Shown piece by piece: positions 1-64,000 of a stretch of DNA of 64,000 nt. This DNA comes from Pedococcus sp. 5OH_020 (GTDB lineage Bacteria > Actinomycetota > Actinomycetes > Actinomycetales > Dermatophilaceae). Numbering within the stretch: the first letter of the stretch is position 1; each line of letters starts with the position of its first letter. The notes under the pieces are model-generated. The model was given only the letters and a program-made list of their open reading frames with translations. It made no database searches and had not been told where the DNA came from. The DNA lies in the NCBI RefSeq assembly GCF_027812955.1, contig NZ_JAPYZV010000010.1:1-64000 (forward strand), in the 5' to 3' direction. A program made the translations under genes and the position numbers.

Positions 1-217
1 ACCGCGGGAGGCCCTCCCATGTCAGCCCATCAAAGCGACGAGTCGCACTCCCTCAACCAACGTGACCGGTCAGTACATCTAGCTGCCTCGCCGTCTTCTT
101 CGAGCCGTCCCCACGAGGAGAGCCCACCTCATCCGTTCGGCCACTTCGGCTCGTCCGTCGGAGCGACCTCGGCGCGTCTCGCAGGGCATGGCACGAGGTC
201 AGCTCTACCTTCGAATC
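1..217. other. Left-edge region without a recognised gene
   Basis: No coding region could be supported here. The reading frame of alanine dehydrogenase stays open upstream into this stretch, but its translation is low-complexity and unlike the family, so it is treated as a chance extension. A short GC hairpin, GGGAG-GCC-CTCCC, lies at 6-18. Nothing else was seen. Confidence 0.5.
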
Positions 218-403
218 GTGAGCAGTCACGCGACATACCGCACCTCCACCGCGCACCACCCACGGGTCCAGCGTGGCCCCGACGGCGGCTGGGTCTGGGC
301 GTGCTCCTGCGGCGGTGCGTCGTGCCGGACCATCCGTCACGGCCTCCCCTGGAAGCAGGCCGTCATCGGCGCCCTCCTGCACTCGGCCACGGTCGCCCCC
401 TGA
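218..403 (+). CDS. Small CxCGGAS protein, copy 1 (unknown function)
   Basis: A 61-residue protein of unknown function. It carries the motif CSCGGASCRT at about residues 29-38, preceded by AHHPRV and followed by a Trp-Lys-x-Ala-Val-Ile-Gly-Ala-Leu helix ending in VAP. It is clearly paralogous to the protein at 3278-3466: the two align almost without gaps from AHHPRV to the C-terminus. An ATG at 188 is also in frame, but the GTG at 218 gives the same length as the paralog (61 versus 62 residues) and was preferred. No good ribosome binding site is visible for either start. The two Cys plus several His could bind zinc, or it may be a small nucleic-acid-binding fold; neither is shown. It lies 104 bases upstream of alanine dehydrogenase in the same orientation. 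Confidence 0.6.
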   Translation: MSSHATYRTSTAHHPRVQRGPDGGWVWACSCGGASCRTIRHGLPWKQAVIGALLHSATVAP

Positions 404-507
404 GGGTCGCGCTCGTCGCCCTTGGCACCGACCGCCCCTGCTGGTGGTTGGCAGCGGGCCGCAAGTCCGCCATTGTTCGAGGACCACTGCGATCCAGGAG
501 GCACCAC

Positions 508-1629
508 ATGAAGGTCGGCATTCCCCGCGAGGTCAAGAACAACGAGTACCGCGTCGCGATCACCCCCTCCGGAGTCCACGAGCTGGTCGTGCACGGCCAC
601 AAGGTCTTCGTCGAGCGGGGGGCCGGAGTCGGTTCCTCCATCCTGGACGACGACTACCGGGCGGCCGGGGCGAGCATCCTCGAGACCGCAGACGACGTGT
701 GGGGCACCGGTGACCTCATCCTCAAGGTGAAGGAGCCGATCGAGCCCGAGTACGGGCGGATGCGCGAGGGACAGACACTCTTCACCTACCTCCACCTCGC
801 CGCCGACAAGGCCCTCACAGAGGAGCTCGTGCAGCGGAAGGTGACCGCCATCGCGTACGAGACGGTCGAGCTCCCGGACCGCTCGCTGCCGCTGCTGGCC
901 CCCATGTCGGAGGTGGCGGGCCGCCTCGCGCCGCAGGTCGGCGCGCACACCCTGATGCGGGCCCAGGGCGGACGCGGCGTGCTGATGGGCGGCGTCAGCG
1001 GGGTCTACGCCGCCAAGGTCGTCGTCATCGGCGCCGGTGTGTCAGGCATGAACGCCGCCGCGATCGCCCTCGGCATGCAGGCGGAGGTCCTCCTGCTCGA
1101 CCGGGACATCGCCAAGCTGCGCCATGCGGACGCCATCTACCAGGGCCACTGCCAGACGGTTGCCTCCAACACGTACGAGATCGAGCGCGCCATCAGCGAC
1201 GCGGACCTCGTCATCGGCGCGGTACTCGTCCCGGGTGCCAAGGCACCAAAGCTCGTCACGAACGAGCAGGTGTCCCGCATGAAGCCGGGGTCCGTCCTCG
1301 TCGACATCTCCATCGACCAGGGAGGCTGCTTCGAGGACTCCCGGCCGACCACCCACGCCGACCCCACCTACGAGGTGCACGGCTCGGTCTTCTACTGCGT
1401 CGCGAACATGCCCGGGGCCGTCCCACACACGAGCACCTACGCCCTCACCAACGTGACCCTCCCGTACGCCGTGGAGCTCGCCGACAAGGGCTGGCGCTCC
1501 GCCCTGTCCGAGAACCACCCGCTGAGCCTGGGGCTCAACACCCATGACGGGCAGGTCACGTACGCCCCGGTCGCGCAGGCTCACGGGCTTCCGTCGACCC
1601 CGCTCGGCACGATCCTCGGCGGGGGCTGA
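508..1629 (+). CDS. ald: Alanine dehydrogenase
   Basis: NAD-dependent alanine dehydrogenase, which interconverts L-alanine and pyruvate plus ammonium in the cytoplasm. The 373-residue length is normal. The N-terminus [16 protein letters not shown] is typical. Residues known to be catalytic in the Mycobacterium enzyme fall at the expected positions: Lys75 (ILKVKEP), His96 (YLHLA) and Asp270 (DISID). The NAD-binding glycine motif VIGAGVSG is at about 173-180. The ATG at 508 was chosen because it follows a good ribosome binding site (CAGGAGG, 496-502) and matches the family start, although the frame remains open upstream. It is followed closely by ligB, which has its own promoter hexamer. In aerobic actinobacteria this enzyme often rises under oxygen limitation or alanine use; no regulator is encoded nearby. 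Confidence 0.96.
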
Positions 1630-1655
1630 GCAAGGCGCCCGTCGGTCCCGCGCAC

Positions 1656-1661
1656 TAGCCT
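1656..1661 (+). promoter_or_regulatory. -10-like hexamer for a leaderless ligB transcript
   Basis: TAGCCT lies six bases before the GTG start of ligB, the spacing expected if transcription begins at the start codon. No convincing -35 element was identified. Confidence 0.45.
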
Positions 1662-1667
1662 CGACTG

Positions 1668-3197
<1,530 letters not shown>

Positions 3198-3277
3198 GCA
3201 GGCCCGTACGCCGTTGGCCGTATCAGCGGCCCTCTCACCCTCTCCTGAGAGCAGGAACATCCGGAGAGGGCAGAGAG

Positions 3278-3466
3278 ATGACCACACGGCGGGCGACCAG
3301 GGCCGACATTGCGCACCACCACCCACGGGTACGCCGGGTCGGCTGCCAGGGCTGGGCCTGGCTCTGCGCCTGCGGTGGCGCATCGGGCCGGACCCCGCTG
3401 GCGTGCTCGACCTGGCGGGAGGCCGTCCTGGGAGCCCTGCACCACTCCGAGAACCTGGCGCCCTGA
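3278..3466 (+). CDS. Small CxCGGAS protein, copy 2 (unknown function)
   Basis: A 62-residue paralog of the protein at 218-403. Shared positions include HHPRV, a Trp before the Cys pair, CACGGASGRT (about 32-41), a Trp-Arg-x-Ala-Val-Leu-Gly-Ala-Leu helix, a His-Ser pair and a C-terminal LAP. The ATG at 3278 has a purine-rich ribosome binding site (GGAGAGGG, 3263-3270), and conservation between the two copies supports real translation. The function is unknown. The basic N-terminus, aromatic residues and CxCGG knuckle would suit a small zinc or nucleic-acid-binding protein, which is inference only. It follows ligB by 80 bases and precedes marR, so the two copies bracket ald-ligB in direct orientation. 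Confidence 0.65.
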   Translation: MTTRRATRADIAHHHPRVRRVGCQGWAWLCACGGASGRTPLACSTWREAVLGALHHSENLAP

Positions 3467-3474
3467 CGCTCGAG

Positions 3475-3501
3475 TTGAACTACATAATGACGTTATATAA
3501 A
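3475..3501 (+). promoter_or_regulatory. marR promoter with embedded AT-rich palindromes
   Basis: An unusually AT-rich island. A -35-like TTGAAC (3475-3480) and a -10-like TATAAA (3496-3501) are 15 bases apart, and the marR ATG follows 8 bases later, suggesting a leaderless transcript. The spacer holds ATAATGACGTTAT (3484-3496, near-palindromic) overlapping the perfect palindrome TTATATAA (3493-3500). An operator inside the promoter is what an autoregulated MarR gene usually shows. Confidence 0.6.
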
Positions 3502-3509
3502 CTGCCGGC

Positions 3510-3968
3510 ATGGACGAGCGGAGCACTGTCGGCAACGACCTGTTGCGGGCGGCTGCCAGGCTGACCCGGTGGGCCACCCGCAACGCCTCGTTCGAGGTTC
3601 CGTATGCCCAGGCGCGCCTGTTGGCCCTGCTGGACGAGCTCGGGCCGTCGAGGGTGAGCGCTCTGGCCGAGGCCGACCACAGCAGCCAGCCGAGCATGAC
3701 CGCAGCCCTACAGCGCCTGGAGAGCCAGGGCTGGGCCCAGCGGGAACCCGACCCGAGTGACGCTCGGGCGACGTTGCTGTCGCTGTCCCGCGCTGGGCGC
3801 AAGGCCCTGTACGAGGTCCGAGCGGCCAGGCTGGACGCCCTGTCCCCCACGTTGGACGCCCTCAGCGACAGCGACATCGCCGTCCTGCGCGAGGCCATCA
3901 CGGTCATGGAGTCCCTGGTCCATCCGGTCCCGGTCTCGACCACCCCCACCCTCCGAAAGGAAGCCTGA
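3510..3968 (+). CDS. MarR-family transcriptional regulator
   Basis: A 152-residue winged-helix regulator. The DNA-binding domain spans roughly residues 30-100: an N-terminal dimerisation helix, the recognition region SQPSMTAALQRLESQGW and the wing DPSDARATLLSLS, all in the usual MarR order. A second dimerisation helix follows. The length is typical. Proteins of this family usually repress their own gene and an adjacent efflux pump until a small lipophilic ligand binds. That fits here: an MFS transporter starts only 7 bases after the stop codon, and the promoter carries AT-rich palindromes over the -10 element. The ligand cannot be read from the sequence. Confidence 0.9.
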   Translation: MDERSTVGNDLLRAAARLTRWATRNASFEVPYAQARLLALLDELGPSRVSALAEADHSSQPSMTAALQRLESQGWAQREPDPSDARATLLSLSRAGRKALYEVRAARLDALSPTLDALSDSDIAVLREAITVMESLVHPVPVSTTPTLRKEA

Positions 3969-3975
3969 ACCTCTC

Positions 3976-5190
3976 ATGTGGCGCCAACCCAAGACCGTCT
4001 GGTCTGTGGCCTTCGCCTGTGTCATCGCCTTCATGGGCATCGGCCTCGTCGACCCCATCCTGAAGCCCATCGCGGACGACCTCGGGGCGACCGCGTCCCA
4101 GGTCTCCCTGCTCTTCACCAGCTACATGGCGGTCATGGGCGTCGCCATGCTCGTCACGGGCTGGGTGTCGAGCCGAGCGGGCGCCAAGCGCACCCTGCTG
4201 CTCGGCCTGCTGGTCATCATCGTCGGAGCGGGTCTCGCCGGTGCACAGGACTCGGTCGGCGGGATCGTCGCCTTCCGCGCCGTGTGGGGGCTGGGCAACG
4301 CGCTCTTCATCGCCACGGCCCTGGCCACGATCGTGAGCGCGGCCCGCGGCTCCGTCGGCCAGGCCATCATCCTGTACGAGGCCGCCCTGGGCGTCGGCAT
4401 CGCAGCCGGGCCGCTGCTCGGTGGATGGCTCGGCGGCCACTCCTGGCGCTGGCCCTTCTGGGGCGTCTCCGCCCTCATGGCCGTCGCGGTCGTCGCGATC
4501 GTCTTCACGTTGCCGGCCACCCCACCGACCGGCCGTCGCAGCAGCATCACCGCGCCGCTGCGAGCCCTGTCCCACCGGGGGCTGCTGACGGTGGGACTGA
4601 CCGCGCTGCTCTACAACTTCGGCTTCTTCACCCTCCTGGCGTTCACCCCGTTCCCGCTCGCCATGGGCGCCCACCAGGTGGGGCTGGTCTTCTTCGGCTG
4701 GGGCCTGCTGCTCGCCTTCACCTCCGTTGTCGTCGCGCCGCGGCTGCAGCGCCGTGTCGGGACCCTGCCGGGGGTCGTCGGTGCACTGCTCGGGTTCGCC
4801 GTGATCCTCGCGGTCATGGCGGTGGAGACGGAGCACAAGCCGGTTCTCGTGGTCGGGGTCATCCTGGCCGGAGCCTTCCTGGGCATCAACAACACCTTGA
4901 TCACGGAGACGGTGATGAAGGTGTCGCCGGTGGAACGAGGGGTCGCCTCGGCCGCCTACAGCTTCGTCCGGTTCGGAGGTGGGGCGGTCGCCCCATGGCT
5001 GGCCGGAAAGCTCGGCGAACGGTCCATCCACGTGCCGTTCTGGGTGGGCTCGGGCGCCGTAGTGCTGGGCGTGCTCGTGCTGCTCACCGCACGCCGTGAC
5101 ATCCTGTCGATCGACGCGCAGCCGGGGCACGGAGCCGAGGCCGCCGACAGCCCGCTGGAGGCAGAGGCGGTCACCGTCGGCGACTCCTGA
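3976..5190 (+). CDS. MFS transporter, probably drug or metabolite efflux
   Basis: A 404-residue major facilitator superfamily protein of the inner membrane. Hydrophobic segments from about residue 8 to 380 fit 12 transmembrane helices. The N-half begins MGIGLVDPILKPIADDL, a form common in the YfiS/ araJ-like efflux group, and the loop after helix 2 (GWVSSRAGAKRTLL) is a degenerate MFS motif A. It has a charged C-terminal tail. The ATG at 3976 follows a GAAAGGAAG ribosome binding site. It is co-directional with and 7 bases from the MarR gene, so co-transcription and control by that repressor are likely. The substrate is unknown. Confidence 0.88.
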   Translation: MWRQPKTVWSVAFACVIAFMGIGLVDPILKPIADDLGATASQVSLLFTSYMAVMGVAMLVTGWVSSRAGAKRTLLLGLLVIIVGAGLAGAQDSVGGIVAFRAVWGLGNALFIATALATIVSAARGSVGQAIILYEAALGVGIAAGPLLGGWLGGHSWRWPFWGVSALMAVAVVAIVFTLPATPPTGRRSSITAPLRALSHRGLLTVGLTALLYNFGFFTLLAFTPFPLAMGAHQVGLVFFGWGLLLAFTSVVVAPRLQRRVGTLPGVVGALLGFAVILAVMAVETEHKPVLVVGVILAGAFLGINNTLITETVMKVSPVERGVASAAYSFVRFGGGAVAPWLAGKLGERSIHVPFWVGSGAVVLGVLVLLTARRDILSIDAQPGHGAEAADSPLEAEAVTVGDS

Positions 5191-5221
5191 CCTCGCGGGC
5201 GGTTCGCCAAGGGCGACGCCC

Positions 5222-5227
5222 TAGGCT
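5222..5227 (+). promoter_or_regulatory. -10-like hexamer before the HipA-like gene
   Basis: TAGGCT is placed seven bases before the GTG at 5235, consistent with a leaderless transcript. Confidence 0.45.
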
Positions 5228-5234
5228 GGCGCCC

Positions 5235-5999
5235 GTGCTCGACGAGATCACCGCGACTCGGTACGTGACCCCCCTCAAGGAGGGTGGCTCGCTGCCGGGC
5301 ATCGTCGAGGCCGACGACCTCGGCACCTATGTGCTGAAGTTTCGCGGAGCCGGTCAGGGTCTGAAGGTCCTGGTCGCCGAGGTGCTCGTCGGTGAGCTGG
5401 CGCGCGCGCTGGGGCTGAACGTCCCCCGTCTCGCGGTCGTCGACCTCCAGGCGCCGATCGCCAAGTACGAGGCGGACGAAGAGGTCCAGGACCTGCTGAC
5501 CGCCAGCCTGGGCCTGAACCTCGGCATCGACTTCCTGCCCGGCTCCTTCGGGTACGACGGCTCACGCCCACCGGACCCGCAGACGGCTGCCGAGATTCTC
5601 TGGCTCGACGCCTTCACGGCCAACGTGGACCGGACGTGGAGCAACCCCAACCTGCTGGTCTGGCACCGGCGGCCGTGGCTCATCGACCACGGAGCAGCGC
5701 TGTACTTCCACCACTCGTGGCCCGGTCGAGGCGCGCGACCCGAGCGTTTCGCCGCGCAGCCGTTCGACGCCAGCACGCACGTCCTTCGAGACGTCGCCGG
5801 TGACGTCCGCGAGGCGCATTCGCGCCTGGCGACGCAGGTCCCCGGCCTGCTCGACAGCGTGACGGAGGAGGTTCCCGACGCGTGGCTGGAGAGCGCACCA
5901 GGGCTGGACAGCCCTCACGCGGTACGCGCCGCCTACCGGGAGCACCTCCTTGCGCGGCTGGAGACCGTCGAGGTATGGCTGCCGGGGGGTGCGCCGTGA
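5235..5999 (+). CDS. HipA-like kinase-fold protein
   Basis: A 254-residue protein resembling the HipA-like kinase domain family (HipA_2). Visible signatures are an N-terminal nucleotide-binding region with TYVLKFRG (about 30-37), a catalytic-loop-like LDAFTANVDRT followed by NPNLLVW, and a metal-binding WLIDHGAAL. These are the D..N..R and D-H-G elements expected of the fold. It lacks the long N-terminal subdomain of toxin HipA, and no HipB-like antitoxin is beside it. Instead the next gene, encoding a DUF3037 protein, overlaps by four bases (GTGA); this HipA_2-DUF3037 pairing recurs in bacteria. Phosphorylation activity and substrate are unproven. The start is GTG at 5235. Confidence 0.75.
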   Translation: MLDEITATRYVTPLKEGGSLPGIVEADDLGTYVLKFRGAGQGLKVLVAEVLVGELARALGLNVPRLAVVDLQAPIAKYEADEEVQDLLTASLGLNLGIDFLPGSFGYDGSRPPDPQTAAEILWLDAFTANVDRTWSNPNLLVWHRRPWLIDHGAALYFHHSWPGRGARPERFAAQPFDASTHVLRDVAGDVREAHSRLATQVPGLLDSVTEEVPDAWLESAPGLDSPHAVRAAYREHLLARLETVEVWLPGGAP

Positions 6000-6376
6000 G
6001 CCTGTACGGGTACCAGTACGTCGTCCTGCGGTGCGTTCCCCGCGTGGAGCGCGAGGAGTTCCTCAACGTCGGCGTGGTGCTGTACTCCCAGAGCGCCGAC
6101 TACCTCGAGGCGGAGTACCACGTCGATAGCGCTCGCCTCAGCGTGTTGGCGCCCGATCTCGATGCCACCGAGGTGGGCGAGGCCCTGGAGACGGTCTGCC
6201 GGGTATGCCGTGGGGACACCGGCGGCGGCCTGCCGAACCTGGGCAGCCTGGGACGTCGCTTCGGCTGGCTCAGTGCACCGCGGAGCACGGTCGTCCAGCC
6301 GGGGCCGGTGCACGGTGGACTGACGGCAGACCCCGCCGCCGAGCTGGCCGGCCTCGTCCAGCGGCTGGTGGGCTGA
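5996..6376 (+). CDS. DUF3037 family protein
   Basis: A 126-residue protein matching the DUF3037 pattern: an N-terminal YGYQYVVLRCVPRVEREEF strand-helix, then LNVGVVLYS and a stretch built around acidic residues. The function is unknown. It starts at a GTG that overlaps the stop of the HipA-like gene (GTGA, 5996-5999), so the two are translationally coupled and probably act together. The last codons run into a 16-base tandem repeat that continues beyond the stop codon. Confidence 0.72.
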   Translation: MSLYGYQYVVLRCVPRVEREEFLNVGVVLYSQSADYLEAEYHVDSARLSVLAPDLDATEVGEALETVCRVCRGDTGGGLPNLGSLGRRFGWLSAPRSTVVQPGPVHGGLTADPAAELAGLVQRLVG

Positions 6377-6425
6377 CGGCTGGTCGGCTGACCGGCTGGT
6401 CGGCTAAGGACTGGTCGGCTCAGGG
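6363..6425. repeat. Tandem repeat, about 16 bases x 4, filling a convergent gap
   Basis: Four units of GGCTGGTCGGCTgACc (6363, 6378, 6394 and 6410; the first is 15 bases and the last two have diverged) run from the last codons of the DUF3037 gene to the stop of the RNA methyltransferase gene. The array makes up the whole gap between the two convergent genes. Confidence 0.8.
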
Positions 6426-7244
6426 CTAACACTCGGCGGACGTTCGAAGGGCCCAGGCAGCCACGGCACCGGCGGCGGCGACGTTGAGGGAGTCCACGCC
6501 GCCGGCCATGGGGATGGTCACGGTCAGGTCTGCCGCTGCGAGGGTGCGATGGGACAGGCCGTCGCCCTCGGTGCCCAGCACCAGCGCCAACCGGTCCGGC
6601 GGCGCGGCCGCCAGCTCGTCCAGGCTGACGGCGTCCGCCGCCAAGGCGAGGGTGGCCACCGTGAACCCGAGCCGACGCAGGTCGGCGATACCGGCGGGCC
6701 AGGGGCCGATACGCGTCCACGGCACCTGGAACACCGTGCCCATCGAGACACGGACCGCCCTGCGGTACAAGGGATCGGCGCACCGGGGCGTCACGAGGAC
6801 GACGTCGACCCCGAGCGCCGCGGCAGACCGGAACACGGCGCCGACGTTCGTGTGGTCCACGATGTCCTCCAGGACCAGCACCCGGCGGGCGCTGTCGAGG
6901 ATCTCGTCCAAGGACGGCAGGACCGGACGGTGCATCGAGGCCAGGGCGCCGCGATGGAGATGGAAGCCCGTCAGCTGCTCGATCACCTCGGGCTGCCCCA
7001 CGAACACCGGGACGCCGGACTCCTCTGCCTCGCCGACCAGGTCAGCCAGATCCGTGAGCCAGCGCGGTGCCATCAGGTAGCTGCGCGGTCGATGACCCGC
7101 GGACAGCGCCCGGCGGATGACCTTCTCCGACTCCGCGATGTAGAGGCCGCGCTCCGGCTCCGTACGCCGGCGCAGCGCGACGTCGGTGAGCGACACGTAG
7201 TCCGCGAGTCGCTCGTCGGTGGGAGTCTCGATGGGGATCGGCAC
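6426..7244 (-). CDS. SpoU/TrmH-family RNA 2'-O-methyltransferase
   Basis: A 272-residue SAM-dependent RNA methyltransferase with the knotted SPOUT fold. The N-terminal part (to about 110) is the L30e-like RNA-binding domain (RGLYIAESEKVIRRAL). The C-terminal catalytic domain carries the three SpoU motifs: DHTNVGAVFRSAAALG, LALVLGTEGDGLS and IPMAGGVDSLNVAAA. These give the SAM pocket and the catalytic Arg/Asn. Whether the target is 23S rRNA or a tRNA cannot be decided from sequence. It starts at GTG (7244) with TAGCCT seven bases upstream, and is convergent with the DUF3037 gene. Confidence 0.9.
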   Translation of the reverse strand: MPIPIETPTDERLADYVSLTDVALRRRTEPERGLYIAESEKVIRRALSAGHRPRSYLMAPRWLTDLADLVGEAEESGVPVFVGQPEVIEQLTGFHLHRGALASMHRPVLPSLDEILDSARRVLVLEDIVDHTNVGAVFRSAAALGVDVVLVTPRCADPLYRRAVRVSMGTVFQVPWTRIGPWPAGIADLRRLGFTVATLALAADAVSLDELAAAPPDRLALVLGTEGDGLSHRTLAAADLTVTIPMAGGVDSLNVAAAGAVAAWALRTSAEC

Positions 7245-7251
7245 GGCGAGC

Positions 7252-7257
7252 AGGCTA
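7252..7257 (-). promoter_or_regulatory. -10-like hexamer for the RNA methyltransferase
   Basis: TAGCCT on the minus strand lies seven bases before the GTG start at 7244, suggesting a leaderless transcript. Confidence 0.45.
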
Positions 7258-7293
7258 GAGCACCCACCACGCAGGCTCAGTCCCAGGTCGTGC

Positions 7294-8067
7294 TCAGCTG
7301 AACCAGATGATCTTCGTGATGCCGACGAGCCCGACGAGGATGATCACCGTACGCAGCGCCAGGGGTGGCAGCCTCCGCCCGACCCTGGCCCCGAGGAGCC
7401 CACCGACGAAGGCGCCGACGCCGATGAGCAGCGCGACCAGCCAGTCGATCCGTTCCCAGGCGACGAGCATGAACGTGGCTGCCGCCACGGCGTTGACGAT
7501 GGTGCCGAGCACGTTCTTGAACCCGTTGAGGCGCTGGATCGGCTCACTCGACAGTGCGCTCAGCAGCCCCATGAGGATCACTCCCTGGGCCGCCCCGAAG
7601 TAGCCCCCGTACACTCCGGCCACCAGGACTCCGCCGGTCAGGGCGGGACCGTTCCAGGCAGCCGGAGGGATACCTGCCTCGTGTCTGGCCGCCGCCCGAC
7701 GCTGGAGCGTTGGGCCGAGTACTACCAGTGCAAGGCCGAGCGCGATCAGCACGGGGACGATGGCCTGGAACGCCTCTGGTGGGAGTACGAGGAGCAGCAC
7801 GGCACCGATCACGCCGCCCACCAGCGAGGCGGGGGCAAGCCGGGTCAGCGTCCGCCTCGAGCCCTCCAGCTCGCCGCGGTAGCCATGCACGGCCGTCACC
7901 CCGCCCGCCACGAGACCCACCGTGTTGGACACGTTGGCCACCACCGGCGGGTAGCCGAAGAAGAGCAGCGTCGGAAACGTGATCAACGTGCCGGAGCCGA
8001 CGACGGTGTTGATCGTGCCGGCCGCCATTCCCGCCACCAGCACGCCCACGGCTTCTAGGACGGACAC
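7294..8067 (-). CDS. TauE/SafE family permease
   Basis: A 257-residue integral membrane protein of the sulfite exporter TauE/SafE (DUF81) family, with about eight hydrophobic helices. Family features are the re-entrant GTINTVVGSGTLITFPTLL near the N-terminus, NVSNTVGLVAGG, and the matching second-half motif GGYFGAAQGVILMGLL followed by KNVLGTIVNAVAA. The internal twofold repeat is typical. Members export sulfite, sulfoacetate or other organosulfur anions, but the substrate here cannot be assigned; the cys operon is 20 kb away. It starts at GTG 8067 with TAGGGT six bases upstream. Confidence 0.88.
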   Translation of the reverse strand: MSVLEAVGVLVAGMAAGTINTVVGSGTLITFPTLLFFGYPPVVANVSNTVGLVAGGVTAVHGYRGELEGSRRTLTRLAPASLVGGVIGAVLLLVLPPEAFQAIVPVLIALGLALVVLGPTLQRRAAARHEAGIPPAAWNGPALTGGVLVAGVYGGYFGAAQGVILMGLLSALSSEPIQRLNGFKNVLGTIVNAVAAATFMLVAWERIDWLVALLIGVGAFVGGLLGARVGRRLPPLALRTVIILVGLVGITKIIWFS

Positions 8068-8073
8068 CGGGCA

Positions 8074-8079
8074 ACCCTA
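8074..8079 (-). promoter_or_regulatory. -10-like hexamer for the TauE/SafE gene
   Basis: TAGGGT on the minus strand is six bases from the GTG start at 8067. Confidence 0.45.
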
Positions 8080-8143
8080 ACGAGGTGGCCCGCGCCGCTC
8101 CATTCAGGATGCCGCGCGGGCGACGCGCGGTGTCCCTCGTGGC

Positions 8144-9361
8144 CTACGCCGTCGGCGGCTTGGGCGGCCCCTCACCCTCGAAGGGTGCGATCGGTTCGGT
8201 CGGCGCAACGGGGTCGGCTGGCGTGCCGGAAGCGGTGTCAGCCATGGTGGCAGGCGCGGAGACCGGCGACTCGTACTCGGGCACCGCGTCGACCGGTGGT
8301 CTCGGCGCGGGCTGCACCCGCTGCACCGGTGCCGCGTGCTCGGTCGCCTCCTGGCTGGCCTTGCCCGCCATACCTCGCGCCTCGGCCAGCGCCTGTGCCG
8401 GGTCCTCGAGCACGGTGTCGTCGAACGCGTCCGCGAGCTCTCCCGGGTCGACCCACTCCTCGCCGTCGCCGCCGTCGGGGCTCGGCCCCTTGTCGGCGGC
8501 GCCGAGTGCTCCGCCGATCCCTCGTAGCGCGTCGGTGAGCTCGCTCGGGATGATCCACATCTTGTTGGCGTCGCCGCGGGCGATCTGCGGCAGGACCTGC
8601 AGGTACTGGTAGGCCAGCAGCTTCTGGGTCGGCTTGCCGCGGTGGATCGCGTCGAAGACCTGCTGGATCGCGCGCGCCTGCCCCTGCGCCTCCAGGATGC
8701 GCGCCTGGGCCGAGCCCTCGGCCCGCAGGATCTGGCTCTGCTTCTCTCCCTCGGCGGTGAGGATGTTGGACTGTTTGGCGCCCTCGGCGGTGAGGATGAT
8801 GGCGCGGCGTTCACGCTCGGCCTTCATCTGCTTCTCCATGGACTCCTGGATCGACATCGGCGGGTCGATGGCCTTCAGCTCGACCCGGTTGACCCGGATC
8901 CCCCACTTGCCGGTCGCCTCGTCGAGGACGCCCCGCAGCTGGGCGTTGATCTGGTCGCGGCTGGTCAGCGTCTGCTCGAGGTCCAGCGAACCGATGACGT
9001 TGCGCAGCGTGGTGACGGTGAGCTGCTCGATGCCCTGGATGAAGTTGGCGATCTCGTAGACGGCCGACTTGGCCTCGATCACCTGGTAGTAGATGACGGT
9101 GTCGATGTTGACCACGAGGTTGTCGGACGTGATGACGGGCTGCGGCGGGAATGACACCACCTGTTCCCGCAGGTCGATGTTGGCGCGCACCTTGTCGACG
9201 AACGGCACGAGGAAGTGGATGCCGCCCTCGAGGGTCCTGGAGTACCGACCCAGCCGCTCGATGATGAGCGCAGTCTGCTGCGGGACGATCCGGATGGTCC
9301 GGAACAGGATGATGAGGACCAGGACGACCAGGACCAGCAGGACGACATAGCCAGGAGTCAT
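8144..9361 (-). CDS. SPFH/Band 7 (stomatin-like) membrane protein
   Basis: A 405-residue stomatin/flotillin-like protein. It has a single N-terminal membrane helix (residues ~5-22), an SPFH domain (about 25-200, with GIHFLVPFVDKV and DTVIYYQV), and a long coiled-coil rich in Ala, Glu and Gln with the duplicated NILTAEGEKQSQILRAEGSA-type repeats. The last ~130 residues are a Pro/Ala-rich disordered tail not present in most family members. Such proteins form oligomeric membrane scaffolds and usually work with an NfeD partner. The nfeD-like gene lies immediately upstream, ending 4 bases before this ATG, so the pair forms an operon. Confidence 0.92.
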   Translation of the reverse strand: MTPGYVVLLVLVVLVLIILFRTIRIVPQQTALIIERLGRYSRTLEGGIHFLVPFVDKVRANIDLREQVVSFPPQPVITSDNLVVNIDTVIYYQVIEAKSAVYEIANFIQGIEQLTVTTLRNVIGSLDLEQTLTSRDQINAQLRGVLDEATGKWGIRVNRVELKAIDPPMSIQESMEKQMKAERERRAIILTAEGAKQSNILTAEGEKQSQILRAEGSAQARILEAQGQARAIQQVFDAIHRGKPTQKLLAYQYLQVLPQIARGDANKMWIIPSELTDALRGIGGALGAADKGPSPDGGDGEEWVDPGELADAFDDTVLEDPAQALAEARGMAGKASQEATEHAAPVQRVQPAPRPPVDAVPEYESPVSAPATMADTASGTPADPVAPTEPIAPFEGEGPPKPPTA

Positions 9362-9365
9362 GCTT

Positions 9366-9833
9366 TTACTCCGATTTCTGACCCACCGCGTCGCCGGTGA
9401 CGATGGCGGTGGCCCCCTCGATGGATATGACCCGGACCTGTTGCCCGGGCTCACACACCGTGCCTGCGTCGCGGGTGCGCGCAGACCACGTCTCGCCGTT
9501 GAGCTTGATACGGCCCGCCGTCTCGGTCACCGGCTGGAGCACCCAGGCCGTGCGACCGACGAGGCTCGCCGCACCGATCCCGCCCGTTCCGGCGGGCACC
9601 ATGAAGTGACGCTTGATGGGCGGACGAACCACGAACACGAGGACGACCGCGACGACCACCGCGACCAGGACCTGGGCGGCGAAGCCGGCACCCACCGCGG
9701 CGGTGGCCGCTCCAGCGACCGCACCTCCCGCGATCATGAGGAAGACGAAGTCCACCGAGGCGGCCTCGATCGCGACCAGAACCAGCGCCACACCCAGCCA
9801 GGCCACCCACGGGTTCTCCGAGAACCACTCCAT
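9366..9833 (-). CDS. NfeD-like membrane protein
   Basis: A 155-residue NfeD-type protein: two to three membrane helices (residues ~10-70) followed by an OB-fold domain (about 85-150; GRTAWVLQPV, GETWSAR, VRVISIEGATAIV). This is the short NfeD class without a serine-protease domain. It normally partners with the SPFH protein encoded 4 bases downstream; membrane-domain organisation or quality control is the presumed role. The ATG at 9833 has a strong ribosome binding site (GAGGGAGGAA). Confidence 0.9.
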   Translation of the reverse strand: MEWFSENPWVAWLGVALVLVAIEAASVDFVFLMIAGGAVAGAATAAVGAGFAAQVLVAVVVAVVLVFVVRPPIKRHFMVPAGTGGIGAASLVGRTAWVLQPVTETAGRIKLNGETWSARTRDAGTVCEPGQQVRVISIEGATAIVTGDAVGQKSE

Positions 9834-9858
9834 CGCGTTCCTCCCTCGTCAGCTATCT

Positions 9859-10677
9859 CTATGACGCCGCGGCCGCGGCAACCGTTCCCGCGCCGACGCG
9901 GGCACGCGCCGTCCACCGGCCGCCACGACGCTCGAGCTCGAGCGGCATGCCGAAGGTCGCCGAAAGGTTGCCCTCCGTCAGCGTGATCTCCAGCGGTCCC
10001 TGGGCCACGACCTTGCCGTCGCGCAGGAGCAGGACGTCCGTGAAGCTCGGCGGGATCTCCTCGACGTGGTGCGTCACGAGGACCAGCGCGGGAGCGTCGA
10101 CGTCTGCGGCCAGCTCCCCCAGACGGCGGACGAGGTCCTCGCGGCCACCCAGGTCCAGGCCGGCGGCCGGCTCGTCCAGCAGCAACAGCTCCGGATCGGT
10201 CATCAGGGCCCGTGCGATCTGCACGCGCTTCCGCTCACCCTCCGAGAGGGTGCCGTAGCTGCGGTCGGCCAGGTGGTCGGCGCCCAGGGCCTTGAGCAGC
10301 TCGGCGGCCCGCACATGGTCGAAGGTGTCGTACGACTCCCGCCAGCGGCCCACCACGCCGTACGACGCGGTGACCACCACGTTGTGGACTGCCTCGTCAC
10401 CCGGTATGCGCTCGGCGAGAGCCGCGGACGCCAGCCCGATCCGCGGCCTCAGCTCGAAGACGTCCACCGCTCCCAGTACCTCGGAGAGCACACCAGCGAC
10501 TCCGGACGTCGGGTGCATCCGGCCGGCCGCCAGCTGCAGCAGCGTCGTCTTCCCGGCGCCGTTCGGGCCGAGGATGACCCAGCGCTGCCCCTCCTCCACC
10601 TCCCAGGTGACGTCGTCGAGCAGCGTCGTCTGGCCCCGGACCACGGTCACCCCGGCGAACTCAAGGACGTCACTCAT
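9859..10677 (-). CDS. ABC-type ATP-binding protein, stand-alone
   Basis: A 272-residue ABC ATPase. Walker A is LGPNGAGKTTLL (about 37-48), the signature is YGTLSEGERKRVQIARAL, Walker B is LLLLDEPAAGLDL, and the H-loop His is in LVTHHVEEIP. The signature is LSEGE rather than LSGGQ, as in ModF/YlmA-like cytoplasmic ABC proteins. No permease gene adjoins it, so it may serve a distant transporter or act in the cytosol. The ATG at 10677 begins MSDVLEFAGV; upstream in-frame sequence is antisense to the neighbour and was excluded. TAGGGT lies eight bases before the start and is divergent from the next gene's promoter. Confidence 0.88.
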   Translation of the reverse strand: MSDVLEFAGVTVVRGQTTLLDDVTWEVEEGQRWVILGPNGAGKTTLLQLAAGRMHPTSGVAGVLSEVLGAVDVFELRPRIGLASAALAERIPGDEAVHNVVVTASYGVVGRWRESYDTFDHVRAAELLKALGADHLADRSYGTLSEGERKRVQIARALMTDPELLLLDEPAAGLDLGGREDLVRRLGELAADVDAPALVLVTHHVEEIPPSFTDVLLLRDGKVVAQGPLEITLTEGNLSATFGMPLELERRGGRWTARARVGAGTVAAAAAS

Positions 10678-10685
10678 GCCACCGG

Positions 10686-10703
10686 ACCCTATCGGCTTAG
10701 CAT
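10686..10703. promoter_or_regulatory. Divergent pair of -10-like hexamers
   Basis: TAGGGT on the minus strand (10691-10686) is eight bases from the ABC ATPase start, and TAGCAT on the plus strand (10698-10703) is six bases from the GTG at 10710. Both promoters fit in a 32-base gap, which is only possible if both transcripts are leaderless. Confidence 0.5.
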
Positions 10704-10709
10704 GACGCG

Positions 10710-11477
10710 GTGCCCGAACTGCCTGCGTCTGTGCGTCTTTCGCTGTGGACAACGCACGCCTGGGCGACCGGCGGGTCGGTGGAGGACGCCGTACGGCTCG
10801 CCATGCAGGACGTCGACCACGTCTCGGGTGACCTGGGCCGGCTGTCGCTGTGGCATGAGCTGGGCGAGCAGGCGCTGCTGGTTGCCCTGCCGGCGGCGGG
10901 TGACCTGACCGCCATGCCGGGCGCTTCTGCGGAGGCGCTCGGCGCGGCGGCGTCGGAAGGAGAGTGTGTCTACGTCGCGGGCCTCGGCGGCATGCTCGTG
11001 CCCAGGTTCTCGACCTTCGGCCATGAGCATCGAGGAGGCCTCGACACCGGCACTCGGGTCGACTGGGCGGCCTACGACGCGGACCCTGTCCCCCGGCACC
11101 GCGTCGAGGCCCTGGAGGCGTCACAGCTCGAGCGTCACCTGCGAGAGGAGCTCGCGGACGCCACACGCTCGCTCGAGGCGGTGGGAGGACAGCCGTTCTC
11201 GGGCGGCGCCGCACGGGAGCTGGCGGACGCCTCGCTGGGGGGTCGCTGGGGCCTGCCGGCCGGTCTGCCGGGCAGGGCGGCTCGCGTCATCGCGCTGGCG
11301 GGGACGGTCGGCGCGGTGGTGGACGTGGCTCTCGCCGCCGGCGACGGGTCACTGACCGCGGCAGCTGCCATGGCCCGCAACACCGTGTTGCGCCGTCTAC
11401 AGCGCGCGGCCGACCGGGCTCTCGCGGATGCCACGAACGCGGCCTGCGCGGTGGTGGCCGGATGGCGACCAGGCTGA
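10710..11477 (+). CDS. Conserved actinobacterial protein of unknown function
   Basis: A 255-residue protein without a recognised motif. It looks like a soluble two-part protein: an N-terminal alpha/beta region (SVRLSLWTTHAWATGG; LSLWHELGEQALLVALP; YVAGLGGMLVP) and a C-terminal alanine-rich helical region from about residue 120 (LERHLREELADATRSLE onward). There is no signal peptide or clear membrane segment. Start is GTG at 10710. It is divergent from the ABC ATPase and convergent with glgA. No function is proposed. Confidence 0.7.
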   Translation: MPELPASVRLSLWTTHAWATGGSVEDAVRLAMQDVDHVSGDLGRLSLWHELGEQALLVALPAAGDLTAMPGASAEALGAAASEGECVYVAGLGGMLVPRFSTFGHEHRGGLDTGTRVDWAAYDADPVPRHRVEALEASQLERHLREELADATRSLEAVGGQPFSGGAARELADASLGGRWGLPAGLPGRAARVIALAGTVGAVVDVALAAGDGSLTAAAAMARNTVLRRLQRAADRALADATNAACAVVAGWRPG

Positions 11478-11512
11478 CCCAGGGGTAGCAGGCACGGCCT
11501 GGACCAGGTGTG

Positions 11513-12718
11513 TCAGCCGACGGCCGACCGGTCGAGGACGTCGAGGTAGACCTGGCTGGTCTGTTCGCCGATGCTCGCCCAGGAGAACTCCTCGACCGCC
11601 CGGCGGCGGCCTGCCTGCCCCAGCTGCTCCGCCCGCGAGACGTCGCTCACGGCGTCGGTGAGCGCGCCCGCGAGGTCGCTGACGAAGCGGTCCGGGTCGA
11701 GCGGGATCCCGCTGCCGTCCTGCTTCTGGTCGATGGGCACGAGCCATCCGGTCTCGCCGTCGACCACGACCTCCGGGATGCCGCCCGTGGCCGTGGCGAC
11801 CACTGGCAGCTCGCACGCCATGGCCTCGAGGTTGACGATGCCCAGGGGCTCGTAGATGGAGGGGCAGGCGAACACGGTCGCTGCGGACAGGAGCGCGACG
11901 ACCTCGTTGCGTGGAAGCATCTCGGGAATCCACACCACGCCGTCGCGGCCCGACTTGAGCTGGTCCATCAGCCCTTCGACCTCGGCGAGGATCTCCGGGG
12001 TGTCGGGCGCCCCGGCGCACAGCACCAGCTGCACGTCGGGTGGGAGCTCGGCCGCCGCCCGAAGCAGGTACGGCAGGCCCTTCTGCCGAGTGATGCGGCC
12101 GACGAAGATGACGGACCTGCCGTCGGGGTCGACCCCGTGCCGTCGCACCGTCTCCACGTCGGGATGGCGTTGCCACAGCTGCGAGTCGATGCCGTTGTGC
12201 ACCACCTTCACGCGCTCCGGGTCGATGTCCGGGTAGCTGCGCAGGACGTCCTGACGCATGCCCTCGCTCACGGCGACCACGGCGCCCGCCGCCTCGTACG
12301 CAGTCCGCTCCATGAACGACGACAGGCGGTAGCCGCCTCCGAGCTGCTCCGCCTTCCACGGCCGCATGGGCTCCAACGAGTGTGCGGTCACGACATGCGG
12401 CATCCCGCCCAGCAGTGACGCCACGTGGCCGCCGAAGTTGGCGTACCACGTGTGCGAGTGGACGAGGTCCGCCCCGACGCAGTCGCCGGCCATCGAGAGG
12501 TCCACGCCCATCGTCCTCACGGCGGCGTTCGCCTCCGCCAGGCCCGGTAGGTCGGCATACCCCGAGGTGCCCTCCTCGGCCACCGGCTCACCGAAGGCGC
12601 GCACCCTGGTGTCGATGTCACCGCGCTCGCGCAACGCCCGGACCAGCTCGGCCACGTGGACGCCCGCGCCACCGTAGATGTTGGGCGGGTACTCCTTGGT
12701 CAGGATGTCCACTCTCAC
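11513..12718 (-). CDS. glgA: GT4 glycogen synthase / alpha-maltose-1-phosphate synthase
   Basis: A 401-residue retaining glycosyltransferase of family GT4, the actinobacterial type of glycogen synthase (in mycobacteria called GlgA or GlgM). It transfers glucose from ADP-glucose to glucan or to glucose-1-phosphate, giving maltose-1-phosphate. Features: the N-terminal KEYPPNIYGGAGVHV glycine loop, HSHTWYANFGG, the sugar-nucleotide-binding VFVGRITRQKGLPYLL, and the C-terminal E-x7-E motif in PSIYEPLGIVNLEAMA. At about 400 residues it is shorter than GT5 enzymes of E. coli type. The start is GTG 12718. It is divergent from glgC, which makes its ADP-glucose substrate. Confidence 0.92.
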   Translation of the reverse strand: MRVDILTKEYPPNIYGGAGVHVAELVRALRERGDIDTRVRAFGEPVAEEGTSGYADLPGLAEANAAVRTMGVDLSMAGDCVGADLVHSHTWYANFGGHVASLLGGMPHVVTAHSLEPMRPWKAEQLGGGYRLSSFMERTAYEAAGAVVAVSEGMRQDVLRSYPDIDPERVKVVHNGIDSQLWQRHPDVETVRRHGVDPDGRSVIFVGRITRQKGLPYLLRAAAELPPDVQLVLCAGAPDTPEILAEVEGLMDQLKSGRDGVVWIPEMLPRNEVVALLSAATVFACPSIYEPLGIVNLEAMACELPVVATATGGIPEVVVDGETGWLVPIDQKQDGSGIPLDPDRFVSDLAGALTDAVSDVSRAEQLGQAGRRRAVEEFSWASIGEQTSQVYLDVLDRSAVG

Positions 12719-12725
12719 GTCCGTG

Positions 12726-12731
12726 AGACTA
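12726..12731 (-). promoter_or_regulatory. -10-like hexamer for glgA
   Basis: TAGTCT on the minus strand is seven bases before the glgA GTG start, consistent with leaderless transcription. Confidence 0.45.
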
Positions 12732-12843
12732 GCCCGGCCGTGGTGCCGCCGCGAGGGGCGCAGCGGCGGGCCAGGTGCAGGTGCGGCGCAGCCCAGCGTG
12801 AGATTGGCCGCCTGGTGGGGTCGCCGCGGGGCCTGTCAGTCCC

Positions 12844-12849
12844 TAGGGT
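12844..12849 (+). promoter_or_regulatory. -10-like hexamer for glgC
   Basis: TAGGGT is six bases upstream of the glgC ATG. The 137-base glgA-glgC gap therefore holds two divergent start-proximal promoters. Confidence 0.45.
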
Positions 12850-12855
12850 CTGAGC

Positions 12856-14109
12856 ATGGCGTACCGATCGGGTGGACCCCAGGTGCTGGCGATCGTCCTG
12901 GCAGGCGGCGAGGGGAAGCGGCTGATGCCGCTGACGGCCGACCGAGCCAAACCGGCGGTCCCCTTCGGGGGCATCTACCGGCTCATCGACTTCGCGCTCA
13001 GCAACGTCGTGAACTCGGGCTACCTCAAGGTCGTCGTGCTAACCCAGTACAAGTCGCACAGTCTCGACCGGCACGTCACGAAGACGTGGCGCATGTCCAA
13101 CATGCTCGGCAACTACGTCGCGCCGGTCCCCGCGCAGCAGCGCATCGACAAGAACTGGTACCTCGGCTCGGCGAACGCGATCTTCCAGAGCCTGAACCTG
13201 ATCCACGACGAGCAGCCGGACATCGTCGTGGTGGTGGGCGCCGACCACGTCTACCGCATGGACTTCTCCCAGATGGTCACCCAGCACATCGAGACCGCTG
13301 CAGGCGTCACCGTGGCCGCGATCCGCCAGCCCATCTCCCTCGCCGACCAGTTCGGGGTCATCGAGGTGGACGGCTCGGACCACCGCAAGATCGGTGCGTT
13401 CCTGGAGAAGCCGAAGGAGCCCAAGGGACTGCCGGACTCACCGCAGGAGGTGCTGGCCTCCATGGGGAACTACGTCTTCGACTCGGACGTGCTGGTGGAC
13501 GCCGTCACCCAGGACGACGCGCGTCCGGGAAGCAAGCACGACATGGGTGGCGACATCGTGCCCGCGTTCGTCGAGGAAGGTCGCGGCTATGTCTACGACT
13601 TCAAGGACAACATCATTCCCGGGGCCACCGAGCGCGACCAGGCCTACTGGCGCGATGTCGGCACCATGGACTCGTACTGGGATGCGCACATGGACCTCGT
13701 CTCGATCCATCCGGTGTTCAACCTCTACAACTACGAGTGGCCCATCTACACCGACTACGGGCCCTTTGCGCCTGCCAAGCTCGTCCACGGCGCTGCCGGA
13801 AAGTTCGGCGAGGCGCACAACTCCGCCGTCTCCCCTGGCGTGGTCATCTCTGGTGCGACCGTCACCAACTCGGTGTTGTCGCCGAGGTGCCACATCCACA
13901 GCGGCACCACCATCGACGACAGCGTCCTGCTCGACGGCGTCGAGGTCGGACGCGGCTGCACGATCACCAGGGCGATCATCGACAAGGGCGTCCTCGTGCC
14001 GGACGGCGCGGAGATCGGCGTAGACCACGAGCACGACAAGGAGAGAGGGTTCATGGTGACCGAGTCAGGACTGACTGTGGTGGCGAAGTTCCAGAAGGTC
14101 CCGCTATGA
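12856..14109 (+). CDS. glgC: Glucose-1-phosphate adenylyltransferase
   Basis: ADP-glucose pyrophosphorylase, 417 residues, which makes ADP-glucose from ATP and glucose-1-phosphate and is the committed step of bacterial glycogen synthesis. The N-terminal nucleotidyltransferase domain has the loop [20 protein letters not shown] and the [15 protein letters not shown] element; [10 protein letters not shown] contains the sugar-phosphate Lys. A left-handed beta-helix domain begins near residue 300 ([33 protein letters not shown]). The enzyme family is allosterically controlled by glycolytic intermediates. Its stop overlaps the next start (ATGA, 14106-14109). Confidence 0.96.
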
Positions 14110-14924
14110 CGGCAGCAGACCGGCCGGTGCGGGTCGGGGTGCAGCTCCAGCCTCAGCATGCCGAGTACGCGGCGATCCGGCGCGCCTGCGCAGAGGCCGA
14201 GGAGATCGGTGCAGACGTGGTGTTCAACTGGGACCACTTCTACCCGCTCTACGGCCAGCCCGACGGCGCTCACTTCGAGTGCTGGACGATGCTCGGCGCC
14301 TGGGCCGAGGCGACCGAACGCGTGGAGATCGGTGCACTGGTCACCTGCAACAGCTACCGGAACCCGCAGCTGCTCGCCGACATGGCCCGGACGGTCGACC
14401 ACATCAGCGGTGGTCGGCTGATCCTGGGCATCGGCTCCGGCTGGTTCGAGAAGGACTATGACGAGTACGGCTACGAGTTCGGCACGGCCGGTGGACGCCT
14501 GAACGCCCTGGCCCGCGACCTTCCGCTGATCCGGGACAGGTGGACCAGGCTCAACCCACCACCGACCCGCGACATCCCGGTGCTGATCGGCGGTGGTGGG
14601 GAGCGCAAGACCCTTCGGATCGTCGCCGAGCACGCGTCGATCTGGCACGGCTTCGGGGACGCCCAGACCATCGCGCACAAGCATCAGGTCCTCGACGAGT
14701 GGTGCGCCAAGGTCGGCCGCGACCCTGGTGAGATCGAGCGCTCGGCCGGCGTCTCACCGCGGCCAGGTCGGCACCGCGAGGACGTCCCGGACTACGCCAG
14801 CGGCGCCGAGGCACTGTATGAGGTCGGCACGCGCCTGTTCACTGTGGGAATAGGCGGTCCGAAGTACGACCTGGCGCCACTGCGCGAGCTGGTCGACTGG
14901 CGGGACTCCCGCAGGGGCGCCTGA
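14106..14924 (+). CDS. LLM-class, probably F420-dependent oxidoreductase
   Basis: A 272-residue luciferase-like monooxygenase-fold protein. The TIM-barrel pattern is clear: [13 protein letters not shown] at the start, [28 protein letters not shown], the cofactor-phosphate loop [18 protein letters not shown], and [18 protein letters not shown]. In actinobacteria this subfamily generally uses coenzyme F420, less often FMN; the substrate is unknown. Its ATG overlaps the glgC stop, so it is translationally coupled to glycogen synthesis, an association with no obvious biochemical reason. It is followed by a GC-rich hairpin. Confidence 0.85.
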
Positions 14925-14967
14925 GCCGGCCGGCCGGCCCGAGGGCGCCGCCCGATCCGGCCGGCTC
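14923..14967 (+). terminator. GC-rich hairpin after the glgC operon
   Basis: GAGCCGGCCGG (14923-14933) is perfectly complementary to CCGGCCGGCTC (14957-14967), an 11-bp stem around a 23-base loop. It overlaps the stop codon of the oxidoreductase. No U-tract follows, as is common in actinobacteria. Confidence 0.55.
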
Positions 14968-15080
14968 ACCGGCGGGACCGCATGGATGTTCCGCCGGCAG
15001 CACAGCGACTGTTCGAATCTCGAAGAGTGGCACGACAACCGTATGGCGAGACTCAGCACAGCGGCCCCTGAGAGCGTCGA

Positions 15081-15086
15081 TATCGT
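15081..15086 (+). promoter_or_regulatory. -10-like hexamer for serB
   Basis: TATCGT is six bases before the GTG start at 15093. Confidence 0.45.
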
Positions 15087-15092
15087 GGCGTC

Positions 15093-16322
15093 GTGCCCGA
15101 GCCGACCACCGAGGACGCCGAGTCGCTGCTCGTCACGATCAGCGGTGAGGACCGCCCCGGCGTCACCAGCGCGTTCTTCGACGCCATCGCAGACGTGGGC
15201 GCGGAGGTGCTGGACCTGGAGCAGGTCGTGGTCCGCGGACATCTGACGCTGGCCATGCTGCTGACCGGAGGGGCCCAGGACCGGCTGCGCGGCGTGGTCC
15301 AGTCGGTCGCGAAGTCCCTCGACCTCAAGGTCAAGATCAAGAGCGGCACGGGTGACACGAGACGGCGTCGCACAGGCCGGGCAGCGGTCGTCGTCCTCGG
15401 CGCACCCCTGCGCGCCAGCGGAGTCGCCGCCGTGACCGCGCGGATCGCCTCCCACGGCGCCAACATCGACCGGATCCGTCGCCTCTCCCGGTACCCCGTG
15501 ACGACCCTGGAGCTCGACGTCTCGGGCGCCGACGTCGACCTGCTGCGCCGGGAGCTCGCGCTGGAGTCTGCGGTCCACGGCATCGACATCGCCGTTGCCG
15601 CCGGGGGGCTCGCGCGTCGCGGCCGCCGCCTGGTCGTCATGGACGTCGACTCCACCCTCATCCAGGACGAGGTCATCGAGCTGCTCGCCAGCCACGCGGG
15701 ACGGCAGGCCGAGGTCGCCGCGGTGACCGAGGCAGCGATGCGCGGCGAGCTGGACTTCGCGGAGAGCCTGCGGGAGCGGGTGGCGGCGCTGCGGGGTCTA
15801 CCCGTCTCGGTTCTCGACGACGTCCGTGCCGCGGTGCGGTTCACCCCGGGAGCCAGGACGCTGGTGCGGACGCTCAAGCGCCTGGGGTTCACGGTCGCGG
15901 TGGTGTCCGGCGGGTTCATCGAGATCGTCGGGGACCTCGCGCGGGAGCTGGACATCGACCATGCCCATGCCAACAGTCTCGAGGTGCGCGACGGCCTCCT
16001 CACCGGGCGCGTCGTCGGGGACGTCGTGGACCGCGCCGGCAAGGCGCAGGCCCTGAGGCGGTTCGCCGAGGAAGCCGGCCTTCCCCTTTCCCGCACTGTT
16101 GCCATCGGGGACGGCGCGAACGACCTGGACATGCTGGAGGCCGCGGGAATGGGCGTCGCCTTCAACGCCAAGCCGGTGGTCCGCGAGCAGGCGGACACCG
16201 CGGTCACGGTGCCCTACCTCGACGCGGTCCTCTACCTCCTCGGAATCACCCGCGAGGAGATCGAGGAGGCCGACGAGGCTGACGGCACGCCGACCCCCGC
16301 TCCGCCCCTGGCCACCGCGTGA
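15093..16322 (+). CDS. serB: Phosphoserine phosphatase with two ACT domains
   Basis: Catalyses the last step of L-serine synthesis, hydrolysing O-phospho-L-serine. At 409 residues it is the long actinobacterial form: two ACT domains (about 10-85 and 96-165) precede the HAD phosphatase domain. Catalytic motif I is MDVDSTLIQDE, with nucleophile Asp184 and general acid Asp186; motif II is VVSGGF; motif III/IV is Lys in GKAQAL and GDGANDLDML. ACT domains in this family bind serine for feedback control. The start is GTG 15093 with TATCGT six bases upstream. The C-terminus has a short acidic/Pro tail. Confidence 0.96.
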   Translation: MPEPTTEDAESLLVTISGEDRPGVTSAFFDAIADVGAEVLDLEQVVVRGHLTLAMLLTGGAQDRLRGVVQSVAKSLDLKVKIKSGTGDTRRRRTGRAAVVVLGAPLRASGVAAVTARIASHGANIDRIRRLSRYPVTTLELDVSGADVDLLRRELALESAVHGIDIAVAAGGLARRGRRLVVMDVDSTLIQDEVIELLASHAGRQAEVAAVTEAAMRGELDFAESLRERVAALRGLPVSVLDDVRAAVRFTPGARTLVRTLKRLGFTVAVVSGGFIEIVGDLARELDIDHAHANSLEVRDGLLTGRVVGDVVDRAGKAQALRRFAEEAGLPLSRTVAIGDGANDLDMLEAAGMGVAFNAKPVVREQADTAVTVPYLDAVLYLLGITREEIEEADEADGTPTPAPPLATA

Positions 16323-16326
16323 CTCC

Positions 16327-16332
16327 TAGGCT
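16327..16332 (+). promoter_or_regulatory. -10-like hexamer for cphB
   Basis: TAGGCT is six bases from the ATG at 16339 but only three from the in-frame GTG at 16336, favouring the ATG as start of a leaderless message. Confidence 0.45.
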
Positions 16333-16338
16333 GACGTG

Positions 16339-17196
16339 ATGGCAGCAACGAGACGGAGCACGCCCACCCTCTTCATCATCGGTGGAGCGGAGGACCGCGT
16401 CGGCAAGGCGACGGTCCTGCGCCGCTTCGTACGGCTTGCGGGCGGACGCCGGTCCATCATCGTGCTGATTCCCACAGCGTCGTCCTTCCAGGCCCAGGTG
16501 GGTGAGGCCTACACGGACGTCTTCACCAGGCTGGGGGCCCCGGCACCCATCGTCGTGAACCCGCAGAGCCGGACCGACGCCTACTCCCAGGAGTCCGTCG
16601 ACCTGCTGGACGCCGCGACGGGGATCTTCATGAGCGGCGGCAGCCAGCTCAGGCTGAGCCAGCGGTTCCCCGGCACGCCGCTGGGAGACGCCCTGCATCG
16701 CGCTCACGAGCGGGGAGCCGTCATCGCGGGAACCTCGGCCGGCGCCTCCATCATGAGCCGATTCATGATCTCCATGGGCGACGAGGGCATCACGCCCCGC
16801 CAGCGGCACAGCCAGCTCAGTGCCGGGCTGGGCCTGCTCGAAGGGGTCATCATCGACCAGCACTTCGCCCAGCGGTCGCGGTACGGACGGCTGATGTCCA
16901 TGGTCGCCGCCTCCCCCAACCTCATCGGCGTCGGCATCGACGAGGACACCGCGATCGAGGTCCGGGACCGCAGGACGTTCACCGTGCACGGCTCCGGTGC
17001 CGTGTTCGTCCTGGACTGCCGCGCCGCGACGTCGGACGCGCCGGATGCCCGCCGAGGTGCGCCCCTGATGGTCTCCGGTGCAGTGGTGCATTCGCTTCCG
17101 GCAGGCAGTACGTTCGACCTCGCCGAGGTGCGGCTCGTGGAGTTCGTCGAGAAGCACCCGGACGTCACCGTGGCCCTGGCCTCGGCCAAGGCCTGA
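16339..17196 (+). CDS. cphB: Cyanophycinase
   Basis: A 285-residue serine exopeptidase of family S51 that cleaves the storage polymer cyanophycin (multi-L-arginyl-poly-L-aspartate) into beta-Asp-Arg dipeptides. The nucleophilic Ser133 lies in AGTSAGASIMS; other family marks are FIIGGAED, FMSGGSQLRL and GLLEGVIIDQHFAQRSRYGR, which holds the catalytic His region. The length is usual for cytoplasmic forms and there is no signal peptide. It sits 36 bases upstream of cphA in the same direction, giving a make-and-break pair. Confidence 0.95.
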   Translation: MAATRRSTPTLFIIGGAEDRVGKATVLRRFVRLAGGRRSIIVLIPTASSFQAQVGEAYTDVFTRLGAPAPIVVNPQSRTDAYSQESVDLLDAATGIFMSGGSQLRLSQRFPGTPLGDALHRAHERGAVIAGTSAGASIMSRFMISMGDEGITPRQRHSQLSAGLGLLEGVIIDQHFAQRSRYGRLMSMVAASPNLIGVGIDEDTAIEVRDRRTFTVHGSGAVFVLDCRAATSDAPDARRGAPLMVSGAVVHSLPAGSTFDLAEVRLVEFVEKHPDVTVALASAKA

Positions 17197-17232
17197 CCAG
17201 CCGCCTCGCATGTCCGACCGCTAGGAGTACCG

Positions 17233-20079
17233 ATGGCTGATCGCCCCACCCCGACGGGACCGCCTGCTCCGGACCTGCGGATCGTCGAGTCACGGGTCTA
17301 CCGCGGTGGGAACATCTGGTCCTACAACCCCGCGATCCACCTCGTGGTCGACCTTGGAGTCCTCGAGGGGTACCCGAGCGACTCCCTGGACGGGTTCACC
17401 GACGCGCTGGTGGACCTGCTGCCCGGTCTGAAGAACCACACCTGCTCGCGAGGGGTCAAGGGCGGCTTCGTCGAACGTCTCCGCGACGGCACCTGGCTGG
17501 GCCATGTTGCGGAGCACGTTGCACTGCAGCTTCAGCAGGAGGCCGGGCACGACCTGCGCCGTGGCAAGACCCGGGCCGTGAAGGGCCACGCCGGCCGGTA
17601 CAACGTCATCTACGACTACACCGACGAGACGGTCGGGCTCGCCGCGGGCGAGCTCGCCGTGCGGCTGGTGAACCATCTGGTCCAGGCCGAAGAGGGCTTC
17701 GACTTCCCCGACGAGCTCGAGGCGTTCTTGCGACGGGCGCAACGGACCGCGTTCGGGCCCTCCACCGCCGCCATCCTCGAGGAGGCGGTGGCCCGGGACA
17801 TCCCCTACATCCGGCTCAACGCCGCGTCGCTGGTGCAGCTCGGCCAAGGCGTCCACGCACAGCGCATCCGGGCCACCATGACATCCAAGACCGGGGCACT
17901 GGCGGTCGACATCGCCAGCGACAAGGACATGACGACACGGTTGCTGGCGTCCGCCGGGCTGCCGGTCCCCAAGCAGGAGACGGTCCGTAGCGCGGAAGGC
18001 GCCGTGGCGGCCGCGCGGCGGATCGGCTTCCCCGTCGTCGTCAAGCCGCTCGACGGCAACCACGGACGTGGTGTCTGCCTGAACCTGCAGTCCGACGACG
18101 AGGTACGTGACGGGTTCGCCACGGCGCAGGAGGAGTCCCGCCGTGGCCCGGTGATCGTCGAGTCCTTCGTCACCGGCCGCGACTACCGCTGCCTCATCGT
18201 CGGCGGACGGATGCAGGCCATCGCCGAGCGGGTGCCGGCCCACGTGGTGGGTGACGGCACCCATACGGTGGCCGAGCTGGTCGACATCACGAACGCCGAC
18301 CCGCGTCGCGGTGTCGGGCACGAGAAGGTGCTGACCCGGATCAGGGTCGACGCGGCGGCCGAGCGGCTCGTCCGCGACCAGGGCCTCACCATGGAGGACG
18401 TGGCGCCCGAGGGGCAGATGGTCAAGCTGGCCCTGACCGGCAACATGTCGACCGGCGGGATCTCCGTGGACCGGACCTTCGACGCGCACCCCGACAACGT
18501 GGAGATCGCCGAGGAGGCGGCCCGCATGATCGGTCTCGACGTCGCGGGCATCGACTTCATCTGCCCCGACATCGCCTCGCCGGTGCGTGAGACGGGCGGC
18601 GCCATCTGTGAGGTCAACGCGGCACCGGGGTTCCGGATGCATACCCATCCGACCGTCGGTGAGCCGCAGTTCATCGCCAAGCCGGTCGTCGACCTGCTCT
18701 TCCCGCCCGGCTCCCCCTCCCGGGTCCCGATCGTCGCGGTGACCGGGACCAACGGCAAGACGACGACGTCGCGGATGATCGCCCACATCTTCAAGGGGAT
18801 CGGCCGCAAGGTCGGCATGACCTCCACCGACGGGATCGTCATCGACGAGCGGCTCGTCTACAAGGCCGACGCCTCAGGGCCCCGCTCGGCCCGGATGGTC
18901 CTGCAGAACCCCAGGGTGGACTTCGCCGTCATGGAGGTGGCGCGTGGCGGGATCCTGCGCGAGGGGCTGGGCTATGACCGCAACGACGTCGCGGTCGTCA
19001 CCAATGTCGCCCCCGACCACCTCGGCATGAAGGGGATCGACACCCTCGAGCAGCTCGCCGACGTCAAGGCTGTCGTCGTGGAGGCGGTGCCCCGCAGCGG
19101 TTTCGCGGTGCTCAACGCCGATGACGCCCTCGTCCGGAGGATGCGGCGCCGCTGTTCCGGCGGGATCGTCTGGTTCTCCTTGCAGCCGCCCGGGACCCCC
19201 GTGCGCGAGTTCATCGAGGAGGCCTGCCGACGAGGGGGCCGGGCCGTGGTGCTCGAGCCGACGGACCGCGGCGACATGATCGTCATCAAGCACGGCAGGC
19301 GGTCCATGCAGCTGGCGTGGACCCACCTGCTGCCGTCCACGTTCGGAGGCACTGCGAAGTTCAACGTGGCGAACGCCATGGCGGCGGCCGGTGCGGCCTT
19401 CGCGGCGGGCGCGGGACTGCACGAGATCCGTCAGGGACTGCGGACCTTCACGACCTCGTACTACCTGTCGCCGGGACGGATGAACCTCGTCAACGTCCAC
19501 AACGTCGACGTCTTCGTCGACTACTGCCACAACGCGCCCGGTATGCGGGTGCTCGGCGAGTTCGTGGACGGGTATGCCGCCCAGAAGACGGGGCAGAGCG
19601 ACCTCGGGAAGGTCTCGCGCATCGGCATGGTGTCCACGGCCGGTGACCGCCGTGACGACGACATGCGTGAGCTCGGGGCAATCGCGGCGCACCACTTCGA
19701 CGTGGTCGTCGTCCGCGAGGACCAGCGGCTGCGCGGTCGACCGGCCGGCCAGACCGCTGCCCTCATCGCCGAAGGCGCCAAGGGTGAGATCGGAAAGGAG
19801 GGCGTGCGGTGCCGGCAGGTGGAGACCGTCCTGAACGAGGTGGAGGCGGTCCGACACTGCATGGCGAGGGCCAACCCTGGGGACGTCGTGGTGCTCTGCG
19901 TCGACCAGCACGCGGAGGTGCTGGCGGAGCTGGAGCAGCTCACCCACTCGGCGCAGGCCGGCGCGCACAACCCAGAGGGCACCGGAGATCCCGACCTCGA
20001 CCCGGCGGAGCTGCAGTCCGAGGCCCAGCAGTCCGGTGACGAGGCGGCCGTTCCCGAGAGCGACTCGGCCACCGTCTGA
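17233..20079 (+). CDS. cphA: Cyanophycin synthetase
   Basis: Non-ribosomal synthetase of cyanophycin, adding Asp to the backbone and Arg to its side chains at ATP cost. At 948 residues it has the full three-part architecture: N domain (1 to ~165), ATP-grasp (G) domain for Asp addition (about 210-480, VVVKPLDGNHGRGV and GGAICEVNAAPGF), and Mur-ligase-like (M) domain for Arg addition (from ~490, with P-loop VAVTGTNGKTTTSRM and Lys509). The ~50-residue C-terminal extension after LEQLTHSAQ is acidic and low complexity. The ATG is preceded by TAGGAG with 5-base spacing. Downstream lies a convergent CphA-related gene. Confidence 0.95.
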   Translation: MADRPTPTGPPAPDLRIVESRVYRGGNIWSYNPAIHLVVDLGVLEGYPSDSLDGFTDALVDLLPGLKNHTCSRGVKGGFVERLRDGTWLGHVAEHVALQLQQEAGHDLRRGKTRAVKGHAGRYNVIYDYTDETVGLAAGELAVRLVNHLVQAEEGFDFPDELEAFLRRAQRTAFGPSTAAILEEAVARDIPYIRLNAASLVQLGQGVHAQRIRATMTSKTGALAVDIASDKDMTTRLLASAGLPVPKQETVRSAEGAVAAARRIGFPVVVKPLDGNHGRGVCLNLQSDDEVRDGFATAQEESRRGPVIVESFVTGRDYRCLIVGGRMQAIAERVPAHVVGDGTHTVAELVDITNADPRRGVGHEKVLTRIRVDAAAERLVRDQGLTMEDVAPEGQMVKLALTGNMSTGGISVDRTFDAHPDNVEIAEEAARMIGLDVAGIDFICPDIASPVRETGGAICEVNAAPGFRMHTHPTVGEPQFIAKPVVDLLFPPGSPSRVPIVAVTGTNGKTTTSRMIAHIFKGIGRKVGMTSTDGIVIDERLVYKADASGPRSARMVLQNPRVDFAVMEVARGGILREGLGYDRNDVAVVTNVAPDHLGMKGIDTLEQLADVKAVVVEAVPRSGFAVLNADDALVRRMRRRCSGGIVWFSLQPPGTPVREFIEEACRRGGRAVVLEPTDRGDMIVIKHGRRSMQLAWTHLLPSTFGGTAKFNVANAMAAAGAAFAAGAGLHEIRQGLRTFTTSYYLSPGRMNLVNVHNVDVFVDYCHNAPGMRVLGEFVDGYAAQKTGQSDLGKVSRIGMVSTAGDRRDDDMRELGAIAAHHFDVVVVREDQRLRGRPAGQTAALIAEGAKGEIGKEGVRCRQVETVLNEVEAVRHCMARANPGDVVVLCVDQHAEVLAELEQLTHSAQAGAHNPEGTGDPDLDPAELQSEAQQSGDEAAVPESDSATV

Positions 20080-20102
20080 CCGACCAGAGCCGGTCCCGGA
20101 CG

Positions 20103-22289
20103 TCAGCGGGGACGCAGCTCCTCGGCATACGCGTGCAGGGCCCGCTGGTAGCTCAGGGTGTCCTCGTCGCCGGCGTGGTGGAGCAGCGTGTCGACGAGGT
20201 CGGCCACGGCCTGGTCGGCGCGGCCGATGTCGACCGCAGCCAGCGCGCGGAACGCCGCCACGGCCGCGCTGCCCGGGCGCTCGCCGCTCAGCTCGGTGAG
20301 GAGCTCGTAGGCGGCCTCCGGCTGACCGGTGACCCGCAGGCTGGAGGCGAGCTGGATCCTCGCGCGGTGCCGGTGCGGCTCGCGCAGCCCTGTCGCCAAG
20401 CACTCCCGGTAGAGCGGGATCGCGTCATGCTCCTTGCCGGCGGCGTCGAGCGCGCAGGCCAGCTCGTACATCAGGCGACCGTCCGACGGATGCCGCCGGT
20501 GCAGCGCCGCGGCAGCCTCTACGCGGGCCTGGTCCTCGCCGAGCTGCCAGACCTCGGCAATGGCGGCCTCGAGCTCGTGCTCCCCGCGTGAGGCGACGAC
20601 CTTGCGCCGGATGTCCTGCGGCCCGTCGGCGGTCGCCCCCTGCGACTCCAGCCACTCGATGACCTGCGCCCTCTCGGCGTGGCACATCAACGCGACGACA
20701 TCGCCGTCGGCGGCTCCCGGGACGAGGGCCTGCAGCCCCGCGAGCTCGGTGCCGTAGGACTCGATGTCCGAGACGCCCGCGCGCGCGAGCCCTGCCCGCA
20801 GATGCTGCTCGAGATCCTGCATCGTCCGTCCGCGCAGGTAGTGAGCCTTGTGGGCGGCCACCACGCGGTCGGCGCGCAGGCCCGCGAGCTCGCCCATGGC
20901 CTCGAGGAGGTCGTCCGTGCGGTCACCGGCCAGCCCCAGACCGAGGTGCACCTGCCCGCCGGATGCCGTCAGGCCGCGGGCGACGTCGAGCAGCGCCTCG
21001 AGGCCGGCCTCGTTGTGGGCCAGGTCCACGATCACCGTGATGCTGCCGCCGTCCGGGCGGGGCAGCGTGTACGTGTTCATCCGTCCCGGGTTGAGCCGGC
21101 CGTCCGGCACGAAGGTGCGCAGGCCCTTCACCACCGCGTCCCGGGGCAGCCCCACCCCGAGTGCCGCGGCCGTGGCGGCGAGGGCGTTGGCCATGTTGTG
21201 CTGCGAGAGCCCCGCCATGGTGGCGGGCACGTCGAGGATGCTCACCAGGCGGTCCGGGTCCTGACCGTTCTGGAGCACGGTGAGGTGCCCGTCCAGGATC
21301 GTGAGGGCCCTGCCCCCGAGGTCCAAGGACTCCCGCACCGCAGGCGAGTCGGCGCGCAGCGTGAACACCCAAGGACGCGCCTTGATGCCCGCCCTCATGG
21401 CCCAGACGCGGGGGTCGTCCCCGTTGAGCACCACCCAGCCGGTCGGGCGCGTCGCCTTCGTCACGATCGCCTTCACCTCGGCGAGCTGGTCGACCGTGTC
21501 GATGCCCTGCATGCCGAGATGGTCGGCCGACACATTCGTCACCACGCTGACGTCGTTGGACGAGACGCCCATCCCCTTGAGCAGCATGCCACCCCGGGCC
21601 GTCTCCAGGATGCCCAGCTGGACCCCCGGCGAGGTCAGCACGCCGCGCGCGCCCGCGGGACCGGAGTAGTCCCCCGGCTCCACCATCTCGCCCTGCACGA
21701 CGATCCCGTCGGTCGACGACCAGGCGGTGCGCAGCCCGGCCGTCATCCCGATATGGCCCAGCAGGCGGGTCGTGGTCGTCTTGCCGTTCGTCCCCGTCAC
21801 CGAGACGACCGGGATGGTGGGGCGCAGGACGGAAGGGCGGTCTCCCGGCTCCGCCTGGCTGACAGCCCTGGCCTGCTGCTCGACGACGTCACGTCCCTGC
21901 AGCCACGCCTCGAGGACGGGTGCGACGGAGGCACCCAGCGCGTGGGCACGTCCCCGCCTGCGCCACACGAACGCGACGACGACCTCTTCCGGTAGGCCCC
22001 CCGGCCGGGTCCGGACCCCCAGCCGGGTGGTGCCGCTCGCCGTCGCCACGCGGCGTACTGCTCGTTCGACGACACGCATGACGAACCGCTGACGCTGCTC
22101 CGTCCCTGGGGCGCCCGGGCGCGCGCCTCGCATCCCGATCCGCCGGGCAAGCTCGGACAGCGACGCCTCGCGTGCTGCCAGGTAGCCCGGCAGCTCCAGG
22201 CTCACCTTGGTGGCGGGCTTGCCGAAGTAGAGGTTGGGACCCTCCAGGAGCCGCATCTCGGTCACGGCGACAGCGGTCTCCGACGTCAT
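20103..22289 (-). CDS. CphA-like N region + Mur ligase + TPR fusion protein
   Basis: A 728-residue protein convergent with cphA. Residues ~10-150 resemble the CphA N domain (MRLLEGPNLYFGKPATKVSL). A Mur-ligase domain follows directly, with P-loop VVSVTGTNGKTTTTRLL (GTNGKTT at 166-172), TSPGVQLGILETARGGML, NVSADHLGMQGIDTV and the C-terminal RLNPGRMNTY and LAHNEAGLEALLDVARG. The ATP-grasp domain of CphA is absent. The last ~158 residues (571-728) are helical TPR-type repeats (ALHRRHPSDGRLMYELACAL; HRARIQLASSLRVTGQPEAA), resembling TPR_5-type actinobacterial proteins. No frameshift is evident. It probably acts in cyanophycin or related amide-ligation chemistry; the actual reaction is unknown. 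ATG 22289 has TAGGCT six bases upstream. Confidence 0.85.
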   Translation of the reverse strand: MTSETAVAVTEMRLLEGPNLYFGKPATKVSLELPGYLAAREASLSELARRIGMRGARPGAPGTEQRQRFVMRVVERAVRRVATASGTTRLGVRTRPGGLPEEVVVAFVWRRRGRAHALGASVAPVLEAWLQGRDVVEQQARAVSQAEPGDRPSVLRPTIPVVSVTGTNGKTTTTRLLGHIGMTAGLRTAWSSTDGIVVQGEMVEPGDYSGPAGARGVLTSPGVQLGILETARGGMLLKGMGVSSNDVSVVTNVSADHLGMQGIDTVDQLAEVKAIVTKATRPTGWVVLNGDDPRVWAMRAGIKARPWVFTLRADSPAVRESLDLGGRALTILDGHLTVLQNGQDPDRLVSILDVPATMAGLSQHNMANALAATAAALGVGLPRDAVVKGLRTFVPDGRLNPGRMNTYTLPRPDGGSITVIVDLAHNEAGLEALLDVARGLTASGGQVHLGLGLAGDRTDDLLEAMGELAGLRADRVVAAHKAHYLRGRTMQDLEQHLRAGLARAGVSDIESYGTELAGLQALVPGAADGDVVALMCHAERAQVIEWLESQGATADGPQDIRRKVVASRGEHELEAAIAEVWQLGEDQARVEAAAALHRRHPSDGRLMYELACALDAAGKEHDAIPLYRECLATGLREPHRHRARIQLASSLRVTGQPEAAYELLTELSGERPGSAAVAAFRALAAVDIGRADQAVADLVDTLLHHAGDEDTLSYQRALHAYAEELRPR

Positions 22290-22295
22290 GCCGGG

Positions 22296-22301
22296 AGCCT
22301 A
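22296..22301 (-). promoter_or_regulatory. -10-like hexamer for the Mur ligase-TPR gene
   Basis: TAGGCT on the minus strand is six bases before the ATG at 22289, giving this gene its own promoter downstream of fabI. Confidence 0.45.
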
Positions 22302-22333
22302 ACGGCGGCAGGGGGCAGAACCGAGACGGTGCC

Positions 22334-23092
22334 CTACTGGCCCATCGCGTGGACGCCACCGTCGACGTGCACGATCTCGGCCGTCGTGGCGGGGAACCAG
22401 TCGGACAGCAGCGCCACACAGGCCTGGGCAGCGGGAAGCGCGTTGTTGACGTCCCATCCCAGGGGCGCCCGCTGCCCCCAGGTGTCCTCGAAGGTCTGGA
22501 ACCCCGGGATCGACTTCGCGGCCGTGGTCCGGATGGGGCCGGCCGCGACGAGGTTGCACCGGATCCCCTTGGGCCCGAAGTCACGTGCGAGGTACCGGTT
22601 CGTCGACTCGAACGCCGCCTTGGCGACCCCCATCCAGTCGTACACCGGCCAGGCGTACTTGGCGTCGAAGGTCAGCCCGACGATGCTGCCGCCGCCCTGC
22701 ATCAGGGGCAGGGCGGCGACCCCGAGAGCCTTGAGGGAGTAGGCGGAGGCGTGCATCGCCGTTGACACGTCCTCGAACGTGCCCTCCAGGAAGTTGAACG
22801 CCCCCTGCGGCGCGAAGCCGATCGAGTGCAGCACCCCGTCGAGGTGGTCCACGTGCTCGCCGACCCGCTCTGCCAACGAGTCGAGGTGGCCCTGGTCGGT
22901 GACGTCGAGCTCTACCACCGGTGGAGTGGTGGGCAGGCGCTTGGCGATGGTCTGCGTGATCCGCATGGTGCGTCCGAAGGACGTCAGCACCACCTCGGCG
23001 CCCTGCTCCTGTGCCAGCTTGGCCACGTGGAAGGCGATCGAGGAGTCCATCAGGACTCCGGTGACGAGCAGCTTCTTGCCCTCGAGGAGCAT
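22334..23092 (-). CDS. fabI: Enoyl-ACP reductase (InhA/FabI type)
   Basis: NADH-dependent enoyl-[acyl-carrier-protein] reductase, which completes each cycle of type II fatty-acid synthesis. The 252 residues match FabI/InhA. The cofactor region reads LLVTGVLMDSSIAFHVA, the form seen in InhA. The catalytic YxxMxxxK motif is Tyr151, Met154 and Lys158 in VYDWMGVAKAAFES. Family C-terminal elements PIRTTAAKSIPGF and EIVHVDGGVHAMGQ are present. It lies 40 bases downstream of fabG, the mabA-inhA order of mycobacteria. Confidence 0.96.
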   Translation of the reverse strand: MLLEGKKLLVTGVLMDSSIAFHVAKLAQEQGAEVVLTSFGRTMRITQTIAKRLPTTPPVVELDVTDQGHLDSLAERVGEHVDHLDGVLHSIGFAPQGAFNFLEGTFEDVSTAMHASAYSLKALGVAALPLMQGGGSIVGLTFDAKYAWPVYDWMGVAKAAFESTNRYLARDFGPKGIRCNLVAAGPIRTTAAKSIPGFQTFEDTWGQRAPLGWDVNNALPAAQACVALLSDWFPATTAEIVHVDGGVHAMGQ

Positions 23093-23132
23093 GGTCGGGT
23101 CTCCGATCTCGTGAGGTGAGGGAGGTCGTGGG

Positions 23133-23843
23133 TCAGTGACCCATGCCGAGGCCGCCGTCGACGGGGATCACCGCGCCGGTGATGTATGCCGCGTCGTCGG
23201 ACACCAGGAAGCGGACGGCGGCCGCAACCTCCTCCGGCTGGGCGAACCGCCCTGCAGGAATGCTGGCCTGGTAGGCCTTCTTGCGGTCGTCGGGCAGATC
23301 GGCGGTCATGTCGGTCTCGATGAAGCCCGGGGCCACCACGTTGGCCGTGATGCCACGACCGCCGAGCTCACGGGAGATCGAGCGGGCCAGCCCCACGAGG
23401 CCCGCCTTGCTGGCGGAGTAGTTGGTCTGGCCTGGGGACCCGTAGAGCCCCACCACGCTCGAGATGAAGACGATCCGGCCGCGGCGCTGACGGATCATCC
23501 CCTTGACCGCACGACGGGCGCAGCGGAAGGCGCCGGCCAGGTTGGTGTCCAGAACGGTGTCGAAGTCCTCGTCGCTCATCCTCATGAGGAGCTGGTCCCT
23601 GGTCACTCCGGCGTTCGCCACCAGAACGTCCACCGGAGCACCCAGGAGGCTCTCGGCGTCGGTGAAGGCCTGGTCCACCGAGGCGGTGTCCGTCACCTCG
23701 CAGCGGACCCCCTGGAGCCCCTGTGGCGGCTCACCGGACCGGTGCGTGACCACGACCTGGTGGCCGGCGTCCGCGAGGGTGGTGGCGATGCTCAGCCCGA
23801 TGCCCCGGTTGCCGCCGGTGACCAGGACGTTGCGGGCTGTCAT
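23133..23843 (-). CDS. fabG: 3-oxoacyl-ACP reductase (FabG/MabA type)
   Basis: NADPH-dependent beta-ketoacyl-ACP reductase of fatty-acid elongation, 236 residues. Short-chain dehydrogenase hallmarks are VTGGNRGIG (8-16), NAGVTRD (77-83), the catalytic Ser in ISSVVG, Tyr142 and Lys146 in NYSASKAGL, and the end IPVDGGLGMGH. It begins at an ATG with ribosome binding site GAAGGAG and is the first gene of a fabG-fabI operon. A TAGGGT hexamer (23886-23881, minus) about 38 bases upstream could be its -10; the perfect palindrome at 23891-23902 lies directly behind it. Confidence 0.94.
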   Translation of the reverse strand: MTARNVLVTGGNRGIGLSIATTLADAGHQVVVTHRSGEPPQGLQGVRCEVTDTASVDQAFTDAESLLGAPVDVLVANAGVTRDQLLMRMSDEDFDTVLDTNLAGAFRCARRAVKGMIRQRRGRIVFISSVVGLYGSPGQTNYSASKAGLVGLARSISRELGGRGITANVVAPGFIETDMTADLPDDRKKAYQASIPAGRFAQPEEVAAAVRFLVSDDAAYITGAVIPVDGGLGMGH

Positions 23844-23890
23844 GCGTCTCCTTCCGCCGTGCTGTCGTCGACGCGAGCGACCCTATCGAC

Positions 23891-23902
23891 TACCGATCGG
23901 TA
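23891..23902. promoter_or_regulatory. Perfect 12-bp palindrome between fabG and DUF3099 genes
   Basis: TACCGATCGGTA is its own reverse complement and lies in the 90-base divergent gap next to the presumed fabG promoter. Palindromes of the form ACCGA-N-CGGT are typical of TetR-family operators. No such regulator is encoded nearby. Confidence 0.5.
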
Positions 23903-23921
23903 CACCGCATCCGAAGGCGCC

Positions 23922-23927
23922 TATCGT
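23922..23927 (+). promoter_or_regulatory. -10-like hexamer for the DUF3099 gene
   Basis: TATCGT is six bases before the GTG start at 23934. Confidence 0.45.
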
Positions 23928-23933
23928 GGACCT

Positions 23934-24254
23934 GTGCCGCACCGCTCCCACCACCACGACGACGAACCGGTCGTCCAGTCGGTGACCTCCGCCCCGTCGT
24001 CGCTGGCCGAGGAGCAGTCCGGCCGCATCCGGCGGTACCTCGTCACGATGGGGATCCGGACGGTGTGCTTCGTCCTCGCGGTCGTCACCGCCACGGCAGG
24101 AGCGCCCTGGTGGGTGTGGGGCTCGTTCGCTGTCGCCGCTGTCGTCCTGCCGTATGTCGCCGTCGTGATGGCGAACGCTGTCCGACCGCGCCCGCCGGGG
24201 AGCTCTGCACCCGTGACGCCCCACGGCGACGGCCCCGACCAGCTCGAGCGCTGA
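23934..24254 (+). CDS. DUF3099 family membrane protein
   Basis: A 106-residue actinobacterial protein with the DUF3099 layout: a His-rich polar N-terminus, a basic segment RIRRYLVTMGIR, then two membrane helices (about residues 40-56 and 61-82) and a short charged tail. The function is unknown. It starts at GTG 23934 and its stop overlaps the ATG of the next gene by one base (TGATG), so the two are co-translated. Divergent from fabG. Confidence 0.8.
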   Translation: MPHRSHHHDDEPVVQSVTSAPSSLAEEQSGRIRRYLVTMGIRTVCFVLAVVTATAGAPWWVWGSFAVAAVVLPYVAVVMANAVRPRPPGSSAPVTPHGDGPDQLER

Positions 24255-24463
24255 TGAGCTCTCTGCTCTGCAGCGCCAAGGGCTGTCGCGCGTCGGCCAC
24301 CTGGGCGCACCTGTGGAACAACCCGTCCCTCCACGATCCGCAGCGGCGTAAGGTCTGGCTCGCCTGCGACGACCACCGGACGTCCCTGGGCGACTTCCTG
24401 TCGGTCCGCGGGTTCCTCGTCGAGACGGTGCCGGCGGACGCCATTCCCGCGACTGCCGGCTGA
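24254..24463 (+). CDS. Small conserved Cys/His protein (unknown function)
   Basis: A 69-residue actinobacterial protein with Cys-x4-Cys near the N-terminus (CSAKGC), a Trp-rich middle (TWAHLWNNPSLH) and a Cys-Asp-Asp-His pair (WLACDDHRTSL), followed by LSVRGFLVE. The Cys-x4-Cys and Cys-x2-His residues suit a small zinc knuckle. Some database entries call such proteins acetone carboxylase, a name I consider unsupported. It is translationally coupled to the DUF3099 gene (TGATG overlap). Confidence 0.75.
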   Translation: MSSLLCSAKGCRASATWAHLWNNPSLHDPQRRKVWLACDDHRTSLGDFLSVRGFLVETVPADAIPATAG

Positions 24464-24489
24464 GCCGCCGACCTGCTGTGTTCTGGTCC

Positions 24490-25536
24490 TCAGCCGCCGA
24501 TGGCAGACATCGGCCGGTCGGGCTGGACGAAGTCGGCCGAGCCGATCCCGTGGCCCGGCGCCTTGCGCCACATCTCGCCCTGGATGAGCCGGGCCAGCTG
24601 GTCGTCGTCCGCGCCGTCGCGCAGGGGGCCGCGAAGGTCGGTCTCCCGCTGGGAGAAGAGGCAGTTGCGGACCTGGCCGTCGGCCGTGAGCCTGGTGCGG
24701 TCGCAGGCGGCACAGAAGGGGGCTGTGACGCTGGCGATGATGCCCACGGTCTGCGGCCCGCCGTCGACCAGGAACCGCTCCGCCGGGGCGCTGCCCCGGT
24801 CGGACTCGGGGAGCGCCGTGAGCTCGAACCGCTCCGCCAGCCGCTCCCGAACCTCCGCGGCCGAGACCATCGTGGAGGCGTCCCACCCGTGCTGGGCGTC
24901 GAGCGGCATCTGCTCGATGAAGCGCAGCTCGTACCCCCGGTCCAGGCACCACTGCAACAGCTGCGCAACCGAGCGGTCGTTGATGCCACGCATGGCCACC
25001 GCGTTCACCTTCACCGGCACGAGCCCGGCCTGCGACGCGGCCTTCAGGCCCGCTTCCACGTCGTGCAGCCGGTCGCGGCGGGTGAGGTCGGCGAACTCCT
25101 CGGCGTCGATGGTGTCCAGACTGACGTTCACCCGGTCCAGCCCGGCCGCGGCGAGCGGCTGCGCCAGGCGGTCCAGGCCGATGCCGTTCGTCGTCATGGC
25201 GATGCGTGGGCGCGGCCGCAGCTCGGCGATCCGGCGGACGACGTCCACGAGGGACCTGCGCAACAACGGCTCCCCGCCGGTCAGCCGCACCTGCCGGACC
25301 CCCAGGCGCACGAAGACGCCCACCACCCGGACCAGCTCGTCGTCGGTCAGCATCTCCGGTTTCGCCAGCCAGGGCAGCCCCTCGGCAGGCATGCAGTAAC
25401 GGCACCGAAGGTTGCACCGGTCCGTGACGGAGACCCGTAGGTCGCGCGCGACCCGGCCGAGCTGGTCGGGGAGCCCCGCCAGGCCCGCCGGAGCAGGGCT
25501 CAGCTCGCGCACGCGAGGGAACGGCAGGCCGGTCAT
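24490..25536 (-). CDS. moaA: GTP 3',8-cyclase (molybdenum cofactor synthesis)
   Basis: Radical SAM enzyme that, with MoaC, converts GTP to cyclic pyranopterin monophosphate, the first step of molybdenum cofactor synthesis. The N-terminal 4Fe-4S cluster motif is VTDRCNLRCRYCMP (Cys-x3-Cys-x2-Cys). The second cluster cysteines are in FCAACDRTRL and RNCLF. The protein ends with the conserved functional Gly-Gly (MSAIGG). The ATG at 25536 gives 348 residues; an in-frame GTG at 25542 is possible, but the TAGGCT hexamer is seven bases from the ATG and one from the GTG. moaC and other mo-genes are not in the window. Confidence 0.95.
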   Translation of the reverse strand: MTGLPFPRVRELSPAPAGLAGLPDQLGRVARDLRVSVTDRCNLRCRYCMPAEGLPWLAKPEMLTDDELVRVVGVFVRLGVRQVRLTGGEPLLRRSLVDVVRRIAELRPRPRIAMTTNGIGLDRLAQPLAAAGLDRVNVSLDTIDAEEFADLTRRDRLHDVEAGLKAASQAGLVPVKVNAVAMRGINDRSVAQLLQWCLDRGYELRFIEQMPLDAQHGWDASTMVSAAEVRERLAERFELTALPESDRGSAPAERFLVDGGPQTVGIIASVTAPFCAACDRTRLTADGQVRNCLFSQRETDLRGPLRDGADDDQLARLIQGEMWRKAPGHGIGSADFVQPDRPMSAIGG

Positions 25537-25543
25537 GGACACC

Positions 25544-25562
25544 AGCCTAAGCCGGGTACCGT
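25544..25562. promoter_or_regulatory. Divergent -10-like hexamers for moaA and the SURF1 gene
   Basis: TAGGCT on the minus strand (25549-25544) is seven bases before the moaA ATG, and TACCGT on the plus strand (25557-25562) is six bases before the GTG at 25569. The gap between the start codons is only 32 bases. Confidence 0.45.
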
Positions 25563-25568
25563 GATCCG

Positions 25569-26366
25569 GTGCTAAGGGTGCTCATATCGCGACGGTGGCT
25601 GGGCGCCCTTGCCGTAGCCCTGGCGTTCGCCGTCGCGGCCTTCTTCCTGGGGCGGTGGCAGTGGCATCGGTACGAGGCCAAGGCGGCTCGGGCCGACCGC
25701 ATCCATGCCCACTACGACGCCCGGCCGCGGCCGGTGGAGGACGTCCTGGGCGCCGCACCCCTTCCGCTCGCCCTGGAGTGGACGCGCGTCACGATGCACG
25801 GCCGGTATGCCGGGAGCCAGACCCTGCTGGTGCGCAACCGACCGTTCGAAGGTACCTACGGATACGAGGTGCTGGTCCCGCTGGTCGACGACCAGGGCTC
25901 CACCGTGCTCGTCGACCGAGGATGGGTGGTGAACGCCAAGACCGCCGAGACGCCACCGCAGGTCCCGCCGGCGCCATCCGACGCCGTCACGGTCACAGGG
26001 TGGCTCAGGCGATCGGAACCGTCCCTCGGACGCAGGCCGCCCGCGGGACAGCTGGCCAGCATCAACCTCCAGGAGGCGAGCCGGCAGGTCGGGAGACCGC
26101 TACTGGGCGGCTACGTGGTGCTCGAGGTGGAACGCCGGCCCGACGGGACGTCGCCGCCTCGCCCCACGCCCCTGGAGGCGCCCGACACAGACCTGGGCCC
26201 GCATCAGGCCTACGCGTTCCAGTGGTGGGCTGCGATGGCCGGCGGGTTCGTGCTGGTCTGGTTCGGCGCCCGCCGTGAGTACCGGGAGGGGAAGGCGTTG
26301 GAGCCGGGCGCGAGCCTGGTCCCCGCTGCCCGGAAGGTACGCATCTGGGACGAGGAGGACGCCTGA
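25569..26366 (+). CDS. SURF1-family cytochrome oxidase assembly protein
   Basis: A 265-residue SURF1 protein, involved in heme a insertion into cytochrome c oxidase. It has the standard layout of two membrane helices at the ends (about 10-27 and 216-233) around a periplasmic domain. Family motifs visible are LGRWQWHRYEAKAARAD near the N-terminus, RVTMHGRYAGSQTLLVRNRP, TVLVDRGWV and HQAYAFQWWAAM before the second helix. The start is GTG. ctaA and ctaB, encoding heme A and O synthases, are in the same window 26-29 kb away. Confidence 0.92.
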   Translation: MLRVLISRRWLGALAVALAFAVAAFFLGRWQWHRYEAKAARADRIHAHYDARPRPVEDVLGAAPLPLALEWTRVTMHGRYAGSQTLLVRNRPFEGTYGYEVLVPLVDDQGSTVLVDRGWVVNAKTAETPPQVPPAPSDAVTVTGWLRRSEPSLGRRPPAGQLASINLQEASRQVGRPLLGGYVVLEVERRPDGTSPPRPTPLEAPDTDLGPHQAYAFQWWAAMAGGFVLVWFGARREYREGKALEPGASLVPAARKVRIWDEEDA

Positions 26367-26397
26367 GTCCTCGCGCACGAGCTGGACACCCCCGCAG

Positions 26398-28275
26398 TCA
26401 TGCGGGGATGTCGGACTCCTGGTCGGCGAACTGCGTCGTGTAGAGGTCGCTGTAGAGGCCACCAGCGGCCATCAGCTCGCGGTGGGTGCCGCGCTCGACG
26501 ATGCGGCCCTGGTCGACGACGAGGATCTGGTCGGCCCCTCGCACCGTGGACAGGCGGTGGGCGATGACCACCGCGGTGCGGCCGTGGAGCGCCGTGTCGA
26601 GGGCCCGCTGGACGGCCGCCTCCGACTCGCTGTCCAGGTGGGCGGTCGCCTCGTCGAGGACGAGCAGCCCAGGACCCTTCAGCAGCAGCCGGGCCAGAGC
26701 CAGTCGCTGCTTCTCGCCGCCGGACAGCCGGTGACCCCGGTCGCCGACCACCGTGTCGAGCCCCTCCGGCAGGGCGCTGACCAGCGACCACACCTGGGCC
26801 GCCTTCAGAGCCTCGACAAGCTCGGGCTCGGTGGCCTGCGGTGCCGCGTAGAGGAGGTTGGCGCGGATGGTGTCGTGGAAGAGGTGCGCCTCCTGGGTCA
26901 CCATGCCAACTGTCCGGGCCACCGACTCCAGGGTCGCCTCCCGAAGGTCGAGCCCGTTGATCCGGACCGCTCCGGCGCTCGGGTCGTACAGCCGCGCGAG
27001 CAGGGCCGTGATGGTGGACTTGCCGGCACCACTGGGACCCACGAGCGCGACGAGCTGTCCGGGCAGCACCTCGAAGTCCACGTCGAGCAGCACCGCGCCG
27101 GAGCCCTTGCGGTCCCCCGCCGCCACGCTCTCCAGGGACGCCAGGGAGACCTCGTCCGCCGAGGGGTAGCGGAAGGCGACGCCTTCCACCTCGACCCTGA
27201 CCGGTCCGGCCGGCACTGGCCGCGCACTCGGGCTCTGCGTCACCAGCGGCTTCAGGTCGAGGACCTCGAAGACCCGCTCGAAGGAGACGAGTGCCGTCAT
27301 GACGTCGACCCGCACGTTGGACAGCGAGGTGAGCGGACCGTACAGCCGCGCGAGCAGCGCGGTGAGGGCGAGCAACGTACCGACGGTCAGTGAGCCACTC
27401 ACCGCCATCAGCCCTCCGAGGCCGTAGACCATCGCGGTGGCCAGCGAGGCGACGAGGGTCAGCGCCACGAAGAACACGCTGCGGTTCAACGCGATCTTGA
27501 CGCCCATGTCGCGCACCCCGGCCGCCTGCCCGGAGTACTCACGGTCCTCACGCTGCGGGTCGCCGAAGAGCTTGACGAGCAGCGCCCCGGCGACGTTGAA
27601 GCGCTCGGTCATCCGCGACCCGAGGTCGGCGTTGAGGCCCATCTGGGCGTGGGTCAGGCCTGCGAGCCGCTTGCCCATGTACCGGGCCGGGAGGAGGAAG
27701 AACGGCACCAGGGCCAGGGAGGCGGCCGTGAGCTGCCAGGAGAGGGTCGCCATGGTGCCGATGATGAGCGCCAGCGACACGACGTTGCTCACGACGCTCG
27801 ACAGGACCGACGTGAACGCCTGCTGCGCTCCGATGACGTCGCTGTTGAGCCTGCTGACCAGGGCACCGGTCTGGGCCCGGGTGAAGAAGGCGATGGGCTG
27901 GCGCAGGACATGCGCGAAGACCTGGGTCCGCAGGGAGTAGATGAGCCCCTCGCCGATCCGGCTCGAGTACCACCGCTCGACGAGCGTCAGGATCCCGTCC
28001 CCGACGGCCAGCGCCGCGACGATGAGCGCCAGGTCGATGACGACCCCGCGGTCGCGGGGGGTGATGCCACGGTCGATGAGCTCCTTGAGGAGCAGCGGCG
28101 TGGCGACCACCAGGGCCGAGTCCACCACGACGAGCACCACGAAGAGCGCGATCTCGCGACGGAACGGTTGTGCGTAGCCCATCACCCTGCGGGCGGTGCC
28201 GGGGGCGAGCTTGCGGTCCTTGACGGAGTCGTCGCGGGTCAACGACCGCATCGCCATCCAGCCCGACATGCTCAC
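26398..28275 (-). CDS. ABC exporter (fused membrane and ATPase domains)
   Basis: A 625-residue half-size ABC exporter. Residues ~35-330 hold six membrane helices of the type I exporter domain; the ATPase domain follows, with Walker A LVGPSGAGKSTITALL, the Q-loop region MVTQEAHLFHDTIRANL, signature HRLSGGEKQRLALARLL, Walker B LLVLDEATAHLD and H-loop VIAHRLSTV. It probably works as a homodimer or with another half-transporter; the substrate (lipid, drug or peptide) is unknown. The GTG at 28275 is seven bases after AAGGAG and was preferred to the ATG at 28269. It is convergent with the SURF1 gene. Confidence 0.92.
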   Translation of the reverse strand: MSMSGWMAMRSLTRDDSVKDRKLAPGTARRVMGYAQPFRREIALFVVLVVVDSALVVATPLLLKELIDRGITPRDRGVVIDLALIVAALAVGDGILTLVERWYSSRIGEGLIYSLRTQVFAHVLRQPIAFFTRAQTGALVSRLNSDVIGAQQAFTSVLSSVVSNVVSLALIIGTMATLSWQLTAASLALVPFFLLPARYMGKRLAGLTHAQMGLNADLGSRMTERFNVAGALLVKLFGDPQREDREYSGQAAGVRDMGVKIALNRSVFFVALTLVASLATAMVYGLGGLMAVSGSLTVGTLLALTALLARLYGPLTSLSNVRVDVMTALVSFERVFEVLDLKPLVTQSPSARPVPAGPVRVEVEGVAFRYPSADEVSLASLESVAAGDRKGSGAVLLDVDFEVLPGQLVALVGPSGAGKSTITALLARLYDPSAGAVRINGLDLREATLESVARTVGMVTQEAHLFHDTIRANLLYAAPQATEPELVEALKAAQVWSLVSALPEGLDTVVGDRGHRLSGGEKQRLALARLLLKGPGLLVLDEATAHLDSESEAAVQRALDTALHGRTAVVIAHRLSTVRGADQILVVDQGRIVERGTHRELMAAGGLYSDLYTTQFADQESDIPA

Positions 28276-28313
28276 GCGACCACTCCTTCACTCACGCCGT
28301 GGCAACGCGGTAG

Positions 28314-29186
28314 CTACCCGCCGGCATTCCCATCCTCACCGCGGCCACTGACAGCCGAGGCGGCCAGTGCCCGCAGGAGCCGGGCCTGAGCCTGTCTCTC
28401 ACGCTGCAGCTGGGAGCCCGGGTCGGCGCCGACGGCGGCCCGGAGCAACGGCTTCAGCTCACGGAGGGCGGCGTTCGGCGCGGACAGCAGGCCGGCCACG
28501 AGGTCCCTCGTCGCGGCCTCGAGGTCCGCCGCGGGCACGGCCACGTTCGCAAGGCCGATCGCCACTGCCTCCGCAGCCCCGACGAACCGGCCGGTGGCAC
28601 AGATCTCCAGCGCCCGGCCGAGCCCGACCAGGGAGACGAGCGGCTGCGTGCCGGCCAGGTCCGGCACGAGCCCCAACGACGTCTCCCGCATGCCGAGCTG
28701 CACGTCGTCGGCCACGACTCGCAGGTCCGCGGCGAGCGCGAGCTGGAGGCCCGCCCCGATCGCGTGCCCCTGCACCGAAGCCACCACCACTGCCGGCACC
28801 TCGCCCCACCTCGCGAAGCCCTGCTGGAACTCGGCGATCATCGCCTCCGCCGCCTCGGCTCCGGCGGCGGCGAGGGCCAACAGGTCCGGCTCCCCTTCGA
28901 CGCCGTCGGCCGACAGCAGCCCACGATCCAGCCCCGCGGAGAAGGACGGGCCGTTGCCGCGCAGGACGACGACGCGCACCGCCGGATCCAGCGACGCCGC
29001 CACGGACGCCAGGGCCCGCCAGAGGCTCGGCGTCTGGGCGTTGCGTCGCGGCACGTTGTCCAGCGTGACCGTCAGGACGAGCCCGTCACGATGGAGCCGC
29101 AGGTGCGGGTGCGGCCGGTCACGGTCGGAAGCGTGGTCGGGGGGCTCGTCGCTGGGGTCCGTGGGCAGGTCGTCGGGCGCGCTCAC
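28314..29186 (-). CDS. Enoyl-CoA hydratase/isomerase family protein
   Basis: A 290-residue crotonase-fold protein. After a polar, Asp/Pro-rich N-terminal extension (~30 residues) come LTVTLDNVPRRNAQT, VVVLRGNGPSFSAGLD, and the oxyanion-hole region VQGHAIGAGLQLALAADLRV; ETSLGLVPDLAGTQPL carries the position of one catalytic Glu. The exact reaction on acyl-CoA is uncertain. It is the last gene of the cys operon, starting 10 bases after cbiX; the metabolic link to sulfate assimilation is unclear. The GTG at 29186 was chosen because upstream frame codes inside cbiX. Confidence 0.85.
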   Translation of the reverse strand: MSAPDDLPTDPSDEPPDHASDRDRPHPHLRLHRDGLVLTVTLDNVPRRNAQTPSLWRALASVAASLDPAVRVVVLRGNGPSFSAGLDRGLLSADGVEGEPDLLALAAAGAEAAEAMIAEFQQGFARWGEVPAVVVASVQGHAIGAGLQLALAADLRVVADDVQLGMRETSLGLVPDLAGTQPLVSLVGLGRALEICATGRFVGAAEAVAIGLANVAVPAADLEAATRDLVAGLLSAPNAALRELKPLLRAAVGADPGSQLQRERQAQARLLRALAASAVSGRGEDGNAGG

Positions 29187-29196
29187 ACGGGCCCGC

Positions 29197-29901
29197 TCAC
29201 GCGGGCACGCTGTCGGCGCGACGCAGGACCAGTCGTGCCACCGCCTCGGTGTGCGCGAGGGCTCCGGGCACCATCCGCACGCCGGCGCGTCCGCACTCCT
29301 GGGCCATCCGGTCGCGCAGCACACCCTCGGCGACCATGAACGACACCGCCACGGTCCGTTCCACCTCGTCCGGCAGCGTCCGCAGCACCTGGTCGAGGGT
29401 CGCGCCCCCGTCCAGGGCGGCCACGCCCCAGGCGCCCCAGCCCTGTCGGGGGTGCTGCGCCACGGTGCGGGCCACCGTGGCCACCGCCTCGCTGTCGCTC
29501 GACCCGGCGGCATACAGGACCACAGCGGTGTGCCGGTTCGGCGCTAGCCCCGCCGCGGCCAGCAGCTCGTCCACACCGTCCAGCAAGAGCTCGTGCGGTC
29601 CCAGCGAGGCCGCAAGGGCCACCTCGGCGCCGGACCGGCGAAGCATCACCCCGACCGCCTCGGGAACGTCCACCTTCGCGTGGAACGCGGGGGTCAGCAG
29701 GACGGGGACCACGACGGCGCGGTCCCCGAGCACCGCCGCCGTCTCGGTCGGGCTGGGTGCGTGGTGGTCGAGGTACGCAGTGTGCACGGGCCGGTGGGGC
29801 ACCAGGGACTGGACGCGACCCGCGAGGGCCTGCACCCCCCGAGCGTGGCGGGGGTCCGGCGAACCATGGGCCAGCAGGACGATGTCGGGGTCGGAGCTCA
29901 C
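29197..29901 (-). CDS. Sirohydrochlorin chelatase (CbiX-like)
   Basis: A 234-residue class II chelatase with two related halves, expected to insert ferrous iron into sirohydrochlorin to make siroheme. Typical elements are VLLAHGSPDPRHARGV at the start (active-site His), VVVPVLLTPAFHAKVDVPE with the second His, and the second-half counterpart VSFMVAEGVLRDRM. The GTG start overlaps the cysG stop (GTGA, 29898-29901). Its siroheme product is the cofactor of the sulfite reductase at the head of the same operon; the N-terminal domain of CysG could perform the same step, so there may be redundancy. Confidence 0.9.
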   Translation of the reverse strand: MSSDPDIVLLAHGSPDPRHARGVQALAGRVQSLVPHRPVHTAYLDHHAPSPTETAAVLGDRAVVVPVLLTPAFHAKVDVPEAVGVMLRRSGAEVALAASLGPHELLLDGVDELLAAAGLAPNRHTAVVLYAAGSSDSEAVATVARTVAQHPRQGWGAWGVAALDGGATLDQVLRTLPDEVERTVAVSFMVAEGVLRDRMAQECGRAGVRMVPGALAHTEAVARLVLRRADSVPA

Positions 29902-31184
29902 CCGCCGGACGCTACTCCCGCGAGGTCGCCGAGTGCGGCACGCACGCCGACGACCTCGCCCACCACGACGACAGCGGGCGCGCGCACCCCTGCGGCTCGT
30001 GCGTCTGCGGCGGCGCGACCCAACGTCGTCGTGGTGGTGCGCTGGTCGGCGGTCCACCCCCGCTCCACGAGGGCGACAGGCGTGCTCTCCGGACGGCCGG
30101 CGGCGACGAGGGCCTTCGCGGTCCGCTCCAGACCCGTGACGCCCATGAGCAGGACGAGCGTGGCGTCGGGTGCCGCGTCAGCCGCCGCTCGGAGCACGTC
30201 GTCTGCACCGTCATGGGCGGAGGCCACCACGAAGGAGGCGGTGATGCCTCGATGCGTCACCGGGATCCCCGCCGCAGCGGGGACGGACACGGCGGAGGTG
30301 ACGCCGGGCACGACCTCCACCGCGACCCCATGTCGGACGCAGTAGAGCGCCTCCTCACCACCCCGTCCCAGGACGAAGGGGTCGCCACCCTTGAGCCGGA
30401 CGACGCGTCTGCCGAGCCGGGCGTGATGGACGAGCAGCTCGTTGATCCGCTGCTGGCTGACCGGGTGGTTCCCGGGGGTCTTGCCGACGTCGACCACCTC
30501 GACCTCAGCCGCGAGGTCGCGGAGCAGGCCGCGTGGTCCCAGCCGGTCCGCCACCACGACGTCCGCCGCGGCAAGCAGCGCCCTGCCGCGCACGGTGATC
30601 AGGTCCTCCGCTCCTGGGCCGCCCCCGACCAGAGCGACGCGTCCGGCGACGTGGTCACTGCCACCTGGCTCCGGGGTGCGGCGGGTCCCACGGACCGGCA
30701 GCGTACCGCTGTCCAGAGCGGCCGAGACGGCGTCGCGCACAGCCATGGCACGACGTGGGTCACCCGCTGCGGACACCGCCACGGTGATCCCCTCCGCCGG
30801 CGATCCGGCCGCTCCCCTGGCGACCGCGGGGGTCCAGGCGCTGGACGCCCGGCCGTCCCCTGCCTGCACGCACCAGATCCGCGCAGCAGCCGCCTCGCGA
30901 GCCACCTGGGCGTCCACGGCCGGGTCGCCCGTGGCCGTCTGGACGAGCCAGGCGGGTTCCGGTGTGAGCAGGTCTCCCGCGACATACTCGCGCTGCTCCC
31001 AACGGACCCGGCCATCGTCCACCAGCTGCTGGACGTCCTCGCAGACCCAGGGCGCGACGACCTGCACGGCGGCTCCCGCCGCGAGCAGCCCCTGCGCGCG
31101 GCGTGCGGCGACCGGGCCGCCCCCCACGACGACCACCCGTCGGCCTTCGAGGTCGAGGGTCAGCGAGTACGCCGGGCGGGCCAT
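29898..31184 (-). CDS. cysG: Siroheme synthase: precorrin-2 dehydrogenase and uroporphyrinogen-III methyltransferase
   Basis: A 428-residue fused enzyme of siroheme synthesis. The N-terminal third (1 to ~155) is an NAD-binding precorrin-2 dehydrogenase with VVVVGGGPVAARRAQGLL. The C-terminal part (from ~180) is the SAM-dependent uroporphyrinogen-III C-methyltransferase, shown by VALVGGGPGAEDLITVRG, the signature VVRLKGGDPFVLGRGGEE and VVPGVTSAVSVPAAAGIPVTH. It is shorter than E. coli CysG (457) because the middle chelatase portion is reduced, which agrees with a separate chelatase gene downstream. Start overlaps the cysN stop by one base. Confidence 0.94.
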   Translation of the reverse strand: MARPAYSLTLDLEGRRVVVVGGGPVAARRAQGLLAAGAAVQVVAPWVCEDVQQLVDDGRVRWEQREYVAGDLLTPEPAWLVQTATGDPAVDAQVAREAAAARIWCVQAGDGRASSAWTPAVARGAAGSPAEGITVAVSAAGDPRRAMAVRDAVSAALDSGTLPVRGTRRTPEPGGSDHVAGRVALVGGGPGAEDLITVRGRALLAAADVVVADRLGPRGLLRDLAAEVEVVDVGKTPGNHPVSQQRINELLVHHARLGRRVVRLKGGDPFVLGRGGEEALYCVRHGVAVEVVPGVTSAVSVPAAAGIPVTHRGITASFVVASAHDGADDVLRAAADAAPDATLVLLMGVTGLERTAKALVAAGRPESTPVALVERGWTADQRTTTTTLGRAAADARAAGVRAPAVVVVGEVVGVRAALGDLAGVASGG

Positions 31185-32530
31185 CAGATGCCCTCGCCGG
31201 CGCTGCGGTCAGGTGCGTCCGCCATGCCGGCAGCCAGAGTGGAGCCGTCACTGTCGTCGATGAGCAGGAACGCCCCGGTCCGACGGAGGGCGCGGTAGTC
31301 GTCGATGGCCACGTCCTCGGCGAGCTTGATGCGCACCCTCCCGATCGCGTTGAGGGCCAGTCCATCGGGGGCCGTGCGCTGTTCCATCGTCTCGATGTCG
31401 AGCTGGTCCACCACGTCCTCGACGAGGGCGCGGACCGTACGCGTCCCCACCCGGACCAGGACGCGGTCACGGTGACGGACCGGCCGGTCGGAGAGCACGG
31501 CCACGGTTCCGGACAGTGAGCGGGTGACCAGGCCTGGAGTGTCGGCCGCGGCGAGCAGGTCCCCACGGCTGACGTCGATGTCTTCGGCCAGCCGCAGCAC
31601 CACCGACTGGGGCGCGAAGGCGACCTCGAGCGACTCGATGGTGCCGTCCGCCCGGGCGCGGTCGATGCCGCTGACGGTGGTGCGCCGCCCCGCAGGCAGG
31701 ACCACCACCTCGTCACCCGGTCGCACCACGCCGGAGGCCAAGCGCCCCGCATACCCGCGGTAGTCGCGGTGCTGGGCACTCTGTGGCCGGATGACATGCT
31801 GCACCGGCAGCCGGAACGGCTGGGTGGAGGGGTCCGTCCCCACGGGGACCGCCTCCAGATGCTCCAGCAGGGTCGGTCCCGCGTACCACGGCGCCCGGTC
31901 GGACCGGTCGACCACGTTGTCGCCGAACAGGGCCGAGACCGGGACGGCGACGACGTCGTCGATGCCGAACCGCGCGGCGTGCCGGCGGAACTCCGCGACG
32001 ATCTCCTCGAACCGGGCGTGGTCCCAGTCGACGAGGTCCATCTTGTTCACGGCCACGGCGACGTGCCGCACCCCGAGCAGCCCGGTGACCGCCAGGTGGC
32101 GCCGGGTCTGCTCGACGACGCCATGGCGGGCGTCGATAAGGATGAGCGCCAGCTCGGCCGTCGACGCCCCCGTGACCATGTTGCGGGTGTACTGCACATG
32201 CCCCGGGGTGTCCGCGAGGACATAGGACCGCGTGGCGGTGGAGAAGTAGCGGTAGGCGACGTCGATGGTGATGCCCTGCTCGCGCTCGGCCCGCAGGCCG
32301 TCGGTCAGCAGGGCGAGGTCCGCGACGTCGAGCCCGCGCTCGCGGCTGACCCGCTCGACGGCGTCGAGCTGGTCGGCGAGAACCGACTTGGTGTCGTACA
32401 GGAGCCGGCCGACCAGGGTGGACTTGCCGTCGTCGACCGACCCTGCCGTCGCCAGGCGGAGCAGGTCGTGTCGCCGGCCGGTCGGCAGCCCGGAGGCGTG
32501 CGCTGCCGGCTGGGCGTGGGTCGTCGTCAT
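31184..32530 (-). CDS. cysN: Sulfate adenylyltransferase, GTPase subunit
   Basis: A 448-residue EF-Tu-like GTPase subunit of ATP sulfurylase; GTP hydrolysis drives formation of adenylyl sulfate (APS) by CysD. G1 is GSVDDGKSTLVGRLL (about 30-44), G3 is DTPGHVQYTRNM and G4 is VAVNKMDLVD, followed by two beta-barrel domains. It ends without an APS kinase domain, unlike the CysNC fusions of mycobacteria. It overlaps cysD by one base (TGATG). Confidence 0.95.
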   Translation of the reverse strand: MTTTHAQPAAHASGLPTGRRHDLLRLATAGSVDDGKSTLVGRLLYDTKSVLADQLDAVERVSRERGLDVADLALLTDGLRAEREQGITIDVAYRYFSTATRSYVLADTPGHVQYTRNMVTGASTAELALILIDARHGVVEQTRRHLAVTGLLGVRHVAVAVNKMDLVDWDHARFEEIVAEFRRHAARFGIDDVVAVPVSALFGDNVVDRSDRAPWYAGPTLLEHLEAVPVGTDPSTQPFRLPVQHVIRPQSAQHRDYRGYAGRLASGVVRPGDEVVVLPAGRRTTVSGIDRARADGTIESLEVAFAPQSVVLRLAEDIDVSRGDLLAAADTPGLVTRSLSGTVAVLSDRPVRHRDRVLVRVGTRTVRALVEDVVDQLDIETMEQRTAPDGLALNAIGRVRIKLAEDVAIDDYRALRRTGAFLLIDDSDGSTLAAGMADAPDRSAGEGI

Positions 32531-33471
32531 CAGAAGTACCCCTGCTTCTTGCGGTCTTCCATGGCCGCCTCGGACAGCCGGTCGTCCGCACGCGTGGCCC
32601 CGCGCTCGGTCAGTCGCGAGCCGGCCAGCTCCCGGATGACGCCTGCGACGTCGACCGCCTGGGAGTCCACGGCGCCGGTGCAGCTCATGTCCCCGACGGT
32701 CCGGTAGCGGACCCGCCGCGCCTCCACGGTCTCGTGCTGGCGAGGTCCGCCCCACTCCCCCGCCGAGAGCCACATGCCGTCGCGCTGGAAGACGTCCCGC
32801 TCGTGGGCGTAGTAGAGGTCCGGCAGGGCGATGCCTTCGCGCTCGATGTAGCGCCAGACATCCAGCTCGGTCCAGTTGGACAACGGGAAGACCCGCACGT
32901 GCTCGCCGGGGGCGTGCCTGCCGTTGTAGAGGTCCCAGAGCTCAGGACGCTGACGTCGCGGGTCCCAGGCTCCGAAGGAGTCGCGCAGGCTGAAGACGCG
33001 CTCCTTGGCCCGCGCCTTCTCCTCGTCGCGGCGACCGCCACCGAACACGGCGTCGAACTTGCCCGCCTCGATCGCGTCGAGCAGAGGGACCGTCTGGAGC
33101 GGGTTGCGCGTGCCGTCCGCCCGCTCGCGCAGGCGCCCGTCGTCGATGTAGTCCTGGACCTGCGCCACGACGAGCCGCACGCCCAGCCGCGCCACGGTCG
33201 CGTCGCGGTACTCGAGCACCTCCGGGAAGTTGTGCCCGGTGTCGACATGAAGCAGGGCGAAGGGCAGTGCAGCCGGTGCGAACGCCTTGAGCGCCAGGTG
33301 CACCATCACGACGGAGTCCTTGCCCCCGCTGAACAGGATCACCGGCCGCTCGAACTCCCCGGCCACCTCGCGGAAGATGTGGATCGCCTCTGACTCCAGG
33401 TGGTCCAGGTGGTCCAGGGTGTACTGCGCCGGCAGCGCCGTGGCGGTGTTGGTGACGGCTGTCGTGGTCAT
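32530..33471 (-). CDS. cysD: Sulfate adenylyltransferase, catalytic subunit
   Basis: The 313-residue catalytic subunit of ATP sulfurylase, which forms APS and pyrophosphate from sulfate and ATP with CysN. The PP-loop is VILFSGGKDSVVMVHLA (Ser-Gly-Gly-Lys-Asp-Ser at 48-53); other marks are LLHVDTGHNFPEVLEYRD, FGGGRRDEEKARAKER and SNWTELDVWRYIEREGI. The C-terminus DRKKQGYF is the family's usual end. The ATG start overlaps the cysH stop (ATGA, 33468-33471). Confidence 0.95.
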   Translation of the reverse strand: MTTTAVTNTATALPAQYTLDHLDHLESEAIHIFREVAGEFERPVILFSGGKDSVVMVHLALKAFAPAALPFALLHVDTGHNFPEVLEYRDATVARLGVRLVVAQVQDYIDDGRLRERADGTRNPLQTVPLLDAIEAGKFDAVFGGGRRDEEKARAKERVFSLRDSFGAWDPRRQRPELWDLYNGRHAPGEHVRVFPLSNWTELDVWRYIEREGIALPDLYYAHERDVFQRDGMWLSAGEWGGPRQHETVEARRVRYRTVGDMSCTGAVDSQAVDVAGVIRELAGSRLTERGATRADDRLSEAAMEDRKKQGYF

Positions 33472-34235
33472 GTGTGCAACCCGCATTCGGTCTTGTCCTT
33501 GCCGGCCCAGCGGCCGGCTCTCGCGTCTTCCCCAGGAGCCACCGCACGAGTGCAGGGAGCGCAGCCGATGGACGTGTAGCCCTCCTGCCGCAGGGGGTTG
33601 AGGAACACCTGGTGCTCCGCGACATACCGGTCCACGTCCTCGTCGCTCCACGCGGCGATGGGGTTGAGCTTGACCATCTGCCTGCGCTCGTCCCAGCCGA
33701 CCAGGCCGATGTCGGTCCTCGTGGGGGCGTCGGCCCGGCGCATGCCGGTCACCCAGGCCTGGTGGGTCGACAGCGCCCGGTTGAGCGGTTCCACCTTGCG
33801 CATCGCGCAGCACTGGTCGGGGTCGCGGTCGTGCAGCTTCTCGCCGTACTGGGCGTCCTGCTGCGGCACGGTGAGCAGGGGCAGGATGGTCCGGATCCTC
33901 AACGGCAGCATGGCCTGGTAGGCGTCCCGGGTGCCGAGGGTCTCGGCGAAGTGGTACCCGGTGTCGAGGAAGAAGACGTCAGCGCCCTCGATGGTCGTGC
34001 CGACCAGGTGCACCAGCACCTCGTCCCCCATCGATGAGGCGACCGTGAGCTTGTCGCCGAAGGTCTCGGCCGCCCATCGCAACGCCTCTCGCGCCAGCTC
34101 CACCCGGGTCGCGTATGCGGTCCGTCCGCCCGGCGCGTCCTCGGCGGCCGCCTCCAGTCCGGTGAACCGGGCGGCGGCCTCGTCGGCCAGCGTGCGCAGC
34201 TCCTGCGCCGAGCGCGTCTGCGTGACAGCGGTCAT
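33468..34235 (-). CDS. cysH: Adenylyl-sulfate (APS) reductase
   Basis: A 255-residue thioredoxin-dependent reductase that makes sulfite. The PP-loop region is TVASSMGDEVLVHL. Cys142-Cys143 (QCCAMRKVEPLNRAL) and Cys225-x2-Cys228 (SIGCAPCTRAV) form the 4Fe-4S site that marks APS rather than PAPS reductases; the catalytic Cys is in the C-terminal ECGLHT. No APS kinase gene (cysC) is in this operon, which supports direct reduction of APS. It is coupled to both neighbours by four-base overlaps. Confidence 0.95.
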   Translation of the reverse strand: MTAVTQTRSAQELRTLADEAAARFTGLEAAAEDAPGGRTAYATRVELAREALRWAAETFGDKLTVASSMGDEVLVHLVGTTIEGADVFFLDTGYHFAETLGTRDAYQAMLPLRIRTILPLLTVPQQDAQYGEKLHDRDPDQCCAMRKVEPLNRALSTHQAWVTGMRRADAPTRTDIGLVGWDERRQMVKLNPIAAWSDEDVDRYVAEHQVFLNPLRQEGYTSIGCAPCTRAVAPGEDARAGRWAGKDKTECGLHT

Positions 34236-34474
34236 GATGTCGTCTCCTTGTGCGACTCGGCGTGCTCGAGGTGGGCCTTCTCGAGCGCGGCCTGCTCCCG
34301 CAGCCGCCCGGGGATGTGCGCGGCGTCAACTGCCTCGAGCGACACGGTGAAGACGCGCGCGCAGGCGGTGCACCGCCAGGCGCCCTGCGGATCCTCCACC
34401 GGCCGGAGGTCCTCCTCGGCGCAGAACGGGCAGTAGTAGATCGCGGCTGACGACAGCCGTCCCGTGTCCGTCAC
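34232..34474 (-). CDS. Small zinc-ribbon protein of the sulfate assimilation operon
   Basis: An 80-residue protein with a rubredoxin-like pair of knuckles: YYCPFCAEEDLRP (Cys-x2-Cys) and WRCTACARVF (Cys-x2-Cys), then a charged helical tail. It is embedded between sir and cysH with GTGA/ATGA overlaps on both sides, so it is certainly translated with them. Similar small ORFs occur at this place in other actinobacteria. A role in metal handling, electron transfer to Sir or CysH, or regulation is possible; none is demonstrated. Confidence 0.85.
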   Translation of the reverse strand: MTDTGRLSSAAIYYCPFCAEEDLRPVEDPQGAWRCTACARVFTVSLEAVDAAHIPGRLREQAALEKAHLEHAESHKETTS

Positions 34475-36147
34475 CGCAGGTCGCCCTCGTCCGCGCGGTG
34501 GGCCCAGTGGGCGAAGGACTCCTGGGCCTCGCGCTGCTCGAGGAAGCGGCCGGCCAGCCGCTCGACGTACTCGGGAAGGTCCTGCGCACGGACCTTGAGC
34601 GCGCGGGTCTTGCGCGCAAGCTGTGGCTCGCTGCCCAGCCCCCCGCCCAGGTGCACCTGGAAGATCTCGACCAGGTTGCCCTCGTCGTCCGTCTGGACCA
34701 TGCCCTTGAGCCCCACGTCCGCCACCTGGGTCCGCGCACACGAGTTCGGGCATCCGTTGATGTGGATGGAGAAGGGGACGTCGAAGTCGGGGAGCCGCCG
34801 CTCCATCTCGGCGATCACGGTGTGCGCGCGAGCCTTGGTCTCGACCAGGGCAAGCTTGCAGAACTCGATGCCCGTGCACGCCATCACCCCGCGCCGCCAC
34901 TCGCTCGGCGCGGCCGGGAGCCCCACGGCGGCCAGCGCGCGCGTGAGCGCAGCCACCTCGGCCTGTGGAACGTCGAGCACGAGGATCTTCTGATGCGCCG
35001 TCAGGCGGACCCGACCGGAGCCGTGACGCGACGCGAGGTCCGCGACGGCCGCCAGGGCCGTCCCGCTGACCCGTCCCGCGACGGGAGCCACACCCACCCA
35101 GAAGCGTCCGTCCTTCTGCGCGTGGACGCCCACGTGGTCGCGCCGACGCGTCGAGGGCGCCTGGGGTGCCGGCCCGTCCAGCAGCGGCCGGCCGAGGTAC
35201 TCGGTCTCCAGGATGTCCCGGAACTTCGCCGGACCCCAGTCGGCCATGAGGAACTTCAGTCGAGCCCGGTTGCGCAGACGGCGGTAGCCGTAGTCCCGGA
35301 AGATGGAGACGACGCCTCTCCAGACCTCCGGTACCTCCGCGAGGGGGACCCAGGCCCCCAGACGCTCGGCGAACATCGGGTTCGTGGACAGCCCGCCGCC
35401 GACCCACAGGTCGAAGCCGGGACCGTGGTCGGGGTGGTGCACGCCGACGAAGGAGATGTCGTTCACCTCGTGGGCGACGTCGAGGCTGGGGCTGCCCGAG
35501 ACCGCGGTCTTGAACTTCCGCGGCAGGTTCGAGAACTCGGGGCTGCCGATGTAGCGCTCGCGGATCTCGCGGATCGCAGGGGTGCCGTCGATGACCTCGT
35601 CCGCGGCGATCCCGGCCACGGGCGAGCCGAGGATCACGCGTGGCGTGTCACCGCAGGCCTCTGCCGTGGTCAGCCCGACCGCCTCGAGCCTGCGCCAGAT
35701 CTCCGGCACGTCCTCCACCCGGATCCAGTGCAGCTGGATGTTCTGGCGGTCGGTGACGTCCGCCGTGTCGCGGGCGAACTCCTGGCTGATGCCCGCGACC
35801 GTCCGCAGCTGCTCCCCGTCCAGCGCGCCTCCGTCGCTGCGCACCCGGAGCATGAAGTACTCGGCGTCGAGCTCGCTCGGGTCCAGCGTGGCGGTCTTGC
35901 CACCGTCGATGCCGGGCTTGCGCTGGGTGTACAGACCCCACCAGCGCATCCGTCCCCGCAGGTCCTCACCCGGGATGCTCGCGAAGCCCTCCTTGGCGTA
36001 GACCTCCTCGATACGGGTCCGCACGTTGAGGCCGTCGTCGGCCTGCTTGAGCTCCTCGTTGGGGTTCAGCGGGGTGCGGTCGCCGTCGGCCCAGGCGCCG
36101 GTAGCCTTCCCAGCCTGGCGCTGGGGGCGGGTAGGGGTCTGCGTCAC
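34471..36147 (-). CDS. sir: Ferredoxin-dependent sulfite reductase
   Basis: A 558-residue siroheme and 4Fe-4S enzyme that reduces sulfite to sulfide with six electrons from ferredoxin. It has the duplicated ferrite-reductase-like half domains: MRWWGLYTQRKPGIDG and RVILGSPVAGI in the first half, RLTAHQKILVLDVP in the second. The cluster/siroheme cysteines are in ACTGIEFCKLALVETK (Cys-x5-Cys) and NGCPNSCARTQ (Cys-x3-Cys). The length fits mycobacterial SirA (about 560); nitrite reductase is the alternative, but the cys context decides. The start is GTG 36147; the longer open frame runs antisense through the ABC-F gene and was rejected. It is the first gene of the cys operon. Confidence 0.94.
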   Translation of the reverse strand: MTQTPTRPQRQAGKATGAWADGDRTPLNPNEELKQADDGLNVRTRIEEVYAKEGFASIPGEDLRGRMRWWGLYTQRKPGIDGGKTATLDPSELDAEYFMLRVRSDGGALDGEQLRTVAGISQEFARDTADVTDRQNIQLHWIRVEDVPEIWRRLEAVGLTTAEACGDTPRVILGSPVAGIAADEVIDGTPAIREIRERYIGSPEFSNLPRKFKTAVSGSPSLDVAHEVNDISFVGVHHPDHGPGFDLWVGGGLSTNPMFAERLGAWVPLAEVPEVWRGVVSIFRDYGYRRLRNRARLKFLMADWGPAKFRDILETEYLGRPLLDGPAPQAPSTRRRDHVGVHAQKDGRFWVGVAPVAGRVSGTALAAVADLASRHGSGRVRLTAHQKILVLDVPQAEVAALTRALAAVGLPAAPSEWRRGVMACTGIEFCKLALVETKARAHTVIAEMERRLPDFDVPFSIHINGCPNSCARTQVADVGLKGMVQTDDEGNLVEIFQVHLGGGLGSEPQLARKTRALKVRAQDLPEYVERLAGRFLEQREAQESFAHWAHRADEGDLR

Positions 36148-36169
36148 GCAGTCTATTGTGCCGAACGGC

Positions 36170-36195
36170 TTATGGATTGCATAACCGTCCATTAT
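36170..36195. promoter_or_regulatory. AT-rich palindromic region upstream of the cys operon
   Basis: An AT-rich island in GC-rich DNA, 23 bases upstream of sir. It contains TTATG-N5-CATAA (36170-36184) and an overlapping ATGGA-N11-TCCAT (36172-36192). This is the likely promoter/operator of the sulfate assimilation operon. The exact -10 is unclear: TAGACT (36155-36150, minus) is too close to the GTG for a leaderless start. Confidence 0.5.
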
Positions 36196-36234
36196 CCGAC
36201 CCGAATCCCCACGTAACCGGTGGGCGATCGGGGC

Positions 36235-36257
36235 CCCCGCACGTTCGCGGTGCGGGG
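36235..36257 (-). terminator. Hairpin after the ABC-F gene
   Basis: CCCCGCAC (36235-36242) pairs with GTGCGGGG (36250-36257) around a 7-base loop, a strong 8-bp GC stem. It is 66 bases beyond the ABC-F stop and before the cys operon promoter. No U-tract is visible. Confidence 0.55.
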
Positions 36258-36323
36258 AAGCGGTGGCAGCCGCTGCCGCGGGTGGCTTGCGCCGGGCCGC
36301 TGGCCGTGGCGGGGCTTGGCCGG

Positions 36324-37925
<1,602 letters not shown>

Positions 37926-38008
37926 GGCGGCAGAACTCCAGACATCGACACGGGGAAGGTGGACGCACCGCCCGAATTGCGGTTGCGACGCTCAGGGGCT
38001 GAGATCAC

Positions 38009-38014
38009 TAGTCT
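38009..38014 (+). promoter_or_regulatory. Possible -10 for the metallopeptidase gene
   Basis: TAGTCT lies about 58 bases upstream of the ATG at 38072, giving a leader that carries a clear ribosome binding site (GGAGG, 38063-38067). TTGCGA at 37983-37988 could be the -35 but is 20 bases away. Confidence 0.35.
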
Positions 38015-38071
38015 AGCGAGGACGTTCGCACCCGGGCGCCCGCCCGCCCGCCCCCCGGCCATGGAGGTCAG

Positions 38072-38992
38072 ATGAGCTTCAACGACGACGTCCAGCTCGA
38101 CACGTCACAGGTCGGGTCCGGCGGCGGCGGAGGCGGGCCGGGCGGGATGGTGGTCGGCGGAGGCATCGGCGGCATCATCCTGCTCGTCATCGCACTCATC
38201 TTCGGCATCAACCCCGGCTCGCTCCCGGACGGCTCGGGAACCGGCCCAGGACAGGCGCAGGGCGGACAGGTGCAGGCTGGTGGGAGCGAGGACCCGGGCG
38301 CGCTGGCGCAGTGCAAGACCGGGGCGGACGCCAACCGGAGCGACACCTGCCGGGTGGTCGCCACGGTGAACTCGGTGAACGCCTTCTGGGCTACGGAGCT
38401 GCCGCGGTACCAGCGGCAGTACACGCCCGCCAAGACGATCATCTACAACGGCTCGACCCGGTCGGCCTGCGGCACGGCTTCCAACCAGGTCGGGCCCTTC
38501 TACTGCCCGCTGGACAAGCAGGTCTACATCGACGCGAGCTTCTTCCAGATCCTCACCGACCAGTTCGGCTCGAGCGGCGGACCGCTGGCCCAGGAGTACG
38601 TCGTCGCGCATGAGTACGGCCACCACATCCAGGACCTCCTCGGGCTGCTGGACCGCGCGCAGCAGGACCCTCAGGGACAACAGAGCGGGAGCGTCAGGGT
38701 CGAGCTCATGGCCGACTGTCTCGGCGGTGTCTGGGCGAACCATGCCACCGAGACGAAGGACAGGAACGGCGTGACGTTCCTGAAGCCGTTGACCCAGAAG
38801 GACATTCAGGATGCGCTGTCCGCGGCAGCCTCCGTGGGCGACGACCGCATCCAGCGCAAGACGCAGGGCAGGGTCAGCCCGGAGTCCTGGACCCACGGCT
38901 CCGCCGCGGCCAGGCAGCGCTGGTTCACCCAGGGGTACCGGTCGGGCGACCTCAACGAGTGCGACACGTTCAGCGTCGCCAACGTCGAGTAG
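38072..38992 (+). CDS. YpfJ-type zinc metallopeptidase, membrane anchored
   Basis: A 306-residue protein of the neutral zinc metallopeptidase (YpfJ/KPN_02809) family. A Gly-rich N-terminus (16-29) leads to one membrane helix (~28-46, GGIGGIILLVIALIFG), then a linker and the extracytoplasmic domain. The zinc-binding motif HEYGHHIQD is at about residues 184-192 and the third ligand Glu is likely in ELMADCLGG. Paired cysteines (CKTG, TCRV, ACGT, YCPL) suit an oxidising compartment. The substrate is unknown. ATG 38072 follows GGAGG. Confidence 0.9.
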   Translation: MSFNDDVQLDTSQVGSGGGGGGPGGMVVGGGIGGIILLVIALIFGINPGSLPDGSGTGPGQAQGGQVQAGGSEDPGALAQCKTGADANRSDTCRVVATVNSVNAFWATELPRYQRQYTPAKTIIYNGSTRSACGTASNQVGPFYCPLDKQVYIDASFFQILTDQFGSSGGPLAQEYVVAHEYGHHIQDLLGLLDRAQQDPQGQQSGSVRVELMADCLGGVWANHATETKDRNGVTFLKPLTQKDIQDALSAAASVGDDRIQRKTQGRVSPESWTHGSAAARQRWFTQGYRSGDLNECDTFSVANVE

Positions 38993-39019
38993 CCAGGCTC
39001 CGCCCTCCCCGCACCCGTT

Positions 39020-39550
39020 TTAGGCGTCCTCCACGGTGACGCGCACGGACCGGCCTCGCCTCAGGGCGTCCTCGAGCACGGACCTGCGCGGGTCAGGCAG
39101 GTCGTAGAGCTCGCGGCGCGGCAGGCCGACGAGATGGTCCAGGCGTGCGTCGCCGAGCAGCTCTCGCACCAGTGCGCGGTCGCCGCCCACCACCAGTCCG
39201 GCCGGTATGCCGCGGGGAAGGATGCGAAGCGTGTGGTCGGCCACCGCACGGACCAGCTCGTCCGCCTGGTTGCCGCGACGCCGCGCGAACCTCTGCTGCG
39301 ACCACCCGCCGGCCGCGGTCCTGGACTGGACGTGGCGCGTACCCACCTTCGACTCGACGAACGAGGGCCCGCGAGCCAGACCCACGGCATACCCTCCGCG
39401 GCGTAGCAGCACCACGCCGAGCGGGTCGTGCGGGAAGTCCTGGCACTCGCGGATCCGTTGTGGTGCGGTCGACCCGTCGTTGTTCGCGGTGAAGCGCTCG
39501 AGCCACCCGTCGAGGCGCTCGGGGGCGACCTCGACGACGCGCAGGCTCAG
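39020..39550 (-). CDS. acVLRF1-type Vms1-like peptidyl-tRNA hydrolase / release factor
   Basis: Resembles the actinobacterial Vms1-like release-factor-1 family, thought to free nascent chains from peptidyl-tRNA on stalled ribosomes. The key loop GGWSQQRFARRRGNQAD corresponds to the GGQ-like catalytic loop of eRF1/Vms1 folds; KVGTRHVQSRTAAGG precedes it and DALRRGRSVRVTVEDA ends the protein. The family N-terminus (VVEVAPERLDGWLERF) begins just after the upstream gene's stop, yet no ATG, GTG or TTG is available there. A CTG at 39550 overlaps that stop (CTGA), the same geometry as other overlaps here, and gives 176 residues; it is my chosen start. It is the last gene of the suf operon. Confidence 0.78.
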   Translation of the reverse strand: MSLRVVEVAPERLDGWLERFTANNDGSTAPQRIRECQDFPHDPLGVVLLRRGGYAVGLARGPSFVESKVGTRHVQSRTAAGGWSQQRFARRRGNQADELVRAVADHTLRILPRGIPAGLVVGGDRALVRELLGDARLDHLVGLPRRELYDLPDPRRSVLEDALRRGRSVRVTVEDA

Positions 39551-39876
39551 AGGTTGAAGCCCAGTGCTCGCAGCTGCTCGCGCCCGTCGTCCGTGATCTT
39601 GTCCGGACCCCACGGCGGCATCCAGACCCAGTTGACCCGGTAGCTCGACACGAGGCCCTCGAGCGCCTGGGCCGTCTGGTCCTCGATGACGTCGGTCAGC
39701 GGGCACGCCGCAGAGGTGAGAGTCATGTCGAGTACGGCGTGCTTCTGCGCGTCGACGGTGATGCCGTAGACGAGACCCAGGTCGACGACGTTGATCCCGA
39801 GCTCGGGGTCGACGACGTCACGCATCGCCTCCTCGATGTCGGCGACGTTGGGGGTTGCGGTCGTGGTCTCAGCCAT
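39547..39876 (-). CDS. sufT: MIP18-family Fe-S assembly protein (SufT-like)
   Basis: A 109-residue protein of the MIP18/DUF59 family. Diagnostic stretches are MRDVVDPELGINVVDLGLVY, LDMTLTSAACPLTDVIEDQ, with the conserved Cys, and WMPPWGPDKITDDGREQLRA. Family members help in maturation of Fe-S proteins. It overlaps sufU by 8 bases and is in the normal actinobacterial suf order. Confidence 0.93.
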   Translation of the reverse strand: MAETTTATPNVADIEEAMRDVVDPELGINVVDLGLVYGITVDAQKHAVLDMTLTSAACPLTDVIEDQTAQALEGLVSSYRVNWVWMPPWGPDKITDDGREQLRALGFNL

Positions 39877-40335
39877 GGCTTGTCCTCTGTGGTGCGATGT
39901 CGATGCCTGCCTGGGTCAACGCGTCGATGAACGCCATCCATCCCAGCAGAGCACATTTGACGCGGGCGGGGTACTTGGCGACTCCGGCGAACGCCACCCC
40001 GTCGCCGATGACGGCTTCATCGCCGGGGTCTGCGCCCTTGGAGGTCAGCATCGACCGCATCGCATGATGCGTGGTCAGGGCCTCGGCGACCGTGCGTCCG
40101 ATCACCTCGTCGGCCAGCACGCTGGCGGACGCCGTCGAGATCGAGCAGCCCAGGGAGTCGTAGGACACGTCTCGCACGACGGCATCCGCGCCCGACCCCT
40201 CGACCTGGAGGCGCAGGGTCACCTCGTCGCCGCAGGTGGGGTTGACGTGGTGCACCTCAGCTGCGAACGGCTCACGCAAGCCGGCGTGGTGCGGTCGCTT
40301 CGAGTGCTCGAGGATGAGCTCCTGGTAGAGGTCCA

Positions 40336-40336
<1 letters not shown>
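39869..40336 (-). CDS. sufU: SufU-type Fe-S scaffold / zinc-dependent sulfurtransferase
   Basis: A 155-residue SufU. Three conserved cysteines are present: Cys35 (VNPTCGDEV), Cys64 (SLGCSISTAS) and Cys128 (RVKCALLGW), with Asp37 completing the zinc site. The ~18-residue insertion between the second and third Cys that separates SufU from IscU is seen (SKGADPGDEAVIG). It accepts persulfide from SufS. It shares one base with the sufS stop (TGATG). Confidence 0.94.
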
Positions 40337-42445
<2,109 letters not shown>

Positions 42446-42524
42446 GGTTCTCGTTCCTCGGTTCTTGGCGTTCAGGCTGGGGATCAGGGGGTTTCGGCTT
42501 TACAGGGCGTGGCCCCGGCCAGGC

Positions 42525-42893
42525 TCAGACGTTCTGCGGCGTCGTGGAGACGTAGACCTCGTCGTCCTCGACCTTCACGGCATAGACGTTGATGGGCACA
42601 ATCGCCGGCGGTCCGGACGGCTCGCCGGTGCGGACGTCGAACCGGGAGCCGTGCAGCCAGCACTCGAGCGTGCAGCCGTCGAGCTCACCCTCGGAGAGGG
42701 AAACGTTGGCGTGGCTGCAGGTGTCGTCGACGGCGTGGATGGACCCGTCGCCGGTGTGCACGATCGCCACGACCCTGCCGTTGATGTCAGCCGCGGCCAC
42801 GCCGACCTCGGGCAGCTCCTCGACCCGGCACACCCGCACGAAGTCGGTCTCCTCAGCGCTCAGTGGCTCGGGACCCAGTGGCTGCGCGCTCAT
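42525..42893 (-). CDS. Rieske-type ferredoxin in the suf operon
   Basis: A 122-residue soluble Rieske 2Fe-2S protein. The cluster ligands are the Cys-x-His of DTCSHANVSL and the Cys-x2-His of LECWLHGSRFD, correctly spaced. It is the small non-heme ferredoxin type found within actinobacterial suf operons and may supply electrons for cluster assembly or for a dioxygenase; the former is suggested by location. The ATG overlaps the sufD stop by four bases (ATGA). Confidence 0.93.
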   Translation of the reverse strand: MSAQPLGPEPLSAEETDFVRVCRVEELPEVGVAAADINGRVVAIVHTGDGSIHAVDDTCSHANVSLSEGELDGCTLECWLHGSRFDVRTGEPSGPPAIVPINVYAVKVEDDEVYVSTTPQNV

Positions 42894-44094
42894 GCCGCGC
42901 CCTCCACCGCCGGCTGCGCGACGGCCCCGGACAGCTCGGCGTCGATGACCTCCATCAGGTGCTCGGACACCTCGGGGACGCCGATGCGCGCCACGATGCT
43001 CGCGAAGAAGCCGCGCACCACCAGGCGGCGGGCGACGTCCTCCGGAATGCCGCGGGCCTGGAGGTAGAACAGCTGCTCGTCGTCGAAGCGACCGGTGGCC
43101 GAGGCGTGCCCGGCGCCGACGATCTCGCCGGTCTCGATCTCCAGGTTGGGGACCGAGTCCGCCCGCGCCCCGTCGGTGAGCACGAGGTTGCGGTTGAGCT
43201 CGTAGGTGTCGGTGCCCTCCGCACTGGCGCGGATCAGGACGTCGCCCACCCATACGGTGTGGGCGGTGTCGCCCTGGAGCGCCCCCTTGTACTCCACGTT
43301 GGAGCGGCAGTGCGGTGCCTCGTGGTCGACGAAGAGCCGGTGCTCCTGGTGCTGTCCCGCGTCGGCGAAGTACACGCCCAGGCCCTCGAACGACCCGCCG
43401 GGACCGGAGTAGCGGGCGTTCGTCGAGACACGCACGACCTTGCCGCCCAGCGTGACCGCGATGTGGCGCAGCCGCGCGTCGCGTCCGATCACCGCGTCGT
43501 TCTGGGTCAGGTGCAGGGCGTCGTCGTCCCACTCCTGGACCGTGACGAACGTGAGCTCTGCACCGTCCCCGACCTTGAGCTCCACGTTGGCCCCGCACTC
43601 GGCGGAACCGCGGTGGGTCAGCACCACGGTCGCGCGCGAGTGTCGGCCGGCGTCGATGACGAGGTGGCCGTTGACGCGAGCGAGGTCGCGAGCCGTGACG
43701 GTGATGCGGACCGGCTCGGTGAGCTCCGCCTCCGCGGGGATGCTGACCCGGGTCGCGTCCGGCTCGCCCGCCCAGGCGACGACGGAGGCCCGGTCGGCGG
43801 GCACGAGGACTCCGGCGGCGCGGGGCTCGACGGACGAGGTGGTCACCTCCTGGGGGGCGACCACCTCGACGGTGAGCCTGTCCGTGTCGGTCGGGTGCAC
43901 GTGGAACAGCGCGGACAGCCGGTCCACCGGGGTGAACCGCCAGTCCTCCTCTCGGCCACCGGGCACAGCGAAGTCGTCGACCTCGTACGAGCGCTTCCGT
44001 TCGGCTCGTGACTGGTCGGGGACGAACGCCGCTGCGGAGTCCGTATGCGCTGCTGCGCCGGGTGCGGAGGGGTTCTTCTGGGCCAGAAGGCTCA

Positions 44095-44095
<1 letters not shown>
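42890..44095 (-). CDS. sufD: Fe-S assembly protein SufD
   Basis: A 401-residue scaffold subunit that pairs with SufB. The right-handed beta-helix region is followed by the conserved C-terminal stretch GALQGDTAHTVWVGDVLIR, YELNRNLVLTDGARADSVPNL, IVGAGHASATGRFDDEQLFYL and ARRLVVRGFF, which includes the His of GAGHA. Coupled to sufB by a one-base TGATG overlap. Confidence 0.95.
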
Positions 44096-45512
<1,417 letters not shown>

Positions 45513-45516
<4 letters not shown>

Positions 45517-46370
45517 CGCGTGGACCCTTCCATGGTGGGGGCAGTCGTAGTGGCGGTCGTGCTGGCAGTCATTGGGGCAGTCCTGGCCGTGGCCGACGTG
45601 GCAGTGGCGATACTCGCGTCAGCGGGAGCGGCGACCGCTGCGGGGGCGACGACCGTGCTGGTCGGGACGAAGGTGCTGGTCGGGACGAAGGTGGTGCACA
45701 CGTGGTCACCGTGCGCAAGCGTCGCCAGCCGCTGGACGTGCACTCCGAGCAACCGGGAGAACGCATCTGTCTCAGCGTCACAGAACTGAGGAAATTCCCG
45801 TGCCGCGTGCTGGACCGGGCAGTGACCCTGACACAGCTGGATGCCGGCGAGGCGCGCGGCTCCCGGCGGCCCGCCCATCGGGCGGGCAGAGGCGGCGAAG
45901 CCGTCCTGGGTCAGCAGAGCCACCAGTGCGTCGACCCGGTCACCCGCGGAGCCGTGGACGTCGGCCAGCTGCGCGGCATACCGCTGCTCGAGCTGGGCAA
46001 CGCGCTGCTCGGCGAACCGGCGGACCGCCGCGTCGCCGGCCTCGGCCGACAGGAACCGCAGCGCCTCGGTGGCGAGGTGGTCGTAGTCCGACTCCAGTGC
46101 CTGGTGACCTGCCTCGCTGACGACGTAGGCGCGGGCCGGACGGCCGCGACCACGGTGAGCGCCGGAGGAGGCAGGCTCTCGCTCGGCGATGAGGCCTGCA
46201 TCCACGAGGTTCTCGAGGTGACGACGGACGGCGGGAGCCGTCAGTCCGAGGTCCTCCGCGAGCACGACGGCGGTGATCGGCCCGCGCTCGCTGATGGCCT
46301 GCAGCACCCGGTCCCGGGTGCGCGACTCCAGCGCGAGGGGAGCCTCGCCAGTCGACACCGCGATATTCAC
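45513..46370 (-). CDS. sufR: SufR-type Fe-S-sensing repressor
   Basis: A 285-residue regulator expected to repress the suf operon when holding an Fe-S cluster. The N-terminal winged helix (about 18-90: [40 protein letters not shown], and wing [13 protein letters not shown]) is followed by a helical domain and the cysteines [22 protein letters not shown] and GDHVCTT. The last ~55 residues are a Thr/Ala/Pro-rich tail with a six-residue duplication (TFVPTS twice, an 18-base tandem repeat at 45655-45690), unusual for the family. The start is GTG 46370, probably leaderless. First gene of the suf operon. Confidence 0.9.
45655..45690. repeat. 18-base tandem duplication inside sufR
   Basis: GTGCTGGTCGGGACGAAG occurs twice, head to tail and without mismatch. 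In the sufR frame it duplicates six residues and keeps the frame. Confidence 0.85.
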
Positions 46371-46374
46371 AACA

Positions 46375-46392
46375 CCAATGTTACGTAATTGG
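46375..46392 (-). promoter_or_regulatory. sufR promoter and putative SufR operator
   Basis: The inverted repeat CCAAT-N8-ATTGG (46375-46379 and 46388-46392) has the perfect palindrome TTACGTAA in its centre (46381-46388) and covers a -10-like TAACAT on the minus strand (46383-46378), which is seven bases before the sufR GTG. AACA-N4-TGTT (46371-46382) overlaps the same site. A repressor bound here would block RNA polymerase, consistent with sufR autoregulation and control of the whole operon. Confidence 0.6.
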
Positions 46393-46470
46393 GCTGCGAA
46401 CGCGAAAGCAAGGCCCCCCTAACCTGCCCTCAACACGCCGCCCGCACCCCTCGACACCGCGCACCGCCCT

Positions 46471-46544
46471 CGACCAGACTCACGTTTTTGGTGCGTGTCG
46501 AAGCTCCCGAGCGCGCGACACGCACAAAATCGTGAGTCCGGTCG
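46471..46544. repeat. Long imperfect inverted repeat (about 30-bp arms)
   Basis: The left arm (46471-46500) and right arm (46516-46544) pair over nearly their full length, with two mismatches and one bulged base, around the 15-base loop. The arms contain GACTCACG, a T-run and TGCGTGTCG. The element starts 12 bases after the stop of the LuxR-type gene and could end its transcript. Its core resembles the element near 63841 (see findings). Confidence 0.85.
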
Positions 46545-46556
46545 GGAAGGAGAGGC

Positions 46557-49547
46557 TCAGTCGAGCAGGCCCTTGTCGCGAGCCACCGCCACTGCCTCCC
46601 CGCGGCCGGCCACCCCGAGCTTCGCCAGGATGTTCGAGACGTGGACGCTGGCCGTCTTGGCGCTGATGAACAGCTGGGTGCCGATCTGGCGGTTGCTGCG
46701 GCCCAGCGCCACGAGCTCGAGGATCTCGCGCTCGCGAGAGGTCAGCGCCTCGCCGTGGCGGTCCACCTGTCTGGTCGGCGTCAGCGGTCCCGCCCCGGTC
46801 CTGATCTCGGTCCGAAGAGGTTCGGCACCGAGCTCCTGGGCGGCCGCGAGCGCCGCCCTGAGCTCCTGACCAGCAGCCGGGTCACCGCTGGCGCGCAGCA
46901 CCGCGCCCAGCCGGGCCCGTGACCGTGCCGTCTCGTACGGATGCCCGTAGCGGTCGAACGCGTCCACGGCGGCCCGCCAGGCGGACGCCATGACGGACGG
47001 CTCGACCTCCTCGCCGCCCAGCCAGCGGACCCGGAGGGCCTCCGCCCGGGACCGCGCGAGCCAGGCAGTCGACTCGGGGCCGTCGTTGCCGGGGCGCTCG
47101 GTGGCGTGCTCCCACACCTCCTGCGAGCACTGCGCCAGCTGTGCGGCCCGGTCGAGCAGCGCCGGTCGCTCGGCAGTCGGAACGCGCTGGATGTGGCTGC
47201 CGAGCTGACCCAGCAGCAGCGTGCCGAGCCGCAGCTGCCCCTGGAACAACGGGTGCCACACCCGCGTCAGCAGCTCGACGACCTCGTCGTGGACCGCGAT
47301 GGCGGCGGGCAGGTCGCCCGCCTGGCCGAAAAGGTCCACGGCGGCGCTCCCGACGAGCAGGGCCACGAGCCCCTCGCTCTCCCACCACGGACGGGTCAGC
47401 TCGACCCCTGTGACGGCTTCCAGCTGTCCCCTCCCGGCCGCCACGTACATCCGAGCGCCCACCAGAAGCGAGCCCGCGGGTTCTGGCGGAGCCTCCCCGT
47501 GGACGTCGAGGATCTCGAGCGCATCCTCCCAGCGACCCCGTTCATATGCGGCGATGCCGGCGAGCAGCCGCCCGTCGAACGCGTACGGCGCCCATGGACG
47601 ACCCGCGCCGCGGGCACGGTCCACCCCCCGCCGGTAGACGTCCACCGCCTCGTCGAGCCGTCCGGCCCGGTGGTGCAGCCAGCCCAGGTGGTGGTAGGCG
47701 CGGACCTCCGCGGGGTCCCCCGGGGCCCGCGAGGTGGCGATGATGCGCTCGAGGGTCCGGCGGGAGCCTTCGGGATCCCCGGCGCGCTCCAGGATGCGGG
47801 CCGACACGACCCGCACCTCGTCCGCCACGTCCGGGAGACCGGCGAGCTCCGCCGCGCCCACGGCATCGTCGACGGCACTGAGTGCCTCCTCGTCGCGGCC
47901 GCGGTCGGCCAGGGCCTGCACCCGAGCCCCCAGCAGCCGCGCCCGGGTCTGGGGGTGCGGATCGTCGACCCCGTCCAGCAGCCCGAGCCCCTCCTTCGTG
48001 GCGGCCAGCGTGTCCAGGGTGCTCTCGGTGATCCTCGCTGTCGCGGCCAGCGCGGCGAGCAGCTCCGCCCTGCCTGCCGGCGATGCGTCCGGGCTGCGCC
48101 GGGCGAGTCGGGCCTCGACGAGCTCGAGGGCCTTCAGCTGGCGGCCGACCGCGGTCGCGGCTGCCGCAGCTCGCAGCGTGATGGAGTCGAGGTCGTCCTC
48201 GGTCTCCGGCTTGAGGGCCAACGCCTGGCTGAAGTGACGGAAGGCCTCCTCGGGGCCAGCCATCCGCAACGCCGAGTCCCCTGCCTGGACGCTGGCGTCC
48301 CGCGCGAGCGCGAGCTGTCCAGCGGCCGTCGCGTGCCGCGCCAGCTCCGCCCACGTGCCGAGGGTGCGGTCGGCGGCCAGCGCCGCTGCATACCGGTCGT
48401 GGGCGCGGACCCGCTCACCCGGAAGCAGGTCGTCGTAGACCGTCTCGCCGAGCAGGGCATGGCGAAAGGCGTAGCCACCACTCTCGGAGGGGATGAGCAC
48501 GTGATGCTCCACCGCATCGCGCAGGCCCGAGTCCAGCTCTGCCACGTCCAGCCCCGCGACGGCCGCCAACAGCAGATGCGAGACCTGCCGCCCGGCCGCC
48601 GAGGCCATCCGCACGACGTGCTGCCCCGCGGTGCCGAGCTGGTCGAACCGCACGAGCAGCAGGCGGGAGAGGTCCTCCGCGACCGCGCCCCGGTGAACCG
48701 CGGCGGCGGCAACGAGCTCCTCGGCGAAGAACGCGTTGCCCTCCGCACGCTGCACGACGCGAAGGACCTCCTCCTCCGGCAGCTGCCTGGCGGCCAGCCC
48801 CCGGACCAGCTCACCGACCGCCTGGTCCGGCAGCGGTGCGAGGTCGAGCCGCTCGACCTCGGCAAGCCGGGACCAGTGGGCCAGCGTCGCGCGCAGGGGA
48901 TGACGACGGTGCAGGTCGTCGCTGCGGTAGGACGCGACCACGCTGACGCGGGCGGAGAAGCCACGGGTGAACAGGAGGGTCAGCAGGTCGCGGGACGACT
49001 GGTCGGCCCAGTGGACGTCCTCGACGACGAGGAGCACCGGGGCCACCGCGGCAAGGTCCTCCAGCGCCGCGTGTACCGCCTCCACCAGGTCGCCTCGGTC
49101 AGCCATGCCCAGCGACGCCTCCTGGGTGGCTGCGTCCCCCCTGCGTCCGGGTACCAGCCGCTGCAGCCCTGGGTGTGCCGCGACGAGGCGGTCGATCACC
49201 TCAGGCCTATCGGCCTCGAGCCGGCCGAGAACCTCGATGAACGGCAGGTAGGGAAGCGACTGGCCCGCCTCGCCGAGGCAGTGGCCCACCAGCACCACGT
49301 GACCCGCCGCCCGGGCGATGGCTACCATCTCGGACAGCAGTCGGGTCTTGCCGATACCGGCGTCCCCCGACAGCAGCACCATGGCCGACCGTGACGCTCC
49401 GTCGAGGCCGAGCAGCCCCTCCAGCCGTGCGGCTTCCGCCTCGCGGCCCACGAACGCCCCTGCCGCCCCGCGCTCGAAACCCACGGCATCGATTATGTCG
49501 GAGGTCTGGGACACGGCGCCGCGGGTTTCCAGCCGGGGCGCGGCCAT
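46557..49547 (-). CDS. Large LuxR-family ATPase regulator (LAL type)
   Basis: A 996-residue regulator. The N-terminal AAA/STAND-type ATPase domain begins GAFVGREAEAARLEGLL with Walker A LLSGDAGIGKTRLL (about 60-73) and Walker B-like VLLVVEDVHWADQSS. A long helical region (about 400-900) resembles TPR arrays (RAYHHLGWLHHRAGRLDEAV type). The C-terminal LuxR helix-turn-helix is LTSREREILELVALGRSNRQ followed by KTASVHVSNILAKLGV. Members of this group are usually ATP- and ligand-dependent activators; the targets are unknown. It begins 11 bases after a small co-directional gene, so the small proteins and this regulator likely form one operon. ATG 49547 has a weak ribosome site. Confidence 0.9.
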   Translation of the reverse strand: MAAPRLETRGAVSQTSDIIDAVGFERGAAGAFVGREAEAARLEGLLGLDGASRSAMVLLSGDAGIGKTRLLSEMVAIARAAGHVVLVGHCLGEAGQSLPYLPFIEVLGRLEADRPEVIDRLVAAHPGLQRLVPGRRGDAATQEASLGMADRGDLVEAVHAALEDLAAVAPVLLVVEDVHWADQSSRDLLTLLFTRGFSARVSVVASYRSDDLHRRHPLRATLAHWSRLAEVERLDLAPLPDQAVGELVRGLAARQLPEEEVLRVVQRAEGNAFFAEELVAAAAVHRGAVAEDLSRLLLVRFDQLGTAGQHVVRMASAAGRQVSHLLLAAVAGLDVAELDSGLRDAVEHHVLIPSESGGYAFRHALLGETVYDDLLPGERVRAHDRYAAALAADRTLGTWAELARHATAAGQLALARDASVQAGDSALRMAGPEEAFRHFSQALALKPETEDDLDSITLRAAAAATAVGRQLKALELVEARLARRSPDASPAGRAELLAALAATARITESTLDTLAATKEGLGLLDGVDDPHPQTRARLLGARVQALADRGRDEEALSAVDDAVGAAELAGLPDVADEVRVVSARILERAGDPEGSRRTLERIIATSRAPGDPAEVRAYHHLGWLHHRAGRLDEAVDVYRRGVDRARGAGRPWAPYAFDGRLLAGIAAYERGRWEDALEILDVHGEAPPEPAGSLLVGARMYVAAGRGQLEAVTGVELTRPWWESEGLVALLVGSAAVDLFGQAGDLPAAIAVHDEVVELLTRVWHPLFQGQLRLGTLLLGQLGSHIQRVPTAERPALLDRAAQLAQCSQEVWEHATERPGNDGPESTAWLARSRAEALRVRWLGGEEVEPSVMASAWRAAVDAFDRYGHPYETARSRARLGAVLRASGDPAAGQELRAALAAAQELGAEPLRTEIRTGAGPLTPTRQVDRHGEALTSREREILELVALGRSNRQIGTQLFISAKTASVHVSNILAKLGVAGRGEAVAVARDKGLLD

Positions 49548-49558
49548 CGTCGCGGCGC

Positions 49559-49801
49559 TCAGGCCGGACGCGGCGTGCGCGGGAGCCCCTGTCGCGGGTC
49601 GCGCCGCCGAGGGTGCTCGTTCCCGGGACGACCGCCGCGGTCGCCGGTGCCGTGCCGGCCCGCACCAAGCCGCTTCAGGGCTGCACGCAGGCCAGCGCCG
49701 TGGTGCCTGGCTGCGACGACGGTGTCAAGGCCCCGGGACAGATTGTCCCTGCGCCACTGCACCTCTGCTGCGATGAAGAGGGGGTCTGCGGTGATGCTCA
49801 T
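49559..49801 (-). CDS. Small MSxxAxP protein, copy B (unknown function)
   Basis: An 80-residue protein beginning MSITADPLFIAAEVQWRRDN. The ATG at 49801 has a strong ribosome binding site (GAAGGAG, 8 bases upstream), and the N-terminal ~25 residues match those of the protein at 49965-50141: MS-x2-A-x-P, then AE-x-QW, a charged residue pair and L-x-R. The remainder is Arg/Gly-rich and looks disordered. No known domain was recognised. It ends 11 bases before the LuxR-type gene, suggesting a shared transcript. Confidence 0.6.
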   Translation of the reverse strand: MSITADPLFIAAEVQWRRDNLSRGLDTVVAARHHGAGLRAALKRLGAGRHGTGDRGGRPGNEHPRRRDPRQGLPRTPRPA

Positions 49802-49918
49802 GGTTCGTGCTCCTTCTCGTGGTGATGACCACCACGGTCGTCGTCTGAGGTGGGCAGCCACATCAGGCGGTTGCCCTATCTCGAGGTCGCCGCTTCAGCG
49901 AGGCAGCAGGCGATCCTT

Positions 49919-49966
49919 AGGACCGTGCTGAGGACAGTGCTCAGGACGGCGCTCAGGACGGCGCTC
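49919..49966. repeat. 12-base tandem repeat x 4
   Basis: Units AGGACCGTGCTG, AGGACAGTGCTC, AGGACGGCGCTC and AGGACGGCGCTC stand head to tail, ending at the stop codon of the small gene at 49965. No spacers, so it is not a CRISPR. It lies in the gap between the two small paralogous genes. Confidence 0.9.
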
Positions 49967-50141
49967 AGACAGGGCGCGGGGCGTGCGTGGCGACCCGGTC
50001 CCAGAACCAGTGCAACCGACGGACCGGGCTGCGGGGGGCACTGCGCGGCTGGACGTCTGAGGCGATGTTGGCCCGGCCGAGGCTCTCCAGCTTCCACTGC
50101 TGCTCGGCGAGAACGACGTAAGGGTGGGCGTTGAGGCTCAT
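49965..50141 (-). CDS. Small MSxxAxP protein, copy A (unknown function)
   Basis: A 58-residue protein beginning MSLNAHPYVVLAEQQWKLES with a good ribosome binding site (CAGGAG six bases before the ATG). The N-terminus is homologous to that of the gene at 49559-49801 by position and residue pattern; the C-terminus differs (VRRLHWFWDRVATHAPRPV, Trp-rich and basic). Function unknown. It is the first of three leftward genes ending with the LuxR-type ATPase. Confidence 0.62.
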   Translation of the reverse strand: MSLNAHPYVVLAEQQWKLESLGRANIASDVQPRSAPRSPVRRLHWFWDRVATHAPRPV

Positions 50142-50278
50142 CGGATGCTCCTGGTGTGGGTGGGTCGATGCCTCCACGGTTCGTCCCTGAGGTAGGCCGG
50201 CGTATGGGGAGCCTGCCCAGGCTCTGGGGCCGGGCCACCTCAGCGCGGGTCGGCGGCGGAGGGGTCCCCTCGCCGACC

Positions 50279-50284
50279 TAGACT
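50279..50284 (+). promoter_or_regulatory. -10-like hexamer for the ABC transporter
   Basis: TAGACT is six bases before the GTG at 50291, suggesting a leaderless ABC transporter transcript. Confidence 0.45.
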
Positions 50285-50290
50285 CGTGTC

Positions 50291-51001
50291 GTGCCACCCG
50301 CCGTCGCCGTCTCCGGACTCGCCAAGCGATACGGCCAGGTGACCGCGCTGGACGGGGCGAGCTGGAAGGCCGACGTTGGTCGCATCACCGCGGTCCTCGG
50401 CCCGAACGGCGCAGGCAAGACCACGATGGTGGAGTGCTGTGAAGGGCTGCGGCGTGCGGACTCCGGTGAGGTGAGGACCCTCGGCGTCGACCCGTGGCGC
50501 GCGGGACCGGACCACCGAGCCCGGGTCGGCGTGATGCTCCAGGACGGTGGCCTGCCCAACGCCGCGCGGCCCCTTCGCCTGCTGCACCACCTGGCCACGC
50601 TGTACGCCCGTCCTGCACCGGTCGCCGACCTGGTGGAGCGACTCGGGATCGACGAGTTCGCCGGCACCTCGATCCGTCGGCTCTCCGGAGGGCAGCGTCA
50701 GCGGGTCGCCCTCGCCGCCGCCCTGGTGGGCAGGCCCGAGGTCGCGTTCCTCGACGAGCCGAGTGCCGGGCTCGATCCCCACGCCAGGCTCGAGGTCTGG
50801 GACCTCGTGCGGTCCACAGCGACGGCGGGCAGTGCCGTGGTGCTGACCACCCACTCCTTCGAGGAGGCCGAGCGGCTCGCCGACCACATCGTCGTCGTCG
50901 CCCGAGGCCACGTCGTCGCGGAGGGCACCCTCGCGGAGGTCACTCACGGTGGCCGGCTCGAGGACCGCTACTTCGCCCTCACCGGGCGGTCGGTGGCATG
51001 A
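50291..51001 (+). CDS. ABC transporter ATP-binding protein
   Basis: A 236-residue ABC ATPase of the daunorubicin/CcmA-like type. Walker A is LGPNGAGKTTMVECC, signature RRLSGGQRQRVALAAALV, Walker B VAFLDEPSAGLDP, H-loop VVLTTHSFEEAERLADH. The start is GTG 50291. Its stop overlaps the permease start (ATGA), so the two form a transporter. In other actinobacteria an ABC pair also lies between suf and ctaA; the substrate is not established. Confidence 0.92.
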   Translation: MPPAVAVSGLAKRYGQVTALDGASWKADVGRITAVLGPNGAGKTTMVECCEGLRRADSGEVRTLGVDPWRAGPDHRARVGVMLQDGGLPNAARPLRLLHHLATLYARPAPVADLVERLGIDEFAGTSIRRLSGGQRQRVALAAALVGRPEVAFLDEPSAGLDPHARLEVWDLVRSTATAGSAVVLTTHSFEEAERLADHIVVVARGHVVAEGTLAEVTHGGRLEDRYFALTGRSVA

Positions 51002-51804
51002 GGTCCGCCCCGGACCCGGCACGCTCGGCGCCCTCCCCCGCGTCGGCGGCCGCCTCTCGGGGCGCGGCCGCGCCGGGGCTGCACCGGGTGCTGTCCCAGG
51101 CGCGCTTCGAGACCGGCACCCTGATGCGCAACGGCGAGCAGCTCCTGGTGGCCCTGGTCCTTCCGGCCGCGGTTCTCGTCGGCCTCGTCCACTCCGAGGC
51201 CGTGTCGCTGGGTGACGGCCGCCGGGTGGACCTCGCCGTACCGGGCGTCCTTGCACTGTGTGTCATCTCCTCCGCGTTCACCGGCCAGGCGATCTCGACC
51301 GGGTTCGACCGGCGTTACGGCGTGCTCCGGCTGCTCGGGGCCTCCCCCCTGGGGCGCACCGGCCTGCTGCTGGCCAAGGCGGCCGCGGTGCTGTCGGTCG
51401 TGGCGCTGCAGCTGCTGGCCATCGTCGTCCTCGGTGCCGTGCTGGGGTGGGAGCCCCACCTTGGCGGCATCCCCGCGGCACTCGCCGCCATCCTGCTCGG
51501 CACCTGGGCGTTCGTGGCACTCGCCCTTCTGCTGGCCGGCACGGTCCGAGCCGAAGGTGTGCTGGCACTGGCCAACCTCGTCTGGCTGGGTCTGCTGGCC
51601 CTCGGCGGAGTCGTCGTCCCAGGCACGGAGCTCCCGGGACGCCTGGCGCCGGTCGTGGAGCTCATGCCCTCCGGAGCCTTGGGGGACAGCCTGCGCGCAG
51701 CGCTGGTCGCGGGCCAGGTGAGGCTGGGGGACTGGGCGGTGCTGGCAGCGTGGGGCCTGGCCGCCACCCTGCTGGCGCGACGCTTCTTCCGCTGGGGCGA
51801 CTGA
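50998..51804 (+). CDS. ABC transporter permease
   Basis: A 268-residue ABC-2 type membrane protein. After a polar Ala/Ser/Pro-rich N-terminus come six hydrophobic segments from about residue 45 to 255 (LLVALVLPAAVLVGLVHS; AVPGVLALCVISSAF; VVALQLLAIVVLGAVLG; LANLVWLGLLALGGVVVPG and a C-terminal helix). YGVLRLLGASPLGRTGLLLA is the cytoplasmic coupling region. Coupled to the ATPase gene by the ATGA overlap. Confidence 0.88.
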   Translation: MRSAPDPARSAPSPASAAASRGAAAPGLHRVLSQARFETGTLMRNGEQLLVALVLPAAVLVGLVHSEAVSLGDGRRVDLAVPGVLALCVISSAFTGQAISTGFDRRYGVLRLLGASPLGRTGLLLAKAAAVLSVVALQLLAIVVLGAVLGWEPHLGGIPAALAAILLGTWAFVALALLLAGTVRAEGVLALANLVWLGLLALGGVVVPGTELPGRLAPVVELMPSGALGDSLRAALVAGQVRLGDWAVLAAWGLAATLLARRFFRWGD

Positions 51805-52018
51805 GCGACGACCCCTACGGCGCTCCACGCCGACGCGACGACGAGCATCGCCAGCAGCCACGAAGGGCGTTGCGTCACGACGGCCAGCGAGAGCAACGCG
51901 GCATACCCGAGTGCCACCTGAACCCGCCGTCCACCGTCCATGGCGCCAGTCAGCCAGAGAACCGGGACCGGCACCACGAGGTGACTCCCCCAACGGCCTC
52001 AGGGTTCCACCGGAGACG

Positions 52019-52024
52019 TACCCT
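52019..52024 (+). promoter_or_regulatory. -10-like hexamer for ctaA
   Basis: TACCCT is six bases before the GTG start at 52031. Confidence 0.42.
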
Positions 52025-52030
52025 CATGGC

Positions 52031-52957
52031 GTGACCGCCGCACCCGCCTCGACGTCGGCCCAGGCCCCGGCCCGCGCTGTCTCCGGGCACCCGTGGCTCC
52101 GGCGGATCCTCCTGGCCAACCTGGTGGTCGAGGTGCTCATCGTGGTCACCGGTGGGCTGGTGCGCCTCACCGGCAGCGGACTCGGCTGCCCCACCTGGCC
52201 GCAGTGCGTCCCGGGCTCGTACACGCCTGTGCCACATCAGGCGGAGGGCTGGCACCGGTACATCGAGTTCGGCAACCGAACCCTGACCAGCGTCGTGAGC
52301 ATCGCGGCGGTGGCCTCTGTGTTTGCCGTGTGGCGCTGGGCCGGAAGCCGTCGGGACCTCGTGGTGCCGGCCTGGATCGTGCTCGCCGGGGTCGCGGTCC
52401 AGGCCGTGCTCGGTGGGGTGACCGTGAGAACCGGCCTCAACCCGGTCACCGTCGCGGCCCACTTCCTCGTGTCCATGACGCTCGTCGCCGCGGCCGCGTA
52501 CCTGGTGTTCCGGGCCTCGGAGCGGCCCGGCCCACGCCGCCTCGCGGTGCCGGCGCTGGTGGAGCGTCTCGCCTGGGTGACGTGCGCGGTGGCGGCAGCA
52601 GTGCTGCTGCTCGGCACGGTGGTGACCGGGTCGGGGCCGCACTCGGGGGACGCCGACGAGCCGGCGCGGTTCGCACTGGACCCGCGAAGCGTCTCCTGGC
52701 TGCACGCCGATGCCGTCATGCTCTTCTGCGGGCTCGTGGTCGCCGTATGGGTGACCACCAGACTCACCGGTGAGCGGGCCGCGGCCGCACGCGCCTGGGC
52801 GGCCGTCCTGGGCGTGACGGTCGCCCAGGCAGTGGTCGGCTACACCCAGTACTTCACCGGCCTTCCGTGCGCGGTCGTGCTGCTTCACATGCTGCTCGCG
52901 TCCCTGCTCGTCGTCGCTCTGACCCGCGCCATGGTCCGTCTCCGCATCGCCGGCTGA
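52031..52957 (+). CDS. ctaA: Heme A synthase (COX15/CtaA)
   Basis: A 308-residue membrane enzyme that oxidises the C8 methyl of heme O to make heme A for cytochrome oxidase. About eight helices are visible. Key regions: VTGGLVRLTGSGLGCPTWPQ with the periplasmic Cys of the actinobacterial/Bacillus type, EFGNRTLTSVVSI with a heme His position shifted, VQAVLGGVTVRTGLNPV and HFLVSMTL, GTVVTGSGPHSGDADEPARF, LHADAVMLFCG and the C-terminal LLHMLLASLLV. The start is GTG 52031. The gene lies close to ctaB, which makes its substrate. Confidence 0.94.
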   Translation: MTAAPASTSAQAPARAVSGHPWLRRILLANLVVEVLIVVTGGLVRLTGSGLGCPTWPQCVPGSYTPVPHQAEGWHRYIEFGNRTLTSVVSIAAVASVFAVWRWAGSRRDLVVPAWIVLAGVAVQAVLGGVTVRTGLNPVTVAAHFLVSMTLVAAAAYLVFRASERPGPRRLAVPALVERLAWVTCAVAAAVLLLGTVVTGSGPHSGDADEPARFALDPRSVSWLHADAVMLFCGLVVAVWVTTRLTGERAAAARAWAAVLGVTVAQAVVGYTQYFTGLPCAVVLLHMLLASLLVVALTRAMVRLRIAG

Positions 52958-52981
52958 GCCGGCCGCCTCTCCCCTACGCGC

Positions 52982-53878
52982 TCAGAGGTCGAACCTGACG
53001 CCCGTGAGCTCCTCGCTGACGGTCCACAGCCGACCCGCCAGGTCCTCGTCGGTCGCCAGCCGGCTGAGCCTCGCCGGTCCGACGCGCCCGCGGACCTCGC
53101 CGCGCCCCTGCGGCCCGGTGTAGGTCCCAGGCGCTGCCACGGTGGCGGCATACAACACCGCCTCCGCTCCGCCCTCGGCGCCGGGAAGCACCAGCCGCAT
53201 GAGCGGGGGCGCAAGCGTGCGGACCGCCCACCGTGCCCCCATCCCGTCGCGGCTGGCGACGAGGTTCGTCACGGCCACCCCCGGATGAGCCGCCGTCGAG
53301 GTGAGCCGCGAGCCGGCCGCGGTTGCCCGGCGGTGCAGCTCCAGCGCGAAGAGCAGGTTCGCCAGCTTGGAGCGTCCGTAGGAGGACCGCGCCCTGTACC
53401 CCTGAGCGGGGTTCCCCTCGAGGACCTGCTCGTCCCCCTGGTGGTGGGCCAGCGAGGCGACCGTCGTGACCCGCGGGGACGGCGCAGCGAGCAGCGTCGG
53501 CAGGAGTAGCGCCGTGAGCGCGAAGTGACCGAGGTGGTTGGTCCCGAACTGCAGCTCCAGCCCGTCGGCGGTGGTGCGCCGGGTGGGCGGTGACATCACG
53601 CCGGCGTTGTTGACCAGCAGGTCGACGGGCCCGTCGACCCGGGCGGCGAAGCCGCGCACCGAGTCCAGCGAGGCCAGGTCCAGCGCCTCGACCTTGGTGC
53701 TGCCGTCGATGCCGGCCGCCGCCGCGCGGCCGGCCTCCGTGTTCCGCACTGCGAGGACGACGTGGGCGCCGTGCTCGGCCAGCGTCCTGGCCTCCACCAG
53801 CCCGATTCCCGAGCTGGCGCCGGTCACGATCGCGGTCCGACCGGACAGGTCGCCGATCTGGCTGGGACTCCACGCCAT
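52982..53878 (-). CDS. Short-chain dehydrogenase/reductase
   Basis: A 298-residue SDR oxidoreductase similar to the retinol dehydrogenase/protochlorophyllide reductase-like subgroup. NAD(P) motif is [10 protein letters not shown] (about 17-26); [12 protein letters not shown], the Ser in TVASLAHH, catalytic Tyr-x3-Lys in [13 protein letters not shown] and [11 protein letters not shown] are present. The physiological substrate is unknown. It is convergent with ctaA, with a GCCGGC-TGA-GCCGGC hairpin over the ctaA stop codon between them (52949-52963). The ATG at 53878 starts MAWSPSQIG. Confidence 0.9.
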
Positions 53879-53988
53879 GGTGCGCTCCTCGCGTCGCCGA
53901 GCGCCCGGGACGGTTGCCGCGGGCCCGAGAGAGTATGCCGCGGGCGGCACCGCCGTGGGGCCGGCTAAGGGGCTCGGGGGCTCGGCGG

Positions 53989-54936
53989 TCAGCGCAGCGG
54001 CAGGTAGAGCAACGGGTCCAGAGCCACGCCGAGGAAGAGGATGCCGACGTACGTGATGGAGAAGTGGAACAGCCGCATGGGTCGCAGCACCCGCGGTCCC
54101 TCGCCGGTCCTCGCCGCCCGCAGCAGCCGGTGCGCCTCCGCCAGGAAGAGACCTCCGACGGCCAGCGCGGTCACCAGGTACACCCACCCCATCGGGTTGA
54201 CCCAGACCAGGAGGAGCGAGCTGGCCACCATCGCCCACGAGTACGCCACGATCTGCCGCGCGACCACCACGAAACGCTCGACGACGGGCAGCATCGGCAC
54301 GTGAGCGGCCGCGTAGTCGTCCTTGAACTTCATCGACAGGGGCCAGTAGTGCGGGGGCGTCCAGAAGAAGATGACGAGGAAGAGCACCAGCGCCGACCAC
54401 GACAGGGAGCTCGTCACGGCCGACCAGCCGATCAGTACGGGCATGCACCCGGCGGCTCCTCCCCACACGATGTTCTGCGCGGTGCGGCGCTTGAGGATCA
54501 TCGTGTACCCCACTGCGTACAGCAGGATCGCACCGAGCGACAGCGACGCGGAAAGCAGGTTCACCGTGAGCGCGAGCCACACGGTGGACCCGACGGCCAG
54601 AGCCGTCCCGAACACCAGGCCCTCGCGAGGCGACACCTCTCCGGTGACCATCGGACGGTTGCTCGTGCGGTGCATCTGCGCATCGATGTCCCGGTCGTAG
54701 ACGCAGTTGAACGTGTTGGCGGCACCGGCGCTCAAGGTGCCACCCACGAGCGTCGCGACAATGAGCCAGAGGGAGGGAACGCCCTTCTGCGCCAAGAACA
54801 TCACCGGCACCGTCGTGACGAGGAGCAGCTCGATGATCCTTGGCTTGGTGAGGGCCAGGTATGCCGCCGCCTTCCCACCGCGACGTGCCGGCGCCGACGA
54901 CGCGGAGACCCGGGCAGTCGGATCGAGAGCGGTCAC
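53989..54936 (-). CDS. ctaB: Heme O synthase (protoheme IX farnesyltransferase)
   Basis: A 315-residue UbiA-superfamily prenyltransferase that adds farnesyl to heme B, giving heme O. The first Asp-rich motif is [15 protein letters not shown] and the second region is [45 protein letters not shown] and [13 protein letters not shown] are family signatures. About nine membrane helices are expected. The GTG at 54936 has a GAAGGA ribosome site. It is divergent from the tkt operon. Confidence 0.95.
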
Positions 54937-55041
54937 GGCGTCCTTCGTCGGGTGGTTGCGAGATCGGGCCCGGCAAGCGGCCCGCCGGCTCACGCAGTCT
55001 ATCCCCGGGCGGCTGCCGCCCTTGGACGGGACCGGACCGGG

Positions 55042-55089
55042 TGGCGGGCAGCGTGGCGGGCACCGTGGCTGGCACGGTGGCTGGCACGG
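55042..55089. repeat. 12-base tandem repeat x 4 between ctaB and tkt
   Basis: Units TGGCGGGCAGCG, TGGCGGGCACCG, TGGCTGGCACGG and TGGCTGGCACGG stand head to tail in the 250-base divergent gap. They lie about 40 bases upstream of the tkt -10-like hexamer and 106 bases from the ctaB start. Confidence 0.9.
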
Positions 55090-55128
55090 TGCGGCCGGAC
55101 TGGATGCGACGCGGGTCACCCTCGGGAC

Positions 55129-55134
55129 TAGTCT
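55129..55134 (+). promoter_or_regulatory. Likely -10 of the tkt operon
   Basis: TAGTCT lies 52 bases upstream of the tkt GTG, leaving a leader of about 45 bases. That leader contains GAGGAG (55172-55177), a good ribosome binding site nine bases before the start. Unlike many neighbours, tkt therefore appears to be a leadered gene. Confidence 0.45.
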
Positions 55135-55186
55135 CGGATCGTCGTCGTGCGCCGACTCTGACGCTCATCGTGAGGAGACCCAATCC

Positions 55187-57484
55187 GTGCCCACCGCCAC
55201 CCGCTCGCCCAAGTCCAAGCCAGCCCGTAAGCGAAGCTCCGAGCTGCCTCGACCGGTGGCCCGCAAGGCGGGGTGGACCGACCTCGACGTCCGCGCCGTC
55301 GACACGGTTCGCCTTCTCGCGGCGGACGCCGTCCAGAAGGTGGGCAACGGTCACCCGGGTACGGCGATGAGCCTGGCGCCAGCGGCGTACCTGTTGTTCC
55401 AGCAGGTGATGACGCACGACCCGAGTGACCCGGCGTGGCTCGGTCGCGACCGGTTCGTGCTCTCGGCGGGGCACTCCAGCCTCACCCAGTACATCCAGCT
55501 CTACCTCTCCGGCTACGGCCTGGAGCTCGACGACCTGAAGGCTCTGCGTACCTGGGGCTCCCTGACTCCCGGCCACCCAGAGGTCCACCACACCACCGGC
55601 GTCGAGATCACCACCGGCCCACTGGGGTCGGGCCTTGCGTCGGCGGTCGGCATGGCGATGGCCCAGCGACGTCAGCGCGGGCTCCTGGACCCGGACGCGA
55701 AGCCCGGCGAGAGCCCCTTCGACCACCATGTCTGGGTGATCGCCTCGGACGGCGACCTCATGGAAGGCGTGTCGTCAGAGGCGAGCTCGCTCGCGGGGCA
55801 CCAGGAGCTCGGCAACCTCACCGTCATCTACGACGCCAACCAGATCTCCATCGAGGACCAGACCAACATCTCGTTCTCCGAGGACGTGGCGATGCGGTAC
55901 CGCGCCTACGGCTGGGACGTCGTCGACGTCGACTGGCGCGGCGACGGCCGGGGAGAGGACTACGTCGAGGACGTCGACGCCCTCTACACCGCGCTGCAGA
56001 GGTCGAAGAACGGCAAGCGCCCCACCCTCGTACGCCTGCACACCATCATCGCCTGGCCGGCCCCGACCAAGCAGGACACCGGGAAGTCGCACGGATCGGC
56101 TCTGGGGGACGCGGAGGTCGAGGCCACCAAGGAGCTTCTGGGCTTCGACCCCAAGAGGACCTTCGAGGTCGAGCGGCCGGTCCTCACGCACGCGCGCAAG
56201 GTGGTCGGCCGCGGCAAGGCCGCGCACAAGCAGTGGAACAAGGCGTATGCCGCGTGGCGCAAGGCGGACGCCGAGCGCGCTGCGCTGCTGGACCGGCTCG
56301 TCGACAGCCGGCTCCCCGAAGGCCTGGACAAGGCGCTCCCGGTCTTCCCCACGGACACCGAGAAGGGTCTGGCCACGCGGGCCGCCTCCGGCAAGGTGCT
56401 CACCGCCCTGGCCGACGTGATGCCGGAGCTCTGGGGCGGGTCCGCCGACCTCGCCGAGTCGAACAACACGACGATGGAGGGAGAGCCGTCCTTCATCCCG
56501 CGGAGCAAGCAGACGCGAGAGTGGAAGGGCGGCCCGTACGGGCGGACGCTGCACTTCGGCATCCGTGAGAACGCCATGGGGATGATCCTCAACGGCGTCG
56601 CGCTCGAGGGGCTGACCCGCCCGTACGGCGGCACGTTCCTGGTGTTCTCCGACTACATGCGCCCTGCCGTGAGGCTGGCCGCCATCCAGCAGATCCCGGT
56701 GACGTACGTGTGGACGCACGACTCCATCGGCCTGGGCGAGGACGGTCCCACCCACCAGCCGATCGAGCACCTCGCGGCGCTGCGGGCCATCCCTGGTCTC
56801 GACGTGGTCCGTCCGGCCGACGCGAACGAGACCGCGGCAGTGTGGGCGCAGGTCCTACGCAACGCGCGGCCCGCCGGCCTGGCCCTCACCCGCCAGAACC
56901 TGCCGGTCATCGACCGCCAGAAGTACGCGAAGACCACCGGGGTGGCCAAGGGCGCGTACGTGCTGGTGGACGGCGGTGAGAACGGCAAGGGCAAGCCGGA
57001 CGTCATCCTGATCGCCACCGGGTCGGAGGTCTCGATCGCCTTGGAGGCCAGGGAATCTCTGGAGCGCCAGGGCGTTGCCACTCGTGTGGTCTCCATGCCG
57101 TGCCGCGAGTGGTTCGAGGAGGCTGGGCGGGCGTACCAGAACCGTGTCCTGCCGCCCGACGTGCGGGCGCGGGTCAGCGTGGAGGCGGCCGTCTCCCTGG
57201 GCTGGCATGACCTGGTCGGCGACGCCGGCCGCAGCATCAGCATCGAGCACTTCGGCGCGTCCGCGGACTACAAGACCCTCTACCGGGAGTTCGGCATCAC
57301 CCCCGAGGCCGTCGTCAAGGCGGCCAAGGAATCGCTCAAGGACGCCAGGGCGACGGCCGGCAGCAGTGCCGCGGCCTCGGTCACCCAGACCCGGCCGCGT
57401 GCGGAGGTCCCTCCCACGCAGGCCACAGACACCACGACCAAGAAGAGCGCTGCGAGAAAGAGCGCAGCCGGCAAAGGGAAGTGA
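55187..57484 (+). CDS. tkt: Transketolase with basic extensions at both ends
   Basis: Thiamine-diphosphate-dependent transketolase of the pentose-phosphate pathway. The core (about 40-720) has [19 protein letters not shown], the ThDP motif [18 protein letters not shown] then [10 protein letters not shown], and the second-domain motif [14 protein letters not shown], with TTGPLGSGL upstream. At 765 residues it is ~65 longer than usual: an N-terminal tail of ~28 residues rich in Lys, Arg, Ser and Pro, and a ~48-residue C-terminal tail ending in alternating Lys/Ala ([14 protein letters not shown]). The tails are not needed for the fold; their role is unknown. First gene of the operon tkt-tal-pgi-zwf-opcA-pgl. 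Confidence 0.95.
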
Positions 57485-57489
57485 CTCAC

Positions 57490-58635
57490 GTGACTGACAA
57501 CACCGCACTCCAGGCACTGGCCGACAACGGCGTGTCCATCTGGCTCGACGACCTCTCGCGCGACCGCATCGAGACCGGGAACCTCCAGGAGCTCATCGAC
57601 CGCAAGGGTGTCGTCGGGGTGACGACGAACCCCTCGATCTTCCAGGCGGCGCTGGCCAAGGGCGACCGGTACGACGCGGACCTGCGCCGGTTCGCCGCGG
57701 AGGGCAAGGACGTCGACGAGACGGTCTTCGGGCTCACCACTGCCGACGTGCGCAACGCCTGCGACATCCTGCTCCCGGTATACGAGTCCACGGAAGGCAA
57801 GGACGGTCGCGTGTCCATCGAGGTGGACCCGCGGCTGGCCCACGACACCGGCAAGACGGTCGACCAGGCCAAGGAGCTCGCCGCCGCGGTGGACCGACCC
57901 AACGTGCTCATCAAGATCCCCGCCACCGTGGAGGGGCTGCCGGCGATCGCGCAGGTCCTTGCCGAGGGCATCAGCGTCAACGTGACCCTCATCTTCTCCC
58001 TCGACCGGTACCGCGGCGTCATGAACGCCTTCCTCACCGGCCTGGAGCAGGCCCGCGAGAAGGGCCGGGACCTGTCCCGGATCCACTCGGTCGCCTCCTT
58101 CTTCGTCTCCCGTGTCGACACCGAGGTCGACAAGCGCCTCGACGCGACCGACGGCGACAGGGCATCGGAGGCAGCCGGGCTGAAGGGCAAGGCCGCGGTG
58201 GCCAACGCGCGTCTCGCCTACCAGGCGTACGAGGAGGTCTTCTCCACCCCGCGCTGGAAGAATCTCGAGGACGACGGCGCACACGCGCAGCGGCCGCTGT
58301 GGGCCTCCACCGGTGTGAAGGACCCGGCCTACCCGGACACCATGTACGTCACCGAGCTGGTGGCGCCGAACACCGTCAACACCATGCCGGAGAAGACCCT
58401 CGACGCGGTGGCGGACCACGGCGAGATCACCGGGGACACCATCACCGGACGCTACGCCGAGGCCTCCGAGGTCCTGGACCGGCTGGAGGCGCTGGGCATC
58501 TCCTACGCCGACGTGACCGCCCAGCTGGAGCGCGAGGGTGTCGAGAAGTTCGAGGCCTCCTGGGGCGAGCTCATCGACGAGGCCCAGCACGACCTCGACC
58601 TGGCCCGCGCCGACGCGGAGCAGAGCACCAAGTGA
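57490..58635 (+). CDS. tal: Transaldolase
   Basis: A 381-residue transaldolase, which moves dihydroxyacetone between sugar phosphates. The Schiff-base Lys is in [28 protein letters not shown] and [18 protein letters not shown] are typical of the long actinobacterial type. Two GTG codons are possible: 57481 overlaps the tkt stop but has no room for a ribosome site, while 57490 follows GGGAAG by nine bases and gives the family start [10 protein letters not shown]; the latter was chosen. Confidence 0.95.
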
Positions 58636-60296
58636 GCGCACTCGGCGTGGTGGCGTCCGGCGCGGCGGCGGATGCGATCACGACGGCAGTGCCGGACCTC
58701 GTCGACGCCCGGTTCGCCAGCAGGCTGTTCGCCCAGGACGCCACACTGTGGGGCTCCGAGGCGGAGTCCGAGTCGGCGGTCCGCCTGTCGTGGGTCAACC
58801 TGCCGCGCGCTTCCCGCCCGCTGGTCGGTGAGGTGGCGGCGCTGCGGGACCAGCTGCGCTCCGACGGCGTCGACCGCGTGGTGCTGTGCGGCATGGGCGG
58901 CTCGTCCCTGGCGCCCGAGGTCATCTGCGCGACGGCCGGCGTCGAGCTCGTGGTGCTGGACTCGTCCCAGCCGGACATGGTGCGCGAGGCGATCGTGGAC
59001 CTGCAGCGCACGGTCGTGGTTGTGTCGAGCAAGTCCGGCTCCACGGTCGAGACGGACTCCCAGCGGCGCGCGTTCCAGGCGGCGTTCGAGGCCGAGGGCA
59101 TCGACCCGACCGCTCGGATCGTCGTCGTCACCGACCCCGGCAGCCCCCTGGACGAGGAGGCTCGGTCCGGCGGCTACCGCGTGGTCAACGCAGACCCGAA
59201 CGTGGGCGGCCGCTACTCCGCGCTGACCGCCTTCGGGCTCGTCCCGTCCGGTCTGGCCGGTGCCGACCTCGAAGCCCTCCTCGACGACGCGGAGGCCGTG
59301 TCCGACGTGCTCAGCGCAGACGACGACGCCAACCCGGGGCTGCGGCTGGCCGCGGCCATGGCCGGGACCTCTCCCCTGCGGGACAAGCTCGTCCTCGTCG
59401 ACGACGGTTCCGGCATCGTCGGGTTCGCCGACTGGGCGGAGCAGCTCATCGCCGAGAGCACGGGCAAGCAGGGCACCGGGGTCCTTCCGGTCGTCGTGGG
59501 TGGTGGCGGCGACCCGGAGGTCGCCGCGCCGGCCGCGGACGTCACGGTGGCGCGACTGGTGAGCGACTCCGACGCCGACGACGTGCAGGTCGAGGCAGAC
59601 GTGGAGGTGGATTCCGACCGGTCGGAGGTGCGCGTCAGCGGGCCGCTCGGGGCGCAGCTGCTCCTGTGGGAGGTCGCTACGGCGGCTGCCGGGCGTCTGC
59701 TGGGGATCAACCCGTTCGACCAGCCGGACGTGGAGAGCGCGAAGAAGGCCGCACGCGCCCTGCTGGACCAGGGGGTCGGAGCCGCCGCAGAGCCTGCTGC
59801 CACGGACGGCGCGGTCGAGATCCGCGCCCTAGGCGGCGACTGGCTGGGCGAGGCGAAGACCGTGCCGGACGCTGTGGCGGCGCTCTTCGGCGAGCTGGAC
59901 CGCGAGCACGGCTACGTCGCCGTGATGGCCTACCTCGACCGCCTGCGCGACGCCGAGCTGGCGCAGGTCCGACCGGGAGTCGCCCGGCATACCGGACGGC
60001 CCACCACGTTCGGCTGGGGTCCCCGGTTCCTGCACTCGACGGGGCAGTTCCACAAGGGTGGTCCTACCACGGGCGTCTACCTGCAGGTCACCACCGCTCC
60101 GCACGAGGACCTGTCCATCCCGGGACGTGACTTCACCTTCGGCGACTTCATCGCCTCCCAGGCCGCGGGCGACGCGCAAGTGCTCGCGGAGCACCACCGG
60201 CCTGTACTCCAGCTGCACCTCACCGACCACGACTCCGGCCTGCGCCAGGTCGTCAAGGCGCTGTCCGAGCTGCCGCCCACGAAAGGCACCGTATGA
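58632..60296 (+). CDS. pgi: Glucose-6-phosphate isomerase, actinobacterial operon type
   Basis: A 554-residue SIS-fold isomerase interconverting glucose-6-phosphate and fructose-6-phosphate. First SIS domain: [16 protein letters not shown] and [19 protein letters not shown]; second-domain elements include [20 protein letters not shown] and [16 protein letters not shown]; near the C-terminus, [19 protein letters not shown]. This divergent Pgi recurs between tal and zwf in actinobacteria. GTG overlaps the tal stop (GTGA). A second, classical Pgi elsewhere in the genome is possible. Confidence 0.93.
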
Positions 60297-61837
60297 GTCC
60301 GACGCGCGTGACGCAGGAGAGCAACCCCCTGCGGGACCCACGCGACAAGAGGCTTCCGCGCATCGCCGGCCCGTGCGGGCTGGTCCTCTTCGGCGTCACG
60401 GGGGACCTCGCTCGCAAGAAGCTCATGCCCGCGATCTACGACCTGGCGAACCGTGGGCTCCTGCCCCCAGGCTTCTCCCTCGTCGGGTTCGCCCGTCGCG
60501 ACTGGGCCGACCAGGACTTCGGGAAGGTCGTGTACGAGGCGGTCAAGCAGCACGCCCGGACGCCGTTCCGGGAGAGTGTCTGGCGCAACCTGGCGGAGGG
60601 GTTCCGTTTCGTACCAGGGGTCTTCGACGACCCCGCCGCGTTCGACCTGCTGTCCGAGACGGTGAAGTCGCTCGAGGACGAGCGAGGCACCGGTGGCAAC
60701 CAGGCGTTCTACCTCTCCATCCCACCCAGCATGTTCTCGGTGGTGTGCGAGCAGCTCGAGCGGTCCGGCCTGAGCAAGCCGGCCGGTGACTCCTGGCGGC
60801 GCGTGGTCATCGAGAAGCCGTTCGGCCACGACCTGAAGAGCGCCCGGGAGCTCAACGACATCGTCGAGGGCGTGTTCCCTCCGGACGCCGTCTTCCGGAT
60901 CGACCACTACCTCGGCAAGGAGACCGTCCAGAACCTGCTGGCGCTGCGCTTCGCCAACCAGATGTTCGAGCCGGTGTGGAACGCCAACTACGTCGACCAC
61001 GTCCAGATCACCATGGCCGAGGACATCGGCATCGGCGGCCGCGCCGGCTACTACGATGGCATCGGCGCCGCGCGGGACGTCATCCAGAACCACCTGCTGC
61101 AGCTGCTGGCCCTCACCGCGATGGAGGAGCCTGTGTCCTTCGCCGCCGAGCACCTGCGCGCGGAGAAGGAGAAGGTCCTGTCGGCGGTGCGGCTGCCCAA
61201 GGACCTGTCCAGGGCCACTGCCCGCGGCCAGTACGCAGCCGGCTGGCAGGGCGGCGAGGAGGTACGCGGCTACCTCGAGGAGGAAGGCGTCGCCGCCGGC
61301 TCGCGCACCGAGACCTATGCCGCGCTGAAGCTGGAGATCGACTCCCGTCGGTGGGCAGGGGTGCCCTTCTACCTGCGCACGGGCAAGCGGCTGGGCAAGC
61401 GGGTGACCGAGATCGCCGTGGTGTTCAAGAAGGCCCCGCACCTGCCGTTCAACGACACCGCGACGGAGGAGCTGGGGCAGAACGCCATCGTCATCCGGGT
61501 GCAGCCCGACGAGGGCATCACCATGAGGTTCGGCGCGAAGGTGCCCGGTGCCCAGATGGAGGTGCGGGACGTCACCATGGACTTCGGGTACGGCCGCTCC
61601 TTCACCGAGTCGAGCCCAGAGGCATACGAGCGGCTCATCCTCGACGTGCTCCTCGGTGACCCACCGCTGTTCCCGCGGCATGAGGAGGTCGAGCTGTCCT
61701 GGCAGATCCTCGACCCGGTCGAGGCGTTCTGGGCCAAGCAGAAGGTCAACCCGGAGCCGTACCTCTCGGGCGGCTGGGGACCGGCCAGTGCCGACGAGAT
61801 GATGCATCGTGACGGCCGCGCCTGGAGGATGCCGTGA
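60293..61837 (+). CDS. zwf: Glucose-6-phosphate dehydrogenase
   Basis: A 514-residue enzyme oxidising glucose-6-phosphate to 6-phosphogluconolactone with reduction of NADP, the main NADPH source. NADP motif: FGVTGDLARKKLMPAIYDL; substrate-binding and catalytic region FRIDHYLGKETVQNLLALRF with the catalytic His nearby; VIEKPFGHDL is also conserved. ATG overlaps the pgi stop (ATGA). The next gene, opcA, encodes the factor that activates this enzyme in actinobacteria and cyanobacteria. Confidence 0.97.
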   Translation: MSPTRVTQESNPLRDPRDKRLPRIAGPCGLVLFGVTGDLARKKLMPAIYDLANRGLLPPGFSLVGFARRDWADQDFGKVVYEAVKQHARTPFRESVWRNLAEGFRFVPGVFDDPAAFDLLSETVKSLEDERGTGGNQAFYLSIPPSMFSVVCEQLERSGLSKPAGDSWRRVVIEKPFGHDLKSARELNDIVEGVFPPDAVFRIDHYLGKETVQNLLALRFANQMFEPVWNANYVDHVQITMAEDIGIGGRAGYYDGIGAARDVIQNHLLQLLALTAMEEPVSFAAEHLRAEKEKVLSAVRLPKDLSRATARGQYAAGWQGGEEVRGYLEEEGVAAGSRTETYAALKLEIDSRRWAGVPFYLRTGKRLGKRVTEIAVVFKKAPHLPFNDTATEELGQNAIVIRVQPDEGITMRFGAKVPGAQMEVRDVTMDFGYGRSFTESSPEAYERLILDVLLGDPPLFPRHEEVELSWQILDPVEAFWAKQKVNPEPYLSGGWGPASADEMMHRDGRAWRMP

Positions 61838-63057
61838 TCGTCGACCTGCCCAACACCTCGACCGTCGCCATCAGCAAGAAGCTCGTCCAGCTCCGGCAGG
61901 ACACGGGCGCGATGGCCCTGGGCCGCGTGCTGACGCTCGTCATCGTCGTCGACGAGCAGGATGCCGAGGAGGCCATCGAGGCCGCCAACGCGGCCAGTCG
62001 TCAGCATCCCTGCCGGATCATCGCGGTGGTGCTGGGCAACAAGAGGGGCGTGTCCCGGCTGGACGGCCAGATCCGGGTCGGAGGTGACGCGGGAGCCAGC
62101 GAGGTCGTCGTGCTCCGGCTCTACGGCGCGCTGACCGAGCACGGGCGCAGCGTCGTCACGCCGCTGCTGCTGCCGGACTCCCCTGTGGTCGCCTGGTGGC
62201 CGCAGGAGGCGCCGCCCAACGTCTCTGCGGACCCGATCGGGTCCATGGCCCAGCGCCGGATCACCGATGCCGCGGCCACCAAGAACCCGCGCAAGGCGCT
62301 GCAGGCGCGCGCCAAGACGTATGCCGACGGCGACACCGACCTGGCGTGGACCCGCATCACGCTGTGGCGTGGTCTGCTGGCGGCGGCCCTCGACCAGCCG
62401 CCGTACGAACCGGTGCTCGAGGCCACCGTCACCGGAGGCAGCGACTCGCCGTCGACCGACCTTCTGGCGGCCTGGCTCGCCCAGACGTTGCGTTGCAAGG
62501 TGACTCGCGCCCGCAGCCGCGCAGGCACCGGGATGGTGAGCGTGCGGCTGGAGCGGCGCAGCGGCGCGGTGGACCTCGTCAGGCCGGACGGTACGACGGC
62601 GACCCTGACCCAGCCCAGGCAGCCGGTCCGGCGGATCACGCTGGCTCGGCGTGCCACGGCCGAGTGCCTGGCCGACGAGCTCCGTCGTCTGGACCCCGAC
62701 GACGTGTACGAGGAGACGATCCGCAAGGGGCTGCCCCGGGTGGGTGCGAAGACCGTGACGGCCGGCGAGGCCGTCCGTGAGGGTGACGCGCCCTCGACCC
62801 AGGAGGCGGCTGCCGAGGTGCGCCGGTTGCGCCGGCAGAACCATCACGCGTCCAGCTCCGCCATGGTGCGCGCCGGTTCAGTTGCGGAGAAGCCGGCGGA
62901 CGACACGGCGGTCAAGCACGCTGCGGCCAGCAAGCTCGCGAAGGTCACGACGGGGGCTGACGGTGCCGCCGACCGCGACGGTGACCGTGACCGTGCCCCT
63001 GACGGGGCAAAGGCGGCGGCCGGCAGCGGCAAGCCGGCAGCGAAGAAGTCGCGGTGA
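61834..63057 (+). CDS. opcA: Glucose-6-phosphate dehydrogenase assembly protein OpcA
   Basis: A 407-residue OpcA family protein needed for assembly or redox activation of Zwf. The family core runs from MIVDLPNTSTVAISKKLVQL to about residue 310 with VVAWWPQEAPPNVSADPIG and LAWTRITLWRGLLAAAL. The last ~95 residues are an Ala/Lys/Asp-rich disordered tail that ends in lysines (KPAAKKSR) and recalls the tail of the operon's Tkt. Start GTG overlaps the zwf stop. Confidence 0.93.
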   Translation: MIVDLPNTSTVAISKKLVQLRQDTGAMALGRVLTLVIVVDEQDAEEAIEAANAASRQHPCRIIAVVLGNKRGVSRLDGQIRVGGDAGASEVVVLRLYGALTEHGRSVVTPLLLPDSPVVAWWPQEAPPNVSADPIGSMAQRRITDAAATKNPRKALQARAKTYADGDTDLAWTRITLWRGLLAAALDQPPYEPVLEATVTGGSDSPSTDLLAAWLAQTLRCKVTRARSRAGTGMVSVRLERRSGAVDLVRPDGTTATLTQPRQPVRRITLARRATAECLADELRRLDPDDVYEETIRKGLPRVGAKTVTAGEAVREGDAPSTQEAAAEVRRLRRQNHHASSSAMVRAGSVAEKPADDTAVKHAAASKLAKVTTGADGAADRDGDRDRAPDGAKAAAGSGKPAAKKSR

Positions 63058-63806
63058 GCACGCCCGCCCGGGTGGTCGTCCACCCCGACAAGCAGGTCCT
63101 CGCCGACCTCTCCGGCGCGCGGCTGCTGGTAGCCCTGGTCGACGCCCAGGCCGCCCGTGGCGAAGCACATGTCGTCCTCACCGGCGGCTCGATGGGGTCG
63201 GCCATCCTCGCGTCGCTCGGGGCGAGCCCCGGCCGGGACGCGGTGGACTGGGGTCGGCTGCACGTGTGGTGGGGCGACGAGCGGTTCCTGCCGTCCGGCG
63301 ACCCCGACCGCAACGAGACCCAGAACCGGGAGGCTCTGCTGGGCTCCGTGCCGCTGGACCCGAGGCGGGTCCACGCCATACCGGGCCCAGACGGGCCCGA
63401 TGGCGACGACGTCGCTGCGGCGGCGAGCCGCTATGCGGCTGAGCTGGCCTCCGCGGCCCCAGACGGCGAGCCGTCCCCTACGTTCGACGTCATGCTGCTC
63501 GGCGTCGGTCCGGACGGCCACATCGCATCCTTGTTCCCGGGGCACCCCGACCAGCTCACCTCCGGCGTCGCGGCAGCCGCCGTCCATGACTCACCCAAGC
63601 CGCCTCCGACCCGGATCACGCTGACGTTCGAGACGCTGCGCCGTTCAGACCGGGTGTGGTTCCTGGTCGCAGGAGCTGACAAGGCGGAGGCTGTCCGGAA
63701 CGGAGTGCACGGCGCAGAACCCAGCGCGTCGTCGGCAGCTCAGGTCCAGGGCCTCCAGGAGACGCTGTGGCTCGTCGACGCGGACGCCGCGTCCGGGCTG
63801 CACTGA
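63054..63806 (+). CDS. pgl: 6-phosphogluconolactonase
   Basis: A 250-residue lactonase that hydrolyses the product of Zwf to 6-phosphogluconate. It has the DevB/NagB-type fold: VVLTGGSMGSAILASL, HVWWGDERFLPSGDPDRNE and the substrate-site motif LLGVGPDGHIASLFPGHP, followed by RITLTFETLRRSDRVWFLV. Start GTG overlaps the opcA stop (GTGA). The last codons and stop are duplicated downstream in a 23-base direct repeat. Confidence 0.96.
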   Translation: MSTPARVVVHPDKQVLADLSGARLLVALVDAQAARGEAHVVLTGGSMGSAILASLGASPGRDAVDWGRLHVWWGDERFLPSGDPDRNETQNREALLGSVPLDPRRVHAIPGPDGPDGDDVAAAASRYAAELASAAPDGEPSPTFDVMLLGVGPDGHIASLFPGHPDQLTSGVAAAAVHDSPKPPPTRITLTFETLRRSDRVWFLVAGADKAEAVRNGVHGAEPSASSAAQVQGLQETLWLVDADAASGLH

Positions 63807-63833
63807 CCTGCGCGTCCGGGCTGCACTGACCTT
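63788..63833. repeat. 23-base tandem duplication across the pgl stop codon
   Basis: CGCGTCCGGGCTGCACTGAC and the two following bases (CT) are repeated with a period of 23 (63788 and 63811), so the codons for the last residues and the TGA appear twice. The second copy is untranslated. Confidence 0.85.
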
Positions 63834-63840
63834 GTAGCCC

Positions 63841-63974
63841 GCGACTTTGTATGCGGGATGCCGATCCACCCCGGCCGATAGTGGCCCCCAGCGCGGCCGA
63901 CCGCATACAAAGTCGCCGGATGGTGCGGCTGCCAGCGCGGCCGACCGCATACGAAGTCGCCGGATGGTGCGGCG
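63841..63974. repeat. Inverted repeat with duplicated 44-base right half
   Basis: GCGACTTTGTATGCGG (63841-63856) is a perfect 16-base inverted match of 63901-63916, and matches 63945-63960 with one mismatch. The right half belongs to a 44-base unit that is directly repeated (63888-63931 and 63932-63974). The array fills the gap between pgl and the leftward gene entering from the right, so it may act as a bidirectional terminator. Confidence 0.88.
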
Positions 63975-64000
63975 CTACTGGATGAGCTTGCGCTCGCGAA
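63975..64000 (-). CDS. Possible 3' end of a leftward gene (cut by window edge)
   Basis: Reading leftward from the edge gives RERKLIQ followed by a TAG stop at 63977-63975. The repeat array ends exactly here, as expected if a gene begins to be conserved at this point. Too short to identify. Confidence 0.3.

Follow-up and report, generated by a model that had tools for sequence, protein, structure and literature searches.

In Actinomycetota, the cyanophycin synthetase CphA is accompanied by a second ligase, here called the N-M ligase, and the two genes show near-exclusive co-occurrence and convergent linkage. The protein combines a CphA-type N domain with a Mur ligase M domain that, judged from its residues, looks active but retuned, and it has no ATP-grasp domain; by its defining features it is neither CphA1 nor CphA2. 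On balance, we lean towards an accessory ligase working on cyanophycin or on its pieces, with a partner that is probably not arginine. Cyanophycin is a nitrogen-storage polymer made by cyanophycin synthetase. In the accessible part of PMC9427784, it is described as the product of one enzyme, CphA1.

The window, the whole stretch of 64,000 nucleotides of Pedococcus sp. 5OH_020 that was analysed, holds the N-M ligase as a single gene of 728 codons with an ATG start codon, lying tail to tail with cphA at a distance of 23 bp (Table 1). Profiles TIGR02068 and TIGR02069 identify the neighbours as cphA and cphB. On the ligase itself, TIGR02068 aligned with residues 158-547 only (model positions 478-858) and scored 340 bits, below its cut-off of 850 bits. 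Pfam (E ≤ 1) placed Mur_ligase_M at residues 164-376, Mur_ligase_C at 403-535 and TPR_5 at 606-725, and found no ATP-grasp family. A scan of positions 19900-22500 for promoters and terminators gave no match. Among named genomes, at least 534 stretches carry a relative of the ligase, of which the best 80 were analysed; the nearest among these 80 are from Phycicoccus sp. Root101 and Pedococcus cremeus. A FabI-like ORF is found on the ligase strand at 76 of the same 80 loci (the best of at least 534); fabI is a recurrent neighbour, outside the cyanophycin system.

Table 1. Features of the N-M ligase locus in the window
Feature	Coordinates	Strand	Basis
cphB, cyanophycinase	16336..17196	(+)	TIGR02069, 239 bits
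cphA, full-length cyanophycin synthetase 1 with Cx19HxxEH	17233..20079	(+)	TIGR02068, 1152 bits, end to end
N-M ligase gene (CphA-type N, Mur ligase M, TPR tail), 728 aa	20103..22289	(-)	ORF, Pfam, AlphaFold, Foldseek
TPR tail (residues 571-728), clade-specific	20106..20579	(-)	PF12688 (TPR_5), E 1e-25
Mur ligase M domain (residues 158-547)	20649..21818	(-)	TIGR02068 positions 478-858; trees
Rewritten loop H480-K-A-H-Y-L-R-G-R488	20826..20852	(-)	Aligned with MurE DNPR and CphA E-D...RGR
Catalytic Asp256-His257 (SuCphA1 D585-H586)	21519..21524	(-)	Invariant in the same 86 rows as the P-loop
P-loop GTNGKTT (residues 166-172)	21774..21794	(-)	K170/T171 equivalent to Su K499/T500, invariant in 86 rows
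N domain (residues 1-157), CphA-type, without Cx19HxxEH hydrolase motif	21819..22289	(-)	hhalign, N-only model, motif count
Residues 13-22, RLLEGPNLYF	22224..22253	(-)	By-eye alignment with the CphA loop RGPNYWS, which in SuCphA1 packs against the M domain
fabI, upstream of N-M ligase, same strand	22334..23092	(-)	NF005908, 426 bits; 44-bp gap

Pfam is blind to the N domain. At E ≤ 1 the window ligase displayed no match to PF18921 and nothing in residues 1-157, and the Pfam N-domain match was also absent from the four other N-M ligases scanned (L031, L156, L158 and L094), so that structure and profiles were needed for its detection. By hhalign, the N regions of 82 actinobacterial ligases matched 71 CphA N domains with a probability of 84.5% (E 7e-6, 136 columns); as a control, this profile reached 0.3% when compared with the ATP-grasp region of CphA. 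With the AlphaFold model of residues 1-158 alone (pLDDT 94.8), PDB matches 1-15 were CphA1 or CphA2 chains only (probability 0.96-1.00, E 6e-5 to 0.05, TM 0.51-0.63, 12-17% identity), match 16 being unrelated (probability 0.15). The model of the full-length ligase (pLDDT 92.3, pTM 0.85) gave CphA1 as Foldseek matches 1-9, the best at E 7e-32, with MurE behind at E 1e-17. Since the alignments of this model with four chains of SuCphA1 span 881-885 columns (TMq 0.59-0.64), N and M would stand roughly in the CphA arrangement. The profile, the full-length model and the N-only model are thus concordant, and the N region is a CphA N domain.

The best-conserved stretch of the N region, RxLxGPNLYF, is similar to the RGPNYWS loop of CphA, and its positions R13, L15, G17, N19, L20, Y21 and F22 are invariant in 47 sequences. 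In SuCphA1, Y14 and I17 of the RGPNYWS loop are directed toward the M domain, as described in the available text of PMC9262961. The hydrolase motif Cx19HxxEH is present in 66 of 71 CphA rows and kept in all 63 actinobacterial CphA rows examined; among 87 N-M rows, HxxEH occurs within the first 170 residues of a single one, that of Legionella. The charge of the N region also separates the actinobacterial ligases, which are basic (mean +7.3), from the alphaproteobacterial-type ones, which are acidic (-14 to -19).

In the M domain, the equivalents of K499, T500, T522, E558, D585, H586, R731 and H748 of SuCphA1 are kept in all 82 actinobacterial and all 4 alphaproteobacterial-type ligase rows. According to the accessible sections of the corresponding papers, D585-H586 form the catalytic pair (PMC9262961) and the six other residues are involved in ATP/Mg binding (PMC9262961, PMC9427784). 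The preliminary description of this DNA had proposed a CphA-type N region, an intact Mur domain with GTNGKTT at residues 166-172, the lack of ATP-grasp and a gene convergent with cphA next to cphB-cphA, and on each of these points the analysis agrees with it. CphA itself appears equally well preserved: in 73 rows, K499, E558, D585, H586, R731 and H748 are invariant, with Ser replacing T500 in 4% and T522 in 1%. As CphA keeps its own M residues, the ligase would not be a substitute for a broken part of CphA.

MurE recognises its incoming diamino acid via the DNPR motif. When the ligase is aligned with two MurE sequences, from the window's own genome and from genome G023, this motif falls on the rewritten loop of the N-M ligase, in the column of Su D801. 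The position is Asp in 99% of the 73 CphA rows, whereas actinobacterial ligases have Lys (84%) or Ala (15%) and the four alphaproteobacterial-type ligases N or L, not K. A change at the DNPR column predicts a partner other than arginine, an argument based on the alignment with MurE and on the role of the motif there. It is firm for D801 only, because the preceding residue, Glu in SuCphA1 and His in the ligase, is variable among CphA (P, F or R in some). The Tyr preceding LRGR is invariant in ligases and the RGR arginines are kept in N-M ligases. Two other positions are modified: a basic residue (Arg or Lys) replaces E607 in two thirds of the actinobacterial ligase rows, and Gly replaces S542 in N-M ligases. 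In the accessible parts of the open-access cyanophycin literature, a structural basis for arginine recognition in CphA was not found.

CphA1 provides the top sequence and Foldseek matches of the N-M ligase, which resembles SuCphA1 (PDB 7lg5, 7lgq) in N fold, GPN loop, M fold and catalytic residues, and shares 38-41% identity with the M domains of the neighbouring actinobacterial CphA. Unlike CphA1, it has neither the ATP-grasp (G) domain for Asp addition nor Cx19HxxEH, a feature of most, not all, CphA1, and its loop is rewritten. CphA2 (PDB 7ta5, 8fxi) is also a CphA relative with one active site lost, and the N domains match structurally. However, CphA2 retains the ATP-grasp and has lost the P-loop and Mlid of its M domain, as reported in the part of PMC9427784 available, so that the N-M ligase, with its intact M site and no ATP-grasp, exhibits the opposite loss; its identification as a CphA2 was rejected. 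With MurE, it has in common the Mur ligase core, yet its N domain matches CphA, the DNPR motif is replaced and the gene adjoins cphA. The MurE model TIGR01085 gave it 77 bits against a cut-off of 257, and four other Mur ligases of the same genome lie together on contig C31. An ordinary peptidoglycan Mur ligase was rejected in view of the location by cphA and of CphA as nearest relative.

The C-terminal tail passes the gathering cut-off of PF12688 on its own (90.4 versus 24.2 bits), and PDB 3k9i, a TPR_5 protein, matched it by sequence. Among the best 80 of at least 534 loci, it is found at 46 (L037-L081 and L089) and not at the other 34, mostly from Nocardioides and Kribbella. These tailed homologues led us to reject a frameshift or an assembly fusion, and with it the sequencing-error fusion that had been envisaged at first. 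Nevertheless, the tail is restricted to a clade: it was found in 0 of 12 ligase-bearing loci read from other families, and the ligase of G050, a member of the window's own family, does not have it. Moreover, a match to the tail occurs in 59 of 296 class genomes: in 7 the ligase bears it, in the other 52 it lies in a different open frame, and 51 of these 52 have no N-M ligase. This distribution made us reject the tail as key feature and does not support the docking part that the preliminary description had attributed to it. It is a borrowed module, a local add-on, and any role in the ligase can be suggested only weakly.

The association with cphA was surveyed at two levels. In the class survey (296 genomes, matches at E ≤ 1e-60, CphA counted above cut-off), the N-M ligase occurs in 24 of 30 genomes with CphA and in 0 of 266 without; in this main form of the comparison, the gene is thus not found as often in the absence of cphA, a possibility that had been raised against its link to cyanophycin. 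The CphA genomes without ligase are G067, G086, G100 (two CphA each), G173, G303 and G319, and in four of these six the identity of CphA to that of the window is 70% (G086 and G067), 46% (G303) and 41% (G173). Both genes are on the same contig in 22 of the 24 genomes, always convergent and at most 9 kb apart; they are on separate contigs in G065 and G160. The phylum survey covered 396 genomes, with CphA in 23 (22 above cut-off and one split, in G478), the ligase in 22 and both in 21 of the 23. Its exceptions are G565 (67% complete), which has the ligase alone, and G488 and G527 (87 and 89% complete), which have CphA alone. Fifteen genomes carry both genes on one contig, all convergent, and six on separate contigs. 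Four genomes (G000, G017, G034 and G050) are common to the two surveys, whose ligase-free genomes may overlap further, and the P values of co-occurrence (5e-30 and 1e-26) ignore shared descent and are indicative only.

The named genomes display the same arrangement: among the best 80 of at least 534 loci, CphA is downstream and convergent at 73, with a median gap of 259 bp (47 under 500 bp), and cphB is usually near the ligase too. A whole-genome search for CphA in 12 of these 80, ten of them with no CphA at the first screen, gave evidence in 11 (in 7 above cut-off and in 4 as a split or partial CphA) and none in the MAG G348. The pair is unlinked in two named genomes, being 3.0 Mb apart on the same contig in G341 (contig coordinates) and on different contigs in G345. 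Co-occurrence and convergence in these surveys fit the earlier proposal of a cphA-linked, plausibly dedicated, accessory ligase of cyanophycin. On the other hand, CphA can do without the ligase, since 6 of 30 class and 2 of 23 phylum CphA genomes lack it.

Outside Actinomycetota, four plasmids, from Shinella, 'Roseateles' XES5 and two Ruegeria, carry cphB, cphA and a ligase in one direction, the ligases (578-601 aa) being annotated as 'Mur ligase family protein'. In the tree, the M domains of these ligases cluster with those of the actinobacterial ones (support 90/53, with a long-branch warning); when the latter are removed, they lie outside all 20 CphA rows (100/100). A common ancestry of the two types is thus suggested but not firm. 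The profile of the four plasmid-type N regions did not match CphA N (probability 0.4%). It reached 68.8% over 54 columns against the actinobacterial N profile, and 93% against CphA N when pooled with the actinobacterial regions. Their assignment as CphA N is consequently weak and comes mainly via the common GPNLY-like start. An LxLGHG stretch in the Shinella-type ligase may be a trace of the entry to the CphA G domain (E 0.14), which is suggestive only.

Other ATP-grasp-less forms, in Legionella adelaidensis and Deinococcus deserti, branch inside CphA lineages. A single origin of all these forms was rejected (AU p 0.0002 for Legionella and 0.008 for D. deserti), a test weakened by the fact that the groups were defined after inspection of the tree. 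The architecture probably arose more than once.

What could such an enzyme do beside a complete CphA? We picture an ATP-dependent Mur-type amide ligase of cyanophycin metabolism. Without ATP-grasp, lengthening of the Asp backbone is not expected. The N domain, lying against M roughly as in CphA, would hold the polymer, and the M domain would activate a side-chain carboxylate by phosphorylation, on cyanophycin or on one of its short pieces, and then join an amine-bearing partner to it. This partner would most likely be an amino acid other than arginine, added as a second side chain or as an end cap, since CphA has an intact-looking M domain that already adds arginine and since D801 is mostly Lys in the ligases. 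One common substrate for all ligases is doubtful, given the N or L of the plasmid types at D801 and their acidic instead of basic N regions.

Alternatively, the ligase could itself be specific for arginine and add it onto bare Asp left by CphA, by damage or by partial breakdown, in proofreading or repair. The retention of the catalytic residues and of the RGR arginines, the kept N-M packing and the nearly constant presence of CphA all suit such a role, which we nonetheless find doubtful: the recognition loop mostly has Lys in place of the D801 of CphA, the M domain of CphA already looks intact and the charge of the N region is strongly different.

Production of short starter peptides as primers for CphA appears improbable. 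This idea takes its interest from the plasmid operons, in which all four CphA lack the primer-making Cx19HxxEH, whereas the CphA of Mesorhizobium, Sphingobium and Deinococcus ficus keep the motif and have no ligase gene beside them. Yet the CphA of Chryseobacterium has neither the motif nor an adjoining ligase, the actinobacterial CphA rows all keep the motif and are expected to make their own primers, and synthesis of a peptide backbone is not expected in the absence of ATP-grasp.

A recycling enzyme, religating or conjugating what cyanophycinase releases (beta-Asp-Arg or longer fragments), seems very improbable. It would agree with the usual proximity of cphB as well as cphA among the 80 best loci (of at least 534), and with the independently evolved N-M protein of L. 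adelaidensis, which adjoins a cyanophycinase and an isoaspartyl peptidase on a plasmid where no full CphA was found. However, the Legionella protein is of different origin by the AU test above and keeps the hydrolase motif, and the absence of CphA concerns the plasmid only. Least credible of all is a protein that scaffolds or regulates CphA without catalysis. The TPR tail of one clade might point to it, but such a protein would have no need of the eight ATP-binding and catalytic positions that do not vary in any of the 86 rows.

Returning to an accessory ligase with a partner other than arginine, we consider, as a tentative possibility, that actinobacterial cyanophycin contains a third kind of residue, as side chain or end cap, introduced by a second CphA-derived ligase. 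It belongs to the same tentative reading that this two-enzyme system has been overlooked, its second enzyme having passed for a 'Mur ligase' or for a shortened copy of cphA. No description of an ATP-grasp-less partner of CphA was found in the open-access literature, seen mostly as titles and abstract openings. A survey of cyanophycin gene clusters gives cyanophycinase and isoaspartyl dipeptidases as partners and, in its accessible part, names no Mur-type partner (PMC10206079). For the Tetrasphaera MAGs TET1 and TET2, a 2023 study mentions two cphA copies 'in series', the shorter copy being less expressed (PMC10687191), with no domain analysis in the available text. In the record of the isolate TET1 (L049; G709), we find a single full CphA with a single N-M ligase next to it, convergent rather than in series. 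We infer that the 'shorter copy of cphA' of TET1 is probably the N-M ligase.

These results suggest that two enzymes take part in making or finishing the polymer in most of the CphA-bearing actinobacteria sampled. In Actinomycetota, among them the Tetrasphaera-type bacteria found in wastewater plants, CphA is accompanied by a second, intact-looking ligase of its family, whose architecture mirrors that of CphA2, where the other active site was lost. As loss of ATP-grasp is repeated in Legionella and Deinococcus deserti, evolution may have arrived at a stand-alone N-M ligase repeatedly. If side chains or ends are altered by this enzyme, the polymer of these bacteria would differ from the textbook one, which would bear on nitrogen recovery and polymer production.

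A CphA lacking the ATP-grasp domain is carried by a plasmid of Legionella adelaidensis, where its gene is accompanied by those of a cyanophycinase and an isoaspartyl peptidase, and no full CphA is encoded on this plasmid. Its N domain displays an intact HxxEH, part of the hydrolase motif Cx19HxxEH that forms the primer-making site of CphA. This ATP-grasp-less form probably evolved independently.

Plasmids of Deinococcus also carry CphA-like genes. In the D. deserti protein the ATP-grasp is replaced by a short remnant; neither a cyanophycinase nor another cphA is found within the stretch shown, and cphA is present on both other listed plasmids of the same strain. The second CphA-like gene of Deinococcus sp. 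KNUC1210 adjoins cphA and the isoaspartyl peptidase and cyanophycinase genes, and looks like a split gene.

CphA-like genes outside the window and genes upstream of its cphB-cphA pair
Feature	Source	Coordinates	Description
ATP-grasp-less CphA	Legionella adelaidensis plasmid NZ_LR134428.1	L117:4848-6716	
CphA-like protein	Deinococcus deserti plasmid 3	L033:4044-6218	N + M domains
Second CphA-like gene	Deinococcus sp. KNUC1210 plasmid	L032:3684-6183	annotated as two overlapping ORFs
glgC, F420-dependent oxidoreductase gene, serB	window	12856-16322	upstream of cphB-cphA

Two records bear doubtful source labels. The fecal contig MT838013.1 (L036), filed as ‘Bacteriophage sp.’, encodes an actinobacterial-type N-M ligase (66% identity) convergent with pieces of CphA, and is probably bacterial DNA wrongly labelled as phage. 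The ligase of NZ_CP084754.1 (L034), a record marked UNVERIFIED_ORG, is 94% identical to the Shinella ligase, and the organism name ‘Roseateles sp. XES5’ is probably wrong.

In the window, the F420-dependent oxidoreductase gene sits between glgC and serB; beyond cphB in the named loci, serB recurs, as does glgC in some. In the class survey, three genomes of one family (G067, G086 and G100) lack the N-M ligase, and in each of them CphA is encoded by two full-length genes.

Cx19HxxEH is absent from all four CphA of the ligase-bearing Shinella/Ruegeria-type operons (L031, L034, L035 and L119), and is retained in those of Mesorhizobium (L120) and Sphingobium (L122). The Chryseobacterium CphA (L121), which no ligase adjoins, is also devoid of the motif. 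It is possible that primer dependence of CphA is linked to the ligase.
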